Below, piece after piece: positions 1-32,680 of a DNA stretch of 32,680 nt. Positions within the stretch are counted from its first letter, which is position 1, and every line of letters begins with the position of its first letter. The position numbers and the translations under genes are program-made. The notes below the pieces were generated by a model. That model was not told the origin of the DNA and made no database searches. It saw only the letters and a list, made by a program, of their open reading frames with translations. Source of the DNA: Gemmataceae bacterium. GTDB taxonomy: Bacteria > Planctomycetota > Planctomycetia > Gemmatales > Gemmataceae. The DNA lies in NCBI GenBank assembly GCA_019694755.1, contig JAIBBI010000048.1, positions 1 to 32,680 of the forward strand. The letters are read 5' to 3'.

Positions 1-1705
1 TCTGGGCCGCCACCGCGCCGGGCGTGTTGTCGAGCGGTGAAATGATGTTGGAGTTGGTGACGATGCGGAGACCGGACTCCAACGAACCGCCGCCGACCGC
101 GCGGCCTTCGGCGACTTCCTGGATGAACTCCCGGAAGTATCCCAGCATCACGATACCGACGGCCACCAGCCAACTGACCACGCCGCTGAAGAATGTGCTC
201 AGCGATACCGCCAGACCGATCACGAGGGTGACCAGCAGCCAGATTCCGAACGCGCCTTTATAGAAGTTCAGCCAGAACGGCTGATTACCCGAGAGGAAGT
301 ACAAATCGCGTGCCGCGACGCCGAGAAACTGCGTTCGGCTCTCGCACTTGACACGGACCGCGACCGGGACCATCTCCGGCCCGGCGGCCGTCACACCCCG
401 CTTGAACAGCCCCGCGGGCACATACACCCGAAACGTGTGATAGTCGGCAATTTCCTTGCCTTTGAGCTCGAAGTACCCGAACTTCTCTGCGAGTTCGTTC
501 CATTTCTTCCAGTCCGGATCGCCCGGCGCGGGATTGCGGGCCGGGTTGAGCCCGAGCCGCCGCATCTCCGCGATATAGTCGGGCAGTTTGTCGTCGGTCC
601 ATCCGGGCGTTGAGAAGAAAAGCGAAATCTGTACGCCCCGCCCTTCTTCCTCGCCCTTCGTTGTCCGGAAGATGTCGAAGGAGAATTCGCAAGGCACCTG
701 CTCGGCCGTCAGGAAGCCGGCGGGAATGTCTTTGAACTGGAACAGGGCACGATGGCTCGAATTCGCACCACCGGCAATATACTTGCGAAGCTCCCATTCC
801 CGGCCGACGAATTCACCTTCAAACTCACCCCGCCGGTTAAAGAACCTCAGCGCCCCGAACACAGGGTCACGAGCCTGAAAACTCTCGAACGACGCCTCCA
901 CCGACGGGTTCGAGTAGACGATCATGATCAGCGACACAGTCCGCAGGACGAGTAGCACTGCGGTGGCCAGACCGACGAATCCGAGAAACCGCCCGAGGAT
1001 GATTTCGAAACGCTGGACGGGCTTCGTCACGATCGTGTGGATCGTCTGGTTCTTGACATCGGTGGGGAGGCTGAACGCAGCGAGCAGCCCGAAGGCGAGG
1101 ACCAGAATCACGGTCATAGCCAAGTCGATTAGGCCGACCGTCTGCCGAATTTCGTCCTCGGGTTTGACTTGGACGAACCATTTCGTCGGGAACAGAAATA
1201 ACAGCAGGAAACCGAGGAACACGAAAAGTACCCGGCGACGAATAGCCTCCTTGAAGCTCAATTTAGCCAGTGCCCACACCCGGCCCGGCCGGCAGGCAAG
1301 GAGATCGAAAAGGAATGGCAGTGCGATGCCGATGAGCGAGAGCGTGCCCGCGATGCTTAAGAACAGCTCTTTTCGCTCTCCCTGGGGAGTCGCAGGGGCG
1401 GGTGGCGCCTTTTGAATGACGCCAGCGGCATTAACGGGCGGCGGCGGAGGCGGAGGTTCCTGCATCCACGAGACCCCCGCGACTGCGTAGCACGCGAGTG
1501 CGCCGATACCGCAGATCAACACGAGCGGGAGGACTCGCGACCGCTCCCGGCCGGTGGAAAACACCGTCGCCAGCGCATAGATCACGAGCCCGGCTGCCGA
1601 GATCAGACCAGCTTCCTGCACCCATGTGCGTAGGTACAGGCCCAAGTCGGCAAGTCGAAGCGGATCGCGCTCCAGTTCCAATACGCCGAGTAGAAGTGAT
1701 GTCAT
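1..1705 (-). CDS. ABC-2 type transporter permease (3' part off the window)
   Basis: An open frame starts at ATG 1705 and runs off the left edge, giving 568 visible residues and no stop. Hydrophobic segments are visible near the N-terminus (about residues 30-47 and 55-75), before a Pro-rich stretch, and around residues 140-160, 185-205 and 240-290; more follow near the visible C-terminus. The middle third is a large hydrophilic domain, probably outside the membrane. The segment just after 'PTDVKNQTIHTIVTKPV' resembles the ABC-2 permease family, where this conserved motif precedes a transmembrane helix. The gene starts 8 bases after the ATPase stop codon with a GTGAGG Shine-Dalgarno, so the two form one exporter operon. 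The substrate cannot be told. Family call is firm; boundaries of helices are by eye. Confidence 0.82.
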   Translation of the reverse strand, partial: MTSLLLGVLELERDPLRLADLGLYLRTWVQEAGLISAAGLVIYALATVFSTGRERSRVLPLVLICGIGALACYAVAGVSWMQEPPPPPPPVNAAGVIQKAPPAPATPQGERKELFLSIAGTLSLIGIALPFLFDLLACRPGRVWALAKLSFKEAIRRRVLFVFLGFLLLFLFPTKWFVQVKPEDEIRQTVGLIDLAMTVILVLAFGLLAAFSLPTDVKNQTIHTIVTKPVQRFEIILGRFLGFVGLATAVLLVLRTVSLIMIVYSNPSVEASFESFQARDPVFGALRFFNRRGEFEGEFVGREWELRKYIAGGANSSHRALFQFKDIPAGFLTAEQVPCEFSFDIFRTTKGEEEGRGVQISLFFSTPGWTDDKLPDYIAEMRRLGLNPARNPAPGDPDWKKWNELAEKFGYFELKGKEIADYHTFRVYVPAGLFKRGVTAAGPEMVPVAVRVKCESRTQFLGVAARDLYFLSGNQPFWLNFYKGAFGIWLLVTLVIGLAVSLSTFFSGVVSWLVAVGIVMLGYFREFIQEVAEGRAVGGGSLESGLRIVTNSNIISPLDNTPGAVAAQ

Positions 1706-1713
1706 CGTTGGCC

Positions 1714-2625
1714 TCACTTCCCTGTGGCCGCGTCTTCGGCGGCGGGCAGATACCGGCGACCCGGGTGCGCCTTGCTCTCTTCGACGATTCGGAGGAACAG
1801 TTCCTCCAGCGTCGTCGTCGGGTGGCCGAACGATTCCATCGAGCCGCCGTGCTTGTCGAGTACGGCCTGCAAGTCGCGCTTCAGGTCGTCGGACACCTTC
1901 AGTCCGCGGGCCCTCAACTCGACTCGCGCTTCGTCTTCGAGCAGCGTGCTGACCTTACCAAGCTCCTGAAGTTCGCCGTTGTAGAGGATCGCAATCCGGT
2001 CGCAGACATCCTGGACGTCTTCGAGTCGGTGGCTGCACATCAGGATCGTCTTGCCTTTGCCTCGTAACTCGACGATCAGATCCTTCATCCAGCGGGTGCC
2101 GATCGGGTCGAGGCCCGAGGTCGGCTCGTCGAGAATGATGAACTCCGGGTCATTGATCAGAGCCTGGGCCAGGCCGATCCGTTGCCGCATGCCCTTGGAA
2201 TACTCTTTGAGAATCCGCTTCTTGTCTGCACCGAGGCCGACTCGTTCGATGAGTTCCCCGGCCCGCTTCCGACGGACATCGGCGTCCATCTTGAACAACC
2301 GGCCGTAGAAGTCGAGCGTTTCTTCGGCGTTGAGGAAGCGATAAAGATACGACTCCTCGGGGAGGTAGCCGATCCGCTCATTTTTGGCGACATCGGTGGC
2401 CGGCTTACCGAACACGGCCGCCTCGCCGCTCGTCGGGAATAGCAGGCCCAGCAGCAATTTGATGGTCGTCGTTTTGCCCGACCCGTTTGGGCCGAGCAGG
2501 CCGAAGATCTCGCCCCGATCGATCTCGAGGTTCAGCGCACGAAGGGCCACCTTCTTGCGCCGTCCCCAGAAATCGCGATAAACTTTTGTGAGATTTCGTG
2601 TTGCGACGATGTTATCCTGAGCCAT
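1714..2625 (-). CDS. ABC transporter ATP-binding protein (CcmA-like)
   Basis: The 303-residue ATPase subunit of an ABC-2 exporter, powering the permease encoded just downstream. Walker A GPNGSGKT is at residues 45-52, the signature YSKGMRQR at 142-149, Walker B FIILDE at 162-167 and the switch histidine in MCSH at 199. All catalytic elements are intact. The C-terminal 90 residues after the nucleotide-binding domain match the usual extension of drug/antibiotic-type (CcmA/DrrA-like) ATPases. ATG 2625 is preceded by GAGG at normal spacing. It lies first in a two-gene operon with the permease 8 bases behind. The transported substrate is unknown; multidrug, lipid or polysaccharide export are all possible. 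Confidence 0.9.
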
Positions 2626-2706
2626 CGGTGCCTCGCAGATTCAACGGGTGCGGCTCAGAAAGGATATGATGACGAGCCCGTCCCGCGGAGTTCTCGGCCA
2701 CACAAC

Positions 2707-2735
2707 ATATTACAAAGGAATGAATGAATAATCAA
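2707..2735 (-). promoter_or_regulatory. Candidate sigma70-type promoter of the ABC exporter operon
   Basis: On the minus strand TTGATT (2730-2735) and TAATAT (2707-2712) are separated by exactly 17 bases, each matching the consensus at 4 of 6 positions. The -35 box overlaps the end of the upstream transferase gene. It would give a leader of about 75 bases before ATG 2625. Pattern match only. Confidence 0.35.
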
Positions 2736-3463
2736 TCGGCCGGTCCGTCAGCTTCGAGCGGCTTCCAGGTCTTCGTCGCGAGATCGAATACCTCGGATGG
2801 GCGAAACCGGCTCTTGTACTCGGATGATCGGCATCCGCGGATCATGTATCCCAAATAGGCGTGAGGGAGGCCCCGGCGACGAGTCTCCGCGATGACCGAC
2901 TGGACGTTCCAAGTCCCGAGCCCGTGGTCTCGAAACTCGGGATCGTGGAAGAAGTAAATCGCCGAGAGGCCCGCGTTCAAGGCATCGACGTAGCCGACGC
3001 CCACCAGGCGGTCGCCCAGAAAGTACGACCATTCTTCTGTTGGAATCGGGTTGTCGACGAAGGACTCCATGTAGTCTGTCGGGCTCTTGGGTGTGACCTC
3101 CGGCCAGCCGACTCTGTTGGTCTGGGCGGCATGAAACCGGTCGTAAAGCTCGAGCTTTTCCCTGGTGACGCTCGGGGGGGCCACTTGAATATGGATTGCG
3201 TCCTGATTCCGGGTACGATTCCGTCGCTGGCTCCGGTCCGGCGCATACTCATTGACGAGGATCCGCAACGACTGGCACGCGAGGCACCCCGGACATCGCG
3301 GTCGAAAGATCGCCCTGCCAAACCGCCGCCAGCCGAGGAGAAGTCTTTGCTCGTATTCTTCGACGAGCAGTTGAGCCACGATCTCGTAATCAAACTGCCA
3401 GACCTGGTTCGGCAGATACCCGCAGGGGGCGGGGGGCGTCAGGAATGTAGCGAGCGATATCAT
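2732..3463 (-). CDS. bpt: Bacterial N-end-rule aminoacyl-tRNA-protein transferase (Bpt/Ate1 family)
   Basis: A 243-residue protein with the hallmarks of the ATE/Bpt family: an N-terminal CGYLPNQ motif (Cys14) and the RPxCPGCxxC cluster at residues 54-63 (Cys57, Cys60, Cys63), followed by the GNAT-like C-terminal half with GYVDALNAGLSAIYFFHDP and the late YLGYMI / CRSSEYKSRF motif. These enzymes transfer leucine (Bpt) or arginine (Ate1) from charged tRNA to the N-terminus of proteins, marking them for ClpS/ClpAP degradation in bacteria. Length is normal for Bpt. Start ATG 3463 has only a weak Shine-Dalgarno. It is transcribed away from the epimerase gene, with 73 bases between the starts. Neither clpS nor aat is in the window. 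Leucine specificity is assumed from bacterial relatives, not shown. Confidence 0.88.
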   Translation of the reverse strand: MISLATFLTPPAPCGYLPNQVWQFDYEIVAQLLVEEYEQRLLLGWRRFGRAIFRPRCPGCLACQSLRILVNEYAPDRSQRRNRTRNQDAIHIQVAPPSVTREKLELYDRFHAAQTNRVGWPEVTPKSPTDYMESFVDNPIPTEEWSYFLGDRLVGVGYVDALNAGLSAIYFFHDPEFRDHGLGTWNVQSVIAETRRRGLPHAYLGYMIRGCRSSEYKSRFRPSEVFDLATKTWKPLEADGPAD

Positions 3464-3536
3464 CAGGACATTTTCGCGGGTGCCGCGTCAGACTATCTTT
3501 TCCGGACCGCTCCGCAAGTCTACTGGAAAGGCGAGT

Positions 3537-4547
3537 ATGCGAGTCTTGATTACCGGCGGATTCGGCTGCATCGGTTCCTGGGTCGTGCGAAATCTGCTCG
3601 ACCGGGGCGACCGGGCGTGGATTTACGACCTGCGGCCGGACTTCCGCCGAATGCGATTATTGCTCAATGATGATGAGTTAGAGCGGTTGCCTTTCATTGC
3701 CGGCACCGTGACCGACCCCGCCGCACTCCGGGATGCCATCTTGCAGAACGGCATTACGCACGTCCTGCATCTTGCCGGGTTACAAGTGCCCGTCTGTCGG
3801 GAGAACCCCATTCTGGGGGCACAGGTCAACGTCGTCGGGACGCTGGCCGTATTCGAGGCGGTCCGGCAGGCACGCGATCAGGTCCAGCAAGTCGTATACG
3901 CCAGCTCGGCGGCTGTGTTCGCGGCTCCCGAGTATTACCTGGGTGCTCACCACCCGCTGTCGGATGATGCCCCCTTGCACCCCTCAACGCACTACGGCGT
4001 CTTCAAAGTGGCGAACGAAAACAACGCACGCATCTATTGGCAGGATCACCAACTCCGGAGCATTGGTATCCGACCCGGGACGGTGTACGGTGTCGCCCGC
4101 GATTTCGGGATGACGAGCGAACCCACCAAGGCCATCAAATCCGCGGTACTCGGCCGACCTTGGACGATCAGCTACGAAGGGCTTCAGGGCTTTCAGTACG
4201 CAGACGACGTTGCCCGGACCCTGATCCGGTGTCTCGAATCGCCACTGACGGGAGCGAGGGTCTACAACCTCCGCGGCCAGGTGGATACGGTGGCCCGATT
4301 TCATGAGTTGCTATGCGAGACGCTCCCAGCCGCACGCGAATTGATCACGCTCGGACGCAACAAGATCGTACTCAGTTCGGATTTCGATGACTCATCCATC
4401 CGCCGCGACATTGCAGGCCTGCCCGATACCAGCCTTGCTGACGGCATTCGGCAAACCGTGGCGCAGTTTCAGGTACTCCGTGTGCAGGGTAGGCTGGACG
4501 ACTCCGATCTGGTCTCCGCGCCCGCCCGTACGGTCGATGAACCGTGA
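3537..4547 (+). CDS. NAD-dependent epimerase/dehydratase (extended SDR)
   Basis: A 336-residue extended short-chain dehydrogenase/reductase. The Rossmann motif GGFGCIG lies at residues 7-13, an acidic residue typical of NAD binding follows the second strand (Asp31), and the catalytic YxxxK is Tyr153-Lys157, with SSAAVF as the serine-containing strand before it. Such enzymes usually act on nucleotide sugars, but the C-terminal substrate domain gives no clear specificity. The frame is open further upstream, but ATG 3537 was chosen because it begins right at the first Rossmann strand and follows a GGAAAGGCGAG ribosome site. It faces the transferase gene divergently and converges on the carrier gene, with 34 bases between the two ends. 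Confidence 0.86.
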   Translation: MRVLITGGFGCIGSWVVRNLLDRGDRAWIYDLRPDFRRMRLLLNDDELERLPFIAGTVTDPAALRDAILQNGITHVLHLAGLQVPVCRENPILGAQVNVVGTLAVFEAVRQARDQVQQVVYASSAAVFAAPEYYLGAHHPLSDDAPLHPSTHYGVFKVANENNARIYWQDHQLRSIGIRPGTVYGVARDFGMTSEPTKAIKSAVLGRPWTISYEGLQGFQYADDVARTLIRCLESPLTGARVYNLRGQVDTVARFHELLCETLPAARELITLGRNKIVLSSDFDDSSIRRDIAGLPDTSLADGIRQTVAQFQVLRVQGRLDDSDLVSAPARTVDEP

Positions 4548-4581
4548 GACCGATTGCCAGGTTCTGGTATCCGTTCGATGT

Positions 4582-5892
4582 TTACAGCGACCATGCTGCG
4601 TACGCGGCCGAGGCGGCGGACGCTGCAACCAGCGGGAAAGTGACGAGTTTGAGTAGTTGTACCGGCCTGACTTCGACCAGTGATGCCACAAGCAATACGA
4701 CGGCGGCAGCCGGCGACGATGTCCGCCCGGCAGCCGCCGAGATGCTCACGACAGAGCCGATGGTCAGGTTGGCAGGAACGGCCCACTGTCCTTGCATGAA
4801 GAACCGATAGAGGCTCTCTGTCGTGGCCATCCCGGAACCGCATACCCAGGCAAAGGCATAGCTCGCGCCGGCCGCCAGCGGCCAGATCATTCCCGGGTTG
4901 CTCTGGGTCAGCCTTCCGATCCCTTCCGTCAGATTCATCGCCTTGACGCCGTCGCCGAAACAATTAGCCGTCGCGATGATCGAGACGATGCTCGCGAAGG
5001 CATATCCCGCGCCGGTGAAGAACTGCCCAGTCGCCTTCGAAGCGATACGGGGCGAGGCTAACACCGCCAGGGTCGACCCGAAGATCATTGAAACGCCGAT
5101 AAGGCGCGTGGCCGCCCCGGTCGAAGTGCCCTTCCCGATCAGCCAGTGCTCGGGCACGTGAAACAAGTGAAATGGAGGGCCGGCACACAGAAGCAGCGCG
5201 ACCGGGACGATGGGGATGATCGCCTTGAACAGATTGATCGGTTCGGTAGCGGGCACCTCCTCCGACTCTACACGGGCGACGTTTCGGCACAGGAACCAGA
5301 ACAGGCCTGTAGCCACGATGAGCTGTACCGCGAGGATGGGTGCGAGGATCGGTTGGATGTCGCGGGTATCGGTCAAGCCGAGAGCCTTAGCGACGGACTG
5401 TAATTCGGGCGCGCCGGGATTGAGCAATTCACCCCCGAGCGATGCGCCGAGGAGTAATGCGGCACCGATCACGGATGGTGCGAGGCCAGCCGACCGCATC
5501 AGCGGAATCAGGACTGTACCCACGGCTACGGCAGTGCTCGCCTGGCTGATCACGGCAATGTTCACGAAAAATCCGACCCCGACTGCCGCCGGGATCAGAA
5601 TCGGTCGCATGCTTCGCACCGGCCGAACCAGAAGCAGGACTAGATGCCGATCGCATCCCGATTCGCGTAGAACGTAGGCGAAGCCCATCGCGGAACAGAT
5701 CGGTACGACAAACTGCTCATTGCCCAAGGTGGCAAAAAACTTCTGGACGATCGGGGCGGCATTGCCGGCAAGCGAGCCGAGCATACAGCCGGCCACGAAC
5801 ATGACGAGTCGGACGTCCCAGCCGCGAAGGACCGCCCACGCGGCCAATCCGATGACAATGACAGCGAGACACGTCAACACGTCCGGCGTCAC
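4582..5892 (-). CDS. dcuC: DcuC-family C4-dicarboxylate carrier
   Basis: A 436-residue, very hydrophobic protein with about 12 predicted membrane spans. It resembles DcuC/Dcu anaerobic C4-dicarboxylate carriers, with the glycine-rich LLLGASLGGELLNPGAPE segment around residue 150-170 and a second conserved hydrophobic repeat, FAWVCGSGMATTESLY, near residue 350. Members exchange or export succinate, fumarate or malate at the inner membrane. The start is GTG 5892, overlapping the der stop codon by four bases (GTGA), so translation is probably coupled to der. Convergent with the epimerase gene. Assignment to the broad family is good; the actual substrate is inferred only. Confidence 0.78.
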   Translation of the reverse strand: MTPDVLTCLAVIVIGLAAWAVLRGWDVRLVMFVAGCMLGSLAGNAAPIVQKFFATLGNEQFVVPICSAMGFAYVLRESGCDRHLVLLLVRPVRSMRPILIPAAVGVGFFVNIAVISQASTAVAVGTVLIPLMRSAGLAPSVIGAALLLGASLGGELLNPGAPELQSVAKALGLTDTRDIQPILAPILAVQLIVATGLFWFLCRNVARVESEEVPATEPINLFKAIIPIVPVALLLCAGPPFHLFHVPEHWLIGKGTSTGAATRLIGVSMIFGSTLAVLASPRIASKATGQFFTGAGYAFASIVSIIATANCFGDGVKAMNLTEGIGRLTQSNPGMIWPLAAGASYAFAWVCGSGMATTESLYRFFMQGQWAVPANLTIGSVVSISAAAGRTSSPAAAVVLLVASLVEVRPVQLLKLVTFPLVAASAASAAYAAWSL

Positions 5893-7373
5893 AGGTCACG
5901 CCAGAGGTCGGTGTCGAACTTCTGAGATTCGCCGTCTTCGAGTTTCGTCTTGAATTTCAAGTTGGATTTTCGGGGGACCGGCGGGCGAACGGAAGTGTCG
6001 TGCAAAGCCGAGACTTCGTGATCGGTCTCCGTGCCGGGCGCGGTCGGGTCGCCGTTGCGATTGCCGCGATTCCGGAGAACGAGACGGATCGGCACATCGG
6101 TGAATGGCAGGCGATCGCGGAAGAAATTCAGGAGGTACTTGCGGTACGGCGGATCGAAAAGTTCCGGCCCGTTGGTGAAAAGGACAATCGTCGGCGGGTT
6201 GGTGTCGACCTGGGATCCGTAAAAGATCTTGGCGCGGCGGTTCTGCCGCAACGGTGGGCTCTGGGCGGCCAGCGCTTCCTCCACGAGTCGGTTCAGCTCG
6301 CCCGTGGTCACCCGCTTGCTGGCCTGCTTGTGCAGGTGTTGAGCAAGATTCAGCAGCTTTTCGACGTTCTTGCCGCTCTTGGCCGTGATGCACGCAATCG
6401 GCACGTGCTCGAGCATGGGAAAGGTGCTGCGGAGGTAGTTGCCGATTTTTTCGGTCGGCATCGCGTCTTTGACGAGGTCCCACTTGTTGACGACGAAGAT
6501 CGTTGGCTTGTGTTCGTTGTAAATCAGCTCGACCAGTTTCTTGTCGACCTGGCTGACACGGACGCGAGGGTCGAAGAACATCAGCACGACATCGGCCCGG
6601 CGGATCGACCGCTCGGCACGATGGAGGCTGTAGAACTCGATATTGGAACTCAGGCTCTTTTTCTTGCGCACGCCCGCTGTGTCGATGGCAATGATGGTTT
6701 TCCCGTCGCGCTCGATCCGCACGTCGACGGCGTCGCGGGTCGTGCCCGCGACCTCGCTGACGATGACCCGCTCGGCATCCGCGAGCGAATTGATGAACGT
6801 GCTCTTGCCCGTGTTTCGCCGGCCGACGATGGCCAGCTTCAATTGCGGGTCGGTGGGCCGCTTCTTCGCTTCGACGGGAAGGTGCTTGAGGATTGCCGCG
6901 AGGACTTCGTCCCGGCCGCGTTTCTGCTCAGCTGAGACGGGCAGGAACTTGCCCCGCCCCAACCGATAAAAGTCGGCGGCGTGGTCGTCGTAGCTCTTGT
7001 CGTCACACTTATTGGCGACTGCAATGACCGGGGCGTTCACGGACCGGAGTCGGCGATTGACTTCCTCGTCGAGCGCGACGACGCCGTCGCGAGCGTCGAC
7101 GACAAATAGGATGACATCGGCCTGTTCGAGGGCGAGCTTGATCTGCCGTTCGACGTCTTCGGTGAGTTCGTCGGAATCGACGATACCGATGCCGCCGGTA
7201 TCGGTCATCTCAAACCACCGGTCGTTGTGCTCGACCAGCGTGGAAACGCGGTCGCGCGTGACCCCGGCCGTGGGGTCGACAATGCTGATCCTCCGGCCGG
7301 CCAGCCAGTTGAACAGCGACGACTTACCCACATTGGGACGCCCAACGATTGCTACGCGCGGCACCGCCACCAC
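5889..7373 (-). CDS. der: Ribosome-assembly GTPase Der (EngA)
   Basis: A 494-residue double-GTPase required for 50S subunit maturation. The first G domain has GRPNVGKS (residues 11-18), the DTGG G3 motif (58-61) and NKCD (121-124). The second has GRRNTGKS (184-191), DTAG (231-234) and NKWD (296-299). A KH-like C-terminal domain follows, then a charged tail of roughly 40 residues. The second P-loop carries RRNT where RPNV is usual; Lys and Ser are kept, so GTP binding should persist. No in-frame ATG lies near the N-terminus. GTG 7373 or the GTG directly after it (7370) follow a GGGAGAG Shine-Dalgarno. The downstream carrier gene overlaps by four bases. Confidence 0.95.
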   Translation of the reverse strand: MVAVPRVAIVGRPNVGKSSLFNWLAGRRISIVDPTAGVTRDRVSTLVEHNDRWFEMTDTGGIGIVDSDELTEDVERQIKLALEQADVILFVVDARDGVVALDEEVNRRLRSVNAPVIAVANKCDDKSYDDHAADFYRLGRGKFLPVSAEQKRGRDEVLAAILKHLPVEAKKRPTDPQLKLAIVGRRNTGKSTFINSLADAERVIVSEVAGTTRDAVDVRIERDGKTIIAIDTAGVRKKKSLSSNIEFYSLHRAERSIRRADVVLMFFDPRVRVSQVDKKLVELIYNEHKPTIFVVNKWDLVKDAMPTEKIGNYLRSTFPMLEHVPIACITAKSGKNVEKLLNLAQHLHKQASKRVTTGELNRLVEEALAAQSPPLRQNRRAKIFYGSQVDTNPPTIVLFTNGPELFDPPYRKYLLNFFRDRLPFTDVPIRLVLRNRGNRNGDPTAPGTETDHEVSALHDTSVRPPVPRKSNLKFKTKLEDGESQKFDTDLWRDL

Positions 7374-7394
7374 ATACTCTCCCAGATCATTACA

Positions 7395-7400
7395 ATTATA
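7395..7400 (-). promoter_or_regulatory. Candidate -10 box for der
   Basis: A perfect TATAAT hexamer on the minus strand, about 22 bases upstream of the der GTG start, in the 58-base gap between der and the divergent gene at 7432. I see no convincing -35 box at 16-18 bases. The leader would be very short but still includes the GGGAGAG ribosome site. Confidence 0.4.
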
Positions 7401-7431
7401 CCTTACGGATTACACCGGGGTTTCCCAAGCC

Positions 7432-7773
7432 ATGGCCCGCTGCGACGAAGGATATCCGTGCGAAGTTTGCGGCAAGGATGTCGAGGTCATGTCCGAATCC
7501 GACCTGTATTTGCGCTACGTCCTCGGCGAGGTCCCCATCTACGAACTGCACCTCCGCCGGGAGCGGCACATTCGGTGCAACCCGGCCGTTGCTCAGTACA
7601 TCGTCGACCCGGCCTTTGATCCCGTCACCTGCCCCGGGCCGTTCGGAAAGGCGGAACTGGACGCGGAGTTTGTACGTGCGGAGGAACAGCGAATTACGCG
7701 AGCGTGGCGGCGACTGCAGGTGATTCCGACTTTGGGCCTCTCGCTGGAACAGTACCCGCTGGAGGCACCGTGA
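7432..7773 (+). CDS. Conserved small Cys-containing protein, unknown function
   Basis: A 113-residue soluble protein. Five cysteines are visible: Cys4, the CEVC pair (Cys10, Cys13) near the start, Cys49 in HIRCNP, and Cys67 in VTCPGPFGK. The arrangement suggests a small metal-binding fold, probably zinc, but this is not a family I can name; I believe similar proteins occur in other planctomycetes. The frame is open upstream across the der start, but ATG 7432 was chosen because the residues before it are not protein-like and read through the der promoter region. The stop codon overlaps the GTG start of the next gene by four bases (GTGA), so the two are probably translated together and functionally linked. 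Confidence 0.7.
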   Translation: MARCDEGYPCEVCGKDVEVMSESDLYLRYVLGEVPIYELHLRRERHIRCNPAVAQYIVDPAFDPVTCPGPFGKAELDAEFVRAEEQRITRAWRRLQVIPTLGLSLEQYPLEAP

Positions 7774-9116
7774 GCAGTCCATGGCTCAGAATTCCGGTTC
7801 CCCGTCCGGCGGCGACCTCCCGCTTGCTGATCATCCCACATGCCGGTGGCGGTCCGTCCTACTACCGGAGCCTGGCCGCTGCCCTGCCGGCACACGTCGA
7901 GGGGGTTCTGGTCTTGTTGCCCGGCCGCGAGTCGCGGTTGCGCGAGGTGCCGATGCGGCATATGCCGGCCGTGATCAGGGAATTGGTCCCCGCGCTGGAG
8001 TCATTGCGCGACAGGCCGCTTTCCGTCCTCGGGCATTCGCTCGGAGCGATCATCGCATTTGAGATTGCCCGGCACTCGCCGCACATTGAAAGGCTCATCG
8101 TCGCGGCCGCCCGGGCACCTCACTTGCCCTTTTCCGGTCCGCGGTTGTGCGGGATGAGCGATGGTCAACTCCAAGCCGAACTTGGTCGGTTCGGCGGTAC
8201 GCCCGAAACCGTCTTGGCCCATACGGAGTTGTTCAGCTTGTTTTTGCCGGTGTTGCGGGCGGACCTGGAAATGTTCGAGGAATACGAATTCAAGCCGGGT
8301 CCGAAATTGAACGTGCCTATCCGCGTGATGAGCGGCTTGGCAGACGACCGCGTGCCACTTATCGACCTCCTTCCCTGGCGGGACCTGACATCGGCCGGAG
8401 TCGAACTCATCGGATATCCCGGTGGGCACTTCTTCGAGCACGACGCCGGCTTGGGGCCGATGCCTACCGCCGAACTCTGCGTTTTTCCCCTGGAAGCGAC
8501 GGACGCCGACGAGGCCCATCTCAACGAGTCCGAACTACGGCGGGCAAGGCAGTTCCTGAAGCCGAGCCTCGGAAACCGATTCGTCGCCGGCCGATCAAGG
8601 ATGCGGCAGATTCTCGGTCGGCGACTGGGACTCGCACCGAGCGACGTGCCACTTTCCACCAGCCCGGCTGGCAAGCCGCAGTTGGCTCCGGGAACCGTTG
8701 TCGACTTGCGGTTCAACCTCGCCCATTCCGGGGACCTAGGCCTGTTCGCCGTGACCGAGGGCATCGAGGTCGGTGTTGATCTCGAACGGCACCGGAAGGA
8801 CGTCGACTTTCACGGGTTGGCAGAACGGTACTATGCCCCCGGCGAGCGGGCGGTCGTTGCCGCGGCAAAGGACGTGATTTGCACTTTTTTCGGAATCTGG
8901 AGTGGCAAGGAAGCTTACTCAAAAGCCCGGGGTCTGGGGCTGAATCTGCCGCTCGACAGTTACGAAATCGCACTCGGATCGAACGGCCTTGCCGCCGGAG
9001 TGACCGACTTGCAGACTCCGGGTTGGCAGGTCCACGGTGTCAACGCGGCCGAAGGATTTTCAGCGGCCGTGGCGACGAAAGCTCCGGTCGCCGCGTGGCG
9101 GATTGTCGCGGAGTAG
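7770..9116 (+). CDS. Type II thioesterase fused to Sfp-type phosphopantetheinyl transferase
   Basis: A 448-residue two-domain protein. Residues about 1-230 are an alpha/beta-hydrolase thioesterase of the GrsT/RifR type: PHAGGG near the start, LLPGRESR, the nucleophile motif GHSLGA with Ser90, an acidic residue in GLADDRVP (about 192-193), and His220 in GGHFF. Residues about 235-448 are a 4'-phosphopantetheinyl transferase: NLAHS (316-320), the Mg-binding GVDLE (Asp337, Glu339) and WSGKEA (Lys380, Glu381). Thioesterases of this type clear misprimed carrier proteins; the transferase installs the pantetheine arm on them. GTG 7770 was chosen over the upstream open frame because it overlaps the preceding stop (GTGA) and follows GGAGG. 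No polyketide or peptide synthase is in the window. Both active sites look complete. Confidence 0.88.
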   Translation: MSSPWLRIPVPRPAATSRLLIIPHAGGGPSYYRSLAAALPAHVEGVLVLLPGRESRLREVPMRHMPAVIRELVPALESLRDRPLSVLGHSLGAIIAFEIARHSPHIERLIVAAARAPHLPFSGPRLCGMSDGQLQAELGRFGGTPETVLAHTELFSLFLPVLRADLEMFEEYEFKPGPKLNVPIRVMSGLADDRVPLIDLLPWRDLTSAGVELIGYPGGHFFEHDAGLGPMPTAELCVFPLEATDADEAHLNESELRRARQFLKPSLGNRFVAGRSRMRQILGRRLGLAPSDVPLSTSPAGKPQLAPGTVVDLRFNLAHSGDLGLFAVTEGIEVGVDLERHRKDVDFHGLAERYYAPGERAVVAAAKDVICTFFGIWSGKEAYSKARGLGLNLPLDSYEIALGSNGLAAGVTDLQTPGWQVHGVNAAEGFSAAVATKAPVAAWRIVAE

Positions 9117-9126
9117 CCGCGCAGGA

Positions 9127-10482
9127 CTAAGACCCGCCAAAGAACTTGGAGCCTTTCGGGCTCGCGAAGAGCTGACTCGGTGAAACCCGTTTATCATTGC
9201 GGTACGGATTATAAAGCGGGTCACCGACGAGGCACATCATCCAGCTCGAAAGCGGTAGTGACCGGGCGTAACACTCCACCAGCGTTGCTTCTCCGGTGAC
9301 GATCGCGCCGAAGAATTCCGCCGGCTTGGGGAAACCCACCGTGTACGGCTCTGCGACAGGGCCGAGCGTGACGCACGCGCCTTCCCGCAGCAGATTGCCG
9401 CACCACTGGCCCTCGTGATTCCTCAGCGAGACCATTTCAAAGCTGGCCAGGTGCCAGGCGATTGCGCCGCGGTTGAATTTGCACGAGGGGATGAAGTTTT
9501 TCAGCGAGTACCAGCCACAATACAGGGAGCAATCCGGGCAACTATTCGGCGGGAAGAGTGACTGGTCGTCGTTAACCGTGACTTGCATCTTGCCGTCGTT
9601 TTCGAGTAAGCGTGCCATTTCGCGCATGGATTCGTCGTAGCCGCCGTAGCCGGTACCCGAGGGGTCGCCCGGCGGATCGTATTTGATTCCGCGGGCGTCG
9701 ACATAAATTCGGCCTTTCAGCCCGTGCTCCTCCGCCCACACCGCGTCAGTGACGATCCGCATGGCGATTTCAGGTGTCGGGCCGTCGATCCGGCAGGTCA
9801 TCACTGTCGGCGGGAATCGCCGCCGTGTATCCGGGGACATCTGCCAATAGAAGGGATTGAGCACCCATCGGGCTTTCGGGTAGTCGGGCCACCACAGCTG
9901 CATAAGTTCGCTGTCGACTGCCGCTTCGCTTTCCGCGTGCGTCAGTCGCCGTTCCGCGTCCTCCAGTTCCCGGATCAGCTTTTGGAGCTCATTAATCTCC
10001 TTCCGGTGGTCGGCCAGGTCGTCGGCCGGGAGGGGGCGATTCTGCAGTTTGAATTCTTCCTCAATCAGGCTGACCGTCCGCCGCTCGATCTCCAGCTTTT
10101 TTCGCTTCTCGGCCATGTCGGCCCGCACGCCAACGAGTTGCTTCATTTCGTCCTCGGTCGTCGCCATCGGCCCGACCCGCAGGGGGACTCCGAACGTCGT
10201 CAGGATCACTTTGAGTCGGCCACGATGGGGGGTCAGAGCCGTGCGGAGAGGCGTAGCTATTCGGGCATCGAAGTCGGCACGGGTGATTTCGTCTCGGGCG
10301 GGGACGTCGATCTCGATAATGTTCGCGGCAGGGACCTTGCGAAGCCGGCAGTAATGCTCGGCCACTTCACGCGACTTGGATTCAGTCCGGTTGACGACGA
10401 GGAAAATGTCCGACGGGTCAAGTCCGGCACGGGCCGGGAGCGTCACAACCAGCAGGCTCGCAAAAACGATGACTGGCCGCAT
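9127..10482 (-). CDS. Secreted TIGR03790-family protein
   Basis: A 451-residue exported protein of unknown function. It begins with a signal peptide (MRPVIVFASLLVV, then ARA-G cleavage site near residue 20). The core blocks DIFLVVNR, VPAANIIEID, ILTTFGVPLRV, then late TYGVFKPAEFFG-like and LVGDPLYNPY match the TIGR03790 family as I know it, which is linked to organisms with exosortase sorting systems. An inserted charged, heptad-like stretch about residues 105-195 is probably a coiled coil. A Cys-rich patch (SCPDCSLYCGWYS) lies around residue 315-330. The open frame extends 50 codons upstream, but ATG 10482 was chosen for the signal peptide and an AGGAG site. It ends 10 bases from the converging fusion gene. 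Confidence 0.75.
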   Translation of the reverse strand: MRPVIVFASLLVVTLPARAGLDPSDIFLVVNRTESKSREVAEHYCRLRKVPAANIIEIDVPARDEITRADFDARIATPLRTALTPHRGRLKVILTTFGVPLRVGPMATTEDEMKQLVGVRADMAEKRKKLEIERRTVSLIEEEFKLQNRPLPADDLADHRKEINELQKLIRELEDAERRLTHAESEAAVDSELMQLWWPDYPKARWVLNPFYWQMSPDTRRRFPPTVMTCRIDGPTPEIAMRIVTDAVWAEEHGLKGRIYVDARGIKYDPPGDPSGTGYGGYDESMREMARLLENDGKMQVTVNDDQSLFPPNSCPDCSLYCGWYSLKNFIPSCKFNRGAIAWHLASFEMVSLRNHEGQWCGNLLREGACVTLGPVAEPYTVGFPKPAEFFGAIVTGEATLVECYARSLPLSSWMMCLVGDPLYNPYRNDKRVSPSQLFASPKGSKFFGGS

Positions 10483-10674
10483 GCCTGCCGACTCCTGGGA
10501 ATCGCTGTCCGGGCATTGCGAGGATACCGAATCGAGCAACTGTTTTCGAGATGGCGGCGATAGAAGAACACCCGTTATCCCCCATACACTGGCAGAACCA
10601 CGACTTGAAGGTCCGGTGGCGTGGATACGCAAGCACCATCCGACCTTTGTGCCGGAAAGACAAAGGACAGACCA

Positions 10675-11385
10675 ATGGACGCGACGACGCCAGCCGACCC
10701 TCCCGTGACGCTTTCCCTCGTGGAACGGCGAGTCCTCGGCGTGCTGATCGAGAAACAGAAGACGACCCCCGATGTCTACCCGATGTCGCTCAACGGGCTC
10801 ACCGTCGGTTGTAACCAGAAGTCGAATCGCGATCCGGTACTAAACCTGACTGACGAGGTCATTGAAGAGACGCTGGAAAGCCTTAACCGCCGGCAACTCG
10901 TCATTCGGGTCCTGAGTGGCCGGGTCGACAAGTGGAAACACGTGCTTTACGAACAATGGGGCGTCGAAAAAGCCGGGCTGGCGGTCCTGGCGGAGTTGTT
11001 CCTGCGCGGCCCGCAGACGGAGGGCGAACTGCGAACCCGCGTGAATCGCATGGAGCCGGTCGAGGACATCGATGCCTTGCGGGGCATCGTTCACAAACTG
11101 CGGGATCAAGGTTTCGCAACGTACCTGACGCCTGAGGGGCGACGCGGCACTGTCGTGGGCACGACTTTGCTCCCGCCCGGCGAATTGTCAAGTTTACAAC
11201 ACAAGTTCGAATCCGGTGTTTCAGTCGATGAAATCGAGCCGCCCCGCGGCATCTCGGCCCGTTCCGGGTCCGCGCCCGACGACGACCTGCGCAAGGAACT
11301 CGCGGAGCTTCGTCTGACGGTGGCATCGCTGGCAGAGCAGGTCCGCGAACTTCAGAATCAGCTCGGAATTGCGCCTCCGGGTTGA
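10675..11385 (+). CDS. YceH-like DUF480 (UPF0502) winged-helix protein
   Basis: A 236-residue member of the YceH/DUF480 family, which has two winged-helix domains and no established biochemical role. The typical opening LSLVERRVLGVLIEKQKTTPD, then YPMSLNGLTVGCNQKSNR, is clear, followed by the second domain beginning at ELRTRVNRMEPVED and a Leu-rich coiled C-terminus. The frame is open to a GTG at 10621, but ATG 10675 follows AAAGGACAG and matches the usual family start. It is divergent from the TIGR03790 gene across 192 bases, in which I see no clear promoter. A coupled gene follows closely. Confidence 0.9.
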   Translation: MDATTPADPPVTLSLVERRVLGVLIEKQKTTPDVYPMSLNGLTVGCNQKSNRDPVLNLTDEVIEETLESLNRRQLVIRVLSGRVDKWKHVLYEQWGVEKAGLAVLAELFLRGPQTEGELRTRVNRMEPVEDIDALRGIVHKLRDQGFATYLTPEGRRGTVVGTTLLPPGELSSLQHKFESGVSVDEIEPPRGISARSGSAPDDDLRKELAELRLTVASLAEQVRELQNQLGIAPPG

Positions 11386-11441
11386 ACTTGTGCGATCCTG
11401 CCCCCGCCGCTATGCACGGCCTTTTGCTGGGGGAAATCGGG

Positions 11442-12101
11442 ATGACTACATCAGTTGAGCCAACAACTTCGCGCCGCCGTTCGGATGGCGAATACGAATC
11501 CGTCGCCATGCCGGCGACGATAAGCTATACGGCCGAAGCGCTGCGGCTGGCCGCCAATCCACCGAAGCCCGAAGAGAAGATCTCCGTATTCTGGCGGGTG
11601 TTCGGCGGTACCATCCTCAGCATTACAGCGCTCGTGTGCATTCAGGCTTATCAGTCGCTGATGTCCAGCCTGCATGAGGTAAGAGCGGACCAGAACCGGA
11701 TGCGCGATGCCGCCGCCGACTTCGTGAAGAAGGACGAGTTCTCGTCGCGGAGCAGCACGCTGTGGAACCGGGTCCAGGAACTTCAGTCGCTCCAGTCGTC
11801 CGTCACCGTGGCCAGCAGCAAACTGACCGCGGCCGAGGCGGCACTCGCTGCCGCCGAACGCGAGCGTAAGGAACTTCTGGCCAGTGTGGCCGCCGAACAC
11901 AAGGAAGTTCTCACGCTCGTCGCGACGGTCCATGGGCTCAAAGATAAGGATGCTCTTCTCGAGAAAAAGCTCGGTGATGCCGAGACGGAGCGTAAGGAAC
12001 TGCTCAAGGAACTCCAGGCACTCCGCGAGCGGCTGGCCAAGCTCGAAGGTCAGGCCCAGCCGACGACCACGGGCAAGACGAATTATTCCACCCGTTTCTG
12101 A
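11442..12101 (+). CDS. Membrane-anchored coiled-coil protein, unknown function
   Basis: A 219-residue protein not recognised as a known family. A cytoplasmic N-terminus of about 55 residues precedes one membrane span (VFGGTILSITALVCIQAY, roughly residues 60-80). The rest is charged, Ala/Leu/Glu-rich and heptad-like from about 115 to 205, so a long coiled coil outside the membrane is likely. It ends in a Thr/Ser-rich tail. ATG 11442 was chosen because it follows GGGGGAAA; a TTG at 11382 that overlaps the YceH stop by four bases (TTGA) is an alternative start. A scaffold or envelope-tether role is possible but is only a guess. Confidence 0.6.
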   Translation: MTTSVEPTTSRRRSDGEYESVAMPATISYTAEALRLAANPPKPEEKISVFWRVFGGTILSITALVCIQAYQSLMSSLHEVRADQNRMRDAAADFVKKDEFSSRSSTLWNRVQELQSLQSSVTVASSKLTAAEAALAAAERERKELLASVAAEHKEVLTLVATVHGLKDKDALLEKKLGDAETERKELLKELQALRERLAKLEGQAQPTTTGKTNYSTRF

Positions 12102-12127
12102 CAACTCAGTTGTTCAGTTCCCGGTCC

Positions 12128-12159
12128 GGCCATCACATTCTCACCGGAATGTGATGGCC
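12128..12159. terminator. 13-bp perfect inverted repeat, terminator-like hairpin
   Basis: The arms 12128-12140 and 12147-12159 are perfect complements (GGCCATCACATTC / GAATGTGATGGCC) around a 6-base loop. It sits between the coiled-coil gene (stop 12101) and the pseudouridine synthase start (12179). The following T-tract is weak, so it may be a poor terminator, a processing site or a binding site. Confidence 0.45.
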
Positions 12160-12178
12160 TGTTCGATATAACGCCCGG

Positions 12179-12925
12179 ATGGAGCGACTCAACAAGTTTC
12201 TGGCCCACGCCGGGGTCGGGTCCCGTCGGCAGTGCGACGCGCTGATCCTGGCCGGCCGCGTCACAGTCGACGGCGAAAAAGTCCGCGAACCCGGGACCCG
12301 CGTCGACCCGGAGTCGGCCGACGTGCGAGTCGACCAGGCCCCCGTAAAGACTGAACGCAAGGTGTACTGGGTGTTTCACAAGCCCCGCGGCGTGCTCTGC
12401 ACCAATTTCGACCCGGCCGGCCGGGAGCGGGCCATCGATTATCTCGAGCACGTCGACCAACGAGTTTACACGGTCGGTCGCCTCGACGAAGACAGCGAAG
12501 GCCTGCTTCTGATGACCAACGACGGCGACCTCGCCAATCGCCTGATGCACCCCCGGTACGGCGTTCACAAGACTTACCTCGTTCAGGTGGCCGGGTCGCC
12601 CAGTGTCGCCGACCTGCATCGTCTCACCGAGGGCGTCCACCTCGCCGAAGGCCGGGTCAAAGCCAAGTACGCCAAGAAAGTGAAGAGCCAAGGCGAAAGT
12701 AGCTGGCTCAAGATCGTGCTGAATGAAGGAAAGAACCGCGAGATTCGGCGTATGCTGGCTAAACTCGAACACAAAGTCCTGAGGCTCCGCCGTATCGCGA
12801 TCGGCCCGGTCCGCCTCGACCGGTTACCCAAGGGCAAATCGCGAAAGCTGTCAAAGGCCGAGTTCGACGCGCTGGAGCGCTCGATCCGGATGCCCAAGTC
12901 CGAAAAGGACGACGAATTGCCATGA
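12179..12925 (+). CDS. RsuA/RluB-family pseudouridine synthase
   Basis: A 248-residue RNA pseudouridine synthase. An N-terminal S4 RNA-binding domain covers residues 1-60 (RLNKFLAHAGVGSRRQCD). The catalytic domain follows, with the motif GRLDEDSEGLLL in which Asp103 is the catalytic aspartate, and the closing VLNEGKNREIRRML typical of the family. The family modifies uridines in 23S or 16S rRNA or tRNA. The specific target cannot be read from sequence; RluB (23S) is the commonest match in size. The stop codon TGA overlaps the ATG of the next gene by four bases (ATGA). A basic tail of about 40 residues ends the protein. Confidence 0.93.
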   Translation: MERLNKFLAHAGVGSRRQCDALILAGRVTVDGEKVREPGTRVDPESADVRVDQAPVKTERKVYWVFHKPRGVLCTNFDPAGRERAIDYLEHVDQRVYTVGRLDEDSEGLLLMTNDGDLANRLMHPRYGVHKTYLVQVAGSPSVADLHRLTEGVHLAEGRVKAKYAKKVKSQGESSWLKIVLNEGKNREIRRMLAKLEHKVLRLRRIAIGPVRLDRLPKGKSRKLSKAEFDALERSIRMPKSEKDDELP

Positions 12926-13746
12926 CCGCGGTGCAGGAATCGGCCCGGGTATTAGCCAACGACCGGCTCGGCCGGGATACCTACCGGATTCGGCTCGAAT
13001 GCCCGGAATTGGCGAGTCGGATCCGCCCGGGGCAGTTTGTGATGGTGCGGGCCGACCGGCCGAACGATCCGCTTTTGGGCCGACCGTTCGCGCTGTATGA
13101 CACCGTGCTCGATGGCCAGGGTGCGGTCGTCGGTATCGACATCGTTTATCTGGTCGTCGGAAAGACGACTGGTTTGCTTGCTCAGTCGGCCGCAGGTGAC
13201 AGGATCGGTCTGTGGGGGCCGCTCGGAAACGGCTTCCGGCCCATCGAATCGGCGGGTCACATCGCACTGATCGCCGGCGGGATCGGCCAGACTCCCTTCC
13301 TCGCCTACGCCCGGGAGCTACTTGGTACGCGGGGATTTGCCGGCTCGGACCCGAAAAAGCGGGCCGAGCGCGTGACCGTTTATTACGGGGTGCGATCAGC
13401 CGAGTACGCCGCCGGCGTGTCAGATTTCGAGGCGGCCGGGTGTACCGTCCGGCTGACGTCAAATGACGGCACGATCGGGGTGAAAGGGTTTGTTACCGAT
13501 CTCGTGGCGAGCGAACTGCCGGCCGACCGGTGGATCGCCTGCGGCCCCGAACCGATGCTGCACGCGGTGTCAGATCTGGCGAACCGGCTCGGCATTCCCT
13601 GCGACGTCAGCCTCGAAACGCCCATGGCCTGCGGGCTGGGAATCTGTTTCAGTTGCGTGACGAAGATCCGCACCCCGGACGGCTGGGACTACAAACGGGT
13701 CTGCGTCGACGGCCCGGTTTTCGACGCCTGCAATGTCGTGTGGTGA
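12922..13746 (+). CDS. pyrK: Dihydroorotate dehydrogenase electron-transfer subunit (PyrK-like)
   Basis: A 274-residue FAD/NAD and iron-sulfur protein. The FAD-binding RPFALYD lies at residues 54-60, the NAD-binding GGIGQTP at 119-125, and four Cys for a [2Fe-2S] cluster at 237, 242, 245 and 261 in the family spacing C-x4-C-x2-C-x15-C. PyrK passes electrons from dihydroorotate dehydrogenase PyrD to NAD in pyrimidine synthesis. No pyrD is next to it, so related ferredoxin-NADP reductase-like roles cannot be excluded. It overlaps the pseudouridine synthase by four bases, an odd partnership. Confidence 0.88.
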   Translation: MTAVQESARVLANDRLGRDTYRIRLECPELASRIRPGQFVMVRADRPNDPLLGRPFALYDTVLDGQGAVVGIDIVYLVVGKTTGLLAQSAAGDRIGLWGPLGNGFRPIESAGHIALIAGGIGQTPFLAYARELLGTRGFAGSDPKKRAERVTVYYGVRSAEYAAGVSDFEAAGCTVRLTSNDGTIGVKGFVTDLVASELPADRWIACGPEPMLHAVSDLANRLGIPCDVSLETPMACGLGICFSCVTKIRTPDGWDYKRVCVDGPVFDACNVVW

Positions 13747-13804
13747 TACGATACCCCGGTCGGAGTAGCCGGGTTGAAGTAGCAGGTAACGGCCACGGGG
13801 GTGC

Positions 13805-14302
13805 ATGATGAGAGTTTTTTTAGCGGCGCTTTGCGGGCTGACGCTGATCGGCCCAGCTTTTTCGCAATCGCGGGACGAGAAGGTCGCCCGCTACATCAAG
13901 GACATGGACAGCTCCGACGCCAAAACCCGGGCGACTGCTTGCGAAGAGGTAGGGAAACTCGCAGCGCTGCGATCCGCATACGGCAAGCCGGCGGTTGAAC
14001 CCATGCTCCGGCTGCTCAAGGACAAGGACGCCGACGTTCGGGCCGCGGCCGCCGAAAGCCTCGGCAAGACCGACGAGGGCAAGAAGGTCGCCGAGCCTCT
14101 CACGACTCTCTTGAAGGACGACAAGAGCGACAAGGTCAAGCTGCACGCGGCAATCGGACTGGGTCTTGTTGGGCCTGAGGCCAAGGACAGCATTAAAATC
14201 CTCCGGGAAACCGCCCAGAAGGCCCGGGCCGACATGAACATGCGGCTGGCGCAAGCCTGCCAGCGGGCGATCGAGAACATCAACGGCGCTCGGAAGAAGT
14301 GA
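13805..14302 (+). CDS. Secreted HEAT-repeat protein
   Basis: A 165-residue protein with an N-terminal signal peptide (MMRVFLAALCGLTLIG, cleavage near residue 20) followed by helical repeats of the HEAT/PBS-lyase type. Repeats with the pattern PMLRLLKDKDADVRAAAAESLGK and PLTTLLKDDKSDKVKLHAAIGLG are readable. Such repeats bind other proteins; no catalytic motif is present. A second ATG lies three bases on. A G-rich stretch precedes the start. The gene ends 10 bases before the bidirectional terminator that also serves the ATP synthase operon. Confidence 0.75.
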   Translation: MMRVFLAALCGLTLIGPAFSQSRDEKVARYIKDMDSSDAKTRATACEEVGKLAALRSAYGKPAVEPMLRLLKDKDADVRAAAAESLGKTDEGKKVAEPLTTLLKDDKSDKVKLHAAIGLGLVGPEAKDSIKILRETAQKARADMNMRLAQACQRAIENINGARKK

Positions 14303-14311
14303 ATCAATGAT

Positions 14312-14341
14312 AAAGACCCGGCCGATCCGGCCGGGTCTTTT
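14312..14341. terminator. Bidirectional intrinsic terminator
   Basis: A perfect 12-base stem (AAAGACCCGGCC / GGCCGGGTCTTT) with a 5-base GATCC loop, flanked by T-rich sequence on the plus side (TTTTCTT) and TTTATCATT on the minus side. It lies between the converging HEAT gene and atpC, so it likely ends both transcripts. Confidence 0.85.
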
Positions 14342-14363
14342 CTTGATTGAAAGACACTGATGG

Positions 14364-14779
14364 TCAGGCCTTGGCCGCGACTCTTACTTTGACGCGGGCT
14401 CGGGCTTGGGCTTTCTTGATTTCGGTCTGTTCCACTTCCGTCTTACCAACCTTGGCGACGGCCGACCGGAGTTCTTCCGCGGCCGCCTCGGCATTGATCT
14501 GCTCGGACATCAGCGCGCGTTCGGTGAGCAGCGTCACGACGTTGTCGCGGATCTGAACGAATCCGCCGTCAACGTAGACGCGCTGATTAACGCTGCCGCG
14601 CCGGAGTCGCAGTTCCCCGACGCCGAGCCGGCCGATGAGCGGACTCCGCCCGTGCATCACGCCGAGTTCGCCGTCGTACATAGGAACGGCCACGAAATCG
14701 GCGTGCTCGTCGAGCACGGCCGTCTCGGGCGTCACCACGACGCATCGGATCTGTCTGCCGGTCGCTGATTCCATGTTCA

Positions 14780-14780
<1 letters not shown>
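14364..14780 (-). CDS. atpC: F-type ATP synthase epsilon subunit
   Basis: A 138-residue epsilon subunit. The beta-sandwich part contains the family pattern VPMYDGELGVMHGRSPLIGRLGVGELRL near residues 34-60, and a C-terminal helical part follows to the end. Epsilon connects the rotor and damps ATP hydrolysis. ATG 14780 overlaps the atpD stop by one base (TGATG), so coupling is likely. A second in-frame ATG, two codons on (14774), is also possible. Much longer upstream open sequence belongs to the atpD frame. It ends just before the terminator. Confidence 0.93.
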
Positions 14781-16237
<1,457 letters not shown>

Positions 16238-16284
16238 TTAAGTGGTTCGTCGGTTCCGCCGCGTCCGCAAGGTCGGGTCGGAGT

Positions 16285-17160
16285 CTATTCGAGGGCCGCG
16301 GCCCCCGCGATGATTTCGGACAGTTCCGTCGTGATCTTCGACTGACGGGCGCGGTTGTATTCCTGCGACAGAGAGCGAATGATCTCGTCGGCGTTGTCGG
16401 TCGCCGCCTTCATCGCCACGCGCCGGGCGATCTGCTCGCTCACGGCCGCGTCGAGGAAGCACTTGAACAACCGGGCCTTGAAGGAAACCGGGACGATTTC
16501 TTCCAGGATCCCCGCGGCGTCCGGCAGGAACTCGTATTCCACCTTGGGGCCGGTCGGCGCCTTCTCGGTCTTGGCGGGGCCGGAAAAAGGGAGAATCGTC
16601 TCGAGTACTGCCTGTTGCCGGGCCGCGTTCAAAAACCGCGTATAGGCGACATCGACCCGGTCAATCTTGCCGGACACGTAGCCCGCAATGAAACGCTCGG
16701 CCAGTTCGTTGACTTCTTCGAATTTCGGCTTGTCTTCAAAGTGCGTGTAAGTCCGGTCGGTAGTGATGCCGTTAAACTTGCACCAGTTGATGGCGCGTTT
16801 GCCGGACACCTCGACGGCCACGTTCACGCCGTCTGCTTTGAGCTTGCGAAAGCCCTGCCCCGCTTCGCGAAGAATCGAGCCGTTGTACCCGCCGCACAAC
16901 CCACGGTTGGAGCAGAGCACGAGAAGGACGGAGTTCTTCGTCGTCTCCCGCACTTCGAGGAGCGGGTGGCGTATCGCGCCGGCATTGGCAGTCAGGTCGG
17001 CCGCCAGTTCCGCGATCTTGCGGGTAAACGGCTCGGCCTGGGTCGCCCGGTCCATCGCCTTCTTGAAGCGTGACGTGGCGATCAGCTCCATCGTCCGCGT
17101 AATCTTGCGGATGTTGCGGATTGCTTTTCGGCGTTTGACCAGCTCGCGTGTATTTGCCAT
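16285..17160 (-). CDS. atpG: F-type ATP synthase gamma subunit
   Basis: A 291-residue gamma subunit, the rotor shaft. The N-terminal helix motif TRELVKRRKAIRNIRKITRTMELIATSRFKKA and the SNRGLCGGYN segment are family signatures, and the C-terminal helix SEQIARRVAMKAATDNADEII is intact, closing with the NRARQSKITTELSEI block. ATG 17160 follows AGGGA at good spacing. Length is normal. Confidence 0.95.
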   Translation of the reverse strand: MANTRELVKRRKAIRNIRKITRTMELIATSRFKKAMDRATQAEPFTRKIAELAADLTANAGAIRHPLLEVRETTKNSVLLVLCSNRGLCGGYNGSILREAGQGFRKLKADGVNVAVEVSGKRAINWCKFNGITTDRTYTHFEDKPKFEEVNELAERFIAGYVSGKIDRVDVAYTRFLNAARQQAVLETILPFSGPAKTEKAPTGPKVEYEFLPDAAGILEEIVPVSFKARLFKCFLDAAVSEQIARRVAMKAATDNADEIIRSLSQEYNRARQSKITTELSEIIAGAAALE

Positions 17161-17206
17161 CGTTTTTCCCTACGCCCGCCGGCCAGGCCGGACCGGGCCA
17201 GGATTC

Positions 17207-18931
17207 TCAGCCCTTGAACTGGGTGCCGAACTCCGCGAGGCATGCCCGCAGCGATGCGTCGAGGTCCTTGGAGAACTTCTTTTCTTCGACCAGCTTGTTG
17301 CGGACTTCCGGCTTCTGTTCCTTCATGAAGTTGAGGAACTGCTCCTGCCAGGCCGGCACGGACTTGACCGGGACTTTGTCGAGGAACCCGTTGGAACCCG
17401 CGAACAGGACCAGGACCTGGTCGATCACGTTCATGGGGCTGAAGGCCGGCTGCTTGAGCAGCTCGACCATCCGGTAGCCGCGATCGAGCTGTTGCTGGCT
17501 CGCCTTGTCGAGTTCGGTACCGAGTTGAGCGAAAGCCTCGAGTGACCGGAAGGCCGCGAGATCGAGTCGGAGGCTGCCGGCCACCTGCTTCATCGCACCG
17601 ATCTGGGCATTGCCGCCCACGCGGGACACGCTGATACCGACGTCGACGGCCGGGCGGACGCCGGCGAAGAACAAGTCAGGCTGAAGGTAAATCTGGCCGT
17701 CGGTGATCGAGATCACGTTGGTCGGGATATAGGCGGACACTTCGCCTTCGAGGGTTTCAATGATCGGCAGGGCCGTCAGCGATCCGCCCGAGTTCCACAC
17801 CTTGGCGATCTTGAGCTGGGTGTTCGTGATCTTCTTGCCGAGTTCGACGATGTCACGCTCGGCCTGTTCCTTGCCCTTGGGCCCGAGGTAGCTCTTGCAC
17901 TTGCCGCCAGACTTGCGCGGCTCAGTCGTGTGGTCTGCATCGTTGACGCCCCAATCGTCGGTGACCTGATCACCATCCTTGACGTTGGCGGGCACGATCA
18001 CCCAGCGGTCGGCACAGCGGGCCGAGCGCTCAAGCAGGCGGGAGTGGCAGTAGAAGATATCGCCGGGGTATGCCTCGCGGCCGGGAGGCCGCCGCATCAG
18101 CAGCGAAAGCTGGCGGTATGCCGAGGCCTGCTTGGTCAAGTCGTCGTACACGCACAGCGTGTCGCGACCCTGCTCATACATGAAGTACTCGGCCATTGCC
18201 GTGCCGGCGTAAGGCGCGATGTACTGCAGCGGGGCGGCGGCGGAAGCGGAAGCGACGACCACGATGGTGTAGTCCATCGCGCCGTACTTGCGGAGGTTTT
18301 CGACGATCTGCGCGACGGTCGATTCCTTTTGACCGATTGCGACGTAGACGCAAATCACCCGTTCGGACTTCTGATTCAGAATCGTGTCGATGGCGATCGT
18401 CGACTTGCCGGTCTTGCGGTCGCCGATGATTAGCTCGCGCTGGCCCCGGCCGACGGGCGTCATGGCGTCGATGGCTTTAATGCCGGTCTGCAACGGCGTC
18501 TTGACGGGTTGACGTTCTACGACGCCGGGGGCGATCGATTCGAGCGGCCGCACTTTGTCGCTAACGATCGGGCCCTTGCCGTCGAGCGGGTTACCCAGCG
18601 GGTCAACGACCCGGCCGATCATCGCGTCGCCGACCGGCACGCTAAGCAGTTCGCCGGTCGTGCGGACCTCGTCGCCTTCCTCGATGGAAAGGTAGTCGCC
18701 GAGAATGATGATACCGACGGAGCTTTCTTCGAGGTTGAAGGCCAGGCCCCGCACGCCCGCACGGGTGAACTCGACGAGTTCGCCCGACATGACACTGGAG
18801 AGCCCGTAGACTCGCGCGATACCGTCGCCCACTTCGAGGACCTTACCGACCTCGTGGGATTCGACCTTGTCGCGATACGATTCAATCTCAGACTTGAGGA
18901 CTGAGACTATCTCGTCGGCGTTGAATTTCAT
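17207..18931 (-). CDS. atpA: F-type ATP synthase alpha subunit with an extra insert
   Basis: A 574-residue alpha subunit, about 65 residues longer than usual. The P-loop GDRKTGKS is at residues 171-178, the noncatalytic site is intact, and [17 protein letters not shown] and the C-terminal helices are clear. The extra length lies in residues about 306-381, between SRLLERSAR and [12 protein letters not shown], where other bacteria have about 18 residues. The insert is charged and has two Cys (306 and 345). The start [13 protein letters not shown] matches the family N-terminus, which places it 44 bases inside atpH. A frameshift artefact is unlikely because the frame is continuous and the flanks are well conserved. 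Confidence 0.95.
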
Positions 18932-19544
18932 GCGTGCTTCTCTCGATCATTTGTTTCATCAGGGCGTCGAGCCGGCCCCGGACGCTGAGATCCAGCATCC
19001 GGTCGCTGACCTGGAGCCGCAAGCCGCCCAGCAGTTCGGGCTCGATGACCTCGACGAGGACGGGGTTCAGGTGGAACCGAGTCTCTGCCAGGTTCTTGAC
19101 GGCCGTGCGTTGTTCGTCGGTCAGGGGTGCGGCCGACTTCACGAGGACACGCACGCGCTTGTGGAACTCGTCCCGCAATGCACGATATTGTGCCGCCACC
19201 GGCCGCAGAAGTTCGAGCCGCCCGTGTTTATTCAGGACGAGCAGAAAGTTCAGGAAAAGCTTGTCAGTCTTGTTCTGGAAGACGGCGATCAATGCCGCTT
19301 CGAGTTTGGCAACCGGAATCAGGCCGCCGGTGAGCAGCGACGCGACATCCGATTGGGTCGGGGCCTGGACCAGCGGGTTTCCCACCAGTGTGTCAAACGA
19401 CTCCTGAAAGTCGTCGACCTTGTTGACCGGAATGGCCGCCTCGAGAAGCGCCTTGGCATACACGCGGGCAATCCGCAGGGCGTCCACGTCGAAAACCGAC
19501 GGGGCGCGGGTGGGATCCAGATCGTGAATGTCCTTGTGGTGCAT
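18888..19544 (-). CDS. atpH: F-type ATP synthase delta subunit
   Basis: A 218-residue delta (OSCP) subunit that links F1 to the b stalk. The N-terminal helical domain starts at [16 protein letters not shown] and the C-terminal part holds the signature [21 protein letters not shown]. An extra N-terminal tail of about 20 residues and a basic C-terminal tail of about 17 residues, the part overlapping atpA by 44 bases, are not usual. ATG 19544 shares one base with the atpF stop (TGATG). A GTG three bases earlier (19547) would give a four-base overlap. Confidence 0.9.
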
Positions 19545-20305
19545 CACGCGTTCACTTTGCGGATTTCTTCGATCGCTTCGTCAATCAGCCGCCGGTGCTG
19601 AGCCCCGTCTACCTCGCGGCGGATGGCAATGGCCGAAGCCTTGGTGGCGAGATCCGCCGCCTTGGTCCAGAGGCTTTGCATGGCTTGATCGGTCTCGAGC
19701 TTGATCTCCCGGCGGAGCCGTTCACGCTCTTCGGCGATCTGGGCCATGTTGTCGGCCTTGATTTGTTCGGCCGTCGCGATCGCGTCACGCTTGCCTTCGT
19801 CGATCATGGCTTTGACCTTGCCGGCCGCCTCCGCTCGCTCGCGTTCGAGATCCGCCATCAACGTCCGGGCTTCAACGCGGGCCTTTTCAGCCTCGTCGAG
19901 TGCGCTGCGGATGTTCTTCTCGCGATTCTGCAAGCCCGCGATCATCTTCGGCCAGGCCACCCGGCCGAGAACAAACATGAGGGCGAGGAAAATTGCGAGC
20001 GACCAGATGCCGAGGTCGAAGCGGAGTGACGCCATCTTTCCGATCGTCGGGGCGGACTTGTTCACGACTTCGTGAGCATGCCCTTCTTCGATCATGTGAT
20101 GGAATTCCGCCTTGTCCTTCTCGTTGGCCAGGTCATAGACCCGGGTCGAGAGTTTGCCGTCGGCACCGTGGCCGGTGACCTCGTACTTCGGCGGAGGACC
20201 GTGCGCGTGCCCCTTCTCGTCGCCGCCGGACTTGGGGTCGCTCGAAGCGACACCGAAACCGGTAGCCAGGAAAAGGACGGCCAGTGATAGTCGTAAATAG
20301 TGCAT
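19544..20305 (-). CDS. atpF: F-type ATP synthase b subunit with signal peptide and His-rich extension
   Basis: A 253-residue b subunit, about 95 residues longer than the usual form. The normal part starts with the membrane span at residues 98-118 (LGIWSLAIFLALMFVLGRVAW), continues with the RNV-like LQNREKNIRSALDEAEKAR helix and a long charged dimerisation helix to the end. Before the span is a predicted signal peptide (residues 1-20) and a hydrophilic stretch (about 22-95) containing seven His (33, 35, 46, 69, 70, 76, 78). The extension should lie outside the cytoplasm. ATG 20305 follows GAGGG. Metal binding is a possibility, not shown. Confidence 0.9.
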   Translation of the reverse strand: MHYLRLSLAVLFLATGFGVASSDPKSGGDEKGHAHGPPPKYEVTGHGADGKLSTRVYDLANEKDKAEFHHMIEEGHAHEVVNKSAPTIGKMASLRFDLGIWSLAIFLALMFVLGRVAWPKMIAGLQNREKNIRSALDEAEKARVEARTLMADLERERAEAAGKVKAMIDEGKRDAIATAEQIKADNMAQIAEERERLRREIKLETDQAMQSLWTKAADLATKASAIAIRREVDGAQHRRLIDEAIEEIRKVNA

Positions 20306-20372
20306 GTGCAGGCCCTCAGAGGCCCGCCCGCGGTGAACCGCGAGCGAGTCGCCGCCGGGTAAACCGGGTTAA

Positions 20373-20681
20373 TTACCGGCCGAAGAACAGGACCAGCAGG
20401 CAGACGAGCAGACCGAAAAACGTGGCACCTTCGAGAAGGGCGGCCACGGTGATCATGCTGCCGGAGACCTTGTCGGCCACTTCCGGTTGACGGGCCATGC
20501 TCTCGAGGGCGGCCGAGCCGATCTTGCCGAAGCCGTAGCCGGCGCCGAGGAGGGCAATTGCCGCACCCAGGCCCGCACCCATCGAACTGCCGGAGAACGG
20601 AGCAACTTCCGCGGCGAAGCTCATCGGAGCAGCCGCGAGGAGGCAGGCAAAAGCAAACAGCGCCAGGCGGGTCATCTTCAT
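20373..20681 (-). CDS. atpE: F-type ATP synthase c subunit (with signal peptide)
   Basis: A 102-residue c subunit. A signal peptide (residues 1-23, SFA-A cleavage) precedes the two-helix hairpin. The loop ARQPE is at residues 63-67, and the ion-carrying carboxylate is Glu84 in ALLEGATFFG. The Na-type signature is absent: by alignment around ARQPE the Gln of helix 1 is Phe51, and the residue after Glu84 is Gly not Ser/Thr. Proton coupling is therefore inferred. A strong AAGGGGAT ribosome site fits the high copy number of c in the ring. Confidence 0.93.
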   Translation of the reverse strand: MKMTRLALFAFACLLAAAPMSFAAEVAPFSGSSMGAGLGAAIALLGAGYGFGKIGSAALESMARQPEVADKVSGSMITVAALLEGATFFGLLVCLLVLFFGR

Positions 20682-20745
20682 TACTCAATCCCCTTCATGC
20701 CGGTCGTGGTGTGTGTGATCATCTGCGGGCGAGCTTGGGTATTTT

Positions 20746-20766
20746 ATTGCGAGTCATACTCGCAAT
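20746..20766. promoter_or_regulatory. 9-bp perfect hairpin in the atpB-atpE gap
   Basis: The arms 20746-20754 and 20758-20766 (ATTGCGAGT / ACTCGCAAT) enclose a 3-base loop. The site is in the AT-rich 97-base gap between atpB and atpE, 65 bases ahead of atpE. There is no T-tract after the stem in the operon direction, so it is more likely an mRNA processing or stability element than a terminator. Confidence 0.5.
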
Positions 20767-20778
20767 TATCTCTATGAG

Positions 20779-21582
20779 TTAATGGGCCGGATGCAAGGCT
20801 GAGCCCATGAACAGCGCCGTCAGGTAAGTGAACACGAAAGCCTGCAGAAACGCGACGAAGATCTCCAGCAGGCTAAGCGCGACGATCAGCAGCGAACTGC
20901 CAACTCCGATTGGCCAGAATAGAAACCAATCAGTGTTTTTCGCGAGGACGATGAACGACAATATGAACGCAAGTACCATGTGACCCGCAAACATATTGGC
21001 AAATAACCGGACAGACAGGACGAAGGCCTTAATGAAGTGGCCGAGGATTTCGATGCCGAAGATCAGGCCGCCGATCAGGTAGTTCAAAGGCTTTGGCGCG
21101 TCGATGTGCGGGAAGTGGTGGCCGATGTAATGGCCGATTCCCTGCTTCATTACGGCCGAGCCGTGGATGGCGAAAAAGGCTACGATTGCCAGCGTCCCTG
21201 TGACGGCAAGGCTGGCCGTCGCCGACCCGCAAAACGGAATCATCCCGAGCAGATTGTTGAACAGAATGTACAGGAACAGGGTCCAGAAGAACGGCACGTA
21301 AGTATCGCAATCGTGTTCGCCAATCGTTGGTTTGACGACCCGCTCGCGAATGAAAGTGAGAAGCGATTCAAAGCAGTTGTTCCAGATTCCCTTAGGCGGT
21401 GCGCCGCTGGCCATCTGGCGAGAAAGCGGCACGAAGATCAGAATGATCAAGCCTGCCGCTAATAATTGCAAAATAATGAACTTGCTCAGTCCATACGGGA
21501 TGTTGGCAAACATGTGCTGAGTTTCAAAAAACTCCCACACTTTGGAGTCGACGACGTGGTCGAATGCGTCCGCCAAAAGCAT
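20779..21582 (-). CDS. atpB: F-type ATP synthase a subunit
   Basis: A 267-residue a subunit forming the proton half-channels next to the c ring. The essential arginine is Arg192 in LSVRLFANMFAGHM, and several further membrane spans are present. A histidine (His201) sits where the E. coli subunit has Glu219, a common substitution. The open frame extends about 50 codons upstream, but that part reads through the preceding gene. ATG 21582 with AAGGGA upstream was chosen. Second half ends with EIFVAFLQAFVFTYLTALF, the conserved final helix. Confidence 0.94.
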   Translation of the reverse strand: MLLADAFDHVVDSKVWEFFETQHMFANIPYGLSKFIILQLLAAGLIILIFVPLSRQMASGAPPKGIWNNCFESLLTFIRERVVKPTIGEHDCDTYVPFFWTLFLYILFNNLLGMIPFCGSATASLAVTGTLAIVAFFAIHGSAVMKQGIGHYIGHHFPHIDAPKPLNYLIGGLIFGIEILGHFIKAFVLSVRLFANMFAGHMVLAFILSFIVLAKNTDWFLFWPIGVGSSLLIVALSLLEIFVAFLQAFVFTYLTALFMGSALHPAH

Positions 21583-21596
21583 CTCGAATCCCTTGG

Positions 21597-21953
21597 CTAA
21601 GTCGGCGGAATGGCGCTGTGCACTATGACCAGGAGGGCAACCTGGTAAAAGACCAATAGAGCCGGCCAGAAGCCGACGCTGAGCTGGTCCCCGGCTATCA
21701 GCGCAGTGCAGGCTGCGGCCCCGAGAGTCCACCCGAGGCGCGGCACCACGCCGACCATGAAAGCCATCCGATTCCGGTTCGCAGGAGTTTTACGAAGCCT
21801 GACTTTTTCGGCAACCCGCCCGAAGACGATCGGCCCGCCGGCAACCACCCAGGCCAGAACACCCGATTTCGCCCCGCGAACGCCGTCGCTCTCGGCCAGG
21901 ATCGCTACGGCCAGCGCCCCGACAGCTGGGTAAATCCAGCGGTTTACCTTCAC
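21597..21953 (-). CDS. AtpI-like small membrane protein of the ATP synthase operon
   Basis: A 118-residue protein with about four membrane spans, encoded where atpI is usual: between atpZ and atpB. It shows no strong motif I can recognise; the size, topology and position suggest an AtpI-type accessory protein helping c-ring assembly or ion supply. The start is GTG 21953, overlapping the upstream stop by four bases (GTGA). The next gene, atpB, starts 14 bases after its stop. Assignment rests mainly on context. Confidence 0.65.
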   Translation of the reverse strand: MKVNRWIYPAVGALAVAILAESDGVRGAKSGVLAWVVAGGPIVFGRVAEKVRLRKTPANRNRMAFMVGVVPRLGWTLGAAACTALIAGDQLSVGFWPALLVFYQVALLVIVHSAIPPT

Positions 21954-22156
21954 GGCTGGCGAGGTTTATTGAGCCGGATCAGGTGCAGAATACCGGCGGT
22001 CAGACCGAGGGCGACGCCGATCACAGTGCAACCTGGGAGAATGCCGAGCCAAACATCGAGGCCGAGCCCGACGGCAATCGGCAGCGTCATTTCCGTGCCG
22101 ATGGCAGAATAGGCCATCAGCCGGGAAACCGTCCGGTTGTAGTCGTCGCCAGGCAT
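21950..22156 (-). CDS. atpZ: AtpZ/AtpI-family small membrane protein
   Basis: A 68-residue protein that opens the ATP synthase operon. It has two membrane spans with the pattern typical of AtpZ: the LPIAVGLGLDVWLGILPG block, then VIGVALGLTAGILHLIRL. AtpZ assists F0 assembly and may act in Mg or Ca transport. ATG 22156 has no clear Shine-Dalgarno. Its stop overlaps the GTG of the next gene. I see no convincing promoter in the 160 bases upstream on the minus strand. Confidence 0.8.
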   Translation of the reverse strand: MPGDDYNRTVSRLMAYSAIGTEMTLPIAVGLGLDVWLGILPGCTVIGVALGLTAGILHLIRLNKPRQP

Positions 22157-22720
22157 GGTGAATGGAAGTATATGGACATCGAGTCAGACTGCGACTCACG
22201 GGTGCAGCACTGATTTTCAAAGCGCCTGGCTGAGCGCATTCTCCCTGGGTCCTGAGGTGTTCCAGATCCTCCGATCTACCCTGAAAAACCGGAGCAATCC
22301 CTAGGACCGGTAATGTCTAATGGGTGAGCGAGGCGGCGACCGGACCGATTGTCGCCCGGGCAACTCCAATTGACTTTGGGGACCCGATTTTTTAAGATAA
22401 AGTCCACGGAGAGGCTGTAACTCCTGATCCCATTTTCTTTTGGGACGCGGGTCGGCGAAGCGTGGAATCACCCTTCGCCAGTCAGCCTGCCCGGCACGGT
22501 CCGCCAAGACTCGCCAAGGAAGCCACCCGAGAAATCGGATTCCGCTTCCCTTCATCATGGTGATCGGCGTATCGTATGACGAAGTCCTTTCCCTCGGGAA
22601 AGGCGATCGCTGTACTCCTCTCCGCACGGATTGCCGAGAGATTCGATCCACGGATGGCCACCGCGTCTCAGTCCCGGCCCATCCCCGGATACCCATCCGG
22701 GTCACGGAGTGGTCGAAAAG
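22157..22720. other. 564-base noncoding gap between divergent operons
   Basis: This region lies between atpZ (minus) and the DUF4912 gene (plus). It holds a candidate promoter on the plus strand (22370-22398), a CCTTTCCC/GGGAAAGG inverted repeat (22586-22603), and a small open frame (22557-22724) that overlaps the next ATG. No RNA gene or atp promoter was recognised. Confidence 0.5.
22370..22398 (+). promoter_or_regulatory. Candidate promoter for the DUF4912 gene
   Basis: TTGACT (22370-22375) and TAAGAT (22393-22398) are separated by 17 bases. The match is 5 of 6 and 4 of 6. Transcription would begin near 22405, giving a leader of about 315 bases before ATG 22721. Pattern only. Confidence 0.45.
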
Positions 22721-23908
22721 ATGACCAGTGAACAACTCGCCGCCTGCTCGAAGAAGAAGTTGGAAGCCCTCGCCAAGCGCGGGGGCATCGCGGGCTGGAA
22801 AGCCATGCGAAAAGAAGAACTCGTCGTCGCCCTCGTCCGCCTTCAGAATCGCAGTCGCAATTCCGAGCCGATTCCTGCGGCGAATGGCAAGCACGCCAAG
22901 GTGACGCCGGCCAAACCGGTTGCCGTGAAGGCTAAGCCCGCTGCACCCAAGGCGATGCCCCAGAAGACTGCCGCCCGGGACACTTCCAGTTCCCCCTCCA
23001 GTGCGTCGTTGCTCGAACAGCGGGTGGAGCGCAGCAAGTACGAGACCGGTGCGAAAGACAGTGCCAACACCGCGCCGGCCCTTCCGCAGGGGTATCAGAA
23101 AGATCGCATCGTCGTCATGGTGCGCGATCCCTATTGGTTGCATGCCTACTGGGAAATGACTCACCAGTCGATCGAGCGGGCGGAGGCCGCGCTCGGGCAG
23201 GACTGGCACGGCGCCAAGCACATTCTCCGACTGCTCGACGTAACGGCGAACGAGACTACCAGCACGGCTGAGCGAACGGTTCGCGATATTGAAGTCCAAC
23301 CGGGTTGCAGTAACTGGTATGTCGAAGTCAAGGACCCGCCGAAGTCCTATCGCATCGACGTGGGCTATGTCTCCAAGCGCGGCCAGTTCTACGCGGTCAC
23401 GCGGTCCAACGTCGTGAACACCCCCCGGCCGAATGCCAGCGATACGATTGACGAGAACTGGGCCGAGATCGACGTGAAGTCAGCCGACAAGATCTTTGCG
23501 ATGTCGACGGGCTACGACCCGGCCAACGCCCCAAGCAGCTTGGAACTCAAAGAGTTGTTTGAGGAACGGCTCCGTCGGCCGATGGCCGCGGCGCCGCTTT
23601 CCAGCGTCGGCCTGGCGAGCAACTCCGCGGATCGATCGCGGGCTTTCTGGTTCCAACTCGACGCGGAGTTGATCGTGTACGGTGCGACCGAACCGAACGC
23701 GCGAGTCACGCTTCAGGGTGAGCCGGTCAAGCTCCGGCCAGACGGAACCTTCACGATGCGTTTCAGCTTGCCGGACGGCCGACAGATCATCCCGGCAGTT
23801 GCAAGCTCAGCCGACGGAATTGAAGAACGTACAATCGTCCTCGCCGTTGAACGCAACACCAAGCAGCTTGAGCCGTTGCTGCACAGTCCCGGCGACGAGG
23901 ACGAGTAA
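22721..23908 (+). CDS. DUF4912 protein with N-terminal Rho-N/SAP-like domain
   Basis: A 395-residue protein. Residues 1-42 (LAACSKKKLEALAKRGG then MRKEELVVALVRL) look like a Rho-N/SAP-type nucleic-acid-binding fold. A Lys/Ala/Pro-rich linker follows (about 43-120). The DUF4912 domain begins at about residue 128 with DRIVVMVRDPYWLHAYWEM, and continues through the YRIDVGY block. A late segment with FQLDAELIVYGATEPNARV is a second beta-rich module. DUF4912 has no proven function. The open frame extends 30 codons upstream, but ATG 22721 begins the domain; GGAG is 12 bases ahead. An intrinsic terminator follows immediately. Confidence 0.85.
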   Translation: MTSEQLAACSKKKLEALAKRGGIAGWKAMRKEELVVALVRLQNRSRNSEPIPAANGKHAKVTPAKPVAVKAKPAAPKAMPQKTAARDTSSSPSSASLLEQRVERSKYETGAKDSANTAPALPQGYQKDRIVVMVRDPYWLHAYWEMTHQSIERAEAALGQDWHGAKHILRLLDVTANETTSTAERTVRDIEVQPGCSNWYVEVKDPPKSYRIDVGYVSKRGQFYAVTRSNVVNTPRPNASDTIDENWAEIDVKSADKIFAMSTGYDPANAPSSLELKELFEERLRRPMAAAPLSSVGLASNSADRSRAFWFQLDAELIVYGATEPNARVTLQGEPVKLRPDGTFTMRFSLPDGRQIIPAVASSADGIEERTIVLAVERNTKQLEPLLHSPGDEDE

Positions 23909-23934
23909 TCATTCCCCTGCCCTGAAAACCTACC

Positions 23935-23967
23935 AGCCCGCCGGCCCCAAACCGCGCGGGCTTTTTT
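23935..23967 (+). terminator. Intrinsic terminator after the DUF4912 gene
   Basis: Stem AGCCCGC (23935-23941) with GCGGGCT (23956-23962) and a 14-base loop, followed by a run of six T (23962-23967). The T-run ends two bases before the ATG of the next gene at 23969, so the site may also affect that gene's expression. Confidence 0.75.
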
Positions 23968-23968
23968 C

Positions 23969-24943
23969 ATGTCCCGCGATTCTGCTTTCCTCCGGTACTC
24001 GACGCGGGCCATGGCCACGCAATTCGAGGTCGTTGTTCCGTGGGGTACGCCTCGTGCCGCGGAGTCGGCAGAGGCCGCGTTTGCACGGATCGCCGGGCTG
24101 GAAGCGCAACTCTCCGTATACCGCGACACCAGCGAAGTCAGTCGTCTGAATCGGATCGGGTTCCAAATGCCCGTCCCGGTGGAGGCGAGGCTTTTTGCAC
24201 TGCTTCAACAATGTTCATCGATCAGCAAAGCGACTGCGGGAGCATTCGATATCACTTCGGGGCCGCTGACCAAGGCTTGGGGCTTTTACCGCCGGCAGGG
24301 GCGTGTTCCCACGGTCGAGGAGTTGGAAGAAGCGCGGTCGGGCGTCGGGATGGAAAAAGTCCAACTCGATGCGGCGACGAACCGCGTCCGGCTTTTGCAC
24401 CCGACAACGGAAGTCAATTTCGGGAGCATCGGGAAGGGCTATGCGCTGGACGAGGCATCCCGGATGCTCAACGAGACCCCTGCCCTGCTTCACGGCGGCA
24501 CAAGTTCGATCTTGGCGACTGGGCGCGTTGCCGAGCCTTGGGTCGTAGGGATCCGCCATCCGTCCCGCCCATGTCGACTGGGGCAGCTATTGCTGTCCGA
24601 CCGGGCCATGGCATCGTCCGGGGCGACCCATCAGAGATTTGTCTATAATGGAGTTACTCTGGGGCATGTGATCGACCCGAGAACAGGTTGGCCCGCCCGC
24701 GGGGTCGCCTTGGCAGTGGCCGTCGCCCCAACTGCGGCGGAAGCCGACGCGCTTTCGACCGCTTTCTATGTGCTGGGGGAACCAGGAACCCGCGAATTCT
24801 GCGACCGCCGCCCCGATATCGGCGCGATCCTTCTGGATGACGCTGACGACGCAAAACCCCTGCTCATCAACATTGCCCCGGATACGTGGACGGCGGATGA
24901 CACGGAACTGATTGAAGCCGGTACTCCTTGGATCTGCGAATGA
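23969..24943 (+). CDS. apbE: FAD:protein FMN transferase (ApbE-like)
   Basis: A 324-residue ApbE-family enzyme, which attaches FMN covalently to Ser/Thr of partner proteins. Visible landmarks: MATQFEVVVPWG near the start, SIGKGYALDEASRML (about residue 152), the HVIDPRTGWPARG block, and ADALSTAFYVLG near the end, whose Asp binds Mg. No signal peptide or lipobox is seen, unlike the usual exported ApbE. ATG 23969 sits right against the terminator T-run with no ribosome site; the start at 24011 is inside the domain. Its stop overlaps the DoxX-like gene (ATGA). Confidence 0.88.
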   Translation: MSRDSAFLRYSTRAMATQFEVVVPWGTPRAAESAEAAFARIAGLEAQLSVYRDTSEVSRLNRIGFQMPVPVEARLFALLQQCSSISKATAGAFDITSGPLTKAWGFYRRQGRVPTVEELEEARSGVGMEKVQLDAATNRVRLLHPTTEVNFGSIGKGYALDEASRMLNETPALLHGGTSSILATGRVAEPWVVGIRHPSRPCRLGQLLLSDRAMASSGATHQRFVYNGVTLGHVIDPRTGWPARGVALAVAVAPTAAEADALSTAFYVLGEPGTREFCDRRPDIGAILLDDADDAKPLLINIAPDTWTADDTELIEAGTPWICE

Positions 24944-25980
24944 CTGGAATCAATTCTTACGCCTGTTTCTTCATTGTCAGCTTGAGACTCGTCATCGGTT
25001 GGCACTTTCTCATCGAAGGTCTGCACAAGATCCACACGCATTACGTGGGCAAGACGGCTACAAACACCCCGTGGACCGGTGCGGGCTTTTTCCGCGAGGG
25101 GTACGGCCCTGCGGCCGCGACCGCACGAAACCTGCTAGAACTGGACGAAAGTCACGCGCTCGCCCGATTCCGAGCCGCGGAGTCGTCGGCCCGGGCGAAC
25201 GACTGGGACGGCTACCTGTCGCGGTTCGCCGCACATTTTACGTTGACGCCCGATCAGACCCAAGCCGCGGCCGAGATTCTGAAGTCGTCGAAGTCGGCAA
25301 CTGAAGACTGGATTGCCGGCAAGTCGCCCTCGACTGTGAAAAAGTCCGTGGCTTGGGGCGCTGTCGATGTACCCATGACGGTGCCTGAGCGGATCAAGGA
25401 AATTGAGGCCAGGCTGAAAGACGTCGAGGATACGATTGCCCGGAAGCTGCCGGCCTTCAATGCCGACGTGGAAAAAGCCCGACTGCGGACCCTGAAACTC
25501 GACGCGGCCCGGGCGATTTCCGATCTGACGGCCGACTACGAATCGCGAGTCGCCGAATTCCGGAGTTCGCTCGACAAGCTGCTGACGGCGGATCAGAAAA
25601 AGCTCGCGCCGCCTTCGTCTGCAAATCCTCAGACCACCCGTATCGAGGCGCTGGACAAGCTGACCATGTGGTCGCATGTGATCATGGGCGGGATGCTGCT
25701 TGTCGGTTTGTTCAGCCGGACGGCGAGCCTGGGCCTCGCGCTCTTCCTCGTTTCCATCACATTGATCGCCCCGGCCGTCCCGTTCGCTCCGACACCGCCT
25801 GGCGCGATCGGTCATTACCTCTACGTCAACCTTTACACGATTGAAATGGTAGCACTGTTCGCCCTCGCCTGCATTCCAACAGGCCGCTGGTTCGGCCTGG
25901 ACGCGTTACTTGCGGGAGGTAGATCGCGGTCGGTTTATCTGCCGGGCCCCGTTCTGCTCGCATCCCCCCGCCGATCCTGA
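24940..25980 (+). CDS. DoxX-like membrane protein with a large central insert
   Basis: A 346-residue membrane protein. The first span (about residues 9-28) and the motif LVIGWHFLIEGLHKI resemble DoxX. A charged insert of about 190 residues follows, with heptad-like stretches, before three further spans at about residues 245-320. DoxX proteins are small inner-membrane components of quinone- or thiosulfate-linked chemistry; the insert is not usual for the family outside planctomycetes. ATG 24940 overlaps the ApbE stop by four bases (ATGA). Function here is unknown. Confidence 0.75.
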   Translation: MTGINSYACFFIVSLRLVIGWHFLIEGLHKIHTHYVGKTATNTPWTGAGFFREGYGPAAATARNLLELDESHALARFRAAESSARANDWDGYLSRFAAHFTLTPDQTQAAAEILKSSKSATEDWIAGKSPSTVKKSVAWGAVDVPMTVPERIKEIEARLKDVEDTIARKLPAFNADVEKARLRTLKLDAARAISDLTADYESRVAEFRSSLDKLLTADQKKLAPPSSANPQTTRIEALDKLTMWSHVIMGGMLLVGLFSRTASLGLALFLVSITLIAPAVPFAPTPPGAIGHYLYVNLYTIEMVALFALACIPTGRWFGLDALLAGGRSRSVYLPGPVLLASPRRS

Positions 25981-26018
25981 TCCTGGGCGAAACGCTCGAA
26001 CGAAAAAGGAAATCTCGC

Positions 26019-27689
26019 ATGGCACTGAACCTGACGCCCGATGAGAAGGCCCTTGGAAAGGCCAACTTCCTCGACGTGACCGGCGACCTGACCCGACGCG
26101 GGTTTATGAAGAGCATGGCGGTCGCAGGCAGCGCGGTCACAGTGGCCGGGGCGGCCGGCTATTTCGGCTACAAGAAATTGGACGGAAAGCCGGTGAAGGT
26201 GGCCATAATCGGAACCGGCGACGAAGGCGGCGTTCTGATCGGCGAGCACAACCCGGAGTTTCTCGAGATCGTCGCCATTTGCGATATCCGCCCGACCAAT
26301 CGTAAGCGGGCCTACACCGGCGACAAAGACGTGGCGCTCCGCAAAGGGCTGACCAAGGTCTACGGGTCCGACGCCGAAAAGAACATTCACCAATACGCCG
26401 ATTACAAGGACATGCTGGCAAAGGAAAAGGAGATAGAAGCGGTTATCATCGCCACGCCGCTCGTCTCGCACGCCCCGATCGCCATCGACTGCCTGAAGGC
26501 GGGAAAGCACGTCCTGTGCGAGAAGCTCATGGCCCGGACCATCGGCCAGTGCAAGGACATGATCCGTGCCGCGAAGGCGGCCGACCGGATCCTCTCGATC
26601 GGGCACCAGCGTCATTACTCGATGCTTTACGCCCATGCGACGGAAGTCATCAGGAGCGGCATTCTGGGCGATGTCCGCCACATTCGCGCGCTTTGGCACC
26701 GCAATTTCACCTGGCCGCGCATGGAAGGCGGCAAAACGCGGTACAACCCCGAAACGGGCGAGCCGATCGTCGATGCGGGCAAGCAGGCGATCGACGCGGT
26801 AACGAAGCAACTGCTCCTCCGCGACGGCTGGACTCCGCCGATCGCGGCTGAAGACATCGCCGAACTGGAAAAGGACATTCGCAGCAAGTACGGCTACAAG
26901 GATTTGGTCGAGTTGGTCCGCTGGCGGCTGTACAACCGGACCGGCGGCGGACTGATGGCAGAACTCGGCAGCCATCAGCTCGATGCGTGTTCGATCTTCC
27001 TCGGTAAGGTACATCCGCTTTCCGTCGTCGGCGTCGGCACGCACAGCTTTTACGGCCATGAGGCGGGCGACGGGAAGCCGAACCCGCGCGAAATTGACGA
27101 CCACGTCTTCACGACGTTCGAGTTCCCGGGTCCGAATCACCCCAAGGGGCCGAACAAAGGGAAGGACAAAGACGACATCGTCGTCGTGACATATTCCTCG
27201 ATCAGCACCAACGGATTCGAGCCGTACGGCGAATGCGTGACCGGCAGCCGGGGAACAATGCTGGTGGAGAATGAGCAGAATGTGATGCTCTATACCGAGC
27301 GTGACCCGAACAAAAAGTCGCCCGGTACACCACGATCGAGCACCGCGACGGTTTCCAGCGGCGCGAAGCCGGTCGTCGAAGCCGGGCCAACGTGGGGAGG
27401 GCCGGCCGCCGCAGCGACCGCGTCGGGCGGAGTCTCTGCCCCCATCAGCCGAGGGTATCGCGAAGAGATGGAAGACTTTGCCTATTGCATCAAGCTCTGG
27501 AATGACAGCAAGGGGACCGACCGACGGTGGCCGCGCTGTCCGGGCGAAGTCGCCATGGCCGACGCGATCATCGCGCTCACGGCCAACATCGCCATGAAGA
27601 AGCGCGAGCGGATCGAATTTCAGGATACGTGGTTCGACCCGGCCAGTTCTTCGGTGCCGGACGGTGACCTCAAACTGGAGATTGTCTGA
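26019..27689 (+). CDS. Gfo/Idh/MocA-family oxidoreductase, Tat-exported
   Basis: A 556-residue NAD(P)-dependent oxidoreductase. The N-terminus has a twin-arginine signal, TRRGFMK (residues 25-31), then a hydrophobic stretch. The Rossmann motif VAIIGTGDEG is at 61-70; CEK at 167-169 and GHQRHYSMLYAHA near 195-207 are family landmarks. Family members oxidise or epimerise sugars or inositols; the substrate is not evident. A charged C-terminal half holds long surface loops. A strong AAGGAAA site precedes ATG 26019, 38 bases after the DoxX-like stop, so the three genes may be one operon. Confidence 0.88.
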   Translation: MALNLTPDEKALGKANFLDVTGDLTRRGFMKSMAVAGSAVTVAGAAGYFGYKKLDGKPVKVAIIGTGDEGGVLIGEHNPEFLEIVAICDIRPTNRKRAYTGDKDVALRKGLTKVYGSDAEKNIHQYADYKDMLAKEKEIEAVIIATPLVSHAPIAIDCLKAGKHVLCEKLMARTIGQCKDMIRAAKAADRILSIGHQRHYSMLYAHATEVIRSGILGDVRHIRALWHRNFTWPRMEGGKTRYNPETGEPIVDAGKQAIDAVTKQLLLRDGWTPPIAAEDIAELEKDIRSKYGYKDLVELVRWRLYNRTGGGLMAELGSHQLDACSIFLGKVHPLSVVGVGTHSFYGHEAGDGKPNPREIDDHVFTTFEFPGPNHPKGPNKGKDKDDIVVVTYSSISTNGFEPYGECVTGSRGTMLVENEQNVMLYTERDPNKKSPGTPRSSTATVSSGAKPVVEAGPTWGGPAAAATASGGVSAPISRGYREEMEDFAYCIKLWNDSKGTDRRWPRCPGEVAMADAIIALTANIAMKKRERIEFQDTWFDPASSSVPDGDLKLEIV

Positions 27690-27691
27690 CG

Positions 27692-28714
27692 CTATTTCGG
27701 GTCGCCAAGCTCGCGAGCCCGGAGGTTGCGAAAGCTGACATCCGTTGTCGGGTCATGGCCTTGAAGGCTGATGGCCCCTGCCATCGCCCGGTATCCTTGC
27801 CGGGCGTTTTCGTTCGGGGCCCGTTCGTCGGTCCAATCGCAGGTCATCCACCCGTCGACCCATGTCGAGAGTTGTCGGCCGCGGGCCAGGATCGTGACTG
27901 TGAACCACTCCTTGTCGCGGGCCACGATGGCCCGGGCGGCAGCCCGGCGATAGATGCCACCGGTGCCAAAATCGATCGGCTGACCGGTTCGGCCGTCGAC
28001 CTGATTGCGGATCTGGCACTCGTAACCCTGCTGATACTGCCCCGGAAGGCAGCGAAAGAAGATACCACTGTTCAGGTGGTCGGCCGCCGTCCGCGCTTCG
28101 CCCTGGAAGACAAAGTCTCCAAATGTCTTTTTGGTCTGAATGTCACCCGGGCCGTCTTTGATCGTGAGGATACCTGCCTGGTCAAAGTGGAACCGCGATT
28201 TGTACTTCTCATCGGGATGGATTCGCCAGCCATCTGTCGAACCCGGGTGAATCAGGTCGGACGTGGAATCGAACCAGGGGCGAACTTCCAGTGACCTGAG
28301 TCGAACAATTCCGCCGGCCGGCACACAGATCTCCCAGTAACGCGGGAAGCATCCGGGATCTTCCGTCCTGCCGGAGCTTCGATGGAATTTTTCGTTCACC
28401 GTCTGATCGGCTGACCAGATCTTCGGGCCGGAGTCAGACAGCCGGACGAAGCAACCTGCGCCTCCCTGCCCCTGAATCTCGAGCAGATACTCGAAGCGAT
28501 CGATTGCGACAGTTGACCTCGCTGCCGAGGGTTTGTCTCCGCCCAATATCAGCGTCCCGTTCTCGATCCTCCCCGGGCCTTCGACTTTCCAGCCGTACGT
28601 CGATTGGCCGTCGAAGAGTTTGATCCAGCCCGCGGAGGCACGCGCTGGATCGAGGGAGTTGGGCTTGGGAGACTCGGCCGGCTGCCCGACCAGCAGGATC
28701 ATGAGGCAAAGCAT
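27692..28714 (-). CDS. Tandem DUF1080 (concanavalin-like) protein
   Basis: A 340-residue protein with two DUF1080 (3-keto-disaccharide hydrolase-like) units. The first begins with WIKLFDGQSTYGWKVEG (about residue 30), the second with DGWRIHPDEKYKSRFHF (about residue 160) and closes with the GGIYRRAAARAIVARDKEWFTVTI block. A short N-terminal hydrophobic segment may be a signal peptide. Such domains occur in planctomycete glycan-degrading genes. The stop is only two bases from the converging oxidoreductase stop, so no terminator fits between. ATG 28714 has a weak ribosome site. Confidence 0.8.
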   Translation of the reverse strand: MLCLMILLVGQPAESPKPNSLDPARASAGWIKLFDGQSTYGWKVEGPGRIENGTLILGGDKPSAARSTVAIDRFEYLLEIQGQGGAGCFVRLSDSGPKIWSADQTVNEKFHRSSGRTEDPGCFPRYWEICVPAGGIVRLRSLEVRPWFDSTSDLIHPGSTDGWRIHPDEKYKSRFHFDQAGILTIKDGPGDIQTKKTFGDFVFQGEARTAADHLNSGIFFRCLPGQYQQGYECQIRNQVDGRTGQPIDFGTGGIYRRAAARAIVARDKEWFTVTILARGRQLSTWVDGWMTCDWTDERAPNENARQGYRAMAGAISLQGHDPTTDVSFRNLRARELGDPK

Positions 28715-28805
28715 GCACAGTCTCGGTGATGGCTGGGCGCACGGGCCAGTCTACGAAAGAAGCCGCCGGGGTCGCTCCCGACGGCCATGAGTTTCTCTCA
28801 CGAGA

Positions 28806-28825
28806 ATTCAGCCTCAAGGCTGAAT
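28806..28825 (-). terminator. Hairpin at the stop of the M56 gene
   Basis: Stem ATTCAGCC/GGCTGAAT (28806-28813 with 28818-28825) around a 4-base loop. The stop codon of the M56 gene lies within the hairpin. A second small stem and a weak T-rich stretch (TTCTC) follow on the minus strand. A terminator role is plausible but weak. Confidence 0.4.
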
Positions 28826-30514
28826 CGGCGGCTTGCGATCGTTGCGGAGCTTTTCGAGTTCGCGGCGCAGATCATTGAGCTGCATTTCGAGGTCTTGAAT
28901 CCGTCGGTCGGCATCGACCCGGCCTTCCGCACGGGGACGCGGGTTTTCGGCCCGGCCGCCCGGGGTTGGGGCCACGCCACGCCCTTCGAATCGTCCGCCA
29001 CCTTCGCCGCGAGCAGGCCCCTCGGCGCGACCGGGGAATCCCGACTGTCCCGGTCCTTCGGCGCGGCCCGGGCCTTCTGCCCGACCGCCGCCCTGGCCTC
29101 CTCCCTGCCCGCCACCAAAACGCGGTTCTGGTCGCTGCCCCTCAACCCGGCGTTCCGATGAGCGGGCCGGCTCGGGGCCGCCGCCGCGGGGCGGATTATC
29201 GCCGCCGCGACCTTCGCCGCGTGGGCGAACTGGCTCCGGCATATCGCGACGAGCTTCGAATTCCCGCGACATGCGTTCCATCTGTGCGCGAACGCGTTCG
29301 TAATTGGCTTGAGCCTCTTCAAGCCGGACCTTGGCGTCCTGGAGCGCGCGGCGGAGTTCCGCAATTCCATCGTCTCGACCACCGCCAGCTCGGGGAGCTG
29401 CCTCGGCCCGCTCGCGTGTCGGAATCGGTGCGACCGGAGGCTGAGGTCGTTCCGCCCGCGAGGAAGGCGGGGGTGGCGGCGGGGGCGGGGCCGGCGGAGC
29501 GTCCTGCGCATCCGACCGACTCACCGAAAGTGGAAGGAACAGACCGAAGGCCAGCGCGACGGCCGAGCCGGCGCGGCCCAGGCCGACGGCCGGGCGGGTT
29601 TTCAGAATCATCACCAGTCTCCTTCGCAGTTCACGGACCTGCCCGAAACCACAGGCGAGCGGCGGCAACGCCGGCACTGAAGTCGCAAGGAAGTCCAGGG
29701 TATCGATCAGGGCGTCGGCATACGCCCGCCGTGCCGCCGGCAGCGTTGCCACCACCCAACTATCACAACACAATTCCTCCGCTTCGCGGAGTTGTTGGCG
29801 TGCAAACCATGCGATCGGGTGCCACCAGAATAGGCCACCGACCCCCACCTCGAACCAGCGGACCAAGTGATCACGCCGTTTGATGTGTGCCAGTTCGTGA
29901 ACGAGGACCGCGGCCCGCTGCAACGGGTCGAGCCCCGCAAGCCAGGTTGCGGGCAGCACCAAAAGCGTCCCTCTGCCCTTTGCCACGACGCAGGGCGAGA
30001 ACCGTCCGGACATCGTGACAACCTCTGGTGCCGTCACGCGGAGTCGCCGGGATAGTCGCTCCACCAGATCGGTTGTGGCTATGTCGGCCGGCTGCGATCG
30101 GGTTAAAGCCGAGCCGAAGCGGATCAGCTCCAGGCATCCTCGCCCCAAGTAAAACGCGGTCCCCAGCAGCCAAATCGCAATCGCCCAAGCCCAGAAGTTA
30201 GGAGAAGATTCGATTGCCACATCGGCGTCCGACGGCGCGAACGCGAGGTCTTCTGGGGCGAAAGGCTGCTCGGCGAGCGCGGGGATTGCTTCGGTCGTGA
30301 TCTCTGCAATGGAGATCGGTTCTTCGGAAATCTTCGAGACGGCCGGCGTTGAGACGAGCCAGGGGATCGAATAGACCGGCGGGGCCACCAGTCGGGCCAG
30401 GACGAGAAGCCACATCAAGTGCGTCAGGGCCGGCCGGGCCAGCCACCGGCTCGCGTAGGCCAGTGGTGCTAGTACGGTTGCCGCGGTGCAGTTGAAGAGA
30501 AGTTGCTCCCACAT
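28814..30514 (-). CDS. BlaR1/MecR1-like M56 membrane metallopeptidase with low-complexity tail
   Basis: A 566-residue membrane protease of the BlaR1 type. Membrane spans are seen near residues 8-25, 31-48 and 107-125. The zinc motif HELAH (206-210) and the downstream REAEE (243-247) with CCDSW are intact. A last span at about 316-332 precedes the outer part. This part is not a penicillin-binding sensor but a Pro run (10 residues near 341-350), a coiled coil (about 380-425), a Gly/Arg/Glu-rich repeat stretch (about 440-530) and a final coiled segment. ATG 30514 follows GGGGA. It is 63 bases after the BlaI-like gene, whose repressor it likely cleaves. Confidence 0.88.
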   Translation of the reverse strand: MWEQLLFNCTAATVLAPLAYASRWLARPALTHLMWLLVLARLVAPPVYSIPWLVSTPAVSKISEEPISIAEITTEAIPALAEQPFAPEDLAFAPSDADVAIESSPNFWAWAIAIWLLGTAFYLGRGCLELIRFGSALTRSQPADIATTDLVERLSRRLRVTAPEVVTMSGRFSPCVVAKGRGTLLVLPATWLAGLDPLQRAAVLVHELAHIKRRDHLVRWFEVGVGGLFWWHPIAWFARQQLREAEELCCDSWVVATLPAARRAYADALIDTLDFLATSVPALPPLACGFGQVRELRRRLVMILKTRPAVGLGRAGSAVALAFGLFLPLSVSRSDAQDAPPAPPPPPPPPSSRAERPQPPVAPIPTRERAEAAPRAGGGRDDGIAELRRALQDAKVRLEEAQANYERVRAQMERMSREFEARRDMPEPVRPRGEGRGGDNPPRGGGPEPARSSERRVEGQRPEPRFGGGQGGGQGGGRAEGPGRAEGPGQSGFPGRAEGPARGEGGGRFEGRGVAPTPGGRAENPRPRAEGRVDADRRIQDLEMQLNDLRRELEKLRNDRKPPIQP

Positions 30515-30577
30515 GATCGCGGTCCCCGAGATTCGGTCGGATCAGGGTCGTGTACGCCCCCGGACGATTCAACTCCG

Positions 30578-30967
30578 TCAGCGGCGAGGGGTGTCGTCGA
30601 GTTCGTCGATGAGCTTCCGGAGTGACAGGCGTTCCTTCGCCGAGAGATTGCCTTTGACGAGATGCGACAGAATCGGAGCGAGGGAACCTTCGCAAAGCTT
30701 GTCGGCGATTGATTGGAGTCTCCGCCCGATCAGCCCGTCGCGGTCGACCGTAGCCGAAAACACATGGATATTGGTCCGGCGGTCACGCAGGACGTAATCC
30801 TTGTCTTCGAGCCGTTCCAGAAGTTTCTGCACGGTCGCGTACTGAGATGGACCGCCGCCCGGGTACAGGGCGTCGGTAAGCTGCCGGATCGTCAAGGGGC
30901 CGGCGTCCCAGAGCTGATGCATCAGAGCAAGCTCCGCATCCGTGACGTCCTGTGGTGTGCGTGCCAT
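30578..30967 (-). CDS. blaI: BlaI/MecI-family transcriptional repressor
   Basis: A 129-residue winged-helix repressor. The family blocks are DAELALMHQLWDAGPLTIRQLTDAL (about residues 10-35) and the recognition-helix segment YATVQKLLERLEDKDYVLRDR. The C-terminal dimerisation helices follow. The longer open frame upstream reads through the promoter; ATG 30967 follows AGGAC. It precedes the M56 gene in the same direction. An inverted repeat operator lies between the -35 and -10 boxes just upstream, indicating self-repression. Confidence 0.92.
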   Translation of the reverse strand: MARTPQDVTDAELALMHQLWDAGPLTIRQLTDALYPGGGPSQYATVQKLLERLEDKDYVLRDRRTNIHVFSATVDRDGLIGRRLQSIADKLCEGSLAPILSHLVKGNLSAKERLSLRKLIDELDDTPRR

Positions 30968-31000
30968 GACCGTCCTCGCGACAATCAACCCGTCACGAGG

Positions 31001-31029
31001 ATAGTAAGACAGTTTGTCTGATATGTCAA
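31001..31029 (-). promoter_or_regulatory. Promoter of the blaI-M56 operon
   Basis: On the minus strand TTGACA (31024-31029, perfect) and TACTAT (31001-31006, 4 of 6) are exactly 17 bases apart. The predicted start near 30994 leaves a leader of about 27 bases to ATG 30967. Confidence 0.75.
31005..31021. promoter_or_regulatory. BlaI-type operator
   Basis: The inverted repeat TAAGACA-GTT-TGTCTGA pairs at six of seven positions and carries the GACA/TGTC half-sites typical of BlaI-family operators. It lies almost wholly within the 17-base spacer of the promoter, so bound repressor would block RNA polymerase. Confidence 0.7.
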
Positions 31030-31066
31030 GGGTCGGAAGCGTGAGAAAAGCCTGAGACCGCACGGG

Positions 31067-32680
31067 TCAGGAATCGATGGTGGAAATGTTCTTCATATCG
31101 TCGACGACGATCTGGGCGGACTCCTTGAAGAGTGCGACCTTGCCGGTGACTCGGATGACCTTGTTCTTGTAGTGTTCTTTCGGGTCGTTGATACCCGCTT
31201 CCGACATGGGGCTGGCGAGCTTTTTCATTTCTACCACGATTGTGAAATTGTCCGGGTCGCCGTACCTGCCCGAGTTGAGGAATACTCGCTGGCCGTCGCG
31301 GGTCGCACCCGTGGACTGCACAACGAACTCGACGGTCACGCGTTCGTTGACACGCCGGGCCGCCTCCGCAGGGGACACTGAGCCGGCCGACGGCGTATGC
31401 GTGCGGGCCACCGGCGGGTTGGCCGGAGGCGTGGGGTTGTTGCGAACGACCGCAGGCGGAGGTGTATTTGTCGGCGAGTGTTTGACGACGGGAACCTCAC
31501 TCGGTTTGCCGCCACCCGACATCATCCAGGCGCCGAGGGCAATGATCAGGAGCAGAGCCCCTACCCCGCCACCGATGAAAACCCACTTTTTCTTCGGATC
31601 GCCACTGAGCAGTTTGGCGGCCGAGAGGCTCAAGGAACCCGGCCCCTGAGACCGTGGCCCGCCTCGAGCCGCGCCAGCGCGACCCAGGTTGCTATGACTG
31701 ATCCCCGAGATCGGGCCGGATGGCACTCCGGACTGGTAAGACTCCAGAGCCGCACTGAGTCGGGGCATTTCCTCGGGCGCGGGCGGCTCAATCGGAATTG
31801 CCGTCCACGGCGCGAGCGCTTCGATGACCGCTGCAGGAGTCTGATAACGGCGGACCGGCTTCTTTTCCATCATCTTCTTCAGCACTGTCTCGAGGCCCTT
31901 CGGTGTTTCGGCTCGGACTTTCGTAATCGATTCCGGGTCCTTTAGCTGATGGGCCAAGAGCTTTTCGGTGACTGTGCCGTTTTCGAACGGGGCCTTGCCT
32001 GCGAGCAGGAAGTAAAGAGTCGCACCGAGGCTGTAAATGTCCGAGCGGATATCCACTTCGGAGCTGTCAACCGCCTGTTCCGGGCTGAGGTAATCTGCCG
32101 TGCCGAGGACCGACCCACCGACCTGCTGCGTGAGTGAGGCGGCCCCGGGCGCAAAGTACCTCGCGAGACCCATATCGAGAATTCGGACGGTCCCGGCCCG
32201 GTCGAGGAGTAGATTGCCCGGCTTGATGTCGCGGTGGACCCAGCCCAACTCATGCGCGTGTTGCAGGCCGTGCGCCGCCTGCGCGATGTAGTGGCACGCA
32301 CGCGGGATATCGAGGGGACCGTGTTTCTTGACGATCTCGTGGAGCGATGACCCGTCCACGTATTCGAGAACCAGAAAGTGAAGGTTGCCGTCCTGGTCGA
32401 TGTCGTGGGCTTTGACAATGTTCGGGTGGTTCAGGGCGGCTGCGGCGACCGCTTCGCGGTTGAACCGGTCAATGGCTCCCGGGTCTTTAAGCTGGTCGAT
32501 CGGAAGGACCTTGAGCGCGACCAGCCGTTTCATCCGGATGTGTTCGCAAAGGTAGACCTTCCCCATGCCCCCGATGCCGAGAAGTTGGAGCAACTTGTAC
32601 TTACCGCCGGCGATCTGAAAGCCGCGCCATTTGCCGTTGATCAGGAGCCCGGCCTGGAACGGAGTCAGGAGCCCCTGCTT
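31067..32680 (-). CDS. Membrane Ser/Thr protein kinase with C-terminal OB-like domain (5' part off the window)
   Basis: Visible 537 residues; the start lies beyond the right edge. The kinase domain has the G-loop GIGGMGKVY (visible residues 35-43), Lys57 in VALKV, the catalytic HRDIKPGN (149-156), a DMG in place of DFG (169-171) and the activation-site LSPEQA. A linker leads to one membrane span (WVFIGGGVGALLLIIALGAW). The outer C-terminal part, about 95 residues ending in VIRVTGKVALFKESAQIVVDD, resembles a small OB-fold module seen in planctomycete proteins. N-terminal sequence LTPFQAGLLINGKWRGF is a typical planctomycete kinase leader. Substrate is unknown. It precedes the blaI promoter in the same direction, with its own gene ending about 38 bases before it. 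Confidence 0.9.
   Translation of the reverse strand, partial: KQGLLTPFQAGLLINGKWRGFQIAGGKYKLLQLLGIGGMGKVYLCEHIRMKRLVALKVLPIDQLKDPGAIDRFNREAVAAAALNHPNIVKAHDIDQDGNLHFLVLEYVDGSSLHEIVKKHGPLDIPRACHYIAQAAHGLQHAHELGWVHRDIKPGNLLLDRAGTVRILDMGLARYFAPGAASLTQQVGGSVLGTADYLSPEQAVDSSEVDIRSDIYSLGATLYFLLAGKAPFENGTVTEKLLAHQLKDPESITKVRAETPKGLETVLKKMMEKKPVRRYQTPAAVIEALAPWTAIPIEPPAPEEMPRLSAALESYQSGVPSGPISGISHSNLGRAGAARGGPRSQGPGSLSLSAAKLLSGDPKKKWVFIGGGVGALLLIIALGAWMMSGGGKPSEVPVVKHSPTNTPPPAVVRNNPTPPANPPVARTHTPSAGSVSPAEAARRVNERVTVEFVVQSTGATRDGQRVFLNSGRYGDPDNFTIVVEMKKLASPMSEAGINDPKEHYKNKVIRVTGKVALFKESAQIVVDDMKNISTIDS

Follow-up and report, generated by a model that had tools for sequence, protein, structure and literature searches.

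A type II thioesterase-like domain and an Sfp/HetI-type phosphopantetheinyl transferase in one open reading frame of a planctomycete genome

Phosphopantetheinyl transferases (PPTases) can transfer acyl-phosphopantetheine from acyl-CoA, a mispriming that leaves the carrier blocked; type II thioesterases clear these acyl groups away (PMC4147253). SrfAD and Sfp are an example in which the two functions reside on separate proteins (PMC7960918). Like the protein described here, RifR, BorB and SrfAD have an alpha/beta-hydrolase fold, a Ser-Asp-His triad and GHSLG and GGHFF motifs, but they are separate proteins, whereas our protein lacks the last segment of the thioesterase and continues into a PPTase instead. 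Its PPTase shares the Sfp fold and the GVDLE and W..KE...K motifs with Bacillus subtilis Sfp and with HetI, both of which stand alone. A PPTase within a larger protein is also seen in the integrated PPTases, which are domains of FAS or PKS proteins. Known integrated PPTases reside in the synthase that they modify (PMC4117218); the partner here is a thioesterase, and Pfam finds neither carrier nor synthase domains in the fusion protein, which is thus not an integrated PPTase. Since the hydrolase is fused to a PPTase, and lies outside any megasynthase, it is a type II thioesterase-like domain and not a discrete, stand-alone type II thioesterase. The tandem thioesterase-PPTase gene pairs of Janthinobacterium, Bradyrhizobium, Priestia and Acidobacteriota encode the same enzymes in the same order, several of them sharing a frame broken by one stop codon, but make two proteins where the fusion makes one. 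The titles, abstract openings and text passages of the open-access literature that we covered describe no such fusion, and a description elsewhere is possible.

The fusion gene lies at positions 7770..9116 on the forward strand of the window, the 32,680-nucleotide stretch of DNA analysed here, and is a single open reading frame of 448 residues with a GTG start four bases downstream of a GGAGG site. Residues 1-222 (7770..8435) form the thioesterase domain, which matches Thioesterase (PF00975) over residues 18-222 at 98.9 bits against a cut-off of 26.4, and residues 232-448 (8463..9113) form the PPTase domain, in which residues 334-433 match ACPS (PF01648) at 50.1 bits against a cut-off of 25. 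Two curated domains above cut-off in a single frame are far beyond chance, and the domain search proposed in the earlier note thus bears out its reading of the gene as one protein joining these two enzymes. In a comparison with PDB sequences, the matches are type II thioesterases for residues 3-229 (6vap, 1.8e-37; RifR, 2.8e-37) and Sfp for residues 254-419. The NCBIfam HetI model (NF042922) covers residues 249-438 at 120.8 bits, which does not reach its equivalog cut-off of 370, so the fusion is not a member of that equivalog; judged from sequence, the second half belongs with the HetI/Sfp enzymes.

Both active sites are intact, as had been claimed from Ser90, His220 and the motifs GVDLE (residues 335-339) and WSGKEA (residues 377-382), and the triad acid can now be placed at Asp192 by alignment with RifR. 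These residues match those of relatives: S90 and H220 are kept in 27 of 27 aligned sequences and D192 in 26 of 27, while D337, E339, E381 and K385 of the PPTase half, which also contains H319, are kept in all 34. The last four align with the catalytic residues of Sfp, which we take to be D107, E109 and E151 for metal binding and K155 as the catalytic lysine. The first half therefore has the above-cut-off PF00975 match and Ser-Asp-His triad of a type II thioesterase, and the second the metal-binding Asp/Glu/Glu set and catalytic Lys of an Sfp-type PPTase.

An AlphaFold2 model built from a 59-row alignment is confident over both halves (mean pLDDT 92.5). Foldseek searches place RifR and BorB first among PDB structures for its first half, and the best match for the second is Sfp with CoA and a carrier (PCP) domain (4mrt; 225 columns, TMt 0.81), consistent with an Sfp fold of about 220 residues containing PF01648. 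The pLDDT falls below 50 only at the junction, residues 223-231 (EHDAGLGPM; 8436..8462), which is predicted to be disordered. Here the thioesterase half lacks a segment, some 15-20 residues long, that relatives have after the HFF motif, and the sequence passes GGHFFEHDAGLGPM-PTAELCVFPLEA directly into the first PPTase strand. The junction ends in an in-frame ATG (Met231; 8460..8462), which may be the former start codon of a separate PPTase gene and could conceivably still serve as an internal start. The pTM of 0.62 means that the mutual placement of the halves is poorly predicted, with no confident interface, and the model therefore does not give their relative orientation.

A second single-frame fusion, of 496 residues, is present in a Planctomycetota metagenome-assembled genome (G043; JAKOSN010000351.1) from another genus of the same family. 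The two fusions share 37% identity; the second retains the thioesterase tail, and its gene is surrounded by CinA, HEAT and TPR genes. The thioesterase tree lacks the resolution to show whether both fusions stem from one event; an AU test on the thioesterase halves does not reject a single clade (p 0.36), nor does that value show one.

How rare the arrangement is was judged from some 1,840 genomes, drawn from five phyla: 102 genomes of the window's own order, searched with the fusion protein; 392 of its phylum; and, searched with a profile of the two fusions, 398, 317, 319 and 316 of the phyla of Janthinobacterium, Pyrinomonadaceae, Paenibacillus and Catellatospora. The larger searches scored three or four candidates per genome. 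Among the matches listed, only the window's genome and G043 carry both domains in one open frame, and most of the 102 genomes of the order match the query with the PPTase half alone. By our reading of the match tables, a thioesterase gene shortly precedes a PPTase gene on the same strand in at least 16 genomes (G178, G208, G409; G516, G550, G577; G497, G948, G902, G960, G963, G970, G1143, G1183; G1530; G1552), and such tandem pairs are found in five phyla. In two of these, G497 and G948, the genes share a frame and a single stop codon separates the domains; it is TAG in the former (L143, contig C111, 9483-11054) and TGA in the latter (L148). These in-frame pairs are possible intermediates toward a fusion, or candidate sites of stop codon read-through. 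A plasmid collection adds 10 records in which a single site spans at least 80% of the query, and in each of the three plasmid pairs examined in detail (Janthinobacterium, Bradyrhizobium and Priestia) the genes again share a frame with one stop between them. NRPS or PKS genes lie near the Janthinobacterium and Bradyrhizobium plasmid pairs, and NRPS or NRPS-PKS genes are among the neighbours of the G178 pair and of an Anaerolineales pair (L111); none was found among the tested neighbours of the G208 pair.

Because separate thioesterase-then-PPTase pairs recur, some in frame with a single stop, the fusion is one short step from an operon: it is rare in this sample, yet by sequence comparison a single substitution or short deletion separates it from an arrangement that recurs. 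The two enzymes usually come from separate, often neighbouring genes, so a fusion is rare but understandable. The earlier note's view that the arrangement is uncommon thus holds, with two single-frame fusions in the genomes surveyed, though the adjacent and in-frame pairs of several phyla make it less surprising than the note implied. We regard the fusion as genuine, rare and sensible, a variant on a known enzyme pair.

The genome itself (G000, a 97% complete draft of 5.64 Mb in 335 contigs), which its kinship with the other genomes found suggests to be that of a Gemmatales member (Gemmataceae), contains the kind of carrier-protein pathway that the earlier note had supposed might lie elsewhere in it. 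The suggested search for PKS and NRPS genes finds a 3,389-residue NRPS-PKS on contig C118 (L101, 3297-13463), and a PUFA-like synthase set is present on contig C317. The former comprises AMP-binding, KS, AT, aminotransferase, Condensation, AMP-binding, three carrier and thioesterase domains. Its aminotransferase domain sits between the PKS and NRPS parts, and the domain order presumably recalls that of mycosubtilin-type synthases. The C317 set (L102-L103) encodes a KS-AT-carrier-carrier protein, a KR-dehydratase, a KS protein with FabA domains and an NMO/FabD-insert protein. PF01648 has two matches in the genome, the fusion and a 131-residue, AcpS-sized frame on C317, some 13 kb from the PUFA-like set; the fusion is therefore, as far as the assembly shows, the only Sfp-type PPTase for these synthases. 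PF00975 matches the fusion, the terminal domain of the 3,389-residue synthase and, weakly, one other protein, which leaves the fusion as the only full-strength match found in a discrete protein. The assembly is a draft, however, and may lack a further PPTase or thioesterase.

We think it likely that the fusion is a bifunctional enzyme of carrier-protein maintenance, which primes carriers and clears acyl groups that block them, and that it arose from a tandem gene pair. The C-terminal Sfp/HetI-type domain would transfer 4'-phosphopantetheine from CoA to the carrier domains of the NRPS-PKS, and perhaps also to those of the PUFA-like synthase. The N-terminal domain would hydrolyse acyl groups blocking the carrier arms, among them acyl-phosphopantetheine loaded from acyl-CoA by the fusion's own PPTase. 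As to origin, the two genes of the recurrent thioesterase-then-PPTase pair would have been joined as the thioesterase gene lost its last segment and its stop codon. We infer the activity of each half, the carriers served and this route of origin from the domains, the catalytic residues, the model, the second fusion, the tandem pairs, the synthases of the same genome and the mispriming chemistry (PMC4147253). Against this reading stand the loss of the thioesterase C-terminal segment, the poorly predicted placement of the halves, the thioesterase domain that the C118 synthase has of its own, and the position of the fusion gene outside biosynthetic clusters both here and in G043.

What the linkage itself contributes, both steps on one carrier or equal supply alone, we infer with less assurance. 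At a little under even odds, both halves are active but each acts on any carrier without regard to the other, and joining them does no more than equalise their amounts from one mRNA; since this reading is a special case of the maintenance enzyme, the two probabilities overlap. It agrees with the short disordered junction and the model's want of a confident interface, and the tandem pairs, whose genes are close or overlapping, already provide such co-supply. It is rather doubtful that the fusion attaches the arm and then removes a misloaded acyl group from the same carrier before leaving it; were this so, the PPTase need not discriminate CoA from acyl-CoA. The natural fusion and the many neighbouring and in-frame pairs point to a functional tie that is directly testable, and the protein might find use as a compact activator of synthases expressed in other hosts.

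A working PPTase that carries a decaying thioesterase, or one retained as a mere structural appendage, would fit the missing C-terminal segment and the match of most genomes of the order to the PPTase half alone, but we consider it improbable given the intact triad and motifs and the high model confidence over the thioesterase core.

The fusion is probably not a frame error, because codon-position bias is unbroken across the junction and a second fusion occurs in another genus. GC by codon position holds one frame on both sides, and neither of the other two frames hides a thioesterase tail, so a simple frameshift fails to explain the join. That an assembly or frame error joined two neighbouring genes is thus highly improbable, even though the window comes from a draft genome and tandem pairs recur, sometimes in frame with one stop between, since G043 was assembled separately.

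The fusion gene is flanked on one side by der and a gene (7432..7773, forward strand) for a 113-residue Cys protein, which the earlier note had suggested as part of the same unit. The TGA of this gene overlaps the GTG start of the fusion (GTGA), and the fusion's GGAGG site falls within its end, an overlap that may tie the translation of the two genes in the window's genome. That they form one functional unit through such coupling is nevertheless very hard to credit. The Cys protein has relatives in 81 of the 102 genomes of the order, der adjoins its gene in 17 of 29 other short loci, and in 33 loci of 30 genomes the fusion query finds no thioesterase or PPTase in its vicinity; with this conservation, frequent siting beside der and lack of a nearby PPTase elsewhere, it is probably a mere neighbour. 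Cys4, Cys10, Cys13, Cys49 and His46 are invariant across the 33 loci, and the only matches, weak and all below cut-off, are desulfoferrodoxin-like; from its sequence it is possibly a small metal-binding protein. On its other side the fusion gene is flanked by the gene for a TIGR03790-family protein (9127-10581; 243 bits), which is convergent with it.

Follow-up and report, generated by a model that had tools for sequence, protein, structure and literature searches.

The BlaI-M56 gene pair and its protease core

The 32,680-nucleotide stretch of Gemmataceae DNA analyzed here (the window) carries a gene for a membrane metalloprotease of the M56/BlaR1 type (positions 28814 to 30514; 566 aa, ATG start), which was recognized from its open reading frame (ORF), a Pfam scan, and alignment. 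This gene and all other window features described below lie on the minus strand. A BlaI/Penicillinase_R repressor is encoded 63 bp away on the same strand (30578 to 30967; 129 aa from an internal ATG; PF03965, E value of 6.6e-22 when the frame was scanned in a longer, 161-aa form), and the two genes are predicted to form an operon. Directly upstream of this operon is a serine/threonine kinase gene (31067 to 32593). Its position is not kept in relatives, where, the window's own loci aside, a kinase match was obtained at only two loci.

The Peptidase_M56 domain (PF05569) spans residues 25 to 303 of the protease, with an E value of 2.3e-30 and a score of 106.2 bits, over the curated cutoff of 31. 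In a 26-row alignment of planctomycete proteins, the HELAH zinc motif (residues 206 to 210; 29885 to 29899) was invariant except at the two X positions of HEXXH. The invariant residues include H206, E207, H210, E246, E247, D251, Y265, and R299, and among them are the third Glu ligand (E246/E247) and the conserved Asp (D251), both of which are required for M56 membership. The initial annotation had described the peptidase core as intact, and both the domain score and the conservation of the checked residues agree with this description. Whole-protein sequence searches of the PDB returned weak and mostly low-complexity matches, and a profile search was required; the profile of the 26 planctomycete proteins matched Staphylococcus aureus BlaR1 (8exs) with an E value of 2.9e-10. 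BlaR1 structures were also the top two Foldseek matches (8ext and 8exs), with weak E values of 0.0036 and 0.0067. D246, Tyr261, and Arg294 are among the residues named in a cryo-EM paper on S. aureus BlaR1 (PDB 8exp and 8exs; PMC9834060). The window protein shares the HEXXH motif with S. aureus BlaR1 and has D251, Y265, and R299 as the counterparts of these three residues.

Further likenesses to the S. aureus BlaR1/BlaI system are the outer loop EL1, an autocleavage-type loop, and the BlaI partner. Profile alignment with 8exs and 8exp identified the LACGFG loop (residues 286 to 291; 29642 to 29659) as the counterpart of the BlaR1 autocleavage loop; G291 is invariant in the 26-row alignment, and an RRL motif follows the loop. 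The scissile Phe is offset by one position, and we therefore do not claim that the bond is identical to that in S. aureus BlaR1. Four hydrophobic segments were detected (residues 5 to 21, 28 to 44, 107 to 123, and about 310 to 331), the last of which contains a membrane helix core delimited by hydrophobicity (residues 317 to 331; 29522 to 29566). From homology, we infer a membrane layout with the protease inside and the tail outside.

A BlaI-like ORF was located upstream of 89 of the 98 M56 ORFs collected for comparison; four of the other nine (L078, L080, L108, and L117) had fewer than 220 bases upstream. Twelve loci (L031, L038, L058, L065, L087, L102, L103, L105, L112, L121, L122, and L123) were dropped by a filter for HEXXH variants and score, and the remaining missing loci are duplicates. 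Judging by titles and abstract openings, planctomycete M56/BlaI pairs were not treated in the literature that we searched. Three M56 genes with similar last-helix ends lie within about 10 kb on one contig (G036:C156, L069 to L071).

The outer tail and a proposed signal peptidase site

Behind the last membrane helix, the initial annotation had noted a Pro run, two coiled coils, and a Gly/Arg/Glu-rich stretch, and this anatomy was borne out by composition and heptad analyses. The Pro run, visible in the sequence, occupies residues 340 to 350 or so (29465 to 29497). Coiled coil 1 corresponds to a helix at residues 380 to 423 (heptads at about 384 to 424; 29246 to 29377) and coiled coil 2 to a helix at residues 530 to 558 (heptads at about 532 to 560; 28841 to 28927). 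For each of them, only 0.1% of 2,000 shuffles reached the observed heptad spacing; in the control, the spacing of the Gly/Arg/Glu stretch was reached by 71% of shuffles. Between the coils lies a flexible linker with GRAEGP-like repeats (residues 425 to 531; 28922 to 29242), 76% of which is Gly, Pro, Arg, or Glu. An AlphaFold2 model from a three-row alignment was poor overall (mean pLDDT of 52.1), with both helices predicted fairly confidently (pLDDT of about 70 to 81) and the linker unstructured (below 50). This structure prediction, which the initial annotation had proposed, and the linker composition back its suggestion of a flexible tether; its further suggestions, a response to cell-surface stress and polymer binding by the repeat stretch, are conjectures. 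In a Pfam scan, the tail matched no family and thus no transpeptidase (PF00905-like) sensor; this coiled coil-linker-coiled coil arrangement, in place of a transpeptidase-fold sensor, sets the protein apart from S. aureus BlaR1.

Coiled coil 2 was also found in relatives and represents a conserved tail element. Its motif occurs in 13 of the 98 M56 tails and in none of 200 shuffles of all tails, although the pattern was defined after seven of its matches had been seen and the count was therefore not blind. The element sits 56 to 298 residues past the tail start, and the low-complexity linkers in between are unrelated among relatives. A search for relatives with the same tail, as initially proposed, recovered coiled coil 2 but not the linker. 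Upstream regions were scored for 12 of the 13 coiled-coil-2 loci (all but L015), and 11 of these 12 carry an operator of the AGACA type with at most one mismatch; L066 lacks it. Other M56 tails hold WD40, PDZ, or Ig-like domains (Pfam scan of 96 tails).

The tail could also be an inert, fast-drifting extension, with the signal entering through the TM2-TM3 outer loop or the membrane itself. Such a tail would accommodate linkers that differ wholly among relatives and the 85 of 98 tails without the coiled coil 2 motif. The outer loop carries a net negative charge in 12 of 13 coiled-coil proteins and in 25 of 30 others, and this acidity is independent of the tail; most tails are basic, including 11 of the 13 in coiled-coil proteins, and we detected no correlation between loop charge and tail charge (Spearman coefficient of -0.13, p of 0.42, n = 43 proteins). 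However, an inert tail would be expected to lose coiled coil 2, which has been kept in 13 proteins despite the drift around it, and we regard an inert tail as unlikely.

The last helix and its flanks resemble a signal peptide, with a basic stretch, the hydrophobic core at residues 317 to 331, and then the sequence SDA/Q, where we propose a signal peptidase site between A336 and Q337 (29504 to 29509) on the basis of motif counts and the S. aureus precedent. The pattern [AVST]xAQ occurs at the last-helix end in 24 of 97 M56 relatives (one of the 98 proteins had no scored last helix), compared with a mean of 3.5 and a maximum of 11 over 500 shuffles; TM2 also runs outward, and only 1 of 85 proteins has the pattern at its end. 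This enrichment is a pattern count made without SignalP, with the exact site loosely defined, and the strict AQ form is absent from 73 of the 97 relatives. A looser form, [AVSTGC]x[AGS][QDEKSN], is spread over the operator classes (25 of 37 AGACA loci and 7 of 13 CCTAA loci). In S. aureus BlaR1, the signal peptidase SpsB is reported to cleave the Gly331-Gln332 bond, right after the last helix; the substitution G331K stops the cut, for which the authors proposed a role in turnover (PMC9834060). Our count preceded our notice of this cleavage. The predicted site agrees in position with that of S. aureus BlaR1, just past the last membrane helix and down to the Gln behind it, which suggests that sensor shedding belongs to a common BlaR1-type chassis.

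The same features would suit a delivery fusion, in which the last helix functions as a signal peptide and the tail is always cut to yield a free envelope protein at a fixed ratio to the protease. The signal-peptide-like n-h-c layout with AxA/Q fits such a fusion, as do the whole exported-type domains (WD40, PDZ, and Ig-like folds) that form other tails. On the other hand, the equivalent S. aureus cut has been linked to receptor turnover (PMC9834060), and no stand-alone homologue of the tail turned up in the own genome, where a search returned no match besides the tail itself. Constitutive delivery is, in our judgment, quite unlikely.

The repressor, its operator, and candidate targets

The window BlaI aligns with S. 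aureus BlaI (1sd4). Its best structural match is 2g9w (E value of 6.6e-08), an entry titled "conserved hypothetical protein" that we take to be Mycobacterium tuberculosis BlaI. At the position where S. aureus BlaI is cleaved between Asn and Phe, the window BlaI has His-Leu, and the residue aligned with the P1' Phe is Leu in 106 of 118 BlaI-like ORFs. Because of this Leu, cleavage of BlaI is proposed here by analogy; the substitution may reflect a protease whose S1' preference has changed.

A promoter of the form TTGACA-N17-TACTAT precedes the BlaI gene (31001 to 31029; one found versus 0.1 expected), and its spacer contains a perfect dyad, AGACAAACTGTCT (31007 to 31019), which comparative counts identify as the operator and to which binding is predicted. 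The initial annotation had suggested operator targets as a readout, but this operator motif, the signal-peptidase-like site, and the conservation of coiled coil 2 did not figure in it. With at most one mismatch, the AGACAAACTGTCT dyad was found before 45 of 101 BlaI genes (shuffled mean of 0.3). A second dyad, CCTAAnnnnTTAGG, was found before 23 of the 101 (shuffled mean of 0.25), and only one gene had both. When BlaI proteins are ranked by similarity to the window BlaI, the AGACA type occupies the near half of the list. The staphylococcal operator, TACAnnTGTA, differs from the operator found here (AGACAnnnTGTCT).

The own genome has two BlaI genes, each with one operator type, and the two switches are therefore probably insulated from each other, as judged from these sequences. 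The second M56/BlaI pair (L002, G000:C243) has a longer tail that appears PDZ-like by eye and the operator CCTAAGTCTTTAGG, and it differs in both respects from the window M56. Three AGACAnnnTGTCT sites and no reversed-control sites were detected in the own genome: one in the BlaI promoter, one at a gene for an exported Pro-rich protein (L129, G000:C37:9373-9580), and one without promoter-like context. At the Pro-rich gene, the operator lies between the promoter and the start codon, just downstream of the -10 element. This gene runs off the end of its contig after 57 residues; when the final 102 bases served as a query, no contig continuing the gene came up, and the matches were short and repeat-like. 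The idea that L129 is a stand-alone copy of the tail is suggestive at most: its local alignment with the tail scores 66, below the shuffle maximum of 73.

Around all 42 fetched sites outside BlaI promoters, the own two included, we searched either strand for ORFs with a signal-peptide-like start, using a home-made rule rather than SignalP. Such an ORF lay within 130 bp of 11 of the 42 sites, compared with 9.5% (100/1,050) of random positions in the same regions, a modest enrichment of exported ORFs next to operator sites. Ten operator-linked targets were picked by hand from a longer site list. In some cases among relatives, an operator site away from BlaI lies shortly ahead of a gene for an exported protein. 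Two genomes from separate genera have cytochrome c' in this position (L161 and L164), three genomes from two genera have a dioxygenase-family protein (L171, L198, and L199), and two genomes have a short protein with no Pfam match and a common N terminus (L167 and L209). One WD40 protein and one CotH-type protein are also operator linked in relatives. The WD40 protein (L162), 1 of the 10 chosen targets, resembles M56 tails, among them that of L079 in the same genome, but this likeness is weak because WD40 domains are common in these genomes. In several relative genomes, reversed-control sites were as many as true operator sites, so part of the operator sites are due to chance. Genome G022 has 12 AGACAnnnTGTCT sites, 11 of them with the spacer GAT/ATC, and these resemble copies of a repeated element more than a regulon.

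Penicillin targets and the probable signal at the cell surface

In the own genome, which is 97% complete, searches for the transpeptidase family and for Mur ligases both came back without a match; as positive controls, 10 of 14 control genomes matched in both searches. In this respect, too, the system differs from that of S. aureus, as no penicillin target was found in the own genome. Transpeptidases were absent from 53 of the 59 genomes searched, the own genome included. A relative of the M56 protease was present in 41 of the 59, and cross-counting showed that 35 of the 53 genomes lacking a transpeptidase have one. Biochemical work has reported peptidoglycan in some planctomycetes (PMC5147048), and the exact claim is therefore one of no match at this threshold. 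The initial annotation had judged beta-lactam sensing unlikely; the tail, the missing transpeptidase and Mur ligase matches, and the 53 of 59 genomes without a transpeptidase point the same way. Penicillin can almost certainly be discounted as the ligand, and the protein probably reports something else about the cell surface.

BlaI/BlaR1 ancestry, together with the peptidoglycan and putative beta-lactamases reported in planctomycetes (PMC5147048), could be taken to mean that beta-lactams or wall fragments are sensed after all, through an unrecognised site. This reading is very improbable given a genome without transpeptidase or Mur ligase matches and the related M56 proteins in 35 of 53 transpeptidase-less genomes. 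A decayed BlaR1 that has lost its sensor and its function would explain the absent sensor domain but hardly deserves consideration, as the checked active-site residues are intact and do not vary among 26 proteins, the operator and promoter are intact, and the same tail layout is seen across many genera.

By its sequence, the protein is a member of the M56 family and, in the tested features apart from the defining sensor, a BlaR1-type partner of BlaI. We therefore expect it to work like BlaR1 but do not name it BlaR1. The core is ordinary; what is unusual is the outer half and its setting in genomes without a found penicillin target. We favor, with some confidence, a BlaR1/BlaI-type switch in which the penicillin sensor has been replaced by a probably sheddable envelope sensor. 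By precedent, BlaI would at rest occupy AGACAAACTGTCT in its own promoter and hold expression of the BlaI-M56 operon down. The M56 protein would form a membrane dimer, with its protease inside and its coiled-coil/linker tail outside. Signal peptidase would cut behind the last helix (SDA/Q) and shed the tail, leaving few competent receptors. An envelope factor that binds, clusters, or pulls the tail would protect or displace the linker and activate the protease, which would then cut BlaI and open the promoter.

The window protein shares its core, its BlaI partner, and its membrane layout with planctomycete M56 proteins that carry WD40, PDZ, or Ig-like tails, and differs from them in its outer domains; the tails appear interchangeable. 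It is conceivable, and we suggest it only tentatively, that in planctomycetes without a found transpeptidase, BlaR1/BlaI serves as a plug-in envelope receptor, with a fixed protease, repressor, operator, and shedding site and a swappable outer sensor (coiled-coil tether, WD40, PDZ, or Ig-like). Signal peptidase shedding, for which a turnover role has been proposed in staphylococci, would in that case form an integral step of signaling, and AGACA-type switches would control exported proteins, including, in several relatives, members of the cytochrome c' and dioxygenase families. BlaR1 has been studied almost solely as a drug resistance sensor. Here, many genomes in which no penicillin target could be detected have a BlaR1-type core joined to outer parts unrelated to penicillin, and such a core would allow BlaR1 transmembrane signaling to be tested without acylation chemistry. 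The operator motif offers a ready readout and a source of candidate target lists.

Elsewhere in the window, ATP synthase genes occupy positions 14780 to 21732. One of them encodes the A chain, and two others carry the alpha/beta nucleotide-binding domain, one of these two with a V/A-type C-terminal model.
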